A program made the position numbers and the translations under genes. Shown here one piece after another: positions 1 through 64,000 of a DNA stretch of 64,000 nucleotides (position 1 is the first letter of the stretch; each line of letters opens with the position of its first letter). The notes below the pieces were generated by a model that saw only the letters and a program-made list of their open reading frames with translations, was not told the DNA's origin and made no database searches. The DNA comes from Halorubrum sp. DM2 (GTDB lineage: Archaea > Halobacteriota > Halobacteria > Halobacteriales > Haloferacaceae). The stretch spans positions 496,001 through 560,000 of the forward strand of contig NZ_LR594487.1 of assembly GCF_901686465.1 (NCBI RefSeq), read 5' to 3'.

Positions 1-36
1 GAGAGCCGCTCGACCGACGTGGAGGTGGGCCAATGA
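1..36 (+). CDS. C-terminal end of an upstream gene (partial)
   Basis: The first 36 bases read as eleven codons and a TGA that overlaps the next ATG in an ATGA. The residues (ESRSTDVEVGQ) do not identify the protein. From the family organisation of NrfD-type enzymes the upstream gene would be expected to be an iron-sulfur electron-transfer subunit, but that is inference; only tight coupling to the next gene is seen. Confidence 0.45.
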   Translation, partial: ESRSTDVEVGQ

Positions 37-1325
37 GTACCCCCACCGGCTCGGACCGGCGGGCGGCGACGCTCGCGGATCCGGGCCCCCGCTACTACGC
101 GATGCTGGCGGTCGCCGGGCTCGTCGTGCTCGCGATGGTGTACAGCTTCGTGACCGTCCTGACGCAGGGTCACGGTATCACCGGCCTACACAACTGGGGG
201 ACCGACGGCGGGGTCCCGTGGGGGCTCGACATCGGCGCGTTCAGCTGGTGGTCGGCGATGGGCGTCGGTGCCATCGCGCTGTCGGCGATCATCCGCGTGT
301 TCCACATGGACGAGTACCGGCCGTACGCCCGAATCGGCGAGCTGCTGACGCCGCTGGCGTTCGGGGTCGGCTTCCTGCACATCGTCTTCGACCTCGGGCA
401 GCCGTTCCGCGTGCTCAACACGCTCATCTACCTGCCCCTCCAGTCGCCGATCGCGTGGGACGTGATCCTGCTGGCGGGGCTCGGAACCATCTCCGTCGTC
501 TACCTGGTCGCGTCGCTCCGCGCGGACGTCTACGAACTCTCCGAGCGGGACGCGCTTCCGGCGGCGCTTGGTCCGGTCTACGACGCGCTGCTGATCGGCT
601 ACGAGCCGTCGGAGACCGAGACCGGGAAAGGTCTCACATGGTGGCTCGCGGCGCTCGTCCTCGTGTTCATCCCGGTCGTCGGCGGCGGGGTCGTCCCGCT
701 TTTGTGGGGCCCGCTCGGCGTCAACATCAACTGGTTCGGCGCGATTCAGGGGCCGACGTTCCTCGCGGCGAGCATGACGACCGGCGCGGCAGCGGTGCTG
801 TTCGTCGGCTGCGTCCTCCGCTACGCGTACGGGCTCGACGACGTGTTCACCGACCGGACGCTCAGACGGTTCGGTGCCGTGACCGGCGCGTTCGCGTTCA
901 CCTACCTGCTGGGGACGTTCTACGAGATCCAGACCGGATCGTTCGCCGCCGACATGGCCGATCCGAACGTCACCGCACTCATCTTCGAGGGACCGCTCGC
1001 GCCCCTGCTGGTACTCGCGATCGTCGCGATCGTTGTCCCGACGGCGTACCTCACGATACAGCACGCGGTCGACCGGTTCAGCCTGCTGGGGACGGCCCTC
1101 CTGACGGGCGTCATGCTCGTCGGGATCCTCCACCAGGAGACGTGGCTGATCGTCGGCGGGCTGATGTACCCCGACCTGCCGTACCAGGTCGGTGAGTACA
1201 CGCCCTCGATCTACGAGTGGCTGAACCTGATGGGGACGACCGCACTCGTCGCGCTCGTCATGCTGGTGTTCGCCAAGACGCTGCCCGTGGTCTCTGACCC
1301 CGCGGAGGTGGGATCGAACCGATGA
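33..1325 (+). CDS. NrfD/PsrC-type membrane anchor subunit of a molybdopterin oxidoreductase
   Basis: A 430-residue polytopic membrane protein with about nine or ten hydrophobic segments, beginning near residue 23 and continuing to residue 420. The pattern WGLDIGAFSWWSAMGVGA near the first helices and the overall size fit the NrfD/PsrC family, which exchanges electrons between quinone and the iron-sulfur subunit of enzymes such as polysulfide, tetrathionate and arsenate reductases. It starts on the last codon of the preceding gene and overlaps the following TorD-like gene by four bases, so it is part of a tight operon. The nearby ars genes make an ArrC role plausible, but polysulfide or DMSO-type reductases are equally compatible with this subunit alone. 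Confidence 0.85.
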   Translation: MSTPTGSDRRAATLADPGPRYYAMLAVAGLVVLAMVYSFVTVLTQGHGITGLHNWGTDGGVPWGLDIGAFSWWSAMGVGAIALSAIIRVFHMDEYRPYARIGELLTPLAFGVGFLHIVFDLGQPFRVLNTLIYLPLQSPIAWDVILLAGLGTISVVYLVASLRADVYELSERDALPAALGPVYDALLIGYEPSETETGKGLTWWLAALVLVFIPVVGGGVVPLLWGPLGVNINWFGAIQGPTFLAASMTTGAAAVLFVGCVLRYAYGLDDVFTDRTLRRFGAVTGAFAFTYLLGTFYEIQTGSFAADMADPNVTALIFEGPLAPLLVLAIVAIVVPTAYLTIQHAVDRFSLLGTALLTGVMLVGILHQETWLIVGGLMYPDLPYQVGEYTPSIYEWLNLMGTTALVALVMLVFAKTLPVVSDPAEVGSNR

Positions 1326-2002
1326 GCTCCACCAACACCGAACCGGAAGCCGACAATCCCACCTCGCGGGAGCCGGCGGACTCCCCCGACGAGAGCCCGG
1401 TCGACGCCCGGGTGTATCGCATCCTCGGCGAGCAGCTCCTCAGTCGGCCCGACCGCGAGCGCGTCGACGCCGTCGGGGCGTGGGCGCGGGAGTGGCTGGC
1501 GACCGCGGAGTCGCTGCCGGTGGAGATAGAGACCGCTCTCGGGCGGATCGCCGACGGAAGCGAGGCCGACGTCGAACCCCTCCGGACGGCCTACACGCAC
1601 CTCTTCAGGGGGATCTCCGAGAGCGATCCCGACCCGCCGTACGAGTCGATGTACGTCGGCGGGGGCTTCTACAGCGAGACCACCACCGAGATCAGACAGG
1701 GCTACCGGTGGGCCGGCGTGGACGTCGACACCACTGGCAGCAACGAGCCGCCGGATCACCTCGGCTTAGAACTGCAGTTCCTCGGCGAACTGCTGACGAT
1801 GGACGACACCGAGGCCGACGCCGACGAGCCCGACGTCGAGGACGCCAAGTGGTGGCTGCTCGACGAGCACCTGGCCGAGTGGCTCCCGACCTACATGGCC
1901 CGGATCCAGCAGGCCGATCCGCACGACTACTACGCGGGGATCGTCGAGCTCGCCCTCGCGACGGTGAAATCCCACCGTGACCGACTCGGCGAGCGGAGGT
2001 AA
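1322..2002 (+). CDS. TorD/DmsD-family redox enzyme maturation chaperone
   Basis: A 226-residue acidic protein with the TorD-family layout: a helical body in which RVYRILGEQLLSRPD opens the domain, YTHLFRG at about residue 82 and EPPDHLGLELQFLGELL at about residue 141, the conserved E-P-x-D-H-L-x-x-E-L signature of this chaperone family. Such proteins bind the Tat signal and insert the molybdopterin cofactor into the catalytic subunit. The first 30 residues are a disordered, haloarchaeal-type acidic extension. It overlaps the NrfD gene by ATGA and is followed after two bases by the next gene. It implies a Tat-exported Mo enzyme encoded just upstream of the window. Confidence 0.88.
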   Translation: MSSTNTEPEADNPTSREPADSPDESPVDARVYRILGEQLLSRPDRERVDAVGAWAREWLATAESLPVEIETALGRIADGSEADVEPLRTAYTHLFRGISESDPDPPYESMYVGGGFYSETTTEIRQGYRWAGVDVDTTGSNEPPDHLGLELQFLGELLTMDDTEADADEPDVEDAKWWLLDEHLAEWLPTYMARIQQADPHDYYAGIVELALATVKSHRDRLGERR

Positions 2003-2004
2003 CG

Positions 2005-2394
2005 ATGTACAGTACAAACGTCGTCTACGAGGTCGAGTTCGACATCCTCGACGACCGGCGTGAGCGGTTCGACGCCTGGGTCGCGACGGATATCATCGGT
2101 TGGGTCGGACACGAGTCGGTCGCCGCCTTCGAGGTGCTCACCGGCGGCCGCCGGGCGTCGGCGGACTCGAAGTTCGTCTTCGAGTTCGAGACGCTACAGG
2201 ACTGGGCGGCGTTCGTCGGGAGCGACCGTCACAAAGACGCCGTCGACCGGCTCGACGCGCTCGCCGAGAACCGGGAGGCGACCCTGTGGCGGCGGGCGTC
2301 GGTCAAGCTCGACGCGGCACTGGATCGGACCGCGAGCGAACGAACGGACGGCGGCCGCGACGGCCACGCGATCAACACGGTGAATTCACGATGA
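2005..2394 (+). CDS. Small ferredoxin-like-fold (Dabb/DUF4286-like) protein
   Basis: A 129-residue protein. Residues 1-100 show the beta-alpha-beta pattern of a dimeric alpha-beta-barrel monomer: a first strand VVYEVEFDIL, a helix, then FVFEFETLQDWAAFVGSDRHKDAVDRL. The tail is charged and probably disordered. No catalytic motif is seen. It lies two bases after the TorD-like gene and overlaps the Mrp gene by ATGA, so it belongs to the Mo-enzyme operon. The function is unknown; a link with the redox enzyme is suggested only by the operon. Confidence 0.7.
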   Translation: MYSTNVVYEVEFDILDDRRERFDAWVATDIIGWVGHESVAAFEVLTGGRRASADSKFVFEFETLQDWAAFVGSDRHKDAVDRLDALAENREATLWRRASVKLDAALDRTASERTDGGRDGHAINTVNSR

Positions 2395-3509
2395 CCACAG
2401 AACTACGAACGGAGTTAGCACAGATAGACTACCCGGCGCTCACCGGAGCGTCACGGACCGACGACGACGCGGACATCGTCTCGCTCGGAATCGTGGGCGA
2501 CGTCGAGGTCGACGACGGGGTGGCGCACGTCGAACTTGCGCTCGGGGCACCGCACTCGCCGGCGGAGAGTCGGCTCGCGGAGCGAGTCCGAGAGGTCGTC
2601 CGCGAGGCGGGCTACGAGCCGTCGCTGTCGATCGCGATCGACGACGACACGCCGGCGGGACTGATTGAGGACGCCCCGAACGTGATCGCCGTCTCCTCCG
2701 GCAAGGGCGGCGTCGGGAAGAGCACCGTCGCGGTGAACCTCGCGACGGCGATAGCCGAGCGGGGAGCCAACGTCGGGTTGTTCGACGCCGACGTGTACGG
2801 CCCGAACATCCCGCGGATGCTCGGCGTTCACGACCACCCCGGCATGGCCGAGGACGACGAGACCATCATCCCGGTCGAGCGACACGGGCTGAAGCTGATG
2901 AGCATCGGCTTCCTCGTCGGCGAGGACGACCCCGTGATCTGGCGGGGCGCGATGGTCGACAAGGTACTCACGCAGCTGTACGACGACACGCGGTGGGGCG
3001 ACCTCGACTACTTCGTCGTCGACCTCCCGCCGGGGACCGGCGACGCGCAGCTGACGATGCTCCAACAGATGCCGGTCCTCGGGTCGGTTGTCGTCACGAC
3101 GCCGCAGGACGTCGCTCTGGACAACGCGCGGAAGGGGGCTCGGATGTTCGACAGACACGACACCGAGGTGCTCGGCTTCGTCGAGAACATGAGCACGTTC
3201 GTCTGTCCGAACTGCGGGGACGCTCACGACGTGTTCGACGCGGGGGGCGGCGAGCGGATCGCCGAGGAGTTCGACCGGCCGCTGCTCGCGGAGATCCCGC
3301 TCGACCCGTCGATCCGCGAGGCCTGCGAGACCGGAGAGCCGGTCGTCTCGAACGACGACGCGGAGGCGTCGAGGGCGTTCGAGTCGCTCGCCGAGGGAGT
3401 CATGGACGCGGTCGGAGCGCTCAGGCGGCGGTCACACAGCGAGACGGCGAGGTCGACGGTCGACGAGTCGCGATCGGCCGCCGAGCGCGCCGACGCGCAG
3501 ACGAGCTGA
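2391..3509 (+). CDS. Mrp/NBP35-family P-loop ATPase (iron-sulfur cluster carrier type)
   Basis: The start is ATG 2391, overlapping the previous stop; longer reading of this frame upstream is noncoding. The 372-residue product has an N-terminal MIP18/DUF59-like domain (about residues 20-85), the deviant Walker A GKGGVGKST at about 105, GLFDADVYGPNIPRM, and the VDLPPGTGDAQLT motif. A CPNC pair at about residue 266 matches the bridging-cluster cysteines of Mrp/ApbC proteins. These load Fe-S clusters onto target enzymes. Placed inside a Mo-enzyme operon it may be dedicated to that enzyme. A second, chromosomal-type paralogue is at 49928-50971. The C-terminal 40 residues are rich in Ser/Arg/Glu. 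Confidence 0.9.
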   Translation: MTTELRTELAQIDYPALTGASRTDDDADIVSLGIVGDVEVDDGVAHVELALGAPHSPAESRLAERVREVVREAGYEPSLSIAIDDDTPAGLIEDAPNVIAVSSGKGGVGKSTVAVNLATAIAERGANVGLFDADVYGPNIPRMLGVHDHPGMAEDDETIIPVERHGLKLMSIGFLVGEDDPVIWRGAMVDKVLTQLYDDTRWGDLDYFVVDLPPGTGDAQLTMLQQMPVLGSVVVTTPQDVALDNARKGARMFDRHDTEVLGFVENMSTFVCPNCGDAHDVFDAGGGERIAEEFDRPLLAEIPLDPSIREACETGEPVVSNDDAEASRAFESLAEGVMDAVGALRRRSHSETARSTVDESRSAAERADAQTS

Positions 3510-3519
3510 CGCTCTCGCC

Positions 3520-3975
3520 ATGAGTCACACCACGGAGGCGTCTCGCACGGGACCGGCGATCTCCCTCTCCGAGATCGACTTCAGTCGGCTCGAAACCGTC
3601 GAACGCGCAGTCGAGATCCGGTGTGCGACGGGCGACCGGTGGACGGCCGACTGGCGCGGAACGCCCGTCTCGGCCGTGGTCGACCGGGGCGCGGTCCCGC
3701 CGGAGACCACGCACCTGACCTTCGAGACCGCGGACGGCTACCGCGCCTGTCTCGACGTTCACACCGCGCTCGACGGCGTGCTGGCGGTCGCGATGGACGG
3801 GGAGCCGCTCGACGCCGCGGAACGCCCGCGGCTCGTCTGTCCCGGTATCGAGGGCATTCGGACGGTGAAGGGCGTCTCGGCCGTCGTCCCCGCGTCACTT
3901 TCGCGCGACGGGGACCCGGAGGAACTGGAGGCGCTGGGGATCGGCGAGAGCGGCGGCGAGAAGACCGCCGAATGA
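3520..3975 (+). CDS. Small sulfite-oxidase-fold (molybdopterin-binding-like) protein
   Basis: A 151-residue protein. The part from residue 20 to 130 resembles the core of the oxidoreductase molybdopterin-binding (SUOX) domain: TGDRWTADWRGTPVSAVVD, THLTFETADGYRACL, and RPRLVCPGIEGIRTVKGVSAV. It is far shorter than a true sulfite oxidase or MsrP (about 170-250 residues for the domain), and I see no clear equivalent of the conserved cofactor-ligand cysteine context, so it may be a non-catalytic relative. It follows the Mrp gene by 10 bases and ends the operon. Cofactor binding is not established. Confidence 0.65.
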   Translation: MSHTTEASRTGPAISLSEIDFSRLETVERAVEIRCATGDRWTADWRGTPVSAVVDRGAVPPETTHLTFETADGYRACLDVHTALDGVLAVAMDGEPLDAAERPRLVCPGIEGIRTVKGVSAVVPASLSRDGDPEELEALGIGESGGEKTAE

Positions 3976-4051
3976 TATGACCTCGTATCGAGCCGTCTCG
4001 TTTTGACCTGTCCGATACTCTCGAGTTCGGGAACCGATTCAGTGGCGTTTC

Positions 4052-4069
4052 ACCAGTTTTCGGACTGGT
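4052..4069. terminator. Short inverted repeat downstream of the Mo-enzyme operon
   Basis: ACCAGT and ACTGGT are separated by six bases, followed by TCAAGGG. The repeat lies 77 bases past the stop of the last operon gene. It could mark a transcript end, but there is no strong T-tract, so a regulatory palindrome is an alternative. Confidence 0.25.
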
Positions 4070-4085
4070 TCAAGGGACTTTGAGA

Positions 4086-4146
4086 TATCTGAGCAGATAC
4101 TCAATCGATCAGAAAGATTAAGTCAAATCGAGATATATCGATAGAT
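4086..4146 (+). promoter_or_regulatory. ars promoter region with TATCTG-AG-CAGATA palindrome
   Basis: The AT-rich leader before the 41-residue ORF holds a perfect 6-bp-arm palindrome (TATCTG, two bases, CAGATA) at 4086-4099. It is followed by AAGATTAAGT about 25-30 bases before ATG 4147, which is where a leaderless haloarchaeal TATA-like element should be, and then by two direct AGATAT copies. An ArsR dimer site upstream of or over the promoter is the natural reading; no binding has been shown. Confidence 0.45.
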
Positions 4147-4272
4147 ATGACGATACTCGATCGGCTCTTCGGTACCGATTCGGACGACGGGAGCTGCTGC
4201 GACGTTCAGATAGAGGAGATAGACGCCGAAAACGACGAGGAAGCGCCGTCGGAACGGACGGCGGCCGAATAA
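4147..4272 (+). CDS. 41-residue Cys-Cys peptide at the head of the arsR-permease operon
   Basis: An ATG at 4147 opens 41 codons to TAA. The peptide has an amphipathic N-terminus (MTILDRLFG), a vicinal cysteine pair in DGSCCDV at residues 18-19 and an acidic tail. It lies directly behind the promoter and 13 bases before arsR. No known domain is recognised. A vicinal thiol pair next to arsenic genes suggests As(III) or metal binding, perhaps as a chaperone to the permease; that is inference. Codon usage is compatible with a real gene. Confidence 0.65.
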   Translation: MTILDRLFGTDSDDGSCCDVQIEEIDAENDEEAPSERTAAE

Positions 4273-4285
4273 CGAGAAATCGAGA

Positions 4286-4684
4286 ATGTCCAATCAACCG
4301 AACACCTCGACCGACGCAGACTCCGAATCCGCGAGCGGGACACTCAGGCGGATCGAGGGAGACGCATGCTGTGAGGGGCCGTTCCCCGCGACCCGCCGGG
4401 TCGGGGAGACGACCCTCGACGCGGAGCTGTCGTCGTTCAAAGCGCTGGCCAACGCAAAGCGGCTGCGAATCGTCCACGCGCTCCGGGAGGGCGAACTCTG
4501 TGCCTGCGAGCTAGAGACCGTGTTAGACGCACCGCAGTCGACGGTCGCCTCACACCTCCGGAAGCTCCGTGACGCGGGGATCGTCAACACGCGTAAGGAG
4601 GGGAAGTGGACGTACTATCGGATCGCGGACACGGCGAGCCTCCAGCTGCTCGACCTGGCCGCGGCGCTGGGTGAGGACAGATGA
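4286..4684 (+). CDS. arsR: ArsR-family arsenic-responsive repressor
   Basis: A 132-residue winged-helix protein. The HTH spans about residues 50-115 (FKALANAKRLRIVHALREG, then TVASHLRKLRDAGIVNTRKEGKWTYYRI). ELCACEL at about residues 70-76 is the alpha-3 As(III)-binding cysteine motif of classical ArsR proteins. An additional vicinal pair, GDACCEG near residues 28-29, sits in the N-terminal extension and may add a ligand. It lies between the CC peptide and the permease and overlaps the permease by ATGA. It probably represses its own operon via the palindrome upstream. Confidence 0.92.
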   Translation: MSNQPNTSTDADSESASGTLRRIEGDACCEGPFPATRRVGETTLDAELSSFKALANAKRLRIVHALREGELCACELETVLDAPQSTVASHLRKLRDAGIVNTRKEGKWTYYRIADTASLQLLDLAAALGEDR

Positions 4685-5682
4685 TCCCGCCGGGCACCGA
4701 GGCGGCGCTGCTCGACTCGTGGGACTACTTCGTTCACCTCGCGATAGTCCTTACGCCGCTTTTCATCGGCGCATCGTTCCTCGTCGGGCTCGCACAGGAG
4801 TATCTCCCCCCGGAGCGCGTCGAGGAGATGCTCCGGGCGCGCGATCACGGCAGCGGGAACGTCCTCGCGGCGGGCCTCGGCGCGGTGACGCCGTTCTGCT
4901 CGTGTTCGACCGTTCCCGTGTTGGCCGGCCTGTTGGGCGCCGGGGCGCCGACGGGCATGGCATTCTCGTTCCTGCTCGCGTCGCCGATCGTCAACTGGAT
5001 CGCCGTGTTCCTGCTGTTCGGCCTGTTCGGGACCGGCGTCACCGTCGCCTACGTGACGACCGCGCTGTTCGCAGCGATCGTCGCGGGCCTGATCATCGGC
5101 ACGCTCGATCTCGACGAGTACATCAAAGACGTCCGTATCACGGCGGGCGGCCGCGAGATCGCGACCGACGGCGGAGCGGCTCCTTCGGACGCCTCGAAGG
5201 CGGCCGACGCCGCGTCCGGCTGTAGCGAGTGCGGGACGACCGCGACGAATTGGACCCACAAGGAACGCGTGACCGCGGCCGGGGAGGGCGCACTCTCCTT
5301 CTTCCGCGACACGCTCCCCTACATCGCCGTCGGCATCGCGATCGGCGCGCTGATCCACGGGGCAGTGCCCGCGGAGTTCCTCCAGCGGATCGCCGGCCCG
5401 GGGAACCCGCTCGCGACGCCGATCGCCGCGCTCGCCGGCGCACCGATCTACGTGAGCCTCAGCGGAATGCTCCCGATCGCGCACTCGCTCACCGAGGCGG
5501 GGATCCCGATCGGGACGGTGATCGCGTTCGTCATCGGCGGGGCAGGGATCAGTATCCCGAACCTAATCTTGTTGAACAAGCTGTTCGAACGGCGGCTGCT
5601 CGCGATCTACGCGACGACGGTCGTGACGATCGGGATCACGGTTGGTGTGCTGTTCAACACCGTCTTCGCCGGTCTGCTCTGA
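4681..5682 (+). CDS. arsP: ArsP/UPF0718-type permease
   Basis: A 333-residue membrane protein with about eight to ten helices in two homologous halves. The first half holds GAVTPFCSCSTVPVLAGLL, the CSCSTVP signature of the ArsP/YraQ permease family; the second has the matching GAPIYVSLSGMLPIAHSL. Known ArsP proteins export trivalent organoarsenicals. The cytoplasmic linker (about residues 155-195) contains a CSEC pair. It is translationally coupled to arsR, supporting arsenic efflux, but substrate (organic versus inorganic) cannot be read from sequence. Confidence 0.85.
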   Translation: MIPPGTEAALLDSWDYFVHLAIVLTPLFIGASFLVGLAQEYLPPERVEEMLRARDHGSGNVLAAGLGAVTPFCSCSTVPVLAGLLGAGAPTGMAFSFLLASPIVNWIAVFLLFGLFGTGVTVAYVTTALFAAIVAGLIIGTLDLDEYIKDVRITAGGREIATDGGAAPSDASKAADAASGCSECGTTATNWTHKERVTAAGEGALSFFRDTLPYIAVGIAIGALIHGAVPAEFLQRIAGPGNPLATPIAALAGAPIYVSLSGMLPIAHSLTEAGIPIGTVIAFVIGGAGISIPNLILLNKLFERRLLAIYATTVVTIGITVGVLFNTVFAGLL

Positions 5683-5700
5683 GCCGGCGAGCGTCCGTTT

Positions 5701-6096
5701 CTACAGCGACCGCGAGCCGTCGAGCGCGACGAGGACCGCGTTCGCGCGCGGCGTGGCGCGGTACATCCGCCACTTCCCCTCCTTCCGGCGCGTGACGAGG
5801 CCGGCGTCGGTGAGCTTCGAGAGGGCGTGACTGATCGCGCTGTCGCTCACGTCCAGCAGCGGCGAGAGCTCGCAGACGCACAGCTCGTCGTCGTCGGCCG
5901 CGTGGAGCATACGGACGATCTTGTACCGCGTCTCGTTCGCGAGCGCCGACAGCAGATCCACGTCGGTCTCCAAGTCCGACCCGCCGACGGAGTCGTTCAG
6001 CGCTTCCAACTCCGCGAGCCGCTTAGAGAGGTCCTCGTCCGTACAGGAGCCGCACTCGTCGGCGACGTACCGCTGGAGCCGATCGGTCGATGACAT
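5701..6096 (-). CDS. arsR: Second ArsR-family regulator
   Basis: A 131-residue winged-helix protein: LLSALANETRYKIVRMLH, ELCVCEL (As(III)-binding cysteines, about residues 71-77), SDSAISHALSKLTDAGLVTRRKEGKWRMYRA. A CGSC pair sits in the N-terminal part (about residues 15-18). It converges with the permease gene, with 18 bases between them, and is divergent from the cupin gene, so it may control the cupin/arsD side. The paralogue at 4286 is only moderately similar outside the HTH. Confidence 0.9.
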   Translation of the reverse strand: MSSTDRLQRYVADECGSCTDEDLSKRLAELEALNDSVGGSDLETDVDLLSALANETRYKIVRMLHAADDDELCVCELSPLLDVSDSAISHALSKLTDAGLVTRRKEGKWRMYRATPRANAVLVALDGSRSL

Positions 6097-6173
6097 ACGG
6101 CACGATTGAGTCGATTCGGGATTAAGCGTTGCGGACCGCCGCTTTTACGATCTCGACTATCGGCGAAAACGAT

Positions 6174-6192
6174 ATAGCAACTCTTCAGCTAT
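6174..6192. promoter_or_regulatory. ATAGC-N9-GCTAT inverted repeat in the divergent arsR2-cupin promoter
   Basis: A 5-bp-arm inverted repeat with a nine-base spacer lies just ahead of the possible starts at 6194 (GTG) and 6201 (ATG). The element GATATAG overlapping its left arm could be the TATA box for a leaderless transcript. The arms resemble the GCTATAG units at the arsC promoter, suggesting one regulator for both. Confidence 0.4.
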
Positions 6193-6200
6193 TGTGTCGT

Positions 6201-6314
6201 ATGAGAGATGCGATCTTCCGCGCGGGGACCGCCGGATCGAGGTCGAGCGTGCCGGCGAGCGCGACCGCAGTCGCAACCGATCCCCTCGTCGCGAACGCGG
6301 GGTGTCGGGTGTGA
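6201..6314 (+). CDS. Possible leader ORF upstream of the cupin
   Basis: ATG 6201 opens 37 codons ending in a TGA at 6312-6314 that overlaps the GTG start of the cupin. A TATA-like GATATAG lies about 28 bases ahead, as expected for a leaderless start at this ATG. The composition is Ala/Ser/Arg rich and no domain is seen, so it may be a translated leader or simply a chance frame. Confidence 0.25.
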   Translation: MRDAIFRAGTAGSRSSVPASATAVATDPLVANAGCRV

Positions 6315-6706
6315 CAGAATCGTACGAGCGGGTCAACTACACCGATATCGAGCCGGTTTCGGGCGCGATGCGACCGCTCACGGACTCGCTCGACAGCGAG
6401 CGGGTCGGCGTGTCGATCGCCCGCTGCGAGCCCGGCTGGCGGAGCAAGCCGCACGACCACGCCGCGGAGGATCACGAGGAGATCTACGTCCTCTTGGAAG
6501 GAGAAGCGACCGTCGTTATCGACGACGAACCTATCGATCTCGAGACCGGCGACGCCGTCTGGATCCCGCCGACGGCGACGCGACAGATACGGAACGGGGA
6601 CGCCGAGAGCGCGTTCGTCCTCGTGAGCGGCCCGGCGACGGACTGTCGGTCCGCGACGTGTCCCGACGAACCGGGATCGTGGGTCACCGACGGATTCGTC
6701 GGCTGA
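6311..6706 (+). CDS. Cupin-domain protein in the ars island
   Basis: The well-conserved part runs from VTESYERVNY (GTG 6311) to the end, about 131 residues. It is a single-domain cupin: motif 1 is around KPHDHAAEDHEEIYVLLEGEA and motif 2 around GDAVWIPPTATRQIRN, with metal-ligand histidines and glutamate present. A longer frame starts at GTG 6194 but its extra residues are arginine-rich and look noncoding; GTG 6302 is another choice. GTG 6311 overlaps the stop of a short ORF at 6201-6314. The C-terminal tail has two cysteines (TDCRSATCPD). Function in arsenic handling is unproven. Confidence 0.72.
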   Translation: MTESYERVNYTDIEPVSGAMRPLTDSLDSERVGVSIARCEPGWRSKPHDHAAEDHEEIYVLLEGEATVVIDDEPIDLETGDAVWIPPTATRQIRNGDAESAFVLVSGPATDCRSATCPDEPGSWVTDGFVG

Positions 6707-6789
6707 TCGGGTCTCCTGTCCGTTCCCGGGCCTCGACCGTTCCGAGCTTTCGACCGCGCGACCGACGCGGAGGGGTCCGACCGAAGAGC

Positions 6790-6821
6790 TTATAATTGTA
6801 TGAGAGTTTGTTCAAATGAAC
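6790..6821 (+). promoter_or_regulatory. arsD-arsA promoter with GTTCA-AA-TGAAC palindrome
   Basis: TTATAAT at 6790-6796 is a good TATA box. The palindrome GTTCA-AA-TGAAC at 6810-6821 lies where transcription would start, about 25 bases downstream, leaving a leader of about 75 bases before arsD. This placement fits an ArsR operator. Confidence 0.5.
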
Positions 6822-6894
6822 CGATCACAGTAGGCGCACCATCGTCGCGTCTCGCTGTGAACGACGGCTCAGACGACACGGATTCGACTCCACC

Positions 6895-7224
6895 ATGACC
6901 GAACTCACCCTGTATGAAGAAGCGATGTGTTGCTCCACCGGCGTCTGCGGTCCCGACCCCGACGAGGAGCTCGTCGAGGTCAGCGCCGCGCTCGACCAGC
7001 TCGAGGACGCGTTCGACGACCTCGATGTCAGTCGGGCGAACATGCAACACAACATCGACCAGTTCCTCGAAACCCAGCGGATCTACGACCGCGTTCAGGA
7101 GAACGGCCCGTCGGTCCTCCCGATCACGGTCGTCGATGACGAGATCGTCGCCGAAGGCGAGTACCTCTCGTACGACGAACTGACCGCCGCGATCGGCGAG
7201 GGCGCGACGCCTCAGGAGGCCTGA
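6895..7224 (+). CDS. arsD: ArsD arsenite metallochaperone
   Basis: A 109-residue protein with the ArsD thioredoxin-like fold: MTELTLYEEAMCCSTGVCGPDPDEELV puts the three As(III)-binding cysteines (12, 13, 18) in the classical spacing, and QFLETQRIYDRVQENGPSVLPITVVDDEIVAEGEY matches the C-terminal half. ArsD transfers As(III) to ArsA and has weak repressor activity. It begins the operon, three bases before arsA. Confidence 0.95.
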   Translation: MTELTLYEEAMCCSTGVCGPDPDEELVEVSAALDQLEDAFDDLDVSRANMQHNIDQFLETQRIYDRVQENGPSVLPITVVDDEIVAEGEYLSYDELTAAIGEGATPQEA

Positions 7225-7227
7225 CAG

Positions 7228-9171
7228 ATGGCACAGTCAGGAGCGAAACGGTCGACGAGCGCGCGGGAGAGAGTGGAACCGAGCGGCGAGGAGACCGAGT
7301 TCGTCTTCTTCAGCGGGAAGGGCGGCGTCGGCAAGAGCACGGTGAGCTGTGCGACCGCGACGTGGCTCGCCGACAACGACTACGAGACGCTCCTCGTCAC
7401 GACCGACCCCGCGCCGAACCTCTCGGACATCTTCGGCCAGTCGATCGGCCACGAGGTCACCGCGATCGACGGGATCGAGAACCTCTCCGCGATCGAGATC
7501 GACCCCGACACTGCCGCCGAGGAGTACCGACAGGAGACGATCGAGCCGATGCGCGAACTGCTCGGCGAGGAGGAGATCCGGACGGTCGAAGAGCAGCTCA
7601 ACAGCCCGTGCGTCGAGGAGATCGCCGCCTTCGACAACTTCGTCGACTTCATGGACAGCCCGGAGTACGACGTCGTCGTCTTCGACACGGCTCCGACGGG
7701 CCACACCATCCGACTGATGGAGCTTCCCTCCGACTGGAACGCGGAACTTGAGAAGGGCGGGTCGACCTGTATCGGGCCGGCCGCCTCGATGGAAGAGCGC
7801 AAGCAGGACTACGAGCGCGCGATCGATACGCTCCAAGACGGCGAGCGCACCGCGTTCGCGTTCGTCGGCAAGCCCGAGGACTCCTCGATCGACGAGATCG
7901 AACGCAGCGCGGGCGACCTCGCCGAACTCGGCATCGAGTCGCAGCTGCTGATACTCAACGGCTACCTCCCCGAGTCGGTGTGTGAGGACCCGTTCTTCGA
8001 GGGGAAGCGCGCGGACGAACAGGCCGTCATCGAGCGCGCCCGCGAGGAGTTCGACGCGGACGCGACCGCGACGTACCCCCTCCAGCCCGGCGAGATCGCC
8101 GGCCTCGACCTGCTCGCGGACGTCGCCGGCGTCCTCTACGACGGCGACGAGGCGACCGTCGACGTCGGGGCGGCGACCGACGCGGACGCCGACGGCGCGG
8201 TCGAGTTCGATTCGATGGCGGACGCCGACGCGGTCGTCGACCAACTGACGCCCGGCGAGGAGACGGAGTACCTCTTTTTCACCGGGAAGGGCGGCGTGGG
8301 CAAGAGCACGGTCGCCGCGACGGCGGCGACGAAGCTCGCCGAGGCGGGCCACGAGACGCTCGTCGTCACGACCGACCCGGCCGCGCATCTGGAGGACATC
8401 TTCGGAGAGCCGGTGGGTCACGAGCCGACCTCGGTCGGGCAGGCCAACCTCGACGCGGCGCGGATCGACCAGGAGAAGGCGCTCGCCGAGTACCGCGAGC
8501 AGGTCCTCGATCACGTCACCGAGATGTACGAGGAGAAAGAGGACACCGAGATCGACGTCGACGCCGCGATCGCGAACGTCGAAGAAGAGCTGGAGTCGCC
8601 CTGCGCCGAGGAGATGGCCGCCCTCGAAAAGTTCGTGAGCTACTTCGACGAGGACGGCTACGACGTCGTGGTCTTCGACACGGCACCGACGGGACACACG
8701 CTCCGCCTGCTCGAACTCCCGTCCGACTGGAAGGGGTTCATGGACCTCGGCTCGCTGACGAAGGGGGCCGCGCCCGCGAAGGGCGACCAGTACGACGAGG
8801 TCATCGAGACGATGAAAGACCCCGAGCGGAGCACTTTCGCGTTCGTGATGTACCCCGAGTACACGCCCATGATGGAGGCGTATCGCGCGGCCGCCGACCT
8901 CAACGACCAGGTCGGCATCGAGACCTCGCTCGTCGTCGCCAACTATCTCCTCCCCGAGGAGTACGGCGACAACGCCTTCTTCGCGAACCGGCGCGCGCAA
9001 CAGGCGCAGTACTTAGCGGAGATTCGCGACCGCTTCGACGCGCCGCTCATGCTCGCCCCGCTCCGCCGAGACGAGCCGATCGGGCTCGACGAGCTGAGCG
9101 CCTTCGGCGAGGAGGTCACCGGGCTGGCGGACGTCGCCGAGGCGGACGCCCCGGAGGTGACTTCCTCATGA
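7228..9171 (+). CDS. arsA: ArsA arsenite-translocating ATPase, two fused domains
   Basis: A 647-residue tandem ATPase. Each half has the deviant Walker A GKGGVGKST (about residues 30 and 352), a TTDPAPNLSDIFG/TTDPAAHLEDIFG switch and the FDTAPTGHT(I/L)R signature. Cysteines near SPCVEE and STCIGPAAS in the first half and SPCAEE in the second correspond to candidate metalloid ligands. An acidic linker of about 45 residues joins the halves. ArsA energises arsenite export, normally with ArsB; no ArsB is present in this window, so its membrane partner may be ArsP or encoded elsewhere. It overlaps the next gene by ATGA. Confidence 0.95.
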   Translation: MAQSGAKRSTSARERVEPSGEETEFVFFSGKGGVGKSTVSCATATWLADNDYETLLVTTDPAPNLSDIFGQSIGHEVTAIDGIENLSAIEIDPDTAAEEYRQETIEPMRELLGEEEIRTVEEQLNSPCVEEIAAFDNFVDFMDSPEYDVVVFDTAPTGHTIRLMELPSDWNAELEKGGSTCIGPAASMEERKQDYERAIDTLQDGERTAFAFVGKPEDSSIDEIERSAGDLAELGIESQLLILNGYLPESVCEDPFFEGKRADEQAVIERAREEFDADATATYPLQPGEIAGLDLLADVAGVLYDGDEATVDVGAATDADADGAVEFDSMADADAVVDQLTPGEETEYLFFTGKGGVGKSTVAATAATKLAEAGHETLVVTTDPAAHLEDIFGEPVGHEPTSVGQANLDAARIDQEKALAEYREQVLDHVTEMYEEKEDTEIDVDAAIANVEEELESPCAEEMAALEKFVSYFDEDGYDVVVFDTAPTGHTLRLLELPSDWKGFMDLGSLTKGAAPAKGDQYDEVIETMKDPERSTFAFVMYPEYTPMMEAYRAAADLNDQVGIETSLVVANYLLPEEYGDNAFFANRRAQQAQYLAEIRDRFDAPLMLAPLRRDEPIGLDELSAFGEEVTGLADVAEADAPEVTSS

Positions 9172-9584
9172 GCGACGCGCAGGGCTCGGACGACGCGACG
9201 GAGCGCGTCGCGGACGCGTCCGCGGACGAAACCGTGGAAGAAAACGTCGAGGCGGCGCTCCGCGAGTTCCTCGACGCCCTCGGCGAGTCGGAGACGTACC
9301 GGCGGTTCGTCGCGGCCGACGAGGCGCTTCAGGACGACGACGAGGCGATGGCGCTGCTCCGCGAGTACCGGCGGAAACAACAGCAGATGCAACGCGGCGG
9401 CTTCGACGGGTCGGTGATGGAAGAGCTGAAAGGGCTCCAGTCGGAGCTGTCGGCCAACGAGACGATCCAGCGGCAGCAGGCCGCACAGGCCGACTTGGTG
9501 GAACTCCTCCAGCGGACGAACGACGTCATCAGCGAGGAAATCGGTGAGGAGTTCGCGCGGTCCACCGGAGGTGGGTGCTGTTGA
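9168..9584 (+). CDS. hcsL: YlbF/YmcA-family protein ending in Cys-Cys (HcsL type)
   Basis: 138 residues. Residues 25-125 form the helical YlbF/YmcA domain (LREFLDALGESETYRRFVAADEALQ, then ALLREYRRKQQQMQ and ELKGLQSELSANETIQ). The protein ends in GGGCC immediately before the stop. It overlaps arsA by ATGA and is followed by a second protein that also ends in CC. From memory, this pair fits proteins labelled 'halo-CC-star' HcsL/HcsS in haloarchaeal annotation; their biochemistry is, to my knowledge, not worked out. A role delivering As(III) to ArsA is suggested by context and by the vicinal thiols. Confidence 0.82.
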   Translation: MSDAQGSDDATERVADASADETVEENVEAALREFLDALGESETYRRFVAADEALQDDDEAMALLREYRRKQQQMQRGGFDGSVMEELKGLQSELSANETIQRQQAAQADLVELLQRTNDVISEEIGEEFARSTGGGCC

Positions 9585-9796
9585 GCGCCTCCGAACCCAG
9601 TTCCGACGCGGACGGGGCTGCCGACGACGAGGTCGTCGCGGCCGCCGAGCGGCTCGGCGAGGAACTCGCCGCCGCGAAGGCGGAGTCGTCGGAGTTCGCG
9701 TTCACGACGATGCTGATGCAGTGTAACGAGGCGATCGGCGACGAGACGGGGATCGACTACGGCAGCGTCTGCGGCGACGACGACGGCTGCTGTTAG
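9581..9796 (+). CDS. hcsS: Small acidic protein ending in Cys-Cys (HcsS type)
   Basis: About 71 residues, ending DDDGCC. A GGAGGTGG at 9567-9574 gives good ribosome-binding spacing to TTG 9581, which overlaps the hcsL stop; GTG 9575 is the alternative. The middle (AAERLGEELAAAKAESSEFAF) is helical, and further cysteines are at LMQCNEAIGD and GSVCGDD. It is the last gene of the arsD operon. No enzyme motif is present; four cysteines in 71 residues favour a metal or metalloid role. Confidence 0.78.
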   Translation: MSASEPSSDADGAADDEVVAAAERLGEELAAAKAESSEFAFTTMLMQCNEAIGDETGIDYGSVCGDDDGCC

Positions 9797-9840
9797 CGGC
9801 GGTCGATAGGAGCCGCACCCGGCCGACTATTTTCTCCGTC

Positions 9841-10317
9841 TCACTCCGCGGACGGCGTCTCCGGCAGGAGTTCGTCGAACAGCGCGACGACGCGCGCTTC
9901 GATCTCGTCGCGGATCTCGCGGACCGCCTCGATCGGCCGCTCGTGCGGGTCGTCGAGTCCCCAGTCGCGGTTCTCGCCGTTCCACGTCGCCGGGCACACG
10001 TCCGACGCCGAACAGCCCATCGTCACGACGAGGTCGACCGCCCGTAGCTCGTCGGGCGTCACCTCTCGGGGCGTCCGGTCGCTAACGTCGACGTCTACCT
10101 CCGCCACCGCCTCGACGACGACCTCGTGAACGCGGTCTGCGGGCCGTGTCCCGCCGGTGACTATCTCGATCCGGTCGCCCGCGTTCCGGCGGTCGCGCTC
10201 CCGCTCGGCGAACGCGGCGGCCATCTGGCTCCGCCCCGCGTTCTGGACGCAGACGAACGCGATCCGGTGGCCCGACTGCTCGCTGTGTTGCGTCACGACT
10301 TGTCGTGCGGGCGGCAT
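9841..10317 (-). CDS. arsC: Arsenate reductase, low-molecular-weight phosphatase type
   Basis: 158 residues from ATG 10317. FVCVQNAGRSQMAAAF is the C-x5-R-S loop of thioredoxin-coupled ArsC; VVTMGCSASDVCP supplies the second and third redox cysteines and DWGLDDPH is the conserved general-acid region. It reduces As(V) to As(III) for export. It faces the arsD operon tail to tail and has its own promoter. Confidence 0.93.
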   Translation of the reverse strand: MPPARQVVTQHSEQSGHRIAFVCVQNAGRSQMAAAFAERERDRRNAGDRIEIVTGGTRPADRVHEVVVEAVAEVDVDVSDRTPREVTPDELRAVDLVVTMGCSASDVCPATWNGENRDWGLDDPHERPIEAVREIRDEIEARVVALFDELLPETPSAE

Positions 10318-10340
10318 CAATATAGCCGTTGCTTCGGACT

Positions 10341-10359
10341 GCTATAGAGTGCTATAGAG
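10341..10359 (-). promoter_or_regulatory. arsC promoter with tandem CTATAG palindromes
   Basis: GCTATAGAG occurs twice with a ten-base period, at 10341-10349 and 10351-10359. The proximal copy sits 24-32 bases ahead of ATG 10317, where the TATA box of a leaderless gene should be. One helical turn between two palindromic hexamers suggests a repressor covering the TATA box. Confidence 0.45.
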
Positions 10360-10400
10360 AGGTCCCGAACGAGATCGCACCGGCGTGCCCTGTCACGGCC

Positions 10401-11265
10401 GGCTTTGTTGAAACCCTCTGTAGTTGATATTTGTACTGTCTCGATTGCTCAGTACAGAGAAACGATGCATCGTATCGTAGCTCTCATTATAGAGCTCGGA
10501 TTTTCTACGAAGGACCCCATAGTGATCCTACAATCGATATCACAGCTTTAATGATGTCGTTTCAAACTGTCGAGCAGAGCTATATGATCGCATAAACGAC
10601 AATCATCACAACCGGAACGCTCAGCAACGTCAGTACGGAAATGATTGGTTGCTCACGATGAGACGCCGCTACAGTGTAGAATCCAGCAAAGACAGCGACT
10701 GTGCCAAGATACCGTCCCACTTCCGCGAGGCGGAGCTCAGCGGCACCAGACAGCAGGATGGCCGAGACCGAAACCTCGCCTGCCAGTGCGGGCCCGACAA
10801 TGAACCAGACGAGAGACACAAGCCACTGAACTATTGCTCCCCAAACTGCGAGAACGCCAATTTCCCAGGCCCTCGCCGTTGGTCGGGTCCGCACGTACAC
10901 GACGATAGCAACAATGACGGACACCAGGGTGATGAGTCGTTCCAGTTCGATCGTCCAAGCCGTCGTGTTCGTCACTAAGAACACCTGCAAGGCCAATCCG
11001 AGACCGACGATGCCGCCAAGCAAGCCGACAAATGCTCGCCGGTCCAAGTCAGCAATTGATGCGCGAGAGAATAGAGGGGAAGGCATGCTACACCAGATCT
11101 TGACACGCAGTAAGTACTTTCTGTCTCGCATTTTCTTGGACGACAGCAGCTGTTGATGCTGTCGCTTCGGTAGCTTGTTTCTCCGATTGATGATTAGTGC
11201 GCAGTTCTCATCGACCGGCTGTGTCACACAGTCTTGTGTCCAAAGAATAGGATTTCAACAGAGCC
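10401..11265. mobile_element. 865-bp segment bounded by transposon-like inverted ends, without transposase
   Basis: GGCTTTGTTGAAACCCT at 10401-10417 and AGGATTTCAACAGAGCC at 11249-11265 are inverted copies of each other with two mismatches in 17 bases. The DNA between them is clearly lower in G+C than its neighbours. It contains only a membrane-protein gene and no transposase frame. No clean target-site duplication is seen; TCACG follows the right end and occurs three bases outside the left end. This could be a mobilised cassette, or an IS whose transposase was lost. Confidence 0.5.
10580..11086 (-). CDS. Small integral membrane protein of unknown function
   Basis: ATG 11086 gives 168 residues; the frame is open further upstream, but that part is basic and non-membrane and the hydrophobic pattern begins near FVGLLGGIVGLGLALQVFLV. 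Four or five transmembrane segments follow (ERLITLVSVIVAIVVYV, IGVLAVWGAIVQWLVSLVWFIVG, YLGTVAVFAGFYTVA, ISVLTLLSVPVVMIVVYAII). No family is recognised. Codon use is less GC-rich than in surrounding genes and it lies inside the inverted-end segment, so recent transfer is likely. Confidence 0.6.
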   Translation of the reverse strand: MPSPLFSRASIADLDRRAFVGLLGGIVGLGLALQVFLVTNTTAWTIELERLITLVSVIVAIVVYVRTRPTARAWEIGVLAVWGAIVQWLVSLVWFIVGPALAGEVSVSAILLSGAAELRLAEVGRYLGTVAVFAGFYTVAASHREQPIISVLTLLSVPVVMIVVYAII

Positions 11266-11287
11266 TCACGACTCCGATCGAACGCAC

Positions 11288-13750
11288 TTAGTCGTCCGCG
11301 GCGGCGGGAGTCGTCGAGGTCTCCGCCGGCGGCTCGACCCGTTCGGACTCGGCCAGTGGCGTCCACTCCAACTCGGACTCGTAGTGGAACGCGCGGTGGT
11401 CCCGCGTCGGGTCGACGACCGTCAGGGAGAGCCAGTCGTTGTCCAGCAGTCCGGCCACCGCCTCGTTGTCGGCCAATATCTCGGTGACGCGGTCGACCGG
11501 CGCGTGAACGACCGTCGAGAGCCGGAGCGGCTGGTGGTACGGCTCGTCGGCGGCGGCCCTGACCGACTGGAGCGGCAGCCCGGTCATCAGGTCGCCGCCG
11601 TTGCCCTGGTAGACGCCGACGTTGCCGACCGGGTTGTGGGTCACCTTCGAGCCGCTGCCGTACGCCGCGTTGTCGACCGTCGAGAAGTAGTACTGCGCGT
11701 TGATCCACTGGGTGACGACCATCGGACCGGTGAGGATCGCTTCGAGCGCGTCGCCGTCGGCGTCGGTCGTCCAGTCGTACGAGTGGAGGAAGGCACGCCC
11801 GTCGAGGTCGAGGCCGCTCGTCAGTTCGCGGGGTCCGACGACGAACCCGGCGTTGCCGGCCAGTCCCCACTCCGGACGCGTCTCGGCCCAGTCGCCGGCG
11901 CGGCGCTCCGCCTCGTTCACGGCCGCAGAGCCGCCGCGCCCCGTCGACCCGTCGCCGGTCGGCGCGCCGACGCGCTCGGCGGTCGCGTTCTCGCGCGCGG
12001 TGGCGAGGTCAGCGCGCAGCCGGGCGAGGTCGTCCGCGTGCGAGTCGGGCACGTCGCCGTCGTACAGCTCGATCTCGTCGGTCGTCGTGTTGTGTTCGGC
12101 GGCGAGGAAGACGGTGTCGTCCGGCACGTCGTGGCCCCGCTCGCGCAGGCCGTCCTTGACCTCGGGGTCGTTACAGATCGCGGCGAGCGCGCGGGCGTTC
12201 GGCCCGCCGGGGTTGCCGGCGCAGGCACCGCAGTCGAGGCTCGACCCGTAGGGGTTGTTGGCCGTCTCGGACGCGTGGCCGGTGAAGACGACGAGCCGCC
12301 CGAACGCCTCCCAGCCCATCAGCTCGAAGGCGGTCGCGGCGTACTCGACCCGCTCGTCGCGGCTCAGTCCGACCGGGAGGCCCTCGTCGGAGCCCTCGTG
12401 CCGGTGAACGTCCGGTTCGCAGAACTCGTGGTCGTCGGGGGCCGAGTCGCCGGCCGCGGCGAGCAGGTCGGAGACGCGCCCGGGAACGAGCGTGCGGGCC
12501 GCGAGCGCGACCCCGTATCCGCTCCCGGCACCCTCGACGAAGCTGAACGCGGTGGCCGGGTTGGACTTCAGCGTCTCGATCACCTCGCCGGCGGCCTCGC
12601 GCAAGTCCGCCCACCGGTCGCGGGTCGCCCGCGCGTCGTCGTCGGTCGGGACCTCGGAGACGCGGTGTTGCGCGTCGACGATGGGCGGGCAGGCGTCGAC
12701 CGAGACCTCCGAGTCGTACCCCCGGTACTCCATCGGCACGCCGAAGAAGCCTGCGTACCCGTGGGTCTCGTAGTCGCCGGTCGACTCGACGTGACGCCGG
12801 ATGACCTCCGAGCGCGTGTCGATACAGAACACCAGCTGCGCGGCCGGCCGCTCGTCGGCACTCGCGTCGTCCGTCCCGGCGCGCGCCTCGCTCTCGGTCG
12901 CGACCCGTTCGACGAGTTCGCCGCGGTAGCTCGCCTCCCACGCGCTCAGGAACGCGTCGGCCAGCTCGTCCGCTGTCCCGGGCCCCGCGTCGTTCGAGTC
13001 GGCTGCGGGAACGATATCGGCGTCGAAGGCGTCGAGCAGCGCGAGCCGGACCGCGAGGTAGCCTTCGAGCGTGATCGGGTGCGCGGACTGCCACGCCCCG
13101 CCATCGGCGACGCGGCGCTTGAGAAGCCCGGTCCACCCCGGGAGCGCGGCGAACTGCGCCTCGAAGACGGCGTTCCACCGTCCTTCGGGGTACGGCTCCA
13201 ACACCGACTTGACGGCCTCGATCGGTGACGCCGGGAGGTCGGTCGCGACGCCCTCCGGGACCTCGTCGTCGTACGCGGCCACCGACCGGAACGCCTCGTA
13301 GAACCCGTCCTCCCGGTTCGGCATCGACCACTCGGCCCGTCCCTCGTCGAGGAACGCCGACAGCCACTTCGTCAGCACGCGGTCGGCGCGCTCCGTCGGG
13401 TCAGCAGCGGAATCCTCGGTCTCGCCGGCGGTCGCGTCCCCGCTCTCCCCCGCGGTCTCCATCCGCTCCAGCAGGGTCTCGGGGTCGCCCTCGTAGCCCC
13501 GCTCGGCCAGTTCCGCGTCGAGCAGGTCGAGGTCGATCCGGCCCTCGTCGAGGGCCCCCCGGAACGTCTCCGGGCTCGGATACCCGCGACCGCCGAGGCG
13601 GTCGGCCGCCCGCGGTACGGCCTCGGCGAACGGTTCGTCCTCGAAGCCGGAGAGCGGGTTGGCCGTCACGAACGAGTGGATCGGCCAGACGGACCCGACG
13701 GTCTCCGCGGCCTCGTCGATGCCCTCTCTGATGGCGCGTTCAGTACTCAT
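11288..13750 (-). CDS. dabA: DabA, zinc-dependent subunit of the DAB inorganic carbon uptake system
   Basis: 820 residues of the DUF2309/UPF0753 family. FCIDTRSE gives the Cys-x-Asp of the beta-carbonic-anhydrase-like zinc site, and FTGHASETANNPYGSSLDCGACAGNPG supplies the conserved His and Cys. The N-terminal IHSFVTANPLSGFED is typical of the family. DabA forms a complex with the DabB proton channel and converts CO2 to bicarbonate vectorially. The gene overlaps dabB by 11 bases and is second in the operon. The C-terminus is a short alanine/threonine-rich tail. Confidence 0.92.
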   Translation of the reverse strand: MSTERAIREGIDEAAETVGSVWPIHSFVTANPLSGFEDEPFAEAVPRAADRLGGRGYPSPETFRGALDEGRIDLDLLDAELAERGYEGDPETLLERMETAGESGDATAGETEDSAADPTERADRVLTKWLSAFLDEGRAEWSMPNREDGFYEAFRSVAAYDDEVPEGVATDLPASPIEAVKSVLEPYPEGRWNAVFEAQFAALPGWTGLLKRRVADGGAWQSAHPITLEGYLAVRLALLDAFDADIVPAADSNDAGPGTADELADAFLSAWEASYRGELVERVATESEARAGTDDASADERPAAQLVFCIDTRSEVIRRHVESTGDYETHGYAGFFGVPMEYRGYDSEVSVDACPPIVDAQHRVSEVPTDDDARATRDRWADLREAAGEVIETLKSNPATAFSFVEGAGSGYGVALAARTLVPGRVSDLLAAAGDSAPDDHEFCEPDVHRHEGSDEGLPVGLSRDERVEYAATAFELMGWEAFGRLVVFTGHASETANNPYGSSLDCGACAGNPGGPNARALAAICNDPEVKDGLRERGHDVPDDTVFLAAEHNTTTDEIELYDGDVPDSHADDLARLRADLATARENATAERVGAPTGDGSTGRGGSAAVNEAERRAGDWAETRPEWGLAGNAGFVVGPRELTSGLDLDGRAFLHSYDWTTDADGDALEAILTGPMVVTQWINAQYYFSTVDNAAYGSGSKVTHNPVGNVGVYQGNGGDLMTGLPLQSVRAAADEPYHQPLRLSTVVHAPVDRVTEILADNEAVAGLLDNDWLSLTVVDPTRDHRAFHYESELEWTPLAESERVEPPAETSTTPAAADD

Positions 13751-15221
13751 TGTATTCCTCCGTAGCGGTCAGCACCGTCTCCGACGCGGGTTGCCCCGCG
13801 TTCAACAGCGCGACGTAGAGGCGCTCGCTCCGCTTGTGGACGCCCGTCTCGATCGCGACGTACGCCGCGAGGAACGCGGCGGCGACGAGCGCGTGGAGCG
13901 CGGTCAGTTCGGTCGGCGCGGAGACCATCGGCAGCCCGTAGAGGACGCCCGAAACGGCCTCGTAGACGAGCGCGTAGCCCGCGATGGCGGGCAGAAAGAC
14001 CAGCGGGATCGCGCCGTAGCGGGCCGCCGGCGACAGCGCGGTCTGCCGGATCGCGCTCCGGGCCGCGTGGAGCGTTGTGAGCGCGACGAGCCCCGCGAGC
14101 AGCAGTCCGCTGTCGACGCTCGTGCCCTTGCCGGTGAGGAGCGCGAACGTCGCCCCGCCGACCAGCCCGGTCGCCAGCACGACGAGCGCGCCGACGGCGC
14201 TCGTCTTCCCCGACTCCGCTTCGGTCGGTACCGCGTGTTCGACCTCCTCGCCCGCGCTGAGGAAGTGGTACGCCTTGTAGAAGCCGTGAACGATGAGGTG
14301 CGTGATCGCGGCCCCGAAGAAGCCGAGGCCCGCCTGCATGATCATGAATCCCATCTGCCCGACCGTCGAACAGCCCAGTTCGCCCTTCACGTCCGGCTGG
14401 ACCGTCTTGAGCACCTTTCCGAGCAGGGCGCTCGTCGCTCCCACGGCCACGATGCCGAGCATGAGCGCGGCGTCGACGGTCACGACCGTGGCGAAGCGGG
14501 CCAACAGGATGCCGCCCGCGTTGACGAACCCGGCGTGCATCAGCGCCGAGGCCGGCGTCGGCGCGGTCATCGAGGAGAGCAGCCAGCCGTGGAACGGGAC
14601 GAGCGCCGACTGGATCATCGCCGCGAGGACGAGCGCGGCCGCGGCGACGAACCACGCGGGGCCGCCGAGCGCGTCGGCGCTCGCGGCGACGCCGGAGACC
14701 GTCGTCGCGCCCGTCGCCCACCACAGCGCCGTCACGGCGACGCCGAGGAGCGCGCTGCTCGCGAGGAAGTACCGCCGGGCGACGCTCGCGGCGGCGCGCG
14801 CCTGCCGCCAGCCCTCGACGGTCCCGATGAGCCGCGCCATCAGCAGTCCCATCGCCAGCCAGCAGAGCCAGAACAGCGCGACGTGGTCGGCCGCGGCGAG
14901 CGCCATCACGGCGAGCGTGAACGAGAAGACGGCGACGAAAAAGCGCGTCTCGTGGGCGCTCCCCGCCATGTAGCGGCGCGAGTAGCTGTGGACGATCCCG
15001 CTGAAGAACGTGACGACCACCCACAACAGGACGGTCAGCCCGTCGACGGCGACCGCGCCGGGTATCTCCCACGCGCCGCCGAGTCGGACTCGGCCGACGA
15101 GCGCGGCGACGCTCGCGGCGAACAGCGACCACGCGAGCAACGTCAATACGGCGGGGACGGACGACGACTCGTCCGTCTCCCCGAGCGCTCCGACCGTCGG
15201 CTTCGAAGTGTGTCCTGACAT
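13740..15221 (-). CDS. dabB: DabB, NADH-dehydrogenase-subunit-5-like membrane subunit
   Basis: 493 residues, with more than a dozen hydrophobic segments of the ND5/MrpA antiporter family. ALVPFHGWLLSSMTAPTPASALMHAGFVNAGGILLARF is the family core with its conserved lysine-region replaced as in DabB proteins, followed by KTVQPDVKGELGCSTVGQMGFM. It is the first gene of the pair; its partner is dabA downstream. The two would form an energy-coupled inorganic carbon pump, unusual to think of in a heterotrophic haloarchaeon. Confidence 0.9.
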   Translation of the reverse strand: MSGHTSKPTVGALGETDESSSVPAVLTLLAWSLFAASVAALVGRVRLGGAWEIPGAVAVDGLTVLLWVVVTFFSGIVHSYSRRYMAGSAHETRFFVAVFSFTLAVMALAAADHVALFWLCWLAMGLLMARLIGTVEGWRQARAAASVARRYFLASSALLGVAVTALWWATGATTVSGVAASADALGGPAWFVAAAALVLAAMIQSALVPFHGWLLSSMTAPTPASALMHAGFVNAGGILLARFATVVTVDAALMLGIVAVGATSALLGKVLKTVQPDVKGELGCSTVGQMGFMIMQAGLGFFGAAITHLIVHGFYKAYHFLSAGEEVEHAVPTEAESGKTSAVGALVVLATGLVGGATFALLTGKGTSVDSGLLLAGLVALTTLHAARSAIRQTALSPAARYGAIPLVFLPAIAGYALVYEAVSGVLYGLPMVSAPTELTALHALVAAAFLAAYVAIETGVHKRSERLYVALLNAGQPASETVLTATEEYNEY

Positions 15222-15473
15222 CGTTCGACTCGTCGCACGACCCGTCTCGGATCGACTACCGACCTCAGATCCGATTTCGGTCGTCTCTACTCCTCTTTGA
15301 GAACATAATATGTATTAAATCTGCTTGTGTTCACAAATCGTTCGTTTGTATGGTATTATAGAACGTTATGTTTATGACTCGCCGCGTTCGCGCCCATCGA
15401 CTGCCCCACCGACCGCCTCGCCGCCTGGCGTCGACTCAGGAAACCATATCGGCCCCGAGCGCGGAGCGTGGGT
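15222..15473. other. Divergent intergenic region between dabB and the amidohydrolase
   Basis: No gene is seen. An AT-rich stretch at about 15295-15370 (GAACATAATATGTATTAAAT, then TATGGTATTATAGAACG) could hold promoters for dabB on the minus strand and the amidohydrolase on the plus strand, but each would leave a leader of roughly 75-100 bases. Confidence 0.4.
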
Positions 15474-16490
15474 ATGGAGACGATCACTGGGACCGTCCTC
15501 GCCGGGACGTCCCTCGAACCCGTCCGTGGGCGCGTCGTCGTCGAGGACGGTCGGATCGAGGCGGTCGAGGAGACGGACATCGAGTCGACGGACATCGTGA
15601 TACCGGCGTTCGTCAACGCGCACACCCATCTCGGGGACTCCGTGGCGAAGGAGGCGGCCGTCGGTCTCTCGCTCGACGAGGCCGTCGCGCCGCCGGACAG
15701 CCTGAAACACCGGCGGCTCGCGGCCGCGGACCGCGCGGAGCTCGTGTCGGCGATGCGGCGGACGCTCCGGTTCATGCGGCGGACCGGGACCGTCTCGTGT
15801 CTCGACTTCCGCGAGTCGGGACCCGAGGGGGCGCGAGCGCTCCGCGAGGCAGCGGCGGACGCCGACGTCGACCCGTTCATCTTCGGGAGCGGCGACGCGT
15901 CCGTGCTGGACGTCGCCGACGGTTACGGTGCCTCCGGCGCGAACGACGACGGGTTCGCCGCGGAGCGCGCCGCCTGCGAGGAGCGCGGCCGCCCCTTCGC
16001 GATCCACGCCGGCGAGCCGGACGCAACCGACATCCACCCGGCGCTCGACCTGGATCCGGACCTCCTCGTCCACATGGTCCACGCCGAGCGCGAACACCTC
16101 GAACGGGTCGCGGACGAGTCCGTGCCGGTCGCGGTGTGTCCGCGCGCGAACGCCGTCCTCGACGTCGGCACGCCGCCGGTGCGCGACCTGCTCGACCACA
16201 CGACGGTCGCGCTCGGGACGGACAACGTCATGTTGAACCCGCCGTCGATGTTCCGGGAGATGGCGTCCGCGGCGAAGCGGTTCGACGTGAGCGCCCGCGA
16301 GGTGTTGCGGATGGCCACCGCCGCCGGGGCCGAGATCGCCGACCTCGACTGCGGCGTCATCGCCCCCGGTCGGCGGGCGGCGCTCGTCGTCCTCGACGGC
16401 GACTCGGACAACCTGTCCGGCTCGGTCGACCCGGTCCGCGCGGTCGTCCGGCGCGCGACCCCGCTCGACGTCGAGCGCGTCGTGGTCTGA
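15474..16490 (+). CDS. Amidohydrolase-superfamily protein
   Basis: 338 residues from ATG 15474. The metal motif NAHTHLGDS is at about residues 48-56, FAIHAGEPD and HMVHAEREHLERV give the later histidines, and LGTDNVMLNPPSMFREM supplies the final aspartate, so the full amidohydrolase metal site is intact. N- and C-terminal flanking beta segments (GTVLAGTSLEPVRGRVVVEDGRIEAV, APGRRAALVVLDG) form the typical composite domain. The substrate may be a cyclic amide, nucleobase or guanidine; sequence does not decide. It converges with the Lrp gene. Confidence 0.85.
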   Translation: METITGTVLAGTSLEPVRGRVVVEDGRIEAVEETDIESTDIVIPAFVNAHTHLGDSVAKEAAVGLSLDEAVAPPDSLKHRRLAAADRAELVSAMRRTLRFMRRTGTVSCLDFRESGPEGARALREAAADADVDPFIFGSGDASVLDVADGYGASGANDDGFAAERAACEERGRPFAIHAGEPDATDIHPALDLDPDLLVHMVHAEREHLERVADESVPVAVCPRANAVLDVGTPPVRDLLDHTTVALGTDNVMLNPPSMFREMASAAKRFDVSAREVLRMATAAGAEIADLDCGVIAPGRRAALVVLDGDSDNLSGSVDPVRAVVRRATPLDVERVVV

Positions 16491-16501
16491 GAGCCTGCTC
16501 C

Positions 16502-16987
16502 TCAGCCGTCCGCGTCGTCGTCCCGTCCGGCATCGAACCTGCCGAACGGGGTCGTCTCGTGGGTCCGCACGAGCACCTCGTCGGCGACGGTGACGCCCAT
16601 GTCGAGGAGCTCCTGCGCCACGGGCGTGATGTCGTTGTCCGACTCGCCGACGACCGTCACGAGGAGGTTCTCCTCGCCGGTCACGAGCTCTTGGACCGAC
16701 ACGACGCCGTCGATGTCGAGGATCTCCGGGATGCGCTCGCCGCGCTCCGGAATCGACGCGGTACAGTAGAGCAGCATCCGGAGCGGGTACCCCGACCGCT
16801 GGTAGTCGACGCTGGCGCTGTACCCCTTGATCACGCCGTCCGATTCGAGGCGTCCGATGCGCTTGCGGACGGTGCTGTCGGAGGTCCCGGTCCGCTCCGC
16901 GATGTCCCCGGACGACGTGTTCCGGGCGTCCTCCTGTAGCGCGTACAGGATCGCCCTGTCGACGTCGTCGATCGATCCGTTGTCCAT
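16502..16987 (-). CDS. Lrp/AsnC-family transcription regulator
   Basis: 161 residues from ATG 16987. The HTH is at residues 1-55 (DDVDRAILYALQEDARNTSSGDIAERTGTSDSTVRKRIGRLESDGVIKGY) and a RAM effector domain follows. The start is supported by CTTATAAAAA on the minus strand about 26 bases upstream (near 17010), typical of a leaderless haloarchaeal gene; the longer frame to 17134 is a shadow. Ligand unknown. Confidence 0.9.
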   Translation of the reverse strand: MDNGSIDDVDRAILYALQEDARNTSSGDIAERTGTSDSTVRKRIGRLESDGVIKGYSASVDYQRSGYPLRMLLYCTASIPERGERIPEILDIDGVVSVQELVTGEENLLVTVVGESDNDITPVAQELLDMGVTVADEVLVRTHETTPFGRFDAGRDDDADG

Positions 16988-17035
16988 GGCTCGTGATAGA
17001 CACGTGCCGTTTTTATAAGATGCGGGAGGCGAAAA

Positions 17036-17055
17036 CCCACGGCTGAAGCCGTGGG
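17036..17055. mobile_element. Orphan IS200/IS605-type terminal hairpin
   Basis: CCCACGGCTGAAGCCGTGGG is a perfect 8-bp stem with a TGAA loop, preceded by AAAA and followed by AGGAGG. Hairpins of this sequence mark ends of haloarchaeal IS200/IS605-type elements and their small non-autonomous derivatives. No TnpA or TnpB frame is near, so this is a remnant end, lying in the divergent region between the Lrp gene and the thioesterase. Confidence 0.6.
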
Positions 17056-17127
17056 AGGAGGTCAACGGTTGTCGGGCCGCCGCTTCGATCCCGACGCCTA
17101 CATACGGTCCCCGCCAGTGGGTCGGAT

Positions 17128-17526
17128 ATGGCACCCTACACCGTGGACATCGACGTTCGGTTCCGCGACATCGACGCGTTAGGCCACGTCAACAACGCCG
17201 TCTACGCGACGTACATCGAGCAGGCGCGGACGCGGTACTTCCGCGAGGTTCTCGACATCGACATCTCCCAGTCGTCGAACGTGCTGGCGTCGATCTCGAT
17301 CGACTTCCGCCGCCCCGTCGAACTGTCCGACGACCGGGTCACCGTCACCGTCGATCTGGCGGAGCTGGGCCGATCGAGCGTGACGATGGCCCACGAGGTC
17401 CGGGTCGGCGACGCCGTCGTCGCGGAGGCGGAGGCGACGATCGTCTCGCTGGACCCCGACACCGGCAAGCCGACGCCGATCCCGGAGGACCACCGGGCCG
17501 CGATGGAGTCGTACCACGACGTCTGA
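17128..17526 (+). CDS. Acyl-CoA thioesterase, YbgC/4-hydroxybenzoyl-CoA type
   Basis: 132 residues with the hotdog fold. VRFRDIDALGHVNNAVYATYIEQARTRYF carries the catalytic aspartate and the H-V-N-N signature of the YbgC-type family. It hydrolyses acyl-CoA esters in the cytoplasm; the substrate is not predictable. Single gene. Confidence 0.9.
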   Translation: MAPYTVDIDVRFRDIDALGHVNNAVYATYIEQARTRYFREVLDIDISQSSNVLASISIDFRRPVELSDDRVTVTVDLAELGRSSVTMAHEVRVGDAVVAEAEATIVSLDPDTGKPTPIPEDHRAAMESYHDV

Positions 17527-17636
17527 GGGACCGCGTCCCTGAGGATCCGCGGTCTCCGCGGCGACAGCGGCGCGGAACCGATCGCCCGAGCGACCCGGAC
17601 GCACACCTTCTTGACGCCGCGCACGGATCGATCGGT

Positions 17637-17876
17637 ATGAGCGTTCGACTGTACGCCCTCGACGGGTGTCCGTTCTGCGAGAAGGCGGCCGACGCGTTGG
17701 ACGACGCCGGCGTCGACTACGAGACCGAGTGGGTCGAGGCGCTCCACTCCGAGCGGAACGGGGTCAAGCGGGTCAGCGGCCAGCGCGGGGTCCCCGTCCT
17801 CGTCGACGACGAGCGCGGCGTGACGATGGCCGAGAGCGCGAACATCGTCGAGTACGTCGAGAGGACCCTCGCATGA
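17637..17876 (+). CDS. Glutaredoxin-like / GST N-terminal domain protein
   Basis: 79 residues with a thioredoxin fold. RLYALDGCPFCEKAADAL has the CPFC redox pair at residues 11-14, and GVPVLVD and TMAESANIVEYVE match the cis-proline loop and the glutathione-site region. Haloarchaea use gamma-glutamylcysteine rather than glutathione, so its thiol partner is uncertain. It overlaps the adenosyltransferase gene by ATGA. Confidence 0.88.
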   Translation: MSVRLYALDGCPFCEKAADALDDAGVDYETEWVEALHSERNGVKRVSGQRGVPVLVDDERGVTMAESANIVEYVERTLA

Positions 17877-18406
17877 GCATCTACACCGGCCGCGGCGACG
17901 AGGGTGAGACCGACCTCCGGGACATGAGCCGGGTGTCGAAGTCGAGCTACCGCATCGAGGCGTACGGCTCCGTCGACGAGGCGAACGCGCTGCTCGGGAC
18001 GATCCGCCCCACCGGCCACGACGACGTGGACGACCTGCTGGAGACGGTCCAGAACCACCTCCACGTCGTCCAGGCCGACCTCGCGAACCCCGATCCCGAC
18101 CCGGACGACCCGCAGGTCGAGAGCCGCCACACCGAACGGCTGGAGGACCGCATCGACGCGTTCGACGAGGAACTGGAGCCGCTGACGTCGTTCATCCTCC
18201 CGGGCGGCGGCGAGGCCGGGGCGGCGCTCCATCACGCGCGAGCCGTGGTGCGGCGGGCGGAGCGCCGCGTCGTCGACCTCGCGCGCTCGGAGCCGATAAA
18301 CGAGGCGGTCGTCACCTACCTCAACCGGCTCTCGGACCTCCTTTTCACCCTCGGCCGCGTCGTCAACGCGCGCGACGGCGAGCCGGAGGAGTCGCCCTCG
18401 TACTGA
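17873..18406 (+). CDS. PduO-type cob(I)alamin adenosyltransferase
   Basis: 177 residues from ATG 17873. YTGRGDEGETDLRDMSRVSKSS carries the T-G-x-G-D-x-G-x-T ATP-binding signature, RIEAYGSVDEANALLG follows, and RRAERRVVDL and NEAVVTYLNRLSDLLFTLGR complete the five-helix bundle active site. It makes adenosylcobalamin. It is coupled to the thiol-redox gene, which might help keep cobalt reduced; that link is inference. Confidence 0.93.
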   Translation: MSIYTGRGDEGETDLRDMSRVSKSSYRIEAYGSVDEANALLGTIRPTGHDDVDDLLETVQNHLHVVQADLANPDPDPDDPQVESRHTERLEDRIDAFDEELEPLTSFILPGGGEAGAALHHARAVVRRAERRVVDLARSEPINEAVVTYLNRLSDLLFTLGRVVNARDGEPEESPSY

Positions 18407-18451
18407 CGGTCCGAACGCGCGATTTTTCCCCGTCCCGCGCGAGGTGCGGGT

Positions 18452-18778
18452 ATGACGCTCGACAGCTACGCGACGGCGGTCGCCGACCTCGATCCCGCGC
18501 CCGGCGAGGTCGAGACGGCGGAGCTCGTCGTCACCGACGACGTGCTCGTGAAGGCGTTCGTCCTCGGCCCGGACGCGGCCGTGGACCCCCACGAACACGC
18601 CGACGCTACGAACGTATTCCACGTGGTCGAAGGCGAACCGACCGTGATCCGCGACGGCGACGAGGAGCCGGTCGCGGCCCCGGCGGTGGTAGAAAACGAG
18701 CGCGGCGCTGTCCACGGCGCGCGCAACGACACAACCGACCGAGCCGTCTTCACGGCCACTCTCGCCCCGCTCAACTGA
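18452..18778 (+). CDS. Small cupin protein
   Basis: 108 residues forming one cupin barrel: VDPHEHADATNVFHVVEGEPTV is motif 1, and VVENERGAVHGARND replaces the usual motif 2 with one histidine retained. Start ATG 18452. The stop overlaps the rhodanese start by one base. Function unknown. Confidence 0.8.
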   Translation: MTLDSYATAVADLDPAPGEVETAELVVTDDVLVKAFVLGPDAAVDPHEHADATNVFHVVEGEPTVIRDGDEEPVAAPAVVENERGAVHGARNDTTDRAVFTATLAPLN

Positions 18779-19197
18779 TGGACGGCGAGATCGATCCCGA
18801 GGAGCTGTCCGCGCTACTGTCCGAGCGCGCCGACGGCTCCGCCGACGAGACGCTCCGAATCGTCGACATTCGCGACCGGCGCGCGTTCGACCGCGGCCAC
18901 CTCCCCGACAGCGAGTGTATCCCGTTCCCCGAGCTGACGAGCCGGATCGCGGAGCTTGAGGGAGCCGATCGGATCGTCACCGTCTGCCCGCACGGCGTCG
19001 CGAGCCAGCAGGCGGCCCAGCTGATCGGCAGCTACGAGGGGACCCAGAACGCGCGCGTCGAGAGCCTCCGCGGCGGCGTCGAGGCGTGGGAGCAGGCGGT
19101 CGGCGAACTGACCGCCACCGACGCGTCGGACGACGACGCCGACGGGGAAGATGTCGACGCCGGGGACGCCGACGAGGGTCCCGAGTCGCCGTTCTGA
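18778..19197 (+). CDS. Rhodanese-domain sulfurtransferase
   Basis: 139 residues. IVDIRDRRAFDRGHLPDSECIPFPEL is the first rhodanese signature and VTVCPHGVASQQAAQLI carries the catalytic cysteine loop. The remaining 30 residues are an acidic tail. It transfers sulfane sulfur; acceptor unknown. It starts on the last base of the cupin stop codon, so the two are coupled. Confidence 0.9.
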   Translation: MDGEIDPEELSALLSERADGSADETLRIVDIRDRRAFDRGHLPDSECIPFPELTSRIAELEGADRIVTVCPHGVASQQAAQLIGSYEGTQNARVESLRGGVEAWEQAVGELTATDASDDDADGEDVDAGDADEGPESPF

Positions 19198-19227
19198 CGC
19201 GGGACTGACTGCTCCGCCTCGTGTATC

Positions 19228-20136
19228 CTACAGCGCGCGGAGGCGGACCCGCCAGAAGTCGCGGAACGCGTCGTCGAGCGCCGCCTCCGGCTTGCCCGTC
19301 GCGTCCGAGACGTCGGTCCGGTCGGCGCGGTCGCGCACGCGCCCGAGGACGCTCCGCTCGCCCACGGCGATCACGCGGTCGATGTTCCCCGCGTCCGCGA
19401 CCTCGGCCAGCGTTTCGTTCGCGCGGTCGAGGTGGTCGTCTATCTGTCCCTCGCGCCGGCGCTCGAAGCGCCCCTGCGAGAACCCGCCCTTCGAGTGGGC
19501 CTCCTTCACGTCGGAGGTGAACCCCTCGAACTCGACCCGCTCGGCCCCCTCGTAGACGCCGAGCGCGAAGACGTCCGACCGGACCAGAGCGAACGCGAAC
19601 CGGCCGGTCGGGCGGAACCACGCGTCGTCGAGGCGGAACTCGTCGTCCCACCGGTCAAACGATTCGGGTTCGACCGGCGGGGTCAGCGCCGCGCTCACCG
19701 CGCCGGTGTCGTCGGCGAGGACGACCGCGGGGGCCGCCCGCCGGACGAGCGCCGCGCGGTCGCCGAACCAGTCCGTGACGGTCGCGGGGACCGCGTCGCT
19801 GTCGGGGACGAACGCGGTGAGCAGTCCCTCCGGATCGTCGCTCTCGACGGCCCGGAACCGGTCGAGCACGTCCGACACTCTCGCGCCGCTCAGGTCGCTC
19901 ACGCGCCGGAACTCGACCGACTCCTCGGTCCCCTCGGTGCGGTCGAGGCGCTCCTCTAACGACTCGATCCGGTGTTCGAGTTCGTTGGCGCGCTCCTCGG
20001 CGCGCTGGCGGTCGGCGACCGCGTCGGAGCGACGCCCCTCCTCGGCCTCGGCGCGGCGTTCGAGGTGGCGCTTCTCCTCTTCGAGCTCCTCGATCCGCTC
20101 TTTCAGCTCGGCGCGCCCGAGCAGCCTGTCGATCAT
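19228..20136 (-). CDS. Vms1/eRF1-like release factor (VLRF1 type)
   Basis: 302 residues. Residues 8-70 are a charged coiled coil (ELKERIEELEEEKRHLERRAE). The rest has the eRF1 catalytic-domain-like fold; AHSKGGFSQGRFERRREGQ at about residues 214-231 corresponds to the GGQ-type loop of Vms1/VLRF1 proteins, in which the third position is variable and a Gln is kept. Vms1 relatives cleave peptidyl-tRNA on stalled large subunits. The assignment rests on this motif and the coiled coil, so is good but not certain. Archaeal members were often annotated as hypothetical. Confidence 0.75.
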   Translation of the reverse strand: MIDRLLGRAELKERIEELEEEKRHLERRAEAEEGRRSDAVADRQRAEERANELEHRIESLEERLDRTEGTEESVEFRRVSDLSGARVSDVLDRFRAVESDDPEGLLTAFVPDSDAVPATVTDWFGDRAALVRRAAPAVVLADDTGAVSAALTPPVEPESFDRWDDEFRLDDAWFRPTGRFAFALVRSDVFALGVYEGAERVEFEGFTSDVKEAHSKGGFSQGRFERRREGQIDDHLDRANETLAEVADAGNIDRVIAVGERSVLGRVRDRADRTDVSDATGKPEAALDDAFRDFWRVRLRAL

Positions 20137-20219
20137 ACCCGAACGGCGCTCCCCCGCGACCTAAAAGGTGCGTCTGCGACGGCGACGACGTGGGAGATGT
20201 TGCTTATAAACGAGCGGTG

Positions 20220-20476
20220 TGCGGTGGCGCGCGCCTCCGAGCGCCCCACAGGGCGCGAGGAGTGCCGCGCGAGGGAGTCGGTCGCCGGAGCGGAGCGACG
20301 GCGACCGACGAGGCTGGGGAGGCGTGAGGTGCGGTTGCGGTGCGGGGTGGGACTCGAAGGGGCAGCCGGGAGGTGGACGCAGGCGATGTAAGCACCGCAG
20401 GGAGCGAACGAAGTGAGCGACCGAGGAGCGCAGCGAGCGTGCGTCCACCTCCCGGCTGGGGCTTCGGCGGTCTCGG
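20220..20476 (+). repeat. Structured repeat element, copy A
   Basis: A 257-bp element, starting TGCGGTGGCGCG and ending GGGGCTTCGGCGGTCTCGG. It has three hairpin regions: one near the 5' end, GTCGGTCGCC/GGCGACCGAC (20277-20286 with 20300-20309), and a long stem GCCGGGAGGTGGACGCA (20365-20381) with its exact complement at 20440-20456. Between the second and third stems lies a conserved core (about 20307-20367). TTATAAAC at about 20204-20211 could be a promoter. The adjoining sequence 20477-20639 has two more TTATAA sites and no gene. Frames through the element are chance ORFs. Confidence 0.75.
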
Positions 20477-20639
20477 TTACACCGTCAGTTTCGTTGTGTC
20501 GAGCGGCTGGGGCTTCAGAGGTCCTCAGCGTCGATTCTCCCTTACCGCGTTATAAGCAAATGGATACGGAGATACGGCTGCTTACCGTCGATCAACCCGA
20601 ATCTGCTTATAAATAAACTCCGGAGCCAAAGCCGTAGTA

Positions 20640-21014
20640 CTACGCGTTCACGAACGGTTCCCACCCCTCCCATCGGAGGAGCTTCTCAGCGCGGTCCGCG
20701 TCCGCCAGCAGGACGTTCTTGCTGTCCGGGAGCGTCTCGTCGGCGAGTTCCTGCGGGATCGCGAGCGTCCCGCTCGCCACGTCGTCGTCGCCGCCGACCG
20801 GAATGTGGCTGCCGCCGACTTTCATCACGAGCGGGGCGTCGAGTCGCTCGACGCCCTCGCCGTCCGCGTACAGCTGCTCGTTGACGTGTTCGTGGTCCGC
20901 CCGCCGGATGACGGCGCGCTCGCCGTCGTGGGGTTCCACGTACAGTTCCCCCAGGTAGTAGCCGCTTGAGAATCGCTCGAACATTCTGTGCGTGAGATAC
21001 TCTACCATGACCAT
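20640..21014 (-). CDS. Conserved haloarchaeal protein (DUF5802-like)
   Basis: 124 residues: MVMVEYLTHRMFERFSSGYYLGELYVEPHDGERAVI, then APLVMKVGGSHIPVGGDDDVASGTLAIP. A second ATG at 21008 is an equally good start. It looks like a small haloarchaea-restricted family that I associate with DUF5802; no catalytic motif is seen. It is the only gene between two oppositely oriented copies of the structured repeat. Confidence 0.78.
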   Translation of the reverse strand: MVMVEYLTHRMFERFSSGYYLGELYVEPHDGERAVIRRADHEHVNEQLYADGEGVERLDAPLVMKVGGSHIPVGGDDDVASGTLAIPQELADETLPDSKNVLLADADRAEKLLRWEGWEPFVNA

Positions 21015-21208
21015 ACATAAGTGTTTCTCGGACGTGCTCGACCGTGATAATCGGGGAGGGGGAGGGTGTCACAGAACAGTTCATCCGATGTCGTGTTCAG
21101 TATTCTCTATCCGAATCTCCTCGAAGAACGAACTCGGTTATAAGGCGGCTATTTCGAGAGTAGAGAAGGTATCAAGGGCAGAAGCGCTGCTGACGCAGTG
21201 AACACGGT

Positions 21209-21513
21209 CGCCGAAGCCCCAGCCGGGAGGCGGGCGCACGCTCGTTGCGGTCCTCGCTCGTTCGCGTTGCTCACTCGCTGCGGTCCTTACGTCGCCTGCG
21301 CCCGCCTCCCGGCTGCCCCTTCGAGTCCCACCCCGCACCGCAACCGCACCTCACGCCTCCCCAACCTCGTCAGTCGCCTGCGCTTCGCTCCGGCGACTGA
21401 CTCCAGCGAGAATCGAAGATTCTCTGGCAGCCGACGGCTCCGCCGCCGGCGACCTCGCGCGGCGCTCCTCGCGCCTTTAAAAGGCACTCGGAGGCGCGCG
21501 CCGCCGCACCGCA
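21209..21513 (-). repeat. Structured repeat element, copy B (inverted relative to A)
   Basis: A 305-bp copy on the minus strand. The long stem arms are at 21222-21238 and 21297-21313 (GCCGGGAGGCGGGCGCA and its complement), the second stem at 21369-21378/21392-21401 (GTCAGTCGCC/GGCGACTGAC) and the conserved core at 21311-21373. Compared with copy A, stem positions differ in matched pairs. It carries an extra hairpin-like insertion of about 50 bases relative to A. The region 21015-21208 holds no recognisable gene. Confidence 0.75.
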
Positions 21514-21604
21514 GATCGGCCGTCGATCCGTCCGTATCAAGGGAACCTCGTTTCGGCGTGAGAACCGTTCCGAGATGTAACCGGGACGGAACGCTGCCGC
21601 GCGA

Positions 21605-22537
21605 TCAGTCGTCGTCCGAACGCCGCGCGACCTCGTGCCGCCCGAACCCGTACCGCAGCCGGTTCGCGAGCCGCCGCGAGAAGCGCCCCTCGTTGCGGGA
21701 GTCGAACCGCTCCGCGAGCGCCTGATAGATGAGCGGAACCGGAACCTCCTGTTCGAGCGCCTCCTGAACCGTCCACGTGCCCGTCGAGCCGCCCGCGACG
21801 TGGTCTGCCACGTCGCCCAGATCCGACCCCTCCTCGCGGAACGCCTCCTCGCACAGTTCGAGGAGCCACGACCGGATCACCGCACCGTTGTTCCAGGTGC
21901 GCGCCACCGACTCCATGTCGAGGTCGTACCGGCCCTCGGTGAGCAGCTCGAACCCCTCGCCGTACGCCTGCATCAGCGCGTACTCGACGCCGTTGTGGAC
22001 CATCTTCACGTAGTGGCCCGCGCCCGACTCGCCCATGCGGTCGTGGCCGTCCGGGCCGGTCGCGACCGCGTCGAAGACGGGGACCATCGCCTCGTAGGCC
22101 CACTCGGGACCGCCGACCATCAGCGAGAACCCCTCCTCGGCGCTCGCCGGCCCGCCGGAGGTGCCGCAGTCGAGGTAGGCGGCGTCCGTCTCCTCGGCCC
22201 GCCGGACCGACTCCGCGAACTGGGAGTTCCCGCCGTCGACGACCACGTCGTCGCCGGTGAGATGCGGTTCGATGTCCGCGAGCGTGGCGTCGACCGCGTC
22301 GCCCGCGGGGACCATCAGCCAGATCCGCTTGCCGTCCGCCTCTCCGTCGTCCGCTTCGCTCTCGTCCAACCACTCACACAGATCAGCCACGGAGTCCGCG
22401 GGCTCCGCGCCGCTCTCCGCCGCCGCCGCGGTCGCCTCCGCCGAGAGGTCGAACGCGACCACGTCGTGGCCCGCCTCGATGGACCGGTTCGCGACGATCT
22501 GCCCCATCCGCCCGAGTCCGATGACGCCGAGTTCCAT
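21605..22537 (-). CDS. gnd: 6-phosphogluconate dehydrogenase (decarboxylating)
   Basis: 310 residues, the length of the short, GndA-type NAD(P)-dependent family. Rossmann motif GVIGLGRMGQ at the N-terminus, VVDGGNSQFAES at about residue 103, CGTSGGPASAEEGFSLMVGG, and KMVHNGVEYALMQAYGE with the catalytic Lys and Asn. It converts 6-phosphogluconate to ribulose 5-phosphate and CO2, the haloarchaeal oxidative pentose phosphate route. Confidence 0.93.
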   Translation of the reverse strand: MELGVIGLGRMGQIVANRSIEAGHDVVAFDLSAEATAAAAESGAEPADSVADLCEWLDESEADDGEADGKRIWLMVPAGDAVDATLADIEPHLTGDDVVVDGGNSQFAESVRRAEETDAAYLDCGTSGGPASAEEGFSLMVGGPEWAYEAMVPVFDAVATGPDGHDRMGESGAGHYVKMVHNGVEYALMQAYGEGFELLTEGRYDLDMESVARTWNNGAVIRSWLLELCEEAFREEGSDLGDVADHVAGGSTGTWTVQEALEQEVPVPLIYQALAERFDSRNEGRFSRRLANRLRYGFGRHEVARRSDDD

Positions 22538-22603
22538 GCGCGAGGGGTGGCGACCGCCCGCCGTAGTGGTTCCGGTTCGGGCAGCGACCGGGGCGGGTCG
22601 CTC

Positions 22604-22712
22604 CTCCCGCTTGCCGTCTACTCCGCCGCGTTCGCCTCCCGCTTGCCGTCTACTCCGCTTCGTTCACCTCCCGCTTGCCGCCTACTCCGCTTCGTTCGCC
22701 TCCCGCTCGCCG
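22604..22712. repeat. 32-bp tandem repeats extending from the 3' end of thrC
   Basis: Three exact-length 32-bp units at 22604-22635, 22636-22667 and 22668-22699, plus a partial unit. The last unit covers the final codons and stop of thrC, so the extra units are copies of the gene's own 3' end (coding ...REANEAE-stop) placed downstream. Units differ at a few positions. Confidence 0.85.
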
Positions 22713-23914
22713 AGGTGCGCGCGCAGCGCGTCGACGTCCTTGTTGCCCGCGCCGGTGTTCAACAGGACGACGGTGTCGTCCGGCCCGAACTCGCCCGACT
22801 CCGCGAGCGCGAACGCGCCGGAGGCGGCGGCGGCGCACGTCGCCCCCATCTCCAGCCCCTCCGCCCGCGCGACCTCGATCGCGGCGTCGAGGATCTCCCG
22901 GTCCGTCGTCGCCACCGCGCCGCCGTCCGACTCCCGGATCGCCTCCAGGATGAGGCCGCTCGCGCCGGGGTCGGGGATCGCGATCCCGTTGCACGCCGTG
23001 TCGACCTCGTCGTCGGCGAGCGGCTCGTGCCGCTCCGCGCCCGACTCGTAAGCGTCGACGACCGGCGCACAGCCCGCGGCCTGCGCGGCGTACATCGGGA
23101 CCAGCTCGTCGGTCCACCCCAGCTCCCGCGCCTCCCGCGCCGCCTTGTGCATCCCGACGAGGCCGACGCCGCCGCCGGTCGGGTAGACGACCGCGTCCGG
23201 CGGGTTCCAGTCGAGCTGCGCCAGCAGCTCCAGCGCCATCGTCTTCTTTCCCTCGTGGCGGTACGGGGTGACGAACGTCTTCGTCGAGTACCAGTCGGGG
23301 TGGTCGTCCATCGCCGCGGCGTACGCCTCCCCCGCGTCGCCGATCTGCGAGTTCCCGTCTACTGGGTCGGTGACCGTCAGGTCCGCGCCGTGGACCTCCG
23401 TCATCGCCTTCTGGGTGAATCCCGCCCGCGAGGGGAGGAACACGTGCGCGTCTAGGTCCGCGCGGGCCGCGTACGCCGCGGCCGCCTGCCCCGCGTTGCC
23501 GGCGCTGTTCAGCGCGACCTCGCTCGCGCCGTGCTCGCGTGCGGCCGTCATCGCGGCCGACTGCCCCCGGTCCTTGAACGTCCCCGTGGGGTTCGCGCCC
23601 TCGTCTTTCAGGAGGACGCGGCCGACGCCCATCGCGTCCGCCAGCGCCGGACACTCGACGAGCGGCGTCGCGCCCTCGCCGAGCGACACGGCCGTCTCGG
23701 CCGGGAACGGGAGCAGTTCAGCGTACCGCCACATCGACCCGTCGGGACGGGCGTCCAGCGTCTCCGGCGTCAGGTCGATCCGGTCGTAGTCGTAGTCGGG
23801 ATCCAAGATCCCGTCGCAGTCGGGACAGCGGTGCGTCGCCGTCTCCGCGTCGAACGTCTCCCCGCAGTCGACGCAGGTCAGGCCGACGAACGCCTCTGTG
23901 GTCTCCATGGACAC
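22682..23914 (-). CDS. thrC: Threonine synthase
   Basis: 410 residues. An N-terminal zinc-ribbon-like CVDCGETFDAETATHRCPDC precedes the PLP fold; NPTGTFKDRGQSAAM holds the Schiff-base lysine, and YPTGGGVGLVGMHKA is the phosphate loop. It makes threonine from O-phosphohomoserine. The gene's 3' end is duplicated as short tandem units just downstream. Confidence 0.94.
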   Translation of the reverse strand: MSMETTEAFVGLTCVDCGETFDAETATHRCPDCDGILDPDYDYDRIDLTPETLDARPDGSMWRYAELLPFPAETAVSLGEGATPLVECPALADAMGVGRVLLKDEGANPTGTFKDRGQSAAMTAAREHGASEVALNSAGNAGQAAAAYAARADLDAHVFLPSRAGFTQKAMTEVHGADLTVTDPVDGNSQIGDAGEAYAAAMDDHPDWYSTKTFVTPYRHEGKKTMALELLAQLDWNPPDAVVYPTGGGVGLVGMHKAAREARELGWTDELVPMYAAQAAGCAPVVDAYESGAERHEPLADDEVDTACNGIAIPDPGASGLILEAIRESDGGAVATTDREILDAAIEVARAEGLEMGATCAAAASGAFALAESGEFGPDDTVVLLNTGAGNKDVDALRAHLGEREANEAE

Positions 23915-24102
23915 GCGCTCGCTCGCCGGGGACTTCGGTGCTGCGGTCCCGGCGGTCCGCCCCCGAACCGCCGCGCGGGTACTTAGGTTCGAAACGTATG
24001 AAGGGGTACGCCGAGGTGGACCGAGACCGTACGCTCAGGGGAGATGCGTGTACCAGCGACCGTCGGGGCGACCGGTCCGCCGGGCGAATCGGGGTGGAAG
24101 CG

Positions 24103-24963
24103 ATGAGTCGGACCGCACTGCGGTTGGACCTCCCGACCGGGTCGTGGCTCGGCGACGTCTCCCGGAGCGTCCCCTCGGCGACGCTTCGCGTCGACGAGAC
24201 GGTCTCGGTCGACGGCCCGTCCGAGGCGCTCGTCGACGGCCCGAACGGGATCGGAAACAACCCGACCGGAACCGACGACGACTCGACGACGGTCGCGACC
24301 GTCCGCGTCGCCGGCACCGACAGGGACCGCGTCGGGGACGCGCTCCGGGAGCACGAGCGCGTCGCCCGCGAGACGGTCGTCGACCGCCGCGGCGAGGTCC
24401 GCACGCTCCGGGTGGTCGGCCACGCGCCCGCGTACCTCCCGGCGGCACGGGCGGTCGGCCTGCCGATCGAGTCGACGGTCGAGGTCGTCGACGGCCGCGC
24501 GACCGTGACGGTCGTCGGCGACCGAGACCGGATCGAGGCGTTCGGCCGGCGGCTCGCCGGCGACGGGGTGACGGTCGGCGTCGCCGCGACCGGCGGCGAC
24601 GGCCCGGACCGGACGCTCACCGAGGCGCAGCGCGAACTCGTCTTCGAGGCGGTCCGGTCGGGGTACTACGACACGCCGCGCCGCTGTACGCTCACGGAGC
24701 TGGCCGAGGCGAACGACATCGCGAAGTCGACCTGTAGCGAGACGCTCCACCGCGCCGAGGGCCGGGTGATGCGGCGGTTCGTGGACTGCGCGGGACCGTT
24801 CGACGCGAGGTCGGACGCCGAGGACGCCCCGGGCGGCGCTCCCGACACGGACGCACTTCCCTTCGACGCCGGCGAGTTCGACGACGACCGCGACGCCACC
24901 GAGTTCGACGGCGTCGACGCCGACGGCGAGGAGCCGGTCCGGTCCGCCGCGACCGAACCCTGA
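24103..24963 (+). CDS. Bat-type HTH_10 transcription regulator
   Basis: 286 residues from ATG 24103, with ATG 23998 a possible longer start. The C-terminal HTH_10 domain is clear: LTEAQRELVFEAVRSGYYDTPRRCTLTELAEANDIAKSTCSETLHRAEGRVMRRF. The N-terminal 190 residues resemble the bacterio-opsin activator-like sensory region without a PAS or GAF domain that I can recognise. The C-terminal tail is acidic. Target genes unknown. Confidence 0.85.
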   Translation: MSRTALRLDLPTGSWLGDVSRSVPSATLRVDETVSVDGPSEALVDGPNGIGNNPTGTDDDSTTVATVRVAGTDRDRVGDALREHERVARETVVDRRGEVRTLRVVGHAPAYLPAARAVGLPIESTVEVVDGRATVTVVGDRDRIEAFGRRLAGDGVTVGVAATGGDGPDRTLTEAQRELVFEAVRSGYYDTPRRCTLTELAEANDIAKSTCSETLHRAEGRVMRRFVDCAGPFDARSDAEDAPGGAPDTDALPFDAGEFDDDRDATEFDGVDADGEEPVRSAATEP

Positions 24964-25011
24964 CGCAGGCGGTCATTTCCAGCTGTCGAGCGCGCCTCCC
25001 CGTCGTGCGTT

Positions 25012-26442
25012 CTACTCCCCGTCGAGCGCCTGCCACGAGAGCCGCGGGTTCCGCGCGGCACCGACCTGATCGATCCGGGCGGCGGCGGTCCGGTTCGGGG
25101 CCGAATCGAGCGCCTCGTCGGTGTCGGCGTACGCGAGGTTGAACGCCTCCGCGAGGTCGTCGAGCGACGATTTCCCCTCGATCTCGGTCGGCTCCGTCAA
25201 CATCGCCTCCGGCACCATCTCCGGCCACTTCGTCGTCGGCGGGTGAACGCCGAAATCGAGCATCCGCTTGGCGACGTCGGCCGCGTCGCGGTCGCCCGCG
25301 GTCGCCGCGAACTCGTGGTGGAACGGGCCGAAGGGCACGTCCAGATCGAGCCGCTCGGCGAGGTAGTTCGCGTTGAGGACCGCCTTCGCGGCGGCGTCCG
25401 CGAGCCCCTCGTCGCCGAGGCGAGCGATGTACGCGTACGCCTTGATCAACACGTGCCAGTTGCCGGCGAAGCCGTGGACCTTGCCGATCGTGTGATCGGG
25501 TTCGAAGCGCTCGTACCCCGACCCCTCGTCGGTCTCGCGGACCCTGGGCGTCGGGAGGAACGGTGCCAGCTCGTCGACGACGCCGACCGGCCCGGCACCC
25601 GGGCCGCCGCCGCCGTGCGGGGTCGCGAACGTCTTGTGGACGTTGTAGTGCATCACGTCGAACCCCATGTCGCCGGGCCGCCCCCGCCCGAGGAGCGCGT
25701 TGAGGTTCGCGCCGTCGTAGTAGAGCAGCCCGCCGGCGTCGTGGACGATCTCGGCGATCTCGGTGATGTCGCGCTCGAAGAGCCCGACCGTGTTCGGGTT
25801 CGTTAACATTAGGGCGGCGGTGTCGTCGCCGACGGCCGCCTCCAAGGCCTCCAGATCGACGCGGCCGTCCTCCCCGGAGGGGAGTTCGACCACGTCGTAG
25901 CCGGCGGTCGCGGCGGTCGCGAAGTTCGTCCCGTGCGCCGACGCCGGGATCACGACCTCCGAGCGGTCGTTGCCGTGGTGTTCGTGGTACGCCTTCGCGA
26001 CGAGGATCCCCGTCAGCTCCCCGGCCGCGCCCGCGGGCGGCTGGAGCGTGACCGCGTCCATCCCGCCGATCTCCGCGAGGGCGTCCTGGAGCCGGTACTG
26101 AAGCTCCAAGATCCCCTGCGCCGAGCGCGCGGAGCGGTCGGGGTGGACGGCCGCGTTCGAGTCCGCGGCGACGTCCTCGGTGAACTTGGGGTTGTACTTC
26201 ATCGTACAGCTCCCCAGCGGGTACGGGCCCGAGTCGATCGACCAGTTCATCTGCGAGAGGCGGGTGTAGTGGCGCGCCGTCTCCGGCTCCGAGGGGTTCG
26301 GGAGCGTCAGCTCCTCGCGCGTCAGGTCGTCGGGGAGCGGCGACTCCTCGCGCACGTCGACCGTCTCCTCGCCCTTCTCCGAGAGGAGCGGCTCCCGGAC
26401 GTTCTCCCCGTCGCGCTCGTAGTTCGCTTGGTCGTGGATCAT
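25012..26442 (-). CDS. gcvPB: Glycine dehydrogenase (decarboxylating) subunit 2
   Basis: 476 residues from ATG 26442, overlapping the gcvPA stop. GSCTMKYNPKF, VVIPASAHGTNFATA and VMHYNVHKTFATPHGGGGPGAGPVG (with the PLP lysine) mark the catalytic half of the split P-protein. With gcvPA and gcvH it decarboxylates glycine and moves the aminomethyl group to lipoyl-H protein. The C-terminal tail (SAPNRTAAARIDQVGAARNPRLSW) is normal for haloarchaea. Confidence 0.94.
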   Translation of the reverse strand: MIHDQANYERDGENVREPLLSEKGEETVDVREESPLPDDLTREELTLPNPSEPETARHYTRLSQMNWSIDSGPYPLGSCTMKYNPKFTEDVAADSNAAVHPDRSARSAQGILELQYRLQDALAEIGGMDAVTLQPPAGAAGELTGILVAKAYHEHHGNDRSEVVIPASAHGTNFATAATAGYDVVELPSGEDGRVDLEALEAAVGDDTAALMLTNPNTVGLFERDITEIAEIVHDAGGLLYYDGANLNALLGRGRPGDMGFDVMHYNVHKTFATPHGGGGPGAGPVGVVDELAPFLPTPRVRETDEGSGYERFEPDHTIGKVHGFAGNWHVLIKAYAYIARLGDEGLADAAAKAVLNANYLAERLDLDVPFGPFHHEFAATAGDRDAADVAKRMLDFGVHPPTTKWPEMVPEAMLTEPTEIEGKSSLDDLAEAFNLAYADTDEALDSAPNRTAAARIDQVGAARNPRLSWQALDGE

Positions 26443-27770
26443 CAGAGTACCTCCTCGAAGGCCGCGACGAGTCCGTCGGTCCGCCCGGCGGTCAGGTCGG
26501 TGACGCACACCTGAAGCAGGTGGTCACCGATCGCGTGGACCGCGAACCCCTCGGTCTCTAAGTCCCCGGCGACGGCCGCCGCCGGCTGGTCGACGCGGAC
26601 CGCGAACTCCCGGAAGTGGTGGCGGTCGTGGACGGGCGCGGCCGCGCCCGACAGGTCGTCGATCCGCGCCGCGAGCGCCTCCGCCTCGCGGACGCAGTCG
26701 TTCGCGAGGTCGACGAGTCCGTCCGGGCCGAGCGTCGCCGCGTGGATCGCCGCCCGGAGCGCGACCCACGCCTGGTTCGTGCAGATGTTGGAGGTGGCAC
26801 GCTCCTTGCGGATGTGCTGTTCGCGGGTCTGGAGCGTCAGCGTGTACGCCCTGTCGCCGTTCGCGTCCTCGCTCGCGCCGACCAGCCGCCCGGGGACCTG
26901 CCGCAGGAAGTCGTCGCGGCAGGCGAAGATCCCCAGTCCCATCCCGTAGGCGGTCGGGAGGCCGAGCGCGCCGGCCTCGCCGACGACGACGTCGGCCCCG
27001 ACGGTCGCCGGCGACTCCAGCACCGACAGCGCGACGACGTCGGAGCCGAGGACGAACAGCGCGTCGGTCTCGCCGGCGAGGTCGCCGATCGCCGCGAGCC
27101 GCTCTTCGATACAGCCGCGGACGGTCGGGCTCTCCGCGTACACCATCACGGCGTCGTCGCCGGCGCGCTCCGCGAGCGCGTCGACGTCGGCGGTGCCGTC
27201 GGCCATCGGATAGGTCTCGACGGTCAGGTCCGCGCCCGCGCAGTAGTTCGACAGCACCGCCCGCTTCCCCTCCCGGAGCTGTTCGGGGACCAAGACCACG
27301 TCGCCCGAGGTCGACCGGACGCGGTCCGCGAGTGTCGCGGCCTCGCCGAGCGCGGTCGCGGCGTCGTACATCGAGCAGTTCGCGACGTCGAGCCCGGTCA
27401 GCTCCACCAGCATCGACTGGTACTCGAAGAGGGCCTGAAGGAACCCCTGTGACACCTCCGGCTGGTACTGGGTGTAGCTCGTGAGGAACTCCGCGCGGTC
27501 GGCGAGGTGGTCGACGACGCTCGGCACGTAGTGGCCGTAGTGGCCTCGTCCGAGGAACTCCGTGAGGTCGTCGTTGCGGTTCAGGATTCGCGCGCACTCG
27601 TCGCGGATCTCGCGTTCGGTGCGCGGCTCGATGCCGAAGTCGCCGTCGAAGGCGACCGCGTCGGGGATGTCGAACAGCGCCTCCTCGTCGTCGACGCCGA
27701 CCGCAGCCAGCATCGCCGCGGTCTCCTCGTCGGTGTGGGGCGCGTACGGCGTGCCGTTCGCCCGGCTCAT
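26442..27770 (-). CDS. gcvPA: Glycine dehydrogenase (decarboxylating) subunit 1
   Basis: 442 residues. [59 protein letters not shown] and [22 protein letters not shown] are characteristic of the non-PLP half of the split glycine dehydrogenase. Coupled to gcvPB by overlapping stop and start codons. Confidence 0.95.
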
Positions 27771-27842
27771 CTGACCGCCCCGGCGTCGCCCGCTCGTTCG
27801 ATGCCGCGTCGTCCGTCGGAAGGTGTCGCGTTCATGGTCGGG

Positions 27843-28226
27843 TCAGGCGATCTGGTCGTCGTACTCGTCGGCGTCGAGCAGTCCGTCCGCGTCTCCGCCC
27901 TCGGCGGGCTCGACTTCGAGCATCCATCCGTCGCCGTACGGGTCCTCGTTGACCAGCTCCGGGCGGTCGAACAGCTCCTCGTTGACCGCGACGACCTCGC
28001 CCGAGACGGGGGCGTACAGGTCCGAGACGGCCTTGATCGACTCGACGACGCCGAACGCCTCGCCGGCGACGACCTCGTCGCCGACCTCGGGCAGTTCGAC
28101 GAACACCACGTCGCCCAGTTCGTCCTGCGCGAAGTCGGAGACGCCGATCCGGACGGGGTCGCCGCCGGTCGTCGCCCACTCGTGCGATTCCAAGTACCGT
28201 CTGTCGTCGGGAACGTCGAAGCTCAT
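27843..28226 (-). CDS. gcvH: Glycine cleavage system H protein
   Basis: 127 residues. [13 protein letters not shown] opens the domain and [20 protein letters not shown] contains the lipoylation lysine. It carries the aminomethyl intermediate. It is the first gene of the cluster seen here; no gcvT (aminomethyltransferase) is found between it and the fen gene, so T-protein must be encoded elsewhere. Confidence 0.95.
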
Positions 28227-28485
28227 TGGTCAGGGTCGTCGCGGCCCGCTCGGGACTCGGTCCGCGGGAGCGCCGCGCCGCCGGGATCGGCCGTAGATCC
28301 GATCTCCCGGCCGGTTGCGGGCGTTGTCCGCGATCGAAAGGCGGTCCGCGACACGTGTGTCTCTCTCTTCCGACGACGAGGAAATAAAAGGTGTGTTCGC
28401 GGCGGTCGAGCCGGCGGACGCCGCTCGTCCCCCAGCCGTCGCGCCCCGTCAGGTCCGCCGACCGAACCCGGTCGACCCCGCCCGA
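28227..28485. other. Long leader region of the gcv operon
   Basis: No gene is seen. On the minus strand, CTTTTATTTC at about 28381-28393 resembles a TATA box, which would leave a leader of roughly 130 bases before gcvH. I could not match the leader to the glycine riboswitch consensus by eye. The sequence near fen is only a tail. Confidence 0.35.
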
Positions 28486-29463
28486 TCAGGTCCACCGGTC
28501 CAACCCGGTCTGGACCTGCGACTCCGCGATGCGCTCGAACCCGCGTTCGACCTCGTCGCCGGCGACGCCCCACTCGTCGACGACGTACGCGCGGGCGGCC
28601 TCGACGTCCGGGTTCACGTCGGCGTCGACCGCGACGTCCGCCGCGGGCGGGTCCATGAACAGCTCGCGGATCGCCTCGGCGTTCGGGATCTCGGCGTCGC
28701 GGGCGTCGAGGACCCCCCACAGGTCGCCGTGTTCCCGGATCGCCTTCACCGCGGTCTTCGGCCCGATCCCGCGGACGCCCTCGTTGAAGTCCGTGCCGCA
28801 CAGCATCGCGGCGTCGACGAGCCCCTGTCGGTCGAGTCCGAGGTCGTCGAGCGTCGCCGCGAGATCCATCAGCTCCGGGTTCCCCTTGCTCGTCAGCTGA
28901 CGGAGCGTCGTCGGTGCGCCGAAAAGCAGGGTGTCGTAGTCCTCGCTGCCGGCGTGGTCGACCGTGCCGGTCGCGGCCATGTGCGCGCACTGGGCCTCCC
29001 CCTCCGCGGGGGCCTCGACGATCGGCACGTCGAGCAGGCGGAGCAGCTCCCGGGTCGTCTCCTGAATCGTGTCGGTGAGCCGCTGCGTCCGGGCCTCCAG
29101 TCGGGCTGCCTCGACCGCGTCGCCGCGCTCCTCAGCCGCGGCCCGGCGCTCCTCCGCCCGCTCGCGCTTCTCGCGCCGCTCGGCGACCTCGTCGGCCTTC
29201 AGGTCGGTGACGGCCCCGTCGAACACCATCACCGGGATCAGGTCGTGTTCGAAGAACTTCGGGAGCCCCTGAACCACTCCGATCAGGTTGGCGACCTCGA
29301 CGCCGTCCGCGGTGGTGTACTTCTCGTCGGCCGTCCACTTGACCGTCGTCGTGAGGTAGCGGTACAGCCAGTTGTGCGCGTCGACGGCGACGACGCTCCC
29401 CTCGATCTCCGCGAAGGGGACGTCGCGGATCGACGCGAGATCGCGCAGGTCGGCGTTTCCCAT
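28486..29463 (-). CDS. fen: Flap endonuclease 1
   Basis: 325 residues. The N-domain ([16 protein letters not shown]...PVMVFDG) and I-domain ([38 protein letters not shown]) hold the conserved acidic metal ligands, followed by the H3TH motif [18 protein letters not shown]. The C-terminal QTGLDRW is a PCNA-interaction-type box. It trims flaps during Okazaki fragment maturation and repair. Confidence 0.95.
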
Positions 29464-29601
29464 TGCCCGTCCCTTGTGCGCGCCGGTGTTAAACGCTGAC
29501 CGTCCGCGGCGACGCGTCCGCCCACCGGCTCACGCCGTCGTCCCACGCCTGCCGACTTCTGGGCCGTTTATGTGTCTCACGCGCCTACGTGGCGTAACCG
29601 G

Positions 29602-30258
29602 ATGGTCTCCCCGTTCGAGGTGTTGGATGTCGACGAGGACGCCGACGACGAGGCGGTCGAGCGGGCGTACCGCGAGCGCGTGAAACGCGCCCACCCCGAT
29701 CAGGGGGGTTCGATCGAGGAGTTCCAGCTCGTCCGCCGCGCCTACCGAGAGCTGTCGGAGCGCGACGAGAACGGCGACCGGAGCGACGACGGCGTCGACC
29801 CCGCCGACGTCGACCTCACTGAGGACGGCGACGCGCACGCGCCCACGTCGACCCGCGTCGAGTTCCTCGACTACGAGGCCGTCGTCGACTACGGCTGGTC
29901 GCTCAACGACGACGAGCTGTTCCGGAAGGCGTCCCACGCCGACCTCAACCCCGACGCCCACGGTCGCCTGCTCGTCCACCCCGACGAGAGCCTGCTGGAG
30001 GCGGCCGAGCGGAGCGGCTTCGCGTGGCCCTTCTCGTGTCGCGGCGGTGCCTGCGCGAACTGCGCGGTGTACCTCGCCGCCGGCGAGCTCTCGCAGCCGA
30101 CCGACCACATCATGCCCGACGACCTCGCCGAGCGCGGCTTCCGGCTCTCCTGTAACGGCTACCCGCTGACCGACGAGCTGTCGGTCGTGTTCAACGTGAA
30201 ACAGCGACCTGAACTCGACGACCTCATCCTCCCGCCCGGGCCGTTCACGCGCCGCTGA
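29602..30258 (+). CDS. fer: [2Fe-2S] ferredoxin with N-terminal J domain
   Basis: 218 residues from ATG 29602. Residues 1-55 are a J domain with an intact HPD (RAHPDQGGSIEEFQLVRRAYREL). After an acidic linker the plant-type ferredoxin domain has CRGGACANC and a later SCNGY cysteine, the four 2Fe-2S ligands. Haloarchaeal ferredoxins serve the 2-oxoacid oxidoreductases; the J domain could recruit DnaK, by analogy. Confidence 0.93.
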   Translation: MVSPFEVLDVDEDADDEAVERAYRERVKRAHPDQGGSIEEFQLVRRAYRELSERDENGDRSDDGVDPADVDLTEDGDAHAPTSTRVEFLDYEAVVDYGWSLNDDELFRKASHADLNPDAHGRLLVHPDESLLEAAERSGFAWPFSCRGGACANCAVYLAAGELSQPTDHIMPDDLAERGFRLSCNGYPLTDELSVVFNVKQRPELDDLILPPGPFTRR

Positions 30259-30309
30259 TCGGCGGTCGCGTCGCGCGTCGAAAATTCTCCGAGCCGCCGC
30301 GCATCCCGC

Positions 30310-30891
30310 TTATCCGAGGAGGTACCGCAGCCACGGAGCCGACCGCACGAGGTCGCTCGACTCCAGCGCCCGGTCGACCCCGACGATCCGGCCCGCGCCC
30401 CACGCGCCCAGCCCGAACAGCAGGAGCATGTACACGAACGAGCTGTCGATGAAGTAGCCGTGGCTCATCGGGAACCCGGCCAGCAGCCCGCCCTGCCACG
30501 CCGCCGTCCAGAACAGCGACATCATGATCGCGCCCATCAGCGCGGCGAACCGGAAGAACACGCCGAACAGCAGCGCCAGTCCGATCAGGATCTGGCCGAA
30601 CACCACCATCGGGTCGACGATCACCGCGAAGTCGGCGAAAAATAGGAACACCCCCTGAAGCGGGTTCGCGTCTGCGATCCCGTTCTGGAGGAAGCCGACG
30701 GAACTCCACGCTAGCGGGTCCGCGAGGCCGCCCTCGAACAGCTTCTCCAACCCGGCTTGGAGGAACACCCACGCCATCACGACCCGGAGGCCGAGCATCG
30801 AGTACGCCAGCCACGTCTCCGAGTAGTTGAACTCCACGTCTCTCCCGAGCAGTTCCGAGCGAAGCGTCCGTTCGGACGGTCGTGTTGCCAT
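30310..30891 (-). CDS. DoxX-family membrane protein
   Basis: 193 residues with four main transmembrane segments; LRVVMAWVFLQAGLEKLF is the family's first-helix signature, followed by GQILIGLALLFGVFFRFAALMGAIMMSLFWTA. DoxX proteins are quinone-linked or thiosulfate-oxidation subunits in some archaea, but most are uncharacterised. Single gene; the 117 bases to the next gene contain its promoter. Confidence 0.88.
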   Translation of the reverse strand: MATRPSERTLRSELLGRDVEFNYSETWLAYSMLGLRVVMAWVFLQAGLEKLFEGGLADPLAWSSVGFLQNGIADANPLQGVFLFFADFAVIVDPMVVFGQILIGLALLFGVFFRFAALMGAIMMSLFWTAAWQGGLLAGFPMSHGYFIDSSFVYMLLLFGLGAWGAGRIVGVDRALESSDLVRSAPWLRYLLG

Positions 30892-31008
30892 CTTGAAACA
30901 CCTACGTGAGGGAGTCTCACACGAGTAGAATAATCTACCGCCCGATCCGATGCGCGAGAGTTTTCAAACGAATCGGAACGAAAACTAGCAGGAATATCCC
31001 GGGCGTCC

Positions 31009-33300
31009 TCAGAACGCCTCGGCGACGGCGGCGACGACCGCGTCCTCGACGGCGTCGCGCTCGCCCGAGAGGAACTCGATTTTCCCCTCGCGGACGCCGG
31101 CGGTGGCGATGTCCGCCGTCGGCGCGAGTTCGGCCGCGCGCTCGGCCACGTCTCGGACCGACACGTCGGCCGTCGTGCGCACGTACAGCTCGTCGGTGCC
31201 GACGCCGACCGTCGCGAACGGCTCGCCGTCCGCGCGCTGGCGGTGGAGGTCGTCGAGGAGCAGCGGCGTCGGCGGGAAGTCGTACCGGTGCGTGTAGCCG
31301 TCGGTGTCGAGCAGCGCGAACTCGACGCCGTCGACCGCCTCCGTGGCGACGTTCGCGTCCGCAGTCTTGATCTCCGTCTCCAGCTTCTCCCGGAACTGCT
31401 CGGAGACGTGCGCCGCGAGGTTGCCGCCGTCCGAGAACAACAGATCCGCGATCAGTTCGCGTTTGTCCTGATACGACTGGTAGTACGCCTCTAAGGCGAC
31501 CGCTTCACGGAGTTCCGCGACGCGCTCGGCGTCGTAGCCCGCGTCGCGCGCGAGGTTCACGTACCGCTCCGGGGCGTCCGCCCAGTAGCTCACCGCGGGG
31601 AGGTGTTCAAGGTCCGTGCGGACCTCGTCGTTTATCGCCGACGCGAGCGAGGCGACGAGCGCGCCCGTCGAGAGCGTCTCGTCGCCGTCGACGTCGGCCA
31701 GCTCCGGCGAGACGAGCGTCTCGACCGCGTCCCGGGTCTCCGGGTCGGCGACCGCGGCGTCGACGACGACCGCGTCGACCCCGTACACCGACAGCAGGTC
31801 GATGCCGTCGGCGGACTCGGTCGTCGAGCCGGTTCCGACGAGCAGGAACAGCGGGAGCTTCTCGTCGTGGCGGTCGCGGTCCTGAAGCATGCGGGTCGCG
31901 TCGTTGGTCGCCGCGTCCATCCCGTACACCGGCTCGTCGAGCGGGCGGCGGGTGAAGTAGTGGTACTCGGCGTCGCTTTTCGCGTGCTCGTCGCGGATCA
32001 GCGGGAGGACGGCGCGCTCGACCGCAGCGCCCGCGACGTAGCCGTCGGCGGTCGCCGGGTGGCGGACGACGATGGGGCGCGACTCCAGCACCGCGCGGCG
32101 GACCGCCTCCGCGGCGTCGAGGAGGCCGTCCGCGAGTTCGGCGACCGTCTCGTCGCCGCCGAGCGGCTGGAGCCCCTCGGGGCGGGCCTCGTCGGTGAGC
32201 GCGTCGGCGATCCGTCGGCGGACCGCTTCGGCCCCCTCGCCGTCGAGGAGGACGAGCGCGTCGGATTCGACCTGAATGTCGCCGCGGTGGCTCTCGACCT
32301 CGCCGTCGACCCGCACCGCGTCGCCCACCTCGACGTCCGGGTACGCCCGGACGCCCGGCTCGACGAACGCGGCCACGTCGACCGCGCCCGTCTCGTCGCT
32401 GACCTCGAACACCGTCGGGCCGCCGGTCTGGCGGACGCCGACGACCTCGCCCTCGATCCGGACCGACTCGCCGACCGCGTCTTCGAGCGTGGTGATCGTC
32501 ACGCGCTCGCGGTCCTCGTCGGTCTCTTCGTCCGTGGCGGCGTCGGGCTCTTCGTCTGCGTCGACATCGGCCTCTTCGTCCGCGTCGACATCGGCCTCTT
32601 CGTCCGCGTCGACATCGGCCTCTTCGTCCGCGTCGACATCGGCCTCTTCGTCCGCGTCGACATCGGCCTCTTCGTCCGCGTCGACATCGGCCTCTTCGTC
32701 TACGGCGGCGTCCGGTTCGTCGTCGAATTCCTCGTCGGACTCCTCGTCGTCGGGCGTAACGTCTTCGCCCGTCGGCTCGGGGTCCGCGTCAGCCTCGACG
32801 GTCTCGCCGTCTTCGGCCGCGTCGGATCCGGCGTCTTCGGCCTCGGAGGCGTCGTCCGCCGACTCGTCCGTGTCGGTCCGCTCTCCAGTCTCGGCGGTGT
32901 CGTCGTCGCTCGGCTCCTCGTCGGGGAGGTGTTCGCCCGAGGGCTCTTGGACGAGGACGCCGCGGAACTCGCGGTCGGCCTGTCGGATCGACCAGCCGAG
33001 GTCGACGTTGCCGTTGTCGCGGACGCCTTTCACCTGAACGAACACTTCGTCGCCCGGCTCCCAGTCGAGGCTGTCGAGCCGCTGGTCGAGTTCGGAGCGG
33101 TGGAGCAGGCCGGTGACGCCCGGCGCGAGGTCGACGAACACGCCGAACTCGGCATACCCGTCGACGACGCCTCGGTAGAACCGGCTCGGGACGAGACCGT
33201 TCGGGGAGTCGCCACGAAAGTCGAACACGACGTCTTCCTGGTGCGAGTCGCAGACGCGACCGCCCCCGACGTCGGTGCCACAGATGATACAGGATCCCAT
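31009..33300 (-). CDS. DHH-family phosphoesterase with zinc ribbon, S1 and OB domains (RecJ-like)
   Basis: 763 residues. An N-terminal CIICGTDVGGGRVCDSH zinc-binding motif, an S1 RNA-binding domain (about residues 35-110), a low-complexity acidic linker (about 125-265) including six DVDADEEA repeats, an OB domain (about 270-340) and a DHH/DHHA1 region in the C-terminal half (RPIVVRHPATADGYVAGAAVERAVLPLI, DAVVVDAAV). The classical DHH triad is degenerate to my eye. It is a nuclease-like or RNA-binding RecJ relative common in haloarchaea; substrate unknown. Confidence 0.85.
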   Translation of the reverse strand: MGSCIICGTDVGGGRVCDSHQEDVVFDFRGDSPNGLVPSRFYRGVVDGYAEFGVFVDLAPGVTGLLHRSELDQRLDSLDWEPGDEVFVQVKGVRDNGNVDLGWSIRQADREFRGVLVQEPSGEHLPDEEPSDDDTAETGERTDTDESADDASEAEDAGSDAAEDGETVEADADPEPTGEDVTPDDEESDEEFDDEPDAAVDEEADVDADEEADVDADEEADVDADEEADVDADEEADVDADEEADVDADEEPDAATDEETDEDRERVTITTLEDAVGESVRIEGEVVGVRQTGGPTVFEVSDETGAVDVAAFVEPGVRAYPDVEVGDAVRVDGEVESHRGDIQVESDALVLLDGEGAEAVRRRIADALTDEARPEGLQPLGGDETVAELADGLLDAAEAVRRAVLESRPIVVRHPATADGYVAGAAVERAVLPLIRDEHAKSDAEYHYFTRRPLDEPVYGMDAATNDATRMLQDRDRHDEKLPLFLLVGTGSTTESADGIDLLSVYGVDAVVVDAAVADPETRDAVETLVSPELADVDGDETLSTGALVASLASAINDEVRTDLEHLPAVSYWADAPERYVNLARDAGYDAERVAELREAVALEAYYQSYQDKRELIADLLFSDGGNLAAHVSEQFREKLETEIKTADANVATEAVDGVEFALLDTDGYTHRYDFPPTPLLLDDLHRQRADGEPFATVGVGTDELYVRTTADVSVRDVAERAAELAPTADIATAGVREGKIEFLSGERDAVEDAVVAAVAEAF
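32549..32700. repeat. 24-bp minisatellite inside the DHH gene
   Basis: About six near-perfect copies of a 24-bp unit, encoding DVDADEEA on the minus strand. The copies are almost identical at the DNA level, including third positions, which points to recent expansion. It lengthens the acidic linker. Confidence 0.9.
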
Positions 33301-33373
33301 TTGAATACACCGAGAGCCTCGGGCCTAAAACGGTTGTCGAAAGCCCGCTGGCGGGGCGCGGGCCGTCGGCGGC

Positions 33374-33994
33374 TCACGCGGCGAGGAGTCGTCGCGCCGC
33401 CGCGACGACGCGGTACCCCACGCCGTAGCCGAGCGCGGCCGGCGGGAGCGCGGCGACGGCCGTCCTGAGCGGCCCCAGTCCGTGGACCGTCCGGAGCCCG
33501 ACGAACAGCAACACCGCCGCGTACGCGCCGCAGGCGACCCTGAGTTCGGGTATCGCCGGTCCCCCGAGCGCCATCGGCGAGCTGGCGTACGCGACGGCCT
33601 GAACCGTCTCGCTCACGCCGCCGCGGTCGCGGAACCCGACCCCGCCGGCGAGTTCGAGGCTCGCGACCACGACCGAGACCGTCGCGACCGCGGCGGTCAG
33701 GTGGAGACCGACCGGGGCCGCGAGCGCGACGACGACGACGAAGACGACGAGCCCGGACAGCGCCCGCGAGGAGGGGACGACGGTCGGTACGGCCCCGGGG
33801 TCGGTCGCGATCAGGCCGAGGGCGAACGCCGCGGCGACCGCGACCGCGAACGTCAGCGCGGGTGCCTGATCGCCGGGCGTGATCCCGTTCGCGAACGCCC
33901 GCCGCGGCCGAACGAGCACCTCGGCCCACGTGCGCCCGATGCCACGCAGCCCGCGCGGGCGACCGCCCGTCGAATCGCCTGTCCGAGACGTCAC
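33374..33994 (-). CDS. YIP1-like integral membrane protein
   Basis: 206 residues with five predicted membrane segments after a basic N-terminus; the pattern WAEVLVRPRRAFANGITPGDQAPALTFAVAVAAAFALG is typical of the haloarchaeal YIP1/DUF1282 family opening. Function unknown. Confidence 0.75.
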   Translation of the reverse strand: MTSRTGDSTGGRPRGLRGIGRTWAEVLVRPRRAFANGITPGDQAPALTFAVAVAAAFALGLIATDPGAVPTVVPSSRALSGLVVFVVVVALAAPVGLHLTAAVATVSVVVASLELAGGVGFRDRGGVSETVQAVAYASSPMALGGPAIPELRVACGAYAAVLLFVGLRTVHGLGPLRTAVAALPPAALGYGVGYRVVAAARRLLAA

Positions 33995-34140
33995 GGATAC
34001 ACTTCGGTCGCGCGGAATAACCCGCTTCCGGTTCGCTCCGTGGGTGCTGGTCTCGGTCGGCCCCCGGTCGCCTCTAAGCTTATCAGATCTGATTTGCGGC
34101 GCGTAAACGCTTATACCGGTGCCGTCTGACTGACGGTCGA

Positions 34141-34608
34141 ATGGCTGCGTTCCGAGACGACGAGCGAGGGTTCACCCCGCTGGCGGGCACGGGGCTGCTC
34201 GTCGGGGTCGTCGTGTTGCTGCTGGCGATCGTCGGCGCGGCGGTGTTCGGTCTCATCGACGGCGTCGCCCCGCCGGACGCCGAGTTTGAGGGGACACAGG
34301 AGGACGGCGAACTCGTCATCGTCGCGCTCGGACCCGACCCCGTCCCCGCCGAGGAGCTGTACGTCCGCGGCGAGGACCCGGACGGGAACGTCCAGTTCGG
34401 CGCGTGGCCCGGCGACGGAGTGGTCCGACCGGGCGATCGGGTCCCCGTGCCGAACGCTACCGGCAACGAGAACTTCGACATCGTCTGGGAGCCGATCGCG
34501 TTCGACACCCGGGAGACGCTCGGCAGCTACGACGGGGAAGACTCGGCGATCCAAGAGTGGAGCGAGGAGAACGGCGGCAGCACGCCGGGCGGCGGTATCG
34601 GCGTCTGA
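34141..34608 (+). CDS. Archaeal type IV pilin-like secreted protein
   Basis: 155 residues. DDERGFTPLAGTGLLVGVVVLLLAIVGAAVFG near the N-terminus fits the class III signal of archaeal pilins (charged RG cleavage site followed by a hydrophobic stretch), and PATGNENFDIVWEP-like beta regions follow. It would be processed by PibD and exposed at the surface. Single-copy here, no assembly genes near, so adhesion pilin is only a suggestion. Confidence 0.75.
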   Translation: MAAFRDDERGFTPLAGTGLLVGVVVLLLAIVGAAVFGLIDGVAPPDAEFEGTQEDGELVIVALGPDPVPAEELYVRGEDPDGNVQFGAWPGDGVVRPGDRVPVPNATGNENFDIVWEPIAFDTRETLGSYDGEDSAIQEWSEENGGSTPGGGIGV

Positions 34609-34620
34609 GGCCCCCCTCGC

Positions 34621-35751
34621 TCACTCGACCGCGACCCACTCGCCGCGCTCGTCGGACCGTTGGATCGCCGCGAGCGCCTTCTGAACCTCGTAGCCGTCCG
34701 CGAACGACGGTTCGAACGACTCGCCCTCGGCGACCGCCGAGAGGAACTCGTAGTTCTCGTGGACGAACGTGTGTTCCCACCCGATCACGTGTCCGGGGGG
34801 CCACCAGCGGTCGACGTACGGATCCGTCTCATCGGTGACCAGCACCGTCTCGTAGCCGCGGTTCCCCTCCCGGAGCACCTCCAGTTCGTTGAGCCGCTCC
34901 AAGGAGAACTTCACGCTCCCCTTCGAGCCGTGGACCGCGATCGTGTGGTCGTTCTTGTGGCCCTCGGCGACCCGCGTGGCCTCGAAGGTCCCGGTCGCGC
35001 CCGACTCGTAAGCGACCTGCGCGCTGTAGGCGTCGTCGACCGTCACGTCGCGGTACTCCGCGACCGCGCCGTCGTCGTACACCGGGCGCTCGTCGACGAA
35101 CGTCGTCAGCCGGCCCGAGACGCGGTCGATCCCGCCGACTTCCTCGCCCACGAGGAAGTTCGCGAGGTCGATCGTGTGTGCGCCGAGATCGCCGAGCGCG
35201 CCGGAACCGGCCATGTCGGCGTCCATCCGCCACGCCCACGGGGCCTCCGGATCGACGAGCCAGTCCTGGAGGTACCGCCCGCGGACCTGCCGGATCTCGC
35301 CGAGTTCACCGTCCTCGATCAGTCCTTTCGCGTACCGGATCGCGGGGACGAACCGGTAGTTGAACGCGGTACCCGCGGTCACGGCGCTCGCGGCCGCGGC
35401 GTCGCGCATCGCCGCCGCCTCCTCCAGCGTCGGCGCGAGGGGTTTCTCACAGAGGACGGGCACGTCGGCTTCGAGGGCCGCGATCGACGGCTCCGCGTGG
35501 ACGTGGTTCGGGCCGAGGTTGTAGAAGACGTCCACCTCGTCTATCGCCGTTTCCCAGTCGGTCGCGGTGTGCGCGAAGCCGAACCGCTCCGCGGCCTCCG
35601 CGAGCGCCTCCTCGTCGCGCCCGACGAGCGTGTGCCGCTCAACGTCTGGCGCGTCCGGGAAGAACATCGGGAGCCGCGCGAGCGCGTTCGAGTGCGCCTT
35701 GCCCATGAATCGATACCCCAGCACGCCGATCTTCAGCGGTTTCTGTGTCAT
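34621..35751 (-). CDS. Gfo/Idh/MocA-family dehydrogenase
   Basis: 376 residues from ATG 35751. KIGVLGYRFMGKAHSNAL is the NAD-binding loop, CEKPLAPTLEEA has the catalytic EKP lysine, and GDLGAHTIDLANFLVG supplies the conserved catalytic histidine. It oxidises a sugar or inositol. It is next to a relic with ends typical of a sugar phosphate isomerase/epimerase, the usual partner of such dehydrogenases. Confidence 0.93.
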   Translation of the reverse strand: MTQKPLKIGVLGYRFMGKAHSNALARLPMFFPDAPDVERHTLVGRDEEALAEAAERFGFAHTATDWETAIDEVDVFYNLGPNHVHAEPSIAALEADVPVLCEKPLAPTLEEAAAMRDAAAASAVTAGTAFNYRFVPAIRYAKGLIEDGELGEIRQVRGRYLQDWLVDPEAPWAWRMDADMAGSGALGDLGAHTIDLANFLVGEEVGGIDRVSGRLTTFVDERPVYDDGAVAEYRDVTVDDAYSAQVAYESGATGTFEATRVAEGHKNDHTIAVHGSKGSVKFSLERLNELEVLREGNRGYETVLVTDETDPYVDRWWPPGHVIGWEHTFVHENYEFLSAVAEGESFEPSFADGYEVQKALAAIQRSDERGEWVAVE

Positions 35752-35765
35752 GTGTGTCCTCCGTC

Positions 35766-35906
35766 TCACTCCGCCCAGTACGCGTCGCCCGGTTCCGTCT
35801 CGAAGACGGCGCGGTCCAACACGTCGACGCCGCGGTCGTCGGGGGACGCGACCGCGTCCTCGATCGGTTCGCCGCCGAGGGGAACGGTCAACGCGCCGAT
35901 CTCCAT
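35766..35906 (-). pseudogene. Internally deleted relic of a sugar isomerase/epimerase-type gene
   Basis: A 46-codon frame from ATG 35906. It begins MEIGALTVPLGGEPIEDAVA, which is the opening typical of haloarchaeal TIM-barrel sugar phosphate isomerase/epimerases (about 300-330 residues), and jumps within a few residues to DRAVFETEPGDAYWAE-stop, which looks like a protein C-terminus. Almost the whole barrel is missing. The small ORF is open and may still be translated. The identification comes from the N-terminal pattern and the dehydrogenase neighbour. Confidence 0.55.
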
Positions 35907-36087
35907 GTGCGGGGCTACACCGACCTGCCGAATAAGTGTTCAGGAAGATCGTGTCGAATCGGAGGTCGGGTCACGGCGTTCCGAGCCGAAGCGCCCCGGT
36001 TGCTCCTCACTTGAGACGACCGTCGAAGGAGATAGCGCCGCGCCGAACCGCATGAGGTTTTAACGGGTGGGACGCGTACACGGTGGT

Positions 36088-36975
36088 ATGGGAATCCTCT
36101 CTCGCGCCTCCTACGTCATCCGCTCGAAGGTGAACGCCCTCCTCAATCGGGCCGAGGACCCGACCGAGTCGCTCGACTACTCGTACGAACAGATGCGTGA
36201 CGAACTCCAAGACGTCAAACAGGGGATCGCGGACCTGACGACCCAGAAGAAACGGCTGGAGATTCAAAAGCGCAAGCTCGAAGAGAACGTCGAGAAGCAC
36301 AACCGGCAGGCCCGCGAGGCGGTCCAGCAGGACCGCGACGACCTCGCGCGCAAGGCCCTCGAAAAGAAGAAGTCGAAGATGACCCAGATCGAGGAGCTGG
36401 AAGGGCAGATCGCGAAGCTGAACGACACCCAAGACCAGCTCGTCGAGAAGAAAAACAAGCTCCAGAACCGCATCGAGGAGTTCCGTACGAAGAAAGAGAC
36501 GATGAAGGCCCGCTACGAGGCCGCGGAGGCCTCTTCCCGCGTCTCCGAGGCGATGACCGGCGTCGGCGACGAGATGTCGGACGTGAGTCGCTCCATCGAA
36601 CGCGCCGAGGAGCGCACCGAGGAGATGGAGGCCCGCGCCGAGGCGATGGACGAGCTGGAAGAGTCCGGCGCGTTCGAGGACGCGCTCTCCGACAAGGACG
36701 ACATCGACCGCGAGCTGGAGGGTCTCTCGACGAACAGCGAGGTCGACGCCGAACTGGAGACGCTCAAGGGCGAACTCGGGAAAGGCGAGCCGGCGAGCGG
36801 AAACAGCGAGGCGAGCGACGAGGAGATCGACGCCGAACTGGAGGACATCGAGAGCGAGATGAACGCGGACGACCTCGAAGCCGATCTGAGCGACGACTCG
36901 GGCGGCGACCTCGACGAGGAGCTCGACGTCGAGTTAGAGGAGTCCGAGGCAGACGCCGACGAAAAGCGGAACTGA
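36088..36975 (+). CDS. pspA: PspA/IM30-family membrane-associated protein
   Basis: 295 residues from ATG 36088; GGTTTTAACG about 27 bases upstream is a good TATA box. MGILSRASYVIRSKVNALLNRAEDPTESLDYSYEQMRDELQDVKQGIADL is the typical N-terminal amphipathic helix and first coiled coil of PspA/ESCRT-III-like proteins, and the coiled coil continues to about residue 195. The last 100 residues are an acidic haloarchaeal extension. It protects or remodels the cytoplasmic membrane. Confidence 0.93.
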   Translation: MGILSRASYVIRSKVNALLNRAEDPTESLDYSYEQMRDELQDVKQGIADLTTQKKRLEIQKRKLEENVEKHNRQAREAVQQDRDDLARKALEKKKSKMTQIEELEGQIAKLNDTQDQLVEKKNKLQNRIEEFRTKKETMKARYEAAEASSRVSEAMTGVGDEMSDVSRSIERAEERTEEMEARAEAMDELEESGAFEDALSDKDDIDRELEGLSTNSEVDAELETLKGELGKGEPASGNSEASDEEIDAELEDIESEMNADDLEADLSDDSGGDLDEELDVELEESEADADEKRN

Positions 36976-37111
36976 GGCGTCAAATCTCGTCACGGCGACC
37001 CCGTTCCCGTCCACGAGGGACGAGACGTTCGCACTCGGTTCCGGAAATCCGACAGAGAGATCCGCTCTCGCCACGGATTTTATACGATCGGACACGAACC
37101 CTCCGGTAGCG

Positions 37112-37300
37112 ATGGTCCCCAAGCATCTCATCTGGATCGGTGGGTTGCTGATCGCGATCCCCCTCTTTCTGGCCCTGCTGAGCGCCGCCTGGATCTGGGT
37201 TCCGATCGGCCTGTTCGTGTTGGGTATCGGTGTCGTGCTCTACGGATTCAAGCAGTACCACGAAAAACGGATGAGGGACAGATTCGAACGAAGGGAGTGA
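37112..37300 (+). CDS. Small two-helix membrane protein
   Basis: 62 residues: two hydrophobic helices (LIWIGGLLIAIPLFLALLSA, IWVPIGLFVLGIGVVLYGF) and a basic C-terminus. ATTTTATACG about 35 bases upstream could be the TATA box. No family recognised. It is downstream of pspA on the same strand but separated by 136 bases. Confidence 0.6.
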   Translation: MVPKHLIWIGGLLIAIPLFLALLSAAWIWVPIGLFVLGIGVVLYGFKQYHEKRMRDRFERRE

Positions 37301-37412
37301 CCGATCGAGAACACGCCCCGTCTGCCGCGTTCAAACCGCCCGCCGTCTCGGCTCGAAATATCTCCGAAGAGTAGGTCGTACCGCGACAGCCGTTCTCCGT
37401 TCTTGCCTCTGC

Positions 37413-38459
37413 CTACTTCCCGGTCGGGCGCGCGCCGGTCCCAGCGCGGTCCTGCTCGGCGAGCCGTATCTCGCCGTCCGACAGGTCGATCCCCGAGTAC
37501 GTGTCCTCGGCGAGCAGCAGCGAGCCGTCGAGGTCGGCGTAATCGAGGAGCGGCGCGAGCTGTACGGCGGCCGCGATGGAGGCGTTCGACTCGATCATAC
37601 AGCCGCACATCACTTCCAAGCCGTGCGCCCGCGCGGCGGCGATCACCCGGCGCGCCTCCAACAGCCCGCCGGTCTTCATCAGCTTCAGGTTCGCGATGTC
37701 ACAGCGGTCGGCGATCGCCGGCACGTCCGCGACGGTCACGCAGGACTCGTCGGCCGCGATCGGGAGGGGAGATCGCTCGTAGACGTACCGGAGCCCCTCG
37801 GGCTCTTCGGCCGGAACGGGCTGTTCGACGAACTCCACGTCGCGGTCCGCGAGCCAGTCGGCCTTCCGTACCGCCTCCTTCGGCGTCCACGCCTCGTTCG
37901 CGTCGACGCGGAGGCGGGCGTCGGGCGCGGCCTCGCGGACCGCGTCGACCAGCTCTCGGTCGCGGTCGGTGCCGAGCTTGATCTTCAACACCGAGTGGCC
38001 CGCCTCGACGGCGTCGGCGGCCTTCTCGCGCACGCGCTCGGTCTCGTCGAGGCCGATCGTGAACGACGTCTTCGGCGCGTCGGTCGGGTCGAGTCCCCAC
38101 AGGCGGTGGAGCGGGACGCCGAGTCGCTTCGCCGCGAGGTCGTGGACCGCGATCGAGACGGCGCATCGAGCCGCGGGGTTCCCCTCGACGACCGCGCGCA
38201 GTTCGGACTCGATCGCGTGGAGCGCGTGGGGATCTCCCACCCGCTCGACAGCGTCGAGGAGGTCCGGCATGACCGCCTCGACGGTGTCCGCGGTCTCGCC
38301 GTAGTGCGACGAGGGGGCCGCGCCGCCGACGCCGGTCATCCCCGCCTCGTCGGTCACCCGGACGATCACGTTCTCGGCCGCCGTCTGGGTCCCCCGCGCG
38401 ATGGTGAAGGGGTTTTCGAGGGGCATCGAGACCCGCTCGAACTCGGCGTCGAGGCTCAT
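37413..38459 (-). CDS. dgcA: DgcA-like N-acetyl-D-glutamate racemase (enolase superfamily)
   Basis: 348 residues. KIKLGTD (catalytic K-x-K), LRVDANEAW, FVEQPVP, AADESC and LKLMKTGG place the active-site lysines and metal-binding acids of the dipeptide epimerase/MLE group. It overlaps the DUF1611 gene by ATGA. From published work on halophilic archaea and marine bacteria, this pair (DgcN + DgcA) turns D-glutamate into N-acetyl-L-glutamate; by sequence alone the older label dipeptide epimerase fits equally. Confidence 0.82.
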   Translation of the reverse strand: MSLDAEFERVSMPLENPFTIARGTQTAAENVIVRVTDEAGMTGVGGAAPSSHYGETADTVEAVMPDLLDAVERVGDPHALHAIESELRAVVEGNPAARCAVSIAVHDLAAKRLGVPLHRLWGLDPTDAPKTSFTIGLDETERVREKAADAVEAGHSVLKIKLGTDRDRELVDAVREAAPDARLRVDANEAWTPKEAVRKADWLADRDVEFVEQPVPAEEPEGLRYVYERSPLPIAADESCVTVADVPAIADRCDIANLKLMKTGGLLEARRVIAAARAHGLEVMCGCMIESNASIAAAVQLAPLLDYADLDGSLLLAEDTYSGIDLSDGEIRLAEQDRAGTGARPTGK

Positions 38460-39553
38460 TCGTCGGCCGCCTCCTCGTCGCCACCGTTCCCGCCCTCGTC
38501 GACCCCGAGTCCGGCGTCGAGCGCGGCGTCGACGATCGCGTCCGCGCCGTGACGCACCGGGTCGGCCGCGGGGACGCCAGCCGCCTCGGCGATCTCGGCG
38601 ACCGCGTCCGCGGCCGCCTCGTCGTCGGCCACGTCCTTCGTGTTGACCGCGCCGGCGACGACCGCGGTCTCGTGGACGGGACTCGCCAGCCCCTCGTAGA
38701 GGTCGACGTACTCGGTGATCGGCGGCAGTTCGAACGACTCGTAGCCGTGGACGACCTCCCGGCCCGCGGCGTGACAGAGGACGAGGCCGTCGGCCATCGA
38801 CCCGTGAAGGATACCGCAGGTGACCGCCGAGTAGGCGGGATGAACGATGCTCCCCTGCCCCTCGACGACGAGCAGGTCGTGGTCGCCGCCGGCCTCGACG
38901 AGCATCTCTTCGACCGCGCCCGCGGCGAAGTCGGCGACGACGCGGTCGATCGGGTTCCCCCACCCGGCGATCATGATCCCGGTCTGGCCCGTCGGGACGA
39001 AGGCGGCGTCGATCCCGCGCTCGCGGGCGGCCGCGACGATCTCCAGCGACGCCGTCATCTTCCCGACCGAGCAGTCGGTCCCCACGGTGAGCAACACGTC
39101 CGCGTCCACGTCGGCCGAGGCCCCGGTCGCGACCGTGAGGTCGTCGGGCGGTCGCCGGACGTCGACGAGGTCGACGCCGTGTTCGTCGGCGAGCGCGGCC
39201 AGTTCCTCGTCCTCGTTCAGGAAGTAGTGAAGCCCGCTCACCACGTCGCAGCCGGCCTCGATCGCGGCCTCGACGTCCGAGCGCCACGACTCGTCGAAGC
39301 CACCGCCGATCGGCGCGATCCCGATGTAGAGCGCGTCGAGGTCGCCGTCCGCGGCCGCGAGCGCGTCCGCGAACGATGAGACTATCGGCGCGTCCGCGAT
39401 GTCGGGGACGTGGTCCCGAACGCGGTCGCCGGCGCGGTCGCGGTCGAGGACCGCCAGAACCTCTTGGTCGCCGTAGCGCATCACGCCGAGCGCCGTCTTC
39501 GCGCGGTCGGGGAACTTCTCGTGGGCCAACACCGCGATCCGCTCTGTGTCCAT
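38456..39553 (-). CDS. dgcN: DgcN-like D-glutamate N-acetyltransferase (DUF1611)
   Basis: 365 residues from ATG 39553. RIAVLAHEKFPDRAKTALGVMRYG opens the DUF1611 N-domain; LLTVGTDCSVGKMTASLEI is a P-loop-like motif; VVEGQGSIVHPAYSAVTCGILHGSMADGLVLCH is a family signature. It would N-acetylate D-glutamate. It leads the dgcN-dgcA pair, and GGTTTAAGAG about 30 bases upstream on the minus strand resembles a TATA box. The C-terminal 15 residues are acidic low complexity. Confidence 0.85.
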   Translation of the reverse strand: MDTERIAVLAHEKFPDRAKTALGVMRYGDQEVLAVLDRDRAGDRVRDHVPDIADAPIVSSFADALAAADGDLDALYIGIAPIGGGFDESWRSDVEAAIEAGCDVVSGLHYFLNEDEELAALADEHGVDLVDVRRPPDDLTVATGASADVDADVLLTVGTDCSVGKMTASLEIVAAARERGIDAAFVPTGQTGIMIAGWGNPIDRVVADFAAGAVEEMLVEAGGDHDLLVVEGQGSIVHPAYSAVTCGILHGSMADGLVLCHAAGREVVHGYESFELPPITEYVDLYEGLASPVHETAVVAGAVNTKDVADDEAAADAVAEIAEAAGVPAADPVRHGADAIVDAALDAGLGVDEGGNGGDEEAADE

Positions 39554-39619
39554 GCGGAGTCGCTCGCTCTCGGCGCTCTTAAACCGGTCGGGGCGAGTCG
39601 GTCGTCGGACCCGATTTTC

Positions 39620-39905
39620 TGCGGTGGCGCGTGCCCGCGAGCGGTCGCCACCGGCGACCGCGAGACGGCACGCGCGAGGGAGTCGCGAGCGACCGGGCGA
39701 CCGAAGGGAGCCCGGAGCGAGCGACGAGGCTGGGGAGGTGTGAGGTGCGGTCGCTGTGTGGTGCGGGGTGGGACTCGAAGGGGCAGCCGTGAGGACGCCG
39801 GAGGCGACACAAGCACCACAACGAGGGAGTGAGTGAAACGAACGACCGAGTGAGGAGCACAGCGAGCGTCCGGCGTCCTCACGGCGGGGGCTTCGGCGGT
39901 CTCGG
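39620..39905 (+). repeat. Structured repeat element, copy C
   Basis: A 286-bp copy with the same ends as copies A and B (TGCGGTGGCGCG ... GGGGCTTCGGCGGTCTCGG). The long stem is GCCGTGAGGACGCCGGA (39786-39802) and its perfect complement (39869-39885), differing from copy A at five positions that all stay paired. A hairpin GAGCGGTCGCC/GGCGACCGC lies near the 5' end and the conserved core is at about 39721-39788. It lies between the divergent side of dgcN and the small gene downstream; no gene is inside. Confidence 0.75.
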
Positions 39906-39980
39906 TCAAGTCCGAGACGTCGTCCTACTCGACTGAAGACAAAGGCATCGTCGCGCTCCGAGAACCGACGACCCGAACGT

Positions 39981-40298
39981 CTAGGCGCTGCCGTCGACGA
40001 ACTGCTCCGCGCCCTCGTAGAACCAGTAGCCGTTCTCGCGCATCGCGCGGCCGAGTTCCTGGTGGAACTCGACGAAGTCCGCGAACTCCTCCTGCTCGAC
40101 GTTCTCGAAGATCTCCTCGACCGAGACGACCGTCTCGTAGTCGATCCGGATCGGGTGGTCGCCGTACTGCTCGACGTACTCCGCCGCCGTGAGCGGGAAG
40201 TCCTCCTCCTCGTCGATCTTCTTCGCGAGCACGGCGTGGCCGTACTGCCGCCTGCCCTCGCTCCCCTGCTCGCCGTCGGGGTCGTGTGGCCAGTCCAT
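39981..40298 (-). CDS. Conserved haloarchaeal protein (DUF5785-like)
   Basis: 105 residues from ATG 40298. MDWPHDPDGEQGSEGRRQYG and DFPLTAAEYVEQYGDHPIRIDYETVVSVEEIF are the conserved blocks. Short, soluble, acidic; no motif to suggest a reaction. Common in haloarchaea by my recollection. Confidence 0.75.
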   Translation of the reverse strand: MDWPHDPDGEQGSEGRRQYGHAVLAKKIDEEEDFPLTAAEYVEQYGDHPIRIDYETVVSVEEIFENVEQEEFADFVEFHQELGRAMRENGYWFYEGAEQFVDGSA

Positions 40299-40497
40299 AC
40301 CGAACGATCCGCCGGATCGGGCATAGTGGTTTCGAATGGGGCGGTCGCTCTCGCTCCTGCCGGCACCGCGACGCACCCCCGCCGGCACCGCGACACTCCT
40401 TCCGAACGTCCAGTTCGATCCCGGAATCCTCCGCCGGACGCGACGCGCGGTCGGACCGAGCCAACCGGAATATCAGTGCTGATACCTCGCCACCGAC

Positions 40498-40506
40498 GTT
40501 TATCAA
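40498..40506 (+). promoter_or_regulatory. TATA box of the transducer gene
   Basis: GTTTATCAA lies 22-30 bases ahead of ATG 40528, the position expected for a leaderless haloarchaeal transcript, and supports that start. Confidence 0.45.
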
Positions 40507-40527
40507 TGGCTGTGAAAACAGCGAATC

Positions 40528-43023
40528 ATGTCCGCTGACGACCGAGACGGCGTCTTCCAACGTCTCTCTCATCGACTTCGCAGCCGGTATCTCTTCAAAA
40601 TCGCAGCGGCGGTCATCGTCGTGTCGACGGTGCTGCTCGGGACGGGCGCGCTCGCCGTCGATCAGGTCCAAGCGAGCGTCGAGTCCGACGCGCGGGAGAC
40701 GCTGACGAGCGCCGCCGAACGGGAGGCCGAGGGGATCGACGGCTTCCTCGACGACATGAACGGGTACACGAACCGGGTCTCGTCGGCCTCCGGCGTCCAG
40801 TCGTCCAGCGAGGGACGGATACGCGACGAACTCCGGCAGAACGCCGACATGCTCCCCGAGTACGTGGTCGACGTCCACTACTACGACATGGTGACGAACG
40901 AGGTCACCGTGAGCACCTCGCCGACGACGGAGGAGACGACGTTCTCCGAGGACGAGCGGCCGTGGGCGGTCGGGCCGGCGGCGTTCGCCCACGCCAACGA
41001 GGTACGCTCCTTCGAGCCGTACAAGGCCGACGGCGAGAACCACATAGGGTTCGTCAGCCCGATCAACAACGTGCCCGGCAAGGCGATCGTGATCACGGTC
41101 GACCTGTCGGAGCGCGGCTCGCTCCTGACCGCCCCGGTCGACGGCGGCAACACGCAGGTCGTCTCCACCGCCACCGGGCAGGTCGCGCTGGCGTCGAACA
41201 GCGACGCGATCTTGCGCGACTACTTCCTGATCGAGGAGCTGTCGCACCTCCGGAGCGACGTGACGGAGTCGACGACGACCGACGTCACGGACGCCGAGCA
41301 GACGGTCGTGAACGGCTCGGAGCTCGCCACGGCGATCGCGCCCGTCGAGGGGAAGTCGTGGGCGGTCGTCGTCGCGGCCCCGCAGAGCGCGGTGTACGGG
41401 ACCGTCGGCGACGTGACGCGGAGCGTGCTGGTCCTGATCGGCATCTCGGTCGTCGGTCTCCTCGCCGTGGGCGCGTTCGTCGTCCGCGACGTGAACGGCT
41501 CCGTCGACGATTTGCGCGGGTACGCCGAGGCGATCGAGGCGGGCGAGCTCGACGTCGAGATCGACCGCGAGCGCGCCGACGAGTTCGGACAGCTCTCGGC
41601 GCTGTTCGACCGCATCCGCGAGACGATGCGCGAGCAGATCGCGGCCGTCGAGGAGTCCGCCGACGAGGCCGCCGCGGCCCGCGAGGAGGCGGAGGAGCTC
41701 TCGGCGCACTTAGAGACGAAGGCCGACGAGTACGAGGCGGCGATCGACGCGGTCGCCGAGGGCGACCTCACCCGCCGGCTCGACCCGGAAAGCGAGAGCG
41801 AGGCGATGACGGCCATCGCCGAGTCGCTCAACGAGACGCTCGACCGGCTGGAGGCGCTCGTCGTCGGCATTCAGGACGCCGCCGAGACGGTCGACGAGCG
41901 GAGCGCCGAGGTGACGGACTCGGCCGCGGAGGTCGAGTCGACCAGCGTCGATGTCGCCGAGAGCGTCGAGGAGATCTCGGTCGGCACGGAGCGACAGGAG
42001 GAGACGCTCGCGACCGCGGCCGCCGAACTCGACGACCTCTCGGCCACCGTCGAGGAGATCGCCTCCTCGACGGATGAGCTGGCGGAGAAGTCGGCCGCGA
42101 CCGCCGAGGCCGGCGAGGCGGGCCGCGAGGAGGCCGGCGCGGCGATCGACCGCATGGACCGGATCGACGACGAGGTCGGCCGGACCGTCGACGAGATGCG
42201 CGACCTGCGCGACGAGGTCGAGCGCATCGGCGAGGTGGTCGAGCTCATCGACGACATCGCCGAGCAGACGAACATCCTCGCCCTGAACGCCTCCATCGAG
42301 GCGGCCCGCGCGGGCGAGGCCGGTGAGGGCTTCGCGGTCGTCGCCCGCGAGGTGAAGGATCTGGCCGAGGAGACCGCCGAGGCGACCACCGAGGTCGAGG
42401 CGCTGATCGCGGGCGTCGAGGGGTCCACCGAGTCGGTCGCGGACGGCCTGTTCTCGATGGAGGACGACGTCGAGGCCGGCCGGGCGGTCGTCGAGGAGAC
42501 CGTCGAGACGCTCGAATCGATCGTCGCGGACGTGGAGGACGCCAACGCGGGGATCCAGTCGATCAACGACGCCACCGACCAGCAGGCGGAGTCGACCCAG
42601 GAGGCCGTCTCGATGATCGACGAGGTCGCCGAGGTGAGCGTCGAGACGGCGAGCGAGGCGCAGAACGTCTCCGCGGCCGCCGAGGAGCAGACCGCCGCGA
42701 TCGGCGAGATCTCGACGAGCGCCGAGTCGCTGTCGACACGCGCCGACAAGCTCCGCGCGCTCGCCGACGAGTTCGAGGCGCGCGAGGCGGGGGCCACCGA
42801 CGCGACCATCGAGTCGGAAGTCGCCGACACGGCCGCTATCGACACCGAAGACGCCGAATCTGGTTCCGACGAACCGTCCGAGGAAGCCGCTGACACCGGA
42901 TTCGAGTTCGGCGCGGACGACACGGTCGACGGCGCGAACGCGGACACCACCGCGACCGACCCCGGCGAAGCCGCCGCCGACGGCGGCGTCGACGACGCCG
43001 AGACCGCACCCGGCGACGACTGA
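40528..43023 (+). CDS. Halobacterial methyl-accepting transducer (Htr type)
   Basis: 831 residues. TM1 is at about residues 22-46 ([19 protein letters not shown]), an extracellular dCache-like sensory domain at about 47-285, TM2 at about 292-315 ([20 protein letters not shown]), HAMP domains and the signalling coiled coil with its tip [41 protein letters not shown] at about residues 575-615. An acidic tail of about 75 residues follows. It senses an external signal, ligand unknown, and acts through CheW/CheA encoded elsewhere. No chemotaxis genes are adjacent. Confidence 0.94.
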
Positions 43024-43061
43024 TCCGAACGCTTGACGACGCGCAAAAAGGGGGTCCCGAC

Positions 43062-45203
43062 TCAGTCGTCCGCCGACGCCGGCTCGTCGCCCGCCGGCTC
43101 GATGTCGACCTCGATCTCGGCGGACGCGGCCTTGTACTCGGGGATCTTGGCGCGCTCGTCGAGCACGTCGTTGGTGAGGCGGTTCGCGGAGGCGGCCGCG
43201 AAGTGCGGCGTGGTCCAGACGACGCCCTCCTTGATGTCCTCGGTGACGTCGGCGCGGACCGTGATCTCCCCGCGGCGAGATTTCAGCGTCACGTCGTCGC
43301 CGTCCTCGATCCCGTAGCGCTCGGCGTCGTTCGGGTGGACGTCGACGAAGTTCTCCGGGTGCTGCTTCGAGAGCGTGGGCGACCGTCGGCTCATCGTCCC
43401 GGTGTTGTAGTGCTCTTCGAGCCGCGCCGTGGTCAACACGAGCGGGTACTCCTCGTCGGGAACCTCTTTCGGTTCCTGATGGACGACGCCCTCGATGCGG
43501 CCGAGCCCGCTCTCGGTCTCGAAGGAGTCCTCGTAGAGGAACGGGTCGCCCTCGTCGCCCTCCTCGTAGCAGGGCCAGTGGAGCCCGGTCTCGCCGAGCG
43601 CGTCGTAGGTCATCCCGTGATAGATCGGGCAGACCTCGCGCAGCTCCTCGAACACCGCCTCGGGACCGTCGAACTCGAACCCGTCCCCGTCGAACAGCCG
43701 CGTCCCGACCTCACAGAGGATGTCGAGGTCGTGGCGCGTGTTCTCGTGGACCTTGTGGACGCCGCGCATCCGCTGGACGCGGCGGTCGGTGTTGGTGACG
43801 GTGCCGTCGCGCTCGGCCCACGTCGTCGCGGGGAGGACGACGTCCGCGAGTTCGGCGGTCTCCGTCATGAAGATGTCCTGGACCACCATGAACTCAAGCT
43901 CCTCGCGGAACCGCTCCTCCGTCCGGTTGCCGTCCGGCTCGCTCATGATCGGGTTCTCGCCCATGACGTAGAGTCCGTGGACGGTGTCGCCGATCGCGTG
44001 GGAGATCTCGACGTTCGTCAGCCCCGGCTCGGCGGGGATATCGAACCCCCACACCTCCTCGACCGACGCGCGGGCCTCGTCGTCGTCGACGAGCTGGTAC
44101 CCCGGCAGGACGTTCGGCATCGCGCCCACGTCGCAGGTGCCCTGAACGTTGTTCTGCCCGCGCAGCGGGTTGACGCCCGTGCCGGGGCGGCCGAGGTTCC
44201 CCGTGACCAAGGCGAGGTTGATCTCGTTCTGGACGTTGTCGACGCCGCAGGTGTGCTGGCTCATCCCCATCCCGGTGAAGATGGCGGCGTCGTTGGCCAT
44301 CGCGTACTTCTCGGCGGCGAGTTCGATGTCTTCGAGCGGCACCCCGCACTCCTCGGCGGCCGCCTCCACGTCGAAGTCCGAGAGGGTCTCCTTCAGGTGG
44401 TCGAACCCCTCGGTGCGCGCCTCGACGAACTCCTCGTCGATCCAGCCCGCGTCCGGCTCCGCCTCGTGCCGCTCCAGTATCGTCTTGAGAACGACGTTCA
44501 GAAGCGGGATGTCGGTGCCGGGCTTCAACTGGAGGTGCATGTGCCGGTCGGTGTCGTCGATCTCGAACGACCGGGTGGTCTTGTTCGCGTGCGGGTCGAC
44601 CTGAACGACGGTCGCGCCCTCCAAGACGGCCTGCCGGAAGTACTGGCTGTTGGCGATCGGGTGTTGCTCGCCGGGATTCGCCCCCTGAATCCATAACACG
44701 TCCGCCGACGCCTCCAAGTCGGCCATGCTGTTCGTCATCGCACCCATCCCGAGGCTGGTCCGCAGCGCCCAGACGGTCGAGGCGTGACACATCCGCGTAC
44801 AGTTGTCGACCTGATTGGTGCCGTACCGCCGCGCCAGCTTCTGGATGAGGTAGTTCTCCTCGTTGAACGTCTTGGAGGAGCCGAAGAATCCCATCCCGTC
44901 GGGTCCGTGCTCGTCGCGGATACCCGTCATCTCGTCGACGACCCTCGTCAGCGCCTCGTCCCACGTCGCCTCGCGGAACTCCCCGTCCTCTTTGATCAGG
45001 GGGTCGGTCAGCCGGTCCTCGTGGTCGACGACCTGCGTCGCCGCGCCGCCCTTGATGCAGACGCTCCCCTCGTTCACCGGGGCGTCGCCCCACGGCATGA
45101 AGCGCATCTCGCCCGGCTCGTCGCCCTCCAGCACGCGGATCCCGCACCCGACGCCGCAGTACGGACAGATCGTCTTCGTCGCGTCGTCCGGCTCACTGGA
45201 CAT
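43062..45203 (-). CDS. Formate-dehydrogenase-like molybdopterin oxidoreductase
   Basis: 713 residues from ATG 45203; ATG 45257 would add 18 residues. CPYCGVGCGIRV...GSVCIKGG gives the N-terminal [4Fe-4S] ligands, DNCTRMCHASTVWAL places a cysteine where formate dehydrogenases carry Cys or Sec, and the Mo-bisPGD folds follow to the C-terminal dinucleotide-binding domain. No electron-transfer subunit is adjacent. It is therefore like the single-gene haloarchaeal FdhA-type enzymes, and the substrate is not proven. No Tat signal, so cytoplasmic. Confidence 0.87.
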   Translation of the reverse strand: MSSEPDDATKTICPYCGVGCGIRVLEGDEPGEMRFMPWGDAPVNEGSVCIKGGAATQVVDHEDRLTDPLIKEDGEFREATWDEALTRVVDEMTGIRDEHGPDGMGFFGSSKTFNEENYLIQKLARRYGTNQVDNCTRMCHASTVWALRTSLGMGAMTNSMADLEASADVLWIQGANPGEQHPIANSQYFRQAVLEGATVVQVDPHANKTTRSFEIDDTDRHMHLQLKPGTDIPLLNVVLKTILERHEAEPDAGWIDEEFVEARTEGFDHLKETLSDFDVEAAAEECGVPLEDIELAAEKYAMANDAAIFTGMGMSQHTCGVDNVQNEINLALVTGNLGRPGTGVNPLRGQNNVQGTCDVGAMPNVLPGYQLVDDDEARASVEEVWGFDIPAEPGLTNVEISHAIGDTVHGLYVMGENPIMSEPDGNRTEERFREELEFMVVQDIFMTETAELADVVLPATTWAERDGTVTNTDRRVQRMRGVHKVHENTRHDLDILCEVGTRLFDGDGFEFDGPEAVFEELREVCPIYHGMTYDALGETGLHWPCYEEGDEGDPFLYEDSFETESGLGRIEGVVHQEPKEVPDEEYPLVLTTARLEEHYNTGTMSRRSPTLSKQHPENFVDVHPNDAERYGIEDGDDVTLKSRRGEITVRADVTEDIKEGVVWTTPHFAAASANRLTNDVLDERAKIPEYKAASAEIEVDIEPAGDEPASADD

Positions 45204-45392
45204 CGGTCTCACCGCGCTCGTGTGGGCACATACCGCATGATCCGTCGTGTGGTCCATGAGTGTACCGGTGGATCGTCTCTCCGGGACCGCTACCGCCGAG
45301 GGGTGACCGCGAGCCAGCGACGCGGCCGGCCGGGACGACGCCGGCGGCCCGCCCGAAACGAACGTTGATGGCGTCCGCCGCTGTACCTCCGG

Positions 45393-46070
45393 GTGATGGA
45401 CCTGCGCGAATCGACCCTCCGCGACCGCGCCCGCGAGTACGCCGCCGCCGAGCCGCTGTACGACGTGGAGCGCCAGCACGTCGAGACGGTGCCGAAGACG
45501 TTCGCCGGCGACGAGTACGGGCGACGGGACGCCCAGTGGATCGTCCGCTGGTACTTCCGCCGCTACCTCGGCGAGTTCCCGGACCGGGAGCGGCGCGAGC
45601 GCGAGGAGGCCTTCCGGGACAACGCGTTCGACGACGTGGTCGACGCGCTTGACGCGGCGGTCAACGCCCTCGACGCGGCCGACGTCCTTGACGCGGCCGA
45701 CGTCCTCGACACGGCGGGAGCTGTCGAATCAGAACCCGCTGATTCAGGGGCCGACCGCGACGCCGACAGCGACGTCGACGTCGCCCTCGACGCGCTTACC
45801 GACCTCGACGGAGTCGACGTCGCGGTCGCGTCCGGCTTCCTCCAGTTCCTCGCCCCGTCCCGGTTCGTCGCAGTCGATCGTCGGACGTGGGCGGTGTTGG
45901 CCGCCGCCGGGGAACTCGACGGCGACTACCCGGAGCCGCCGTCGACCGTCGACTACCGTCGGTTCGACGACGCCTGCCGGACCGTGATGGAGCGGACCGG
46001 CGTCGACGCGTGGACGCTGTACCGGGCGCTCTGGCGGTCGTTCGCGGAACTCCCCGAGCCGTCCCCGTAG
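45393..46070 (+). CDS. Uncharacterised haloarchaeal protein with HhH-like tail
   Basis: 225 residues from ATG 45393, with ATG 45396 just as likely. The N-terminal part (RQHVETVPKTFAGDEYGRRDAQWIVRWYFRRYLGEFPDRERREREE) is helical. The centre has an 18-bp tandem repeat coding for LDAADV. The C-terminal part VAVASGFLQFLAPSRFVAVDRRTWAVLAAAG resembles the pattern of helix-hairpin-helix DNA glycosylase-like families, but no catalytic residue pattern is clear. Function unknown. Confidence 0.65.
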   Translation: MMDLRESTLRDRAREYAAAEPLYDVERQHVETVPKTFAGDEYGRRDAQWIVRWYFRRYLGEFPDRERREREEAFRDNAFDDVVDALDAAVNALDAADVLDAADVLDTAGAVESEPADSGADRDADSDVDVALDALTDLDGVDVAVASGFLQFLAPSRFVAVDRRTWAVLAAAGELDGDYPEPPSTVDYRRFDDACRTVMERTGVDAWTLYRALWRSFAELPEPSP

Positions 46071-46076
46071 CCGGCG

Positions 46077-46808
46077 CTATTCCACGACCTCGACGACCGG
46101 ATCCTCCGCGGTCAGCCGCGTGAGGAGGACGCGCGGCACGTTCGCGCGGAAGCGGATCTCCCCCGCGATCTTCCGGGCCGCGGCCGCGTCGGCCTCGTCG
46201 TCGACCTTGTTCACGACCGGAATCGCGGTCGCGTCGCCCGGGACGCCCTTCAGCCCGCCCGCAGGGCTGGCGAGGACGGTCGCGACGTCGGCGGGGCGGA
46301 TCTCCGACCCGATCTCGCGGCCCGTGATCGCGGCGACCTCCTCCGGTCTGTGGACGAGTTCCTCGGTGAGGGGTTCACCGACGACGTGCGCGCTCGCGAT
46401 CGGGACGACGACGTCCGCGGCCGCCGGGATCTGCGGCTCGTGGTCGCCGGGGGCCTTGAACTCCCGGAGGCGCGCCCCGTCGGCCTTCACGAGCGTCGCG
46501 CCGGGCGCGGCGTCGGCGATCTCGGAGACGGTCTCCGTGTCGTACCCGAGGTACCGGTCCGACCGCTCGCGCTCCGGCACCAGCCCGAGCGGCCAGTCGC
46601 CGTCTCCCGCCTCCTCGATCGCGGCCACCGGGTCCTCCGTCACGCGGACCGCGGCGACCCGATCGTCGAAGATCGGTATCCGAACGCTCGCGGTCACCAC
46701 CGCCCGGTCGAGCCGGTCCGCGAGCGCGAACAGCGTCGACTTCTTGCCGCCCGCCCCGACGACGCAGACGGTCGCGTCGCGGGCGTCGAGCGCGGTCGTC
46801 AGGTTCAT
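46077..46808 (-). CDS. yqeC: YqeC-like accessory protein (selenium-dependent hydroxylase type)
   Basis: 243 residues from ATG 46808. CVVGAGGKKSTLFALADRL is the P-loop of the YqeC family, followed by VVTASVRIPIF, LVKADGARLREFKAPGDHEPQIP and the acid-rich DDEADAAAARKI end. Bacterial YqeC is linked to selenium-dependent molybdenum hydroxylases. No Sec machinery is seen here; the neighbours are Mo/W enzymes. The longer frame to 46919 continues into the IS left end and is not used. Confidence 0.8.
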   Translation of the reverse strand: MNLTTALDARDATVCVVGAGGKKSTLFALADRLDRAVVTASVRIPIFDDRVAAVRVTEDPVAAIEEAGDGDWPLGLVPERERSDRYLGYDTETVSEIADAAPGATLVKADGARLREFKAPGDHEPQIPAAADVVVPIASAHVVGEPLTEELVHRPEEVAAITGREIGSEIRPADVATVLASPAGGLKGVPGDATAIPVVNKVDDEADAAAARKIAGEIRFRANVPRVLLTRLTAEDPVVEVVE

Positions 46809-46878
46809 GCCCGGTCGTTCGATCGCGACGGGCCTCACTCTGACGGTCAGCGCGGTAGGAACGGCGATCTCGTCGGCG

Positions 46879-47567
46879 GTGTTCAGATAAGGTTTGAAAG
46901 TGAGGCGGTGCGTTTTCAAAGTGTTCTATGCCAGAAAACGACCGCCTCAGCGGCTGTTTAGACGAGATCAACTTAGAGTTTGTGGAGCGAGAAGCAACAC
47001 CGAGGCTGTTGATGAAGCTCAGTATTCAGCTCCATTTGTCTGGACTATCGCTTTCGAATACTGTTTCGTTTCTTGAGGTATTCGGTGTTAATCGAGTTCG
47101 ATCGACCGTTCATAACTGGGTTCACAAAGCCGATCTACAGCCAGAAACTGGCCGGAGCCCGAATCACGTCGCGGTTGATGAGACAGTGATTCAACTCGAT
47201 AATGAACAATATTGGCTGTACGCTGCTGTCGACCCTGATTCGAACGATTTACTACACACACGGCTTGAGCCGACGAGAAATAACGCGATCGCAGATCGGT
47301 TTTTCGCGGAACTTCGCGAAAAACACGATGTAGATGACGCGATCTTTCTCGTTGATGGCGCGGCTCCACTTCAGCGAGCCTGTCGCAAACACGTCCTCGA
47401 TTTTAGATACGAACGACATGGAAATCGGAACAGCGTCGAACGTGTTTTTCGTGAGGTAAAACGCAGAACTACCAGTTTCTCAAACTGTTTCAGCAACGCC
47501 GAAGCAGAAACAGCAAACGAGTGGCTCAGATCCTTCGCCTTCGCATGGAATCAGCTTATCTGAACAC
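46879..47567. mobile_element. IS6-type insertion sequence
   Basis: Inverted ends GTGTTCAGATAAG (46879-46891) and CTTATCTGAACAC (47555-47567) are perfect over 13 bases and enclose one transposase gene; 689 bp in total. No 8-bp target duplication is seen directly at the ends, but ATCTCGTCGGCG left of the element and ATCTCGTCAGCG four bases past the right end match in 11 of 12 positions. The G+C content is far below that of the flanks. Confidence 0.88.
46928..47563 (+). CDS. IS6-family transposase
   Basis: 211 residues. HVAVDETVIQLDNEQYWLYAAVDPDSND, AIFLVDGAAPL and VERVFREVKRRTTSF carry the DDE triad of the haloarchaeal IS6 group. Frame intact, so the element may be active. Its promoter region and 3' end fill the space between yqeC and the AOR gene. 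Confidence 0.93.
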   Translation: MPENDRLSGCLDEINLEFVEREATPRLLMKLSIQLHLSGLSLSNTVSFLEVFGVNRVRSTVHNWVHKADLQPETGRSPNHVAVDETVIQLDNEQYWLYAAVDPDSNDLLHTRLEPTRNNAIADRFFAELREKHDVDDAIFLVDGAAPLQRACRKHVLDFRYERHGNRNSVERVFREVKRRTTSFSNCFSNAEAETANEWLRSFAFAWNQLI

Positions 47568-47620
47568 TACCATCTCGTCAGCGAACAGATTGATACGTCT
47601 CGCTCGCGCAGCAAATCTCG

Positions 47621-49552
47621 ATGAGTCGCACCCGCGACCGAGTCCTCCGGGTCGACCTCTCGACCGGCGAGACCGCGCGCGAGCGCGTCCCGAACGGGTG
47701 GCGACGCGACTACCTCGGCGGAAAGGGGCTCGGCGCGCGCTACCTCTACGAGGAGCTGTCCCCGGGGACGGAGCCGACGGGACCGGCGAACCGCCTCGGC
47801 TTTTTCGTCGGCCCGCTCGCGGGGTACCTCCCGGCCGAGACGCGGTACGCCACGGTGACGAAATCCCCGCTCACCGGGGGGTTCCTCGACTCGTACGCCG
47901 GCGGCCCGTTCGCCGACCGGCTCGCGGGGTCGCTCGACGACTGCCTCGGCCTGCTCGTGACCGGCGCTGCCGACCGCCCGGTCCGGATCGAGATAGCGGG
48001 CGGTCGCGCCCGGGTCGAGCCGAGCGACGCGTGGGGAACCGACGTCGTCGAGACAGCGGCGCGGTTCCCGGACGCCGCGGTCGCCTGCGTCGGCCCGGCC
48101 GGGGAGCGCGAGGCGGCGTACGCGACGATCGCGAGCGACGGCGGTGCCCACCACGCCGGCCGCGGTGGGGCCGGGGCCGTGATGGGCGCGAAGGGGCTGA
48201 AGGCGGTCGTCGCCCGCGACTCCCCGCCGGCGGTCCCGAGCGACCTCGCGGCGCTCCGCGAGCGCGACGCCGCGGCCTACGGCCGGGACGCGACCGGCGA
48301 GTGGCGGGCGGCCGGCGGGACCGTCGAGACGGTCGACTACGCGAACGAGGTCGGGATCCTCGCGGCGGAGGGGTGGACGGAGACGGGGTTCGACGGTGCC
48401 GACGACATCGGCGTCGAGGCCGCGTTGGACCGCGCCGCGGGGCGCGAGGGCGTCGGCGACGACCGGGGCGGCGACTACGGCGACGGCCGCGACGACGACC
48501 GCGCGGACGCCGCGGACGGCGGTCCGACCGTCCCCGGCGACTTCCGGATCGACACGCCCGACGGCGAGGTAGTCCCGCGCGGCGCGGCTCCGATGACGCT
48601 CGGAGCCGGACTCGGGATCGACGACTTCGACCGCGTCGTCGACCTCTGCGGGCGCTGCGACCGCCTCGGCCTCGACGTGATCGGCGCGGGCAACGCGGTC
48701 GCGTGGGCGATCCGCGCCGGCGAGGCGGGCGTCGTCGACTGTCCGGTCTCGTTCGGCGACGCGGACGGCGCGGCGCGTCTGCTGGAGGCGATCGCGAACC
48801 GGGAGCCGCCGCCGGATCTCGACGTCGACCCGGACCTGCCGGACGCGCTCGCGGACGGGATCGACGCCGCGGCGGCCCGGTTCGGCGGCGAGGCGCTCGT
48901 CCCCACGCTCAAGTCGATGGCGCTGCCCGGCTTCGACCCGCGGGCGGCGGTCAGCGTCGCGCTCGCGTACGCGACGAGCGACCGCGGCGCGTGCCACCGC
49001 CGAGCGCGACCGCAGGACCGCGAACCGCTGGCCGGCCCGGACCGGTCCACGACCGACCGGGTCCGAGACGTGGTCGGCGAGCAGAACGCCCGCTCCGTGC
49101 TGTGGAGCCTTGTCGTCGACGACTTCGTCGGCGAGGCCGCCTGGTCGGACCTCGGCGCGGAGTGGCTCGCGGCGGTCGACCACCCGGCCGTCGCCGACGG
49201 CGAGCGCGCCGATCGCGACGGGCCGGGCGATCCGGTCTCCGCACTCGCGACGACCGGCGAGCGGATCTGGACGCTCACTCGCCTGTTCAACGCCCGCGAG
49301 GGATTCGACCGGGCGGACGACGCGCTCCCGGAGCCGCTCCGCTCCGACGCGGACGACGGGACGCCGGGGGTCGACGCCGAGGCGTTCGACCGCCTGTTGG
49401 ACCGGTACTACGCCGCGCGCGGCTGGGGCGACCGCGGCCACCCGACGCCCCGAACGGTCGAACGGCTCGGTCTCGCGGGCGTCGTCGACGACGCGACCCC
49501 GCTGGACGAGCGCGCGCTCGACCCCGCCGCGGCGGCCGAGTCGGACGACTGA
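47621..49552 (+). CDS. Aldehyde ferredoxin oxidoreductase homologue lacking its usual Fe-S ligands
   Basis: 643 residues. VLRVDLSTGETARERVP, YLGGKGLGARYLYEEL, TKSPLTGGFLDSYAGGPFADRL and the later IDDFDRVVDLCGRCDRLGLDVIGAGNAVAWAI and DRGACH fit the W/Mo-pterin AOR family end to end. The normal C-x2-C-x3-C cluster at about residues 285-295 is replaced by a Gly/Asp-rich stretch (about 270-310) without cysteine, and the fourth ligand, usually in SLVxC, reads SLVVDDFVG at about residue 496. If alignment is right the [4Fe-4S] cluster cannot form. Whether it still oxidises aldehydes is open. Confidence 0.85.
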   Translation: MSRTRDRVLRVDLSTGETARERVPNGWRRDYLGGKGLGARYLYEELSPGTEPTGPANRLGFFVGPLAGYLPAETRYATVTKSPLTGGFLDSYAGGPFADRLAGSLDDCLGLLVTGAADRPVRIEIAGGRARVEPSDAWGTDVVETAARFPDAAVACVGPAGEREAAYATIASDGGAHHAGRGGAGAVMGAKGLKAVVARDSPPAVPSDLAALRERDAAAYGRDATGEWRAAGGTVETVDYANEVGILAAEGWTETGFDGADDIGVEAALDRAAGREGVGDDRGGDYGDGRDDDRADAADGGPTVPGDFRIDTPDGEVVPRGAAPMTLGAGLGIDDFDRVVDLCGRCDRLGLDVIGAGNAVAWAIRAGEAGVVDCPVSFGDADGAARLLEAIANREPPPDLDVDPDLPDALADGIDAAAARFGGEALVPTLKSMALPGFDPRAAVSVALAYATSDRGACHRRARPQDREPLAGPDRSTTDRVRDVVGEQNARSVLWSLVVDDFVGEAAWSDLGAEWLAAVDHPAVADGERADRDGPGDPVSALATTGERIWTLTRLFNAREGFDRADDALPEPLRSDADDGTPGVDAEAFDRLLDRYYAARGWGDRGHPTPRTVERLGLAGVVDDATPLDERALDPAAAAESDD

Positions 49553-49613
49553 TCGCCTGTCGAAGGAGGACTGATCGCCCGTCGAAACGTGACGGGGACG
49601 CGGCCGCGAGGCG

Positions 49614-49931
49614 TCAGCGACGCAGTCCGCCTTCCGACTTGATCCGCATGATGTGGCGGACGTTGAGGTATATCTCCTCGGGAGAGGTCTCCTCGTCTTC
49701 GTCGTACAGGTCCGACACGCGGTAGAGTACCGCCGAGAGCTGCTTGCTCTCGGAGCTGTCGCCGCGCACGTCCTCGGCGACCTCCCTGATGAACCCCCGC
49801 ACCTCGGCGTCCGCGGCGAACTCCGCGCCGGAGGCTCCCTCCGGCACGACCGGGTCGACGCCGGCGGCCGCGAGGGGGTCCTCGCGGTCGTCGCCGTCGG
49901 GGGTCCCGCCCTCGTCGTCCGCGTCGGTCAT
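49614..49931 (-). CDS. Conserved small haloarchaeal protein next to Mrp
   Basis: 105 residues from ATG 49931. The C-terminal SKQLSAVLYRVSDLYDEDEETSPEEIYLNVRHIMRIKSEGG is the conserved part; the N-terminal 50 residues are acidic. It starts just inside the mrp 3' end (four-base overlap), so it is translated with Mrp. No function known. Confidence 0.72.
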   Translation of the reverse strand: MTDADDEGGTPDGDDREDPLAAAGVDPVVPEGASGAEFAADAEVRGFIREVAEDVRGDSSESKQLSAVLYRVSDLYDEDEETSPEEIYLNVRHIMRIKSEGGLRR

Positions 49932-50971
49932 CGTCCCTCGCTCGCCCCGCGACGCCGGACGACGCCGGCGTTGTTCGCGACGTTCTCCACTATCACCTTG
50001 AACGCGTCCGCGGTCTCGCCCTCCTCCAAGACGACGGGTTCGCCGTCGTCGCCGCCGGTGCGCACGGAGGGGTCCAGCGGGATCCCACCAAGGAACGGGA
50101 GGTCGTGTTCCTGCGCGAGCGCCTTCCCGCCGCCGGAGCCGAATATCTCGTGGAACCCGCCGCAGTCGGGACACCGGAAGCCGGCCATGTTCTCCGCGAT
50201 ACCGAGGACGTTCGTGTCGTGTTTGCCGAACATGCGGAGCCCCTTCGTCGCGTCGTCGAGCGCGACGTCCTGCGGGGTCGTGACGATCACGGCCCCGGTC
50301 AGCGGGAGCGTCTGGAGGATCGTGAGCTGGGTGTCGCCGGTCCCGGGCGGGAGGTCCATCACGAGGTAGTCCAGTTCGCCCCACTCGACGTCCTCGACGA
50401 GCTGGGTGATGATCTTGTGGACCATCGGCCCGCGCCAGATGACGGGGTCGTCCTCGCCGGTGAGGAAGTCCATGCTCATCAGCTTCACGCCGAACCGCTC
50501 GGGAGGAACGATGGTCTCGCCGTCGGTCTCCGGGCGCTGCTCGGCCGACACCATCCGCGGCACGTTCGGGCCGTACACGTCCGCGTCGAACAGGCCGACC
50601 CGCGCGCCGAGCTCGGAGAGCCCGGCCGCGAGGTTCACCGCGACGGTCGACTTCCCGACGCCGCCCTTCCCGGAGGCGACCGCGATCACGTTCTGTACGC
50701 CCGGGAGGACCTGCTCGTCCGTCGAGAGGTCGTCGGGGATCGACGCCGACAGCTCCACGTCGAGCCCGGTGTCCGCGAGCGCCGCCCGCACGTCGTCGGC
50801 GATGGCCGACTCGGTCGGCGAGAAGGGCGCGCCGAGCGCGAGCGACACGCTGACCGTCCCGCCCGCCTCGTCGACCTCGACGTCGTTCACCAGCCCGAGC
50901 GAGACGATATCGCCGCCAAGGTCGGGGTCTCGCACCTCCGCGAGCCGCTCCCGCACGTCCGATTCGTTCAT
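49928..50971 (-). CDS. mrp: Mrp/NBP35-family Fe-S carrier ATPase
   Basis: 347 residues. MIP18-like N-domain (DPDLGGDIVSLGLVNDVEVDEAGGTVSVSLALGAPFSP), Walker A GKGGVGKST, VYGPNVPRMV, LVMDLPPGTGDTQLT and CPDC at about residue 264. It is a cluster carrier to Fe-S enzymes. It leads a small operon with the 105-residue gene. This is the more typical chromosomal member of the two Mrp paralogues in the window. Confidence 0.93.
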   Translation of the reverse strand: MNESDVRERLAEVRDPDLGGDIVSLGLVNDVEVDEAGGTVSVSLALGAPFSPTESAIADDVRAALADTGLDVELSASIPDDLSTDEQVLPGVQNVIAVASGKGGVGKSTVAVNLAAGLSELGARVGLFDADVYGPNVPRMVSAEQRPETDGETIVPPERFGVKLMSMDFLTGEDDPVIWRGPMVHKIITQLVEDVEWGELDYLVMDLPPGTGDTQLTILQTLPLTGAVIVTTPQDVALDDATKGLRMFGKHDTNVLGIAENMAGFRCPDCGGFHEIFGSGGGKALAQEHDLPFLGGIPLDPSVRTGGDDGEPVVLEEGETADAFKVIVENVANNAGVVRRRGASEGR

Positions 50972-51016
50972 GCCCGAGGGGAGGGCTGTGGCTCGAATAA
51001 GGGTTCTGTCACCCGA

Positions 51017-51805
51017 TCAGTCGATCCGGGTCCCGGCGTCCTCGCCGCGCAGGAACGGGACCAGCCCGTCGCCGCCGAACACGTACGCCGGCGGGTCGAG
51101 CGCGAGCAGCTCCCGCACCTTCGCGGCCATCCCGCCCGAGACGTCCGTCGCGTCGCTCGCGCCGAGCGCGTCCGCGACCGCCGCGAACTCGTCGATCTCG
51201 CGGATCACGTTCCCTTCGGGACCGAGGACGCCGGGGACCGTCGAACAGACCCCGACGCGGCGCGCGCCGAGGCCGGCCGCGAGTTCGACCACGAGTTCGT
51301 CGCCCGAGACGACCGTGACCCCGTCGCCGGCGGTCGCGACGCCGTCGCCGTGGAGGACGGGGACGAACCCCTCGCCGAGCAGCGTCGCCGTCGAGCCGAG
51401 CGGGAGGTCGAGTTCGCCGTCCGCGCCGTCGACCCGCGCCGCGAGCGACAGCGGGTGAACGGGGACCGCGGGGACGCCCCGCTCGCGGAGCCGTTCCGTC
51501 ACGTGCGCGTTCAGCCGCTTCATCGCGCCGTGGACCGCGGCCACCGCCTCCGCGTCGCGGGTCCCGTCGGCCGTCGACACGCCGTGCTCGCTGGCGTGGT
51601 GGTGGCCGAAGCTCCCGCCGCCGTGGACGACGACGAGCCGGTCGACAGCGCCGGACGCGAGCGCGTCGGCGACGGCGTCGCAGGCGGCGTCGAGCGCCGC
51701 CTCGTCCAGCGTCTCCGGCCGGTCCTTCTCGGTGATCAGGCTCCCGCCGAGCTTGAGGACGACGGGGGGCGCGTCGTCCTCGGGGACCGTCTCGCCCCCC
51801 GTCAC
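51017..51805 (-). CDS. ipk: Isopentenyl phosphate kinase
   Basis: 262 residues of the amino-acid-kinase fold. VVLKLGGSLITEKDRPETLDE opens it, VVHGGGSFGHHHASEHG has the catalytic histidine of IPK, and GGMAAKVRELLAL follows. It makes isopentenyl diphosphate in the archaeal mevalonate pathway. It overlaps mevalonate kinase by four bases. Confidence 0.94.
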   Translation of the reverse strand: MTGGETVPEDDAPPVVLKLGGSLITEKDRPETLDEAALDAACDAVADALASGAVDRLVVVHGGGSFGHHHASEHGVSTADGTRDAEAVAAVHGAMKRLNAHVTERLRERGVPAVPVHPLSLAARVDGADGELDLPLGSTATLLGEGFVPVLHGDGVATAGDGVTVVSGDELVVELAAGLGARRVGVCSTVPGVLGPEGNVIREIDEFAAVADALGASDATDVSGGMAAKVRELLALDPPAYVFGGDGLVPFLRGEDAGTRID

Positions 51806-52818
51806 GGCTCCACCACCCGGACGCCCTCCGTCGCCAGCTCGGCGCGGAACGCCTCCTCGCAGCCCTGCGTAAAGGAGAGGGCGGTCTCGGTCGCGTCGCT
51901 CCCGTCGAGCGCGACGATACAGCCCCCCCCGCCCGCGCCGGTGAGCTTCGCGCCGTGCGCTCCCGCGTCTCGCGCGGCCCAGACCATCGCGTCGAGCGAG
52001 CGGGCGGAGACGCCGAGCGCCGCGAGCAGCCCGTGGTTGAAGTCCATCAGCTCACCCAGCTCCGCGAGCAGCGTCGGCTCCGGCTCCGCGTCGCCCGCGG
52101 CCTCGGCGAGCAGCGCCTCGCCAGTCCGGACGAGGTCACCGATCGACTCCACCGTGTCCGCGGCGAACCCGTGTTCCGCCCGCAGCTCGCGGACGCCGGC
52201 GACCAGTTCGCCGGTGTCGCCCGCGCCGCCGTCGAAGCCGACGACGAACGGCAGGTTCGGGGCGTCAATCGGCTCGCAGTCGTCGCCCTCGACCCGGACT
52301 GCGCCGCCCATCGTCGAGCAGAACGTGTCGGCGCGCGAGGCCTGTCCGTCCTGTACGTCGTACTCGGCCCGATACGCGCGGTCGGCGAGCTCGCGGCGGT
52401 CGAGCGGCTCGCCGAGCGCCCGGGTCGCTGCGTCGATGCCGGCCACGACCACGGCCGCCGACGAGCCCAACCCCGCGCCGAGCGGGATGTCGCTCTTGAC
52501 GGTGATGTCGAACCCCGCCTCGGGGGCGTCGGCCGCGTCGCGCGCCTGCTCGACCGCGGCGTCGACGTAGCCCATCGCCGCCTCGACGAGCGGGGTCGGC
52601 ACGTCGACGTCCGGCCGGTCCTCGGTGCCGCCGGAGTACTCCACCGTGAACCCGTCTAAGGAGAGGTCCTCGGCCTCGACGCGCACGTGGTCGTCCGCGC
52701 GCGGCTCGGCGGTCACCGTGGCGCGCCGCTCGATGGCCGCCGGCACGGCCGGCTCGCCGTAGACGACGGCGTGTTCGCCGAAGAGGTACACCTTCCCCGG
52801 CGCTTCGCAAACGGTCAT
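51802..52818 (-). CDS. mvk: Mevalonate kinase
   Basis: 338 residues, GHMP superfamily: APGKVYLFGEHAVVYGEPAVPAAI, DIPLGAGLGSSAAVVVAGIDAA and KLTGAGGGGCIVAL. It phosphorylates mevalonate and is coupled to ipk, the usual archaeal arrangement near rps2 and eno. Confidence 0.95.
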   Translation of the reverse strand: MTVCEAPGKVYLFGEHAVVYGEPAVPAAIERRATVTAEPRADDHVRVEAEDLSLDGFTVEYSGGTEDRPDVDVPTPLVEAAMGYVDAAVEQARDAADAPEAGFDITVKSDIPLGAGLGSSAAVVVAGIDAATRALGEPLDRRELADRAYRAEYDVQDGQASRADTFCSTMGGAVRVEGDDCEPIDAPNLPFVVGFDGGAGDTGELVAGVRELRAEHGFAADTVESIGDLVRTGEALLAEAAGDAEPEPTLLAELGELMDFNHGLLAALGVSARSLDAMVWAARDAGAHGAKLTGAGGGGCIVALDGSDATETALSFTQGCEEAFRAELATEGVRVVEP

Positions 52819-52943
52819 ACGAACTCACTCTCCCCGCGTGCTTACAGGCGTTGCGCTTGTGCTCGGGGCGAGCGACGCGTCGCGGGACGGCAAACCCCTC
52901 CGCCCCCGTCAGCTTTTCACCGGCGGCCGTCGTCGTGCGCCTC

Positions 52944-53537
52944 ATGACTGCGCTCCCGTCGCTTCTGACCCGCTCGTTCACGAACTTCGTCGAGGGGCTG
53001 GCGGTCGCCATCCCGCGACTGCTCTCGGGACTGGTGTTCCTCGCGCTGGCGTACGTGACGGTCAGGATCGTCCTCGCGGTCGTCCGGTCGTCGATCACCC
53101 GGGTGTACGTGGGGGACCGCGAGCTGGTCGGGGACCTCATCGTCACGCTCGTCGCCATCTTCCTGTGGTTCGGCGTCGCGCTCACGTTCCTGAAGGTCCT
53201 CGGGATGGGCGACATCGCGGCGAGCCTCGGCACCGCCGTCGGCTTCATCGCCTTGGGCGTCTCCTACGCGCTCTCCGAGATGATCGAGGACACCGTGGCC
53301 GGCGTCTACCTCCTGCGCGACCCCGACTTCAACGTCGGCTACCGCGTCGAGGCGAAGGGCGTGACCGGAACCGTCGCCGCCATCGAACTCCGAAAGACGC
53401 GGATCGACGCCGACAACGGCGACCGCGTCGTCTTGGCGAACCGCGAGATAGAGCCGCGGTGGACCCACGACGTGCCGGAGGAGCCGGCGGAGGGTGCGGC
53501 GGGCGCGTCACCCGACGGCGACGCGGCCAACAGCTAA
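52944..53537 (+). CDS. MscS-like small membrane channel protein
   Basis: 197 residues from ATG 52944. Three hydrophobic helices (about 10-105) precede a beta domain resembling the MscS central part: MGDIAASLGTAVGFIALGVSYALSEMIEDTVAGVYLLRDPDFNVGYRVEAKGVTGTVAAIELRKTRI. It lacks the large C-terminal cage. A mechanosensitive or osmotic release role is likely by family. Confidence 0.82.
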   Translation: MTALPSLLTRSFTNFVEGLAVAIPRLLSGLVFLALAYVTVRIVLAVVRSSITRVYVGDRELVGDLIVTLVAIFLWFGVALTFLKVLGMGDIAASLGTAVGFIALGVSYALSEMIEDTVAGVYLLRDPDFNVGYRVEAKGVTGTVAAIELRKTRIDADNGDRVVLANREIEPRWTHDVPEEPAEGAAGASPDGDAANS

Positions 53538-53566
53538 ATACCGCGGTGCGGGCGGATCACCTCCCC

Positions 53567-53911
53567 ATGGCATCCACGTCGGAGCGGTTCGACACCGCCG
53601 GGCCCGAGGGAGACACCACGCTGGCGGCGATCACGCACCTCCTCGCGCTGTTCACGTCGGTCGTCGGGCCGCTCGTCGTCTACGTCGTCAGCGACGACGC
53701 GTTCGTCAAGGAGAACGCGCGAAACGCCATCAACTGGCAGATATAGCTCACCGTCTACTCGCTGCTCGCGCTCGCGCTGGTGTTTCTGTTCATCGGCTTC
53801 CTCATCTTGCCGGTTCTCGGCCTCCTCGATAGGGTGTTCGTCGTTATCGCCGCGGTGAAGGCGTTCGAGGGCGAGGCGTGGAGCTACCCGCTCACGATCG
53901 ACCTGTTGTGA
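53567..53911 (+). pseudogene. DUF4870-family membrane protein gene with an in-frame amber codon
   Basis: From ATG 53567 the frame codes for the DUF4870 opening (AITHLLALFTSVVGPLVVYVV..FVKENARNAINWQI) and meets TAG at 53744-53746; the same frame then continues LTVYSLLALALVFLFIGFLILPVLGLLDRVFVVIAAVKAFEGEAW to TGA 53911. DUF4870 proteins usually have Gln or a similar residue here (NWQIQLT), so a single CAG to TAG change would explain it. The full product would be about 113 residues with three membrane helices. Confidence 0.85.
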
Positions 53912-53999
53912 AGTTCCCGGCCGGTCCCCCTCCACGAGAGCGCGGCCGCTGGTCGGCGCGGGGCGGCTTCGAAAAGTCGAACTCGACGTCGAAAACGGC

Positions 54000-54800
54000 C
54001 TACAGTTCGTCCTCGAAGTCTTCGAGGGCGAACACGGTGTCGGCCCCGCGGCGGTCGAGCGTCTCGTTGGCGAGGAGCCAGTAGACGACCGACAGCGCGC
54101 GTCGACCCTTGTTGTTCGTCGGGATGACGAGGTCGACGTTCGACAGCTGGTTGTTGGAGTCACACATCGCGATGACCGGGATACCCACGGTGATGGCCTC
54201 CTTGACGGCCTGCGCGTCACCGATCGGGTCGGTCACCACGACGACGTCCGGCTCGATGTAGCCGGCGTAGTCGGGGTTCGTCAGCGTGCCCGGGATGAAG
54301 CGACCGGTGCGGGCGCGAGCGCCGATGGCGTCCGCGAACTTCTCGGCCGGGAACCGGCCGTACTGCCGCGAGGACGTGACGAGGATCTGCTCGGGGTTGT
54401 AGTTCGCGAGGAAGTCCGCGGCCGTGCGGATCCGCCCGTCGGTCAGGCTCACGTCGAGGACGTACAGCCCGTCGTCGCGGACGCGGTGGATGAACCGCTC
54501 CATGTCCTTCGTCTTCTGCTGGGTCCCGATGTGGACACCCGCGGAGAGGTAGTCCTCGACGGGGATCAGCAGGTCGACGTCGTCGTCCGGCATGACGTCG
54601 TCGTCGAAGGGGGAGGCGTCCTCCTCCTCGGTCGTCTCTTCCGCGGCCTCGGCGGCCGCCTCGCTCTCGGCGTCGGCGGCCTCAGCGGCCGCGTCGGCGG
54701 TCGGTTCCTCGGTCGTGTCGGCCTCCTCCTCGACCGCCGCGTCGACCGCCTCGGTCTCCGCGTCGTCGTCGAGTTCGACCGCGTCGTTGTCTTCGCTCAT
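54000..54800 (-). CDS. rps2: 30S ribosomal protein uS2
   Basis: 266 residues. The first 70 are an acidic haloarchaeal extension. Then [43 protein letters not shown] and [52 protein letters not shown] are unmistakable uS2. It is the last gene of the rpoK-eno-rps2 run. Confidence 0.97.
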
Positions 54801-54816
54801 GCGTGGTGTCGGTCCG

Positions 54817-56019
54817 TCATACCGCGTCGTCCGCGATGCGGACCAGTTCGTTCAGCTTGGCCGTTCGCTCGCCGCCGACCGTGCCGGTCTTGATGTAGCC
54901 GGCGTCGGTCGCCACGGCGAGGTGTGCGATGGTGGTGTCCTCGGTCTCGCCCGAGCGGTGCGAGATGACCGTCTCGTACCCGTTGCGGGCGGCGAGTTCG
55001 ACGGCGTCGAACGCGTCCGACAGCGTTCCGATCTGGTTCGGCTTGATCAGGATGCTGTTGGCCGCGCCCGCGTCGATCCCGTCCTGGAGCCGCTCGACGT
55101 TGGTGACGAACAGGTCGTCGCCGCAGATCAGCGTCCGGTCGCCGACCCGGTCGGTCAGCTCCGCGAACGCCTCGTAGTCGTTCTCGTCGAGCGGGTCCTC
55201 GACGTACGCGAGGTCGTACTCGTCGACGAGGCCGGCGATATAGTCGATCTGCTCGTCGGCCGACTTCGTCTCGTCGCCGTACACGTACGCCTCTCGGTCG
55301 TCGTCGTACAGCTCGGCGGCCGCCACGTCGAGCCCGAAGCGGATCTCGAACCCGACTTCGTCCTCGACGCGGTCGACCGCCTCCTCGACGACCTCGAACG
55401 CCTCGGCGTCCGAGATCGGGGGTGCCCACGCGCCCTCGTCGCCCTTCGCCGCGGGGACGCCGCGCTCGTCGAGCACGTCCGCGACCGCCGCGTGGACCGC
55501 GGCGTTCGCGAAGACGGCCTCCGAGACGCTCGGCGCGCCCACGGGAGCGGCGAGGAACTCCTGAATGTGGGTGGCCTCCTTGGCGTGTTCCCCGCCGCCG
55601 ACGACGTTGCCGAGCGGAACGGGGAAGTTCTCGCCGCGGAACGCGCCGCCGAGGTGCTGGTACAGCGGTGCGCCCAGCACGTCGGCGGCGGCCTTTGCGG
55701 CCGCCATCGAAATGGCGACCGCACTGTTCGCGCCGATGGCAGAGAAGTCGTCCGTCCCGTCGGCGGCGCGTAAGGCGTTGTCGACCGCGCGCTGGTCGCC
55801 CGCGAAGACGCCTTCGATGCGCGGCACCGCGTGTTCGCGGGCCTTCGCGATCGACTCGCTCGCGGGCAGTTCGATCGCCTCGTACTCGCCGGTCGAGGCC
55901 CCGCTGGGGGCTGCGCCGCGCCCGAAGCCGCCGGACTCGGTGAGCACGTCGGCCTCGACCGTCGGGTTGCCGCGCGAGTCGAGCACGCGACGCAGCGAGA
56001 CGCTCGTAATCTTCGTCAT
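54817..56019 (-). CDS. eno: Enolase
   Basis: 400 residues: [53 protein letters not shown], the metal-binding [16 protein letters not shown] region, [20 protein letters not shown] and [18 protein letters not shown]. It interconverts 2-phosphoglycerate and phosphoenolpyruvate. It overlaps rpoK by one base (TGATG). Confidence 0.97.
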
Positions 56020-56195
56020 CAGCTCTCCCTCCGTACCGTGAAGGGGAGCGCGCCCGCGTCGTACTCTTCCGCGGCGACGAGGATCGGCTCCGTCTGGTTC
56101 GTATCGATCAGCACGGGTGCCCCGTAAGACACCTGTAGCGCTCGCGCGCCGAGGATGCGTGCCTTCTCGTATCGATTGTATCGCTGTTCTGACAT
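56019..56195 (-). CDS. rpoK: RNA polymerase subunit K (Rpb6-like)
   Basis: 58 residues, from ATG 56195: [38 protein letters not shown] and FTVRRES. The stop overlaps the enolase start. Short length is normal for haloarchaea. Confidence 0.95.
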
Positions 56196-56198
56196 GGT

Positions 56199-56393
56199 TT
56201 ACTGGTACGGCGAGACGACGTCGACGAGGTCCTTATGACTCACCATCATCCGGCGGCAGCAGTGCCGGTCGACCCCGAGGTCGTCGAGCACCTCGCCGGG
56301 GTCTTCGTCGCCCTCGCGAGCCCGCTCTTTGAACTCTTCCCAGTGTTCACCCACGACGTTGCCGCACGTGAAACACCGGACGGGGATCATCAT
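56199..56393 (-). CDS. rpoN: RNA polymerase subunit N (Rpb10-like)
   Basis: 64 residues. [17 protein letters not shown] and the CC of DRHCCRRMM give the zinc ligands. ATG 56390 would remove the first Met. It is three bases from rpoK. Confidence 0.96.
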
Positions 56394-56405
56394 GACTGGA
56401 TCACC

Positions 56406-56804
56406 TCAGCGGTAGGACTTCTGGTAGCGAGCGCGTGCGCCGGGTCCGCCCCACTTCTTGGGTTCGGACTGGCGCACGTCGTTGACCAGCAGGGTGCGGT
56501 CGAAGCTCATGTACGCGTCTCGCAGTTCGGCGTCGCCGAGGTGCTGGACGAGACCGCGCGCGATGGCGGTCCGCGTCGCGTCGGCCTGTCCGCTGAACCC
56601 GCCGCCCTCGACATCGATGTCGATGTCGACGCCGTCGCGGAGCTCCTCGCCCGCGATGCGGAACGGCTCCAGCATCTTGAGCCGCGCCTGCTCCGGTTCG
56701 ACCAGCTCGACTGGCTGGGAGTTGATGCGAACGCGACCCTCGCCCTCGCGCACGGTGGCGCGGGCGACGGCCGTCTTCTTCTTGCCTGAGGTGTTCGTTA
56801 CCAT
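56406..56804 (-). CDS. rps9: 30S ribosomal protein uS9
   Basis: 132 residues: [29 protein letters not shown] and the terminal [17 protein letters not shown] are uS9 signatures. Overlaps rpl13 by seven bases. Confidence 0.97.
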
Positions 56805-57247
56805 GTGACGTTGGCTCCCAGAGACTCGGAGATCGATCCGAGCGTCGTGAATTTGATGTTCGAGAGTCGGTCGAGCGAGGTGCCGTCGAGAACGACGCTC
56901 TCGACGTCCTCGTCGCGCTCGTAGGGGTTCCCGACGTACACGCGCACGTTCGAGAACGCCTCGCGGCCGTCCTCGGACTTGTACGGCAGCATGCCGCGGA
57001 TGGCGCGCTTGAAGATGCGGTCGGGGCGCTTGGGGTAGTACGGCCCGCTGTCGGAGCCGAGCTCCGCGCGGGTGTGGTACGTCTCCATCGTCGCCTCCTC
57101 GTTGCCGGTGATGACGGCGCGCTCGGCGTTGACGACGGCGACAGTCTCCCCGGAGAGGGCGCGCTGTGCGACCTCCGAGGAGACGCGACCGAGGATACAG
57201 TCGCGGGCGTCGACGACGACGTCCGCGTCTACCTTCGCGAGACTCAT
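56798..57247 (-). CDS. rpl13: 50S ribosomal protein uL13
   Basis: 149 residues: [37 protein letters not shown] and [20 protein letters not shown]. Overlaps rpl18e by four bases. Confidence 0.97.
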
Positions 57248-57597
57248 CGGAGTACCCTCACGTTGCTTCCTTCGGGATTCTGTTCGATGAACTGTTCCAG
57301 CGTCACCGCTTCGCCGGTCTGGTCGATCTTCGTCCGGGCGGTCCCGGAGAAGTCGACCGCGGCGACGGTGACGTTCGTTTCGAGCACACCGCTGCCCAGC
57401 ACCTTGCCGGGGACGACGACCGTCTCGTCTTCCTGAGCGTACCGCTCGATGCGGCCCAGGTTGACCTCAGCGTGCGTGCGCCGTGGCTTCTCTAATCGGT
57501 CGGCGACATCCTGCCACACGTTGGCACCGGAATCTCGCGAGACCGACTTCAGATCGGCGATGAGGTTCTGTAGTTTCGGGTTCGTCTTGCTACTCAT
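57244..57597 (-). CDS. rpl18e: 50S ribosomal protein eL18
   Basis: 117 residues: [69 protein letters not shown] is typical of archaeal L18e. First ribosomal gene after the tRNA-Leu. Confidence 0.97.
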
Positions 57598-57637
57598 AGC
57601 TGTCCCTCCTGAACGGAGAGTTCGTGGAAAACGGAGT

Positions 57638-57721
57638 GCAGGGAGCAGGATTTGAACCTGCGGACCTCTACAGGACAGCGCCCTGAACGCTGCGCCGTTG
57701 GCCTGACTTGGCTATCCCTGC
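57638..57721 (-). tRNA. tRNA-Leu (anticodon CAG)
   Basis: An 84-base cloverleaf on the minus strand: acceptor GCAGGGA pairs with TCCCTGC, the T arm reads GCAGGTTCAAATCCTGC, the anticodon loop TTCAGGG gives CAG, and a long variable arm identifies a class II tRNA. No intron. It sits between rpoD and rpl18e. Confidence 0.93.
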
Positions 57722-57870
57722 GTGCACTCCACCGTATTCCGGCTCCCTTCAAACCACTTTCGGTCCCGCCGTCCGCCGAGCCCGCGGCGGCCACCTCGTC
57801 GGTCGAGGCGGCACCGGGGCTGTCGGCGGGGGCGACGGTCAGGGGGTTGGTTCGAAGGGCCGTCATTTCC

Positions 57871-58623
57871 TTATACCGCGACTTTCGTCTGTAGTTCGTC
57901 CGCGCGCTCCTCGATGGAGTCGATCGCGCGGAGCAGCAGTTCCTCGACGTCGAACGAGCCGTCCGTCTCGATGTGGAAGACGAACGCGCCCGGCACGTCC
58001 TCGACCGCGACCTCCTTCCCGGGGAACCGTTCCGAGAGGTCGTTGTCGAACTCGTCCGTGAGCTCGATCGCTCCGTCGGGGGTCTCGATGACGCCGCGGA
58101 GGATGTTCGGCTCGTCGTCGTCGAACTCGCCGCGGTCGCCTTCGACCGTGACGCGCTGGAGATGGCGGTAGCCGACGGAGACGCCGCCCTGGTGTTTGGC
58201 GTGCTCCTTGCCGGTGTCGAGGACCGCGTCGGCCTCGAACTCCAACCGCTGTCCCTCCTTCAGCTCGATGATCGGGACGTTGTCGTCGGCGACCTCGACG
58301 AGCGGATCGCTGCTCTCGATGTCGCCGGAGTACGCCGTCGCCGGGCCTTCGACGTCGAGCGCGAGGGTGACCTCGTCGCCGACCTCGAAGTCGTCGAGCG
58401 GCGTCGTCAGGGGAACGAGCCCCAGACGCAGGCCGATCATCTCGTCGAACATGACCGAGGAGTTCTCGACGAACCGAACCGTGTCGATCGAGAACGTCGG
58501 GACGTCGGCGATCATCGCCCGACGGATGCCGTTGGCGAACGCCGGGGTGAGCCCGCGGATCAGCACCCGCGCGCTGCGTTCGTCCCGTTCGACGTACTGG
58601 ACGTCGAATTCGTCTTCGGTCAT
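57871..58623 (-). CDS. rpoD: RNA polymerase subunit D (Rpb3-like)
   Basis: 250 residues from ATG 58623. [53 protein letters not shown] is the Rpb3/alpha-like dimerisation domain. No obvious Fe-S cysteines, as in other haloarchaea. It follows rps11. Confidence 0.96.
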
Positions 58624-58624
58624 G

Positions 58625-59017
58625 TCAGACTCGCTTGTTCTTCGGTGCCTTCGTCCCGTCGTGCGGGATGGGCGTGACGTCCTCGATCCGGCCGATCTCG
58701 ACGCCCGCACGCGAGAGCGCGCGAATCGTCGCCTGCGCACCGGGACCGGTGGACTTGTTGAGGTTGCCGCCGGGACCGCGCACGCGAACGTGTACGCCCT
58801 CCAGACCGGCGTCCTTGACGCGCTCGGCGACGACCTCCGCCATCTGCATGGCGGCGTACGGCGACGCCTCGTCGCGGTTCTGCTTCACCACGGTGCCGCC
58901 GGACGACTTGGCGATCGTCTCGGCTCCCGTCTCGTCGGTGACCGTGATGAGCGTGTTGTTGAACGACGCGTACACGTGGGCGATGCCCCACTTTCCTCCG
59001 TCTTCGGATTCACTCAT
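58625..59017 (-). CDS. rps11: 30S ribosomal protein uS11
   Basis: 130 residues: [32 protein letters not shown] and [45 protein letters not shown]. Confidence 0.97.
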
Positions 59018-59021
59018 GATG

Positions 59022-59549
59022 TTACTCCTGTGACTCCGCGCGCTCGGGGTGGAGATCGTCCGCGAGCGGACTGTTCTCGTCGAAGGCGATGGCACCTTCG
59101 TCGTCGACGTCCACCTTCACCGACGGGCGCGTGACGCGAGCGCCGTTGACGGTGATGTGGCCGTGGACGATGAACTGGCGGGCCTGCTGGGTCGAGGAGG
59201 CGAACCCCTGACGGTAGACGATCGTCTGGAAGCGGCGCTCCAGCAGGTCGGTCACGTCGAGCGACAGGACCGTCGAGATGTCGTCGTTGTCGCCGAGGAT
59301 GCCGATGCGGCGGAGTCGTGCGACGAACTCCGCGCCGGCGTCCTGAGCGGCGTCGACGTCACCCTGCGCCTCGCCGAGCAGCCGTCGGGCCTCCCGACGC
59401 ATGTTGCGCAGCTCGGACTGGGCGCGCCAGAACTCCTCTTTGTTCTTCAGACCGTACCGCGAGAGGAGGTCGGACTCCTCGGCGATGCGCTCGCCTTGGT
59501 ACGGGTGGTTCGGCGTCTCGTAGCCCTTCGTGTTTTTCCCGGTGCTCAT
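59022..59549 (-). CDS. rps4: 30S ribosomal protein uS4
   Basis: 175 residues: [40 protein letters not shown], with the S4 RNA-binding domain [33 protein letters not shown]. Overlaps rps13 by four bases. Confidence 0.97.
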
Positions 59550-60067
59550 TCGTCGTCACCCTCCTCTTCGTCGGCCATCTCCTCGCGGATCTCCTCGACG
59601 TTGACCCCGATGGTCCCCTCCGAGCGACCCGTGGACTTGGTGCGCTGGCCGCGAACCTTCTGTCCGCGCTTGTGACGCACGCCCTTGTACGATTCGATGA
59701 TCTTCATCCGGTTGATGTCGTGGCGGCGCTTCTCGTTGACGTCGGTGCCGACGAGGTGCGTCGTCTCTCCGGTGAAGAAGTCGTTCTGTCTGTTCGTCAT
59801 CCACGACGGGACGTGGTCTTCGAGGTTCTCGGCGATGTCGACCACCGCGTCGATGTCATCCTCATCGAGGAGCCCGAACGTGGCGTTTCGGTCCACGTCG
59901 GCCTTCTCGGCGACCAGCCGCGCCGTGCGCGTGCCGATGCCGTCGAGTTCGGACAGGCTTCGCTCGACCGTCTTCGTCCCGTCGAGGTCCGCGCCCCCGA
60001 TCCGAACGAAGTACTGGAGGTCTTCCTCCTCCTCCGGCGAGTCGTCCTGTGATTCTTCCGTGCTCAT
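59546..60067 (-). CDS. rps13: 30S ribosomal protein uS13
   Basis: 173 residues from ATG 60067: LQYFVRIGGADLDGTKTVERSLSELDGIGTRTARLVAEKA and KGVRHKRGQKVRGQRTKSTGRSEGTIGVN. The frame above the start belongs to the leader and tRNA. Confidence 0.97.
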   Translation of the reverse strand: MSTEESQDDSPEEEEDLQYFVRIGGADLDGTKTVERSLSELDGIGTRTARLVAEKADVDRNATFGLLDEDDIDAVVDIAENLEDHVPSWMTNRQNDFFTGETTHLVGTDVNEKRRHDINRMKIIESYKGVRHKRGQKVRGQRTKSTGRSEGTIGVNVEEIREEMADEEEGDDE

Positions 60068-60124
60068 GTGTTGGTTGTGGTGAGTCCTACCGGCGCGAAT
60101 CCGGCGGTACTCGTCCGTTCGAGC

Positions 60125-60209
60125 GTTGCGGCGGGGATTCGAACCCCGGAGGCAGTGACGCCACAGAGTTAGCAACCCTGCGCCTTGGGCCAAGCTTGGC
60201 TACCGCAAC
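60125..60209 (-). tRNA. tRNA-Ser (anticodon GCT)
   Basis: An 85-base class II cloverleaf: acceptor GTTGCGG pairs with CCGCAAC, the T arm CGGGGTTCGAATCCCCG is perfect, and the anticodon loop TTGCTAA gives GCT. A long variable arm is present. It precedes the rps13-rps4-rps11-rpoD operon; GTTTAAGTACC at about 60289-60299 (minus strand) could be the shared promoter. The 250 bases to the next gene hold nothing else. Confidence 0.92.
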
Positions 60210-60474
60210 CCGCGTTGTAACATCGCCCTCTCGGACTCGGGGCCCGACGCCCCTACAGTTCGTGCGTTCGTTACCTCCCGCTTTCGGTACTTAAACATCA
60301 CGAATCGGTCGGGTCGCTGTGGGCGATTCGCACGGTCGCCGCCACCCAGTGCCGCCGGGGTTTCGGTTTCGCGAGGCCCGTTCGGTTCCCGGCGGATCGG
60401 TCGGTCCCGTGAAAGCCGTGTCACCCGGTTCCGTGAGGCGTACTGTTTAGTGGGTTCCGCGGGAGGGTCCGAAC

Positions 60475-61515
60475 ATGAAGGCCGTTCAGTTCGGCGACCA
60501 CGGCGACCGCGACGTGATCGAGTACGGCGATTTCCCCGACCCCGAACCCGACCGCGGCGAGGTGGTGATCGACGTCAAGGCCGGCGCGCTGAACCACCTC
60601 GACATCTGGACGCGACGCGGGATGCCCGGGATCGACCTGGAGATGCCGCACATCCCCGGCAGCGACGCGGCGGGCGTCGTTGACGCCGTCGGCGAGGGCG
60701 TGACGCGCTTCGAGCCGGGCGACCGCGCCGCGGTGAGCGCCGGCGTCGCCTGCGGGAACTGCGAGTTCTGTCGCAACGGCGAGGAGTCGCTGTGCGTCTC
60801 CTTCCACATCATCGGCGAACACGTCCGCGGCGTCCACGCCGAGAAGGCGGTCGTCCCCGCGGAGAACCTCGTTCCCGTCCCGTCCGGCGTCGACTGGGAG
60901 GTCGCCGGCTCCGCGTCGCTCGTGTTCCAGACCGCGTGGCGCATGCTTCACACGCGCGCCGAGATCGAGGCGGGCGAGAAGGTGCTCGTCTTAGGTGCCT
61001 CCGGCGGCGTCGGCCACGCCGCCGTCCAGATCGCCGACCACGCGGGCTGTGAGGTGTTCGCGACCGCCTCGACCGAGGAGAAGCTCTCCCACGCCGAGGA
61101 CTGCGGCGCGGACCACGTCATCGACTACGAGACCAACGACTTCGCCGACGAGATCGGCGAACGCACCGGCAAGCGCGGCGTCGACGTCGTCGTCGACCAC
61201 ATCGGCGAGGCCACTTACCCGGACTCGCTGAAGTCGATGGCGAAGGGCGGCCGCCTCGTCACCTGCGGCGCGACGACCGGCGGGAACCCCGGAGCCGGAC
61301 TCAACCGCATCTTCTGGAACCAGCTGTCGGTGCTCGGCTCGACGATGGCGACGCCCGGCGAGGTCGACGACGTCTTGGAGCTCGTCTGGGACGGCACCTT
61401 CGAACCCCGCGTCCGCGAGGTCCTCCCGATGAGCGAGGCTTCGCGCGCACACGAGATGATCGAAAACCGTGAGGGCTTTGGCAAAGTGGTGGTTAAACCG
61501 GACAGTGAGTTCTGA
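60475..61515 (+). CDS. Zinc-binding alcohol dehydrogenase / quinone oxidoreductase family
   Basis: 346 residues, MDR fold. GALNHLDIWTRRG, GSDAAGVVDAVGEGVTRFEPGDRA, CGNCEFCRNGEESLC (four structural zinc cysteines) and VLGASGGVGHAAVQIADHAG for NAD(P). Substrate unknown; it ends overlapping the next gene. Confidence 0.93.
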   Translation: MKAVQFGDHGDRDVIEYGDFPDPEPDRGEVVIDVKAGALNHLDIWTRRGMPGIDLEMPHIPGSDAAGVVDAVGEGVTRFEPGDRAAVSAGVACGNCEFCRNGEESLCVSFHIIGEHVRGVHAEKAVVPAENLVPVPSGVDWEVAGSASLVFQTAWRMLHTRAEIEAGEKVLVLGASGGVGHAAVQIADHAGCEVFATASTEEKLSHAEDCGADHVIDYETNDFADEIGERTGKRGVDVVVDHIGEATYPDSLKSMAKGGRLVTCGATTGGNPGAGLNRIFWNQLSVLGSTMATPGEVDDVLELVWDGTFEPRVREVLPMSEASRAHEMIENREGFGKVVVKPDSEF

Positions 61516-61939
61516 GACCGACGGCGACGGAAACGAGACCGCCGACGCCCCGGACGAGACCGCCGACGGTACCACCGACGGCGGCTACGTTCACGTCCCC
61601 GGAGCCGACGGCGACGGCGGGACGGACGATCCCGCGGCCGACCGCGACGGCAAGGGGGACGACGCGGGCGACCGCGGCGACGCTCCGCGGGACCGGACGG
61701 AACCCGCCGCCGACCCGACGGCCGACGGCTTCGGCCGCAAGGGGTGGGCGCTGACGGCCGTGCTGTTCACCTGCGTGCTGGTCATCCCGGGGATCATCTA
61801 CATCTACCCGTACGCCGCGGGCGCGTTCGGGTTCACCTTCTTCGCGACGTACCTCGCCTTACCGCTCGTCCCCGCGCTCCTCCTCGGCCTCGTCGCGGTC
61901 TGGTCGATGACGGCCGCGACCGCGGACGGCGAGGCCTGA
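61505..61939 (+). CDS. Small C-terminally anchored membrane protein
   Basis: 144 residues from GTG 61505, which lies inside the end of the dehydrogenase; the longer frame to 61469 is improbable. The first 80 residues are acidic and disordered; two hydrophobic helices follow ([23 protein letters not shown] and [22 protein letters not shown]). No family assigned with confidence. Confidence 0.6.
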
Positions 61940-61952
61940 GGGGTCGCCGCGT

Positions 61953-62003
61953 CCGCTCACCGGTCGGTTCCGCTCACCGGTCGGTCCCGCTCACCGGTCG
62001 GTT
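61953..62003. repeat. 17-bp tandem repeat, three units
   Basis: CCGCTCACCGGTCGGTT is repeated three times without a gap (one C for T in the middle copy), followed by a partial unit. It lies between two genes 53 bases before cmk. Confidence 0.85.
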
Positions 62004-62055
62004 CCGCTCGGCGGCGAACGACAACCGTTTTGAACGACACCCGCGGAGTGGAGCT

Positions 62056-62634
62056 ATGTTGATCACCGTCTCCGGCCCGCCAGGGAGCGGGAAGAGCACC
62101 AACGCCGTCCAGCTCGCGGACGCGCTCGGTCTCGGACACGTCTCCGGCGGCGACATCTTCCGCGAGATGGCGGCCGAACGCGACATGACGCCCGTCGAGT
62201 TCAACGAGTTCGCCGAGGAGGACCCGCAGATCGACCGCGACCTCGACCGCCGGCTCCGCGATATCGCCGTCGAGCGCGACGACGTCGTCCTCGAATCCCG
62301 GCTCGCCGGCTGGCTCGCGGCCGACCACGCGGACTTCCGGTTCTGGTTCGACGCGCCGCTGTCGGTCCGCGCGGAGCGGATCGCCGAGCGCGAGGCGAAG
62401 CCGGTCGACCGCGCCCGAACCGAGACGGAGCGCCGGGAGACCTCCGAGCGCAAGCGGTATCAGGAATACTACAACATCGACATCGAGGATCTCTCGATCT
62501 ACGACGCCGCGTACAACACCGCCCGGTGGGGGCCCGAGCGCTTCCTCGACGTCCTCGTCGCGACGGTCGAGGCGTACGACCGCGCAACCGACGAGGGGAA
62601 GGCACCCGTCGAGGGCGTCGTGTACGACTTCTGA
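62056..62634 (+). CDS. cmk: Cytidylate kinase
   Basis: 192 residues. [37 protein letters not shown] is the archaeal Cmk P-loop, then [37 protein letters not shown] and [21 protein letters not shown]. It phosphorylates CMP. It precedes truB, the usual order in haloarchaea. Confidence 0.95.
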
Positions 62635-62655
62635 GTTCCCCCGCTCCGTCCGAGC

Positions 62656-63723
62656 ATGACAGACTCACCCGACGACGCCGACCGCGACGCTCCCGGCAAC
62701 GGCTCCGCCGACGCCCGCGCAGACGGTGGCGACTCCGCGGCCGGCGACGACCCGCTCAGGGCCCCGCCCGGCGAGCGCTCGGTGCCGGAACTGCTCCGGT
62801 TCGGCGTCGTCAACCTCCACAAGCCCGCCGGTCCCTCCTCGCATCAGGTGTCCGCGTGGGTGCGGGACGCGATCGACGAGACGCTCGCGGCGCTCGATCC
62901 CGAGGGGCCTCCCACGGGCGGCGTCGCGCACTCCGGGACGCTCGATCCGAAGGTCACCGGCTGTCTCCCCACCCTGACCGGGGACGCGACGCGCATGGCG
63001 CAGGTGTTCCTCGAAGGGGCCAAGGAGTACGTCGCGGTGCTGGAGCTCCACGCGTCGCCCCCGAGCGACTTCCGCGAGGTGGTCGCGGAGTTCGAGAGCG
63101 AAATCTACCAGAAGCCGCCGCGGAAGAGCGCCGTGAGCCGTCGGCTGCGCACGCGGACGGTCCACGACCTCGACGTGCTGGAAGCCGCCGACCGGAAGGC
63201 CCTCCTCCGGATCCGGTGTGAGTCGGGGACGTACGTCCGGAAGCTGTGCCACGACGTCGGGCTCGCGACCGGCGTCGGCGCGCACATGGGCCACCTCCGA
63301 CGGACCGCCACCGACCCGTTCGACGACCGCGACCTGCGGACGCTCCAAGACCTCGTCGACGCGCTCGCGTGGGCCGAAGACGGCGACGACGCGCTCCTCC
63401 GCGAGGTGGTCCGCCCCGCCGAGGACGCCCTGACGCACCTCCCCGCGGTAACGGTCGCGCGGTCGGCCGCGCGCAACGTCGCGACCGGCGCGCCCGTGTA
63501 CGCCCCCGGCGTGATCGACGTCGACGACGCGGCGGTCCCCCGAGTTCGAGACGACGAGGCGACTGACGACGCCGACGCTGACGACGAGGCGACCGACGAT
63601 GCCGACCCGCCGCTCGTCGCATGTTTCACGCCCGACGGCGTCGCGGTCTGTCTCGGGCGGGTCGTCGGCGACCCCGACGCCGAGTCCGGCGTGGTCGTCT
63701 CGCTGGAGCGCGTCCTTTTATAA
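62656..63723 (+). CDS. truB: TruB/Cbf5-family pseudouridine synthase
   Basis: 355 residues. LHKPAGPSSHQVSAWVRDAI, AHSGTLDPKVTGCLPTLTGDATRM (catalytic aspartate) and the PUA domain at the C-terminus. Archaeal Cbf5 acts in H/ACA RNPs and on tRNA U55. A short acidic insertion with two TDDADADDEA copies lies near residue 300. Confidence 0.95.
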   Translation: MTDSPDDADRDAPGNGSADARADGGDSAAGDDPLRAPPGERSVPELLRFGVVNLHKPAGPSSHQVSAWVRDAIDETLAALDPEGPPTGGVAHSGTLDPKVTGCLPTLTGDATRMAQVFLEGAKEYVAVLELHASPPSDFREVVAEFESEIYQKPPRKSAVSRRLRTRTVHDLDVLEAADRKALLRIRCESGTYVRKLCHDVGLATGVGAHMGHLRRTATDPFDDRDLRTLQDLVDALAWAEDGDDALLREVVRPAEDALTHLPAVTVARSAARNVATGAPVYAPGVIDVDDAAVPRVRDDEATDDADADDEATDDADPPLVACFTPDGVAVCLGRVVGDPDAESGVVVSLERVLL

Positions 63724-63745
63724 TCGACCGCTCGCCGTCCCGCGT

Positions 63746-64000
63746 ATGGACACCGATGGCGACGACGACGCGAGTACGGATTCCGGCGGGACGAACCGAC
63801 GCGCGCTCGGCACCGCGAGCGCCGCCCCCGGCGAGTTCGACCGGGGCTGGTTCACCGTCGCGGAGCTGCCGACCGGCGCGTCCGAGCGGCTCCCGGTCGC
63901 GGTCGCGAACGGAGCGGCCGACGGGCCGACGCTGTGGCTCACCGGCGGCGTTCACGGCGACGAGGCGACCGGCGTCGCGGTCGTACAGGATGCGGTCGCG
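63746..64000 (+). CDS. Succinylglutamate desuccinylase/aspartoacylase-family protein (partial)
   Basis: The first 85 codons before the window ends. After an acidic start the sequence reads TLWLTGGVHGDEATGVAVVQ, the G-x-H-G-D-E zinc-binding motif of the M14 desuccinylase family. The C-terminal two thirds are missing. Function could be carboxypeptidase-like. Confidence 0.82.
   Translation, partial: MDTDGDDDASTDSGGTNRRALGTASAAPGEFDRGWFTVAELPTGASERLPVAVANGAADGPTLWLTGGVHGDEATGVAVVQDAVA

Follow-up and report, generated by a model that had tools for sequence, protein, structure and literature searches.

A folded three-hairpin repeat family of Halorubrum and other Halobacteria that probably works as DNA

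Architecture of the element and its copies in the window

The window, the whole 64,000-nucleotide stretch of the Halorubrum sp. DM2 genome that was analysed, contains three copies of a non-coding element of about 250 bases in which three hairpins (H1, H2 and H3) are arranged around an invariant core. Copy A (20221–20476) and copy C (39621–39905) lie on the forward strand and copy B (about 21209 to about 21513) on the reverse strand, and all three were confirmed as the first-pass annotation had described them. From 5′ to 3′ the element consists of GCGGT, H1, the joint GCGCGAGGGA, H2, the core GAGGCTGGGGAGGNNTGAGG, a spacer, H3 and the tail units. The pieces that are conserved across copies are GGCGCG, with which H1 opens, GCGCGAGGGA, which gives the joint GAGGGA between H1 and H2, and GAGGCTGGGGAGG.

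Copy A, delimited from its sequence and the family search, illustrates this order on the forward strand. H1 (20226–20271) has an outer stem, a tandem GA/GA and an apical GCGCCC/GGGCGC, and is followed by the invariant AGGGA of GCGCGAGGGA (20272–20276), by H2 with the arms GTCGGTCGCC and GGCGACCGAC (20277–20309) and by the invariant core GAGGCTGGGGAGGCGTGAGG (20310–20329). The variable spacer (20330–20354) is made up, as elsewhere in the family, of units resembling GCGGT or GCTGT and has GGGACT at its end. H3 (20355–20466) is built from a CGAAG/CTTCG base, opposed GGG tracts, a 19-bp stem with the arms CAGCCGGGAGGTGGACGCA (20363–20381) and TGCGTCCACCTCCCGGCTG (20440–20458), and a further folded tip. 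This stem had been reported as a perfect one of 17 bp; the pairing holds, though the stem is two pairs longer, and one of the two outermost pairs, which lay outside the earlier count, is an A·G mismatch in copy C. Relative to copy A the long stem changes at two pairs in copy B and at five in copy C, every change being compensated, and the H2 stem likewise changes in pairs (GTCGGTCGCC in A, GTCAGTCGCC in B), in agreement with the original description. The H1/H2 joint of copy B contains two inserted micro-hairpins, CCAGAGAATCTTCGATTCTCGCTGG and GCCGGCGGCGGAGCCGTCGGC (about 21402–21450, reverse strand); the former recurs in other copies and at one site in this genome far from any element.

The 3′ boundary is variable: the 3′ terminus is repeated in tandem zero to four times, in units of 51, 66 or 69 bp. 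The units nearest the element body are the most intact, and copy A carries one, a second, degenerating copy of the terminus with a period of 51 bp (20502–20516, forward strand). Tail units are almost never present without the element, for which reason the idea that they are pre-existing targets was dropped.

The two ends of the element, GCGGTGGCGCG and GGGGCTTCGG, do not form an inverted repeat, and no clean target duplication was seen at the sites inspected. No autonomous copy, with a gene between the core and the 3′ end, was found among the 39 copies that lack a nearby H3 base. Several copies carry a different repeat, GTCCCGCGAGCGACCGGAGGGAGCGAGCGGGA...CCGTCTTCCGG, inserted within their spacer or H3 (loci L104, L119, L291–L310 at about 449.2 kb in this genome, and L271–L290 in another, G016). 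The H3 base shows paired changes (TGAAG/CTTCA, CTGAAAG/CTTTCAG) in Halorussus, Halosimplex and Haloparvum, where tails are found as well. Each of the Halorubrum copies examined consists of one unit, not a doublet; inverted, REPIN-like doublets of the 5′ domain occur at two Halorussus loci (L144 and L151) and in a Halobacteriales MAG (L170). These doublets flank a palindromic centre such as TAGCTAGCTTC...GAAGCTAGCTA.

Distribution and genomic setting

A pattern search allowing up to three mismatches found 137 copies in this genome of 3,454,955 bp (G000), 69 forward and 68 reverse, and the reversed control pattern gave no matches in the same search; the copy number is far beyond chance. At least 40 of the copies are near full-length, with 81–90% identity. 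Every Halorubrum genome searched has the element (14–194 copies), including all of the first 34 relatives from the genus (15–182 copies each), and the family is hugely amplified in Halorubrum. Elsewhere in the Halobacteria it is patchy, with matches in 18 of 95 genera and 76 of 392 genomes of the order, and named records place further copies in Haloparvum, Halobellus, Halorussus and Halosimplex. The copy number in one genus, g17 (apparently Halorussus), varies between 0 and about 135, with one count raised by a 16-bp tandem array. In G092 the core GAGGCTGGGGAGGTTTGA is tandemly arrayed with a 16-bp period (C3:123163–123262), which inflates the count for that genome. A search of 72,556 plasmid records gave a single good match and two partial matches at E 1e-5, Halobaculum plasmids being among the carriers, and no copies were found in the phage sequences searched. 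Neither by topic nor by sequence string was a description of the element found in the accessible literature, though a subscription paper may have described it earlier.

The 130 copies analysed lie between genes predicted by a home-made gene caller that was masked over the element itself, and they are enriched in the gaps between convergent genes, which hold 44 of the 130 against 123 of 632 background intergenic gaps. The main chromosome holds all 144 of the exact copies listed from three multi-replicon genomes (p 0.07, 0.01 and 7e-5). Such an intergenic and chromosomal placement, with sites retained between species and occurrence throughout the genus, would suit a BIME-like chromosome-organising or protein-binding site, where cruciforms are bound by a nucleoid, topoisomerase or recombination protein and the host benefits. 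However, in three genomes runs tests show the copies to be randomly oriented and their spacing is Poisson-like, and the range of 14–194 copies within Halorubrum and 0–135 in g17 implies that no fixed dosage is needed; we regard this role as unlikely. The orientation list for the genome of the window, which does not cover all its copies, was left out of the strand statistics. An oriented chromosome signal was rejected because of the random orientation. A stretch of about 355 kb (G000:C1, about 1.02–1.37 Mb) has no element among the copies listed and is possibly an acquired region.

The spread and patchiness of the copies suggest mobility. It could be supposed that they are ordinary remnants of IS605-related PATEs or MITEs that a resident Y1 or DDE transposase once mobilised and that are now in decay, as they are non-coding, palindromic and numerous with no obvious target duplication, and PATEs are known in haloarchaea (PMC3119063). 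Yet the Y1 transposase (PF01797) is absent from seven of 39 Halorubrum genomes, which keep 16–129 copies, Y1 gene number and element number are uncorrelated (rho −0.13), and the surroundings of 30 Y1 loci show no enrichment of cores, with one observed and 4.0 expected. On these three grounds a resident Y1 transposase was rejected as a required partner. Moreover, the stems have been kept perfect and not decayed, and none of the copies listed from the three genomes is off the chromosome, so that an origin as decaying remnants seems very unlikely.

Pairing of the stems and the choice between RNA and DNA

The fold of copy A was better than those of all 200 dinucleotide shuffles, with z −6.0 as RNA and −3.9 as DNA. 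For covariation the arms were aligned without gaps, counting from the invariant anchors. At pair positions 7, 12 and 13 of H3 the two arms match in 94, 91 and 89% of 158 copies, each position showing several pair types, whereas 300 shuffles never exceed 61, 54 and 56%; owing to the kinship of the copies the shuffles alone overstate significance, a problem from which a control with slid arms is free. The whole H3 stem scores 0.78 in register and no more than 0.48 with one arm slid by 1–3 positions, and H2 scores 0.71 against at most 0.55. The stems therefore covary strongly, and the conserved fold, compensatory stems and invariant core described in the first-pass annotation are real. Much of the covariation between copies arises from replacement of whole hairpins, by cassette exchange or tip swap, and not from independent compensation. 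Thus, covariation alone does not show selection on RNA.

The element probably works as DNA rather than RNA. Wobble pairs are scarce, with 9 G·U and 10 A·C among 1370 cells of the H2 stems and 10 G·U and 7 A·C among 1339 cells of inner H3, so that G·U, at about 0.7%, is no commoner than A·C; the copies counted were picked for mostly Watson–Crick stems, which lowers both alike. In 33 tRNAs from the same and related genomes G·U makes up 6.1% and A·C is not seen. Strand asymmetry is also absent over most of the stems (H2 and inner H3). Only over the whole H3 stem does G·U exceed A·C (30 against 11, p 0.004), and the excess is confined to the basal six pairs. In the H2 hairpins of 180 copies GCGNAGC was counted 102 times, with all four bases found at N, as against only four GNRA loops and no UUCG, and d(GCGAAGC) is reported to be an extraordinarily stable DNA mini-hairpin with a Tm of 78 °C (PMC4686876). 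A tandem GA/GA mismatch flanks the apical hairpin of H1 in 129 of 163 copies. The scarcity of wobble pairs, the type of loop and the GA/GA all favour DNA, though each is compatible with RNA, in which triloops and GCGAAGC could also form.

A TATA-like sequence precedes copy A (20203–20210, forward strand), as had been noted; the one also claimed for copy C is not there. It is a minority feature, found within 45 nt upstream in 41 of 108 copies and nearly always 7–21 nt from the 5′ end. As the archaeal TATA-to-start distance is about 25 nt, a transcript begun from it would leave out the 5′ arm of H1, and a promoter belonging to the element was rejected because the TATA is too near the end and is restricted to a minority of copies. 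An Rfam search at the gathering threshold gave no match, so no named RNA family explains the element, and relaxed thresholds gave just chance-level miRNA and bacterial sRNA models (E 0.5–5). A stretch, GCGGTGGCGCGTGCCTG, resembles the 5′ domain of SRP (7SL) RNA; this likeness was dropped since no SRP model matched.

These observations bear on the proposal that the family is a multi-copy structured ncRNA, each copy being transcribed and selected as a folded regulator, 3′UTR element or protein-binding RNA. The strong RNA fold of copy A, the conserved unpaired core, the G·U excess at the base of H3, the TATA-like sequences and the preference for convergent genes would all fit, whereas the near lack of wobble pairs and strand asymmetry in H2 and inner H3, the position and rarity of the TATA and the empty Rfam search do not; on balance this is a possible but doubtful reading. 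Of the original statement that the repeat is a folded RNA or DNA and not a decayed IS, the fold and the rejection of a decayed coding IS were borne out, and RNA is the less supported option.

Stable sites, replaced hairpins and relation to known systems

When 400-kb stretches of this genome and of a second species, G016, were compared (198 kb could be aligned, at 89.8% identity), both had the element at 13 of the 16 sites that could be mapped, and its relative orientation was the same. For the nine fully parsed orthologous pairs the identity of the upstream flank is 0.756, against 0.599 for random copies, while the element interiors are scarcely more alike than random pairs: 0.744 and 0.704 for H1, 0.704 and 0.644 for H2, 0.81 and 0.80 for the core and 0.645 and 0.628 for H3. 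The site of copy C is filled in 14 of the 18 other Halorubrum species in which both flanking genes were located, and in most of them 18 or 19 of the 19 positions of the long stem are paired though the sequence differs. Between G016 and G021, which are 95.8% identical over 3.9 kb at this site, H1 and H3 are identical while the tip of H2 is wholly swapped between GCGGCGA and GAGCCGC, the replacement allele being also present at another G016 locus. In this genome 23 of 53 copies share their exact H2 with another copy while H1 and H3 differ, the same H2 allele being found again at loci that are otherwise unrelated. H1 and H2 show weak but significant linkage (r 0.34, p 0.0025), so exchange is not free. 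Stable sites with replaced hairpins point to hairpin exchange between copies, which fast evolution under structural constraint could imitate.

At the site of copy C in G031 (L183) the H2 tip CTCCGCGTTGCTCC is the reverse complement of the usual GGAGCAACGCGGAG, possibly a loop inversion, and L007 and L064 hold the element in opposite orientation in the same intergenic gap of two Halorubrum species. No insertion that was both precise and recent, with defined ends, came to light; at the three empty sites this genome and G016 differ by imprecise blocks. G016 has a 13-bp gap at the place where this genome (G000:C1, about 389.3–390.1 kb) carries a 766-bp block comprising the element and an ORF for a small membrane protein, and it lacks this block entirely.

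Joint change of both arms, replacement of whole tips and the faint trace of wobble intermediates might also be produced with no selection at all, if templated repair (quasi-palindrome correction) kept the palindromes perfect and the copies persisted neutrally. Palindrome correction would, however, remove the mismatched GA/GA that 129 of 163 copies keep inside H1; the core is more conserved than any other part, even though it is unpaired; and H1 and H3 are identical in G016 and G021 despite a 4.2% difference at the locus. Neutral persistence is therefore highly improbable.

The explanation we prefer, with a probability of about 0.5, is that of a non-autonomous, non-coding, Halobacteria-wide element of REPIN/PATE-like folded single-stranded DNA, the shape of which is kept by exchange of hairpin cassettes between copies. 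Its working form would be three hairpins linked by invariant single-strand segments. It may first have been spread by a trans-acting enzyme recognising the hairpins and these segments, as for REPINs and PATEs, and the fold would now be kept mainly by short-tract exchange, through ectopic gene conversion or re-homing, with the invariant segments as presumed exchange points; resident Y1 transposases would not be needed for upkeep. More tentatively, this may be a structure-specific exchange of hairpin cassettes among about 140 chromosomal sites, with crossover at the invariant single-strand segments and no integrase or transposase of a known family; we think this special form rather improbable.

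Integron attC sites are recognised as folded single-stranded DNA, with freely varying stems, short invariant boxes and exchanged cassettes. The Halorubrum element would resemble them in all these respects, but no integrase or gene cassettes were seen and the unit exchanged is the hairpin itself. With REP/REPIN/BIME sequences (PMC3116915, PMC8266576) it shares a non-coding, palindromic make-up, intergenic copies numbering over 100 per genome, conserved stem mismatches and a presumed action as folded single-strand DNA; inverted doublets are seen at the Halorussus and MAG loci above, the Halorubrum copies examined being single. REPs measure 20–50 nt, carry GTAG at the foot and are linked to a TnpA-REP gene (PMC3116915, PMC8266576), whereas the Halorubrum unit has three hairpins, a 20-nt invariant core and hairpins exchanged between copies, with neither the foot nor a linked Y1 gene (TnpA-REP/RAYT); a REP survey that included archaea sampled no haloarchaeon. 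The PATEs of Haloquadratum (PMC3119063) are likewise haloarchaeal and non-coding, with palindromes near their ends and no target duplication seen, and, as in the Halorubrum form, no terminal inverted repeats. Their palindromes match the ends of IS605-type transposons (PMC3119063). Here a search of Y1 loci showed no such linked transposon, cores adjoining them no more often than by chance, and copies are kept at orthologous sites genus-wide with the long stem intact in most. The SMR-A/B of Haloquadratum are also short and transposase-free, but they have terminal inverted repeats, are about 80–110 bp long and more than 95% identical, and target other mobile elements (PMC3119063), none of which applies here. 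Nor does the element have the terminal inverted repeats of a MITE or, at the sites inspected, a clean target duplication.

The element, for which neither an Rfam match nor a description in the literature searched was found, makes up about 1% of Halorubrum chromosomes. That covariation here comes largely through hairpin replacement calls for caution when covariation is used to discover RNAs in repeat families. If the element does act as DNA, the family would be a natural and abundant example of folded DNA that selection maintains in a cell with molar K+, and a case of concerted evolution among scattered sites in a polyploid archaeon.
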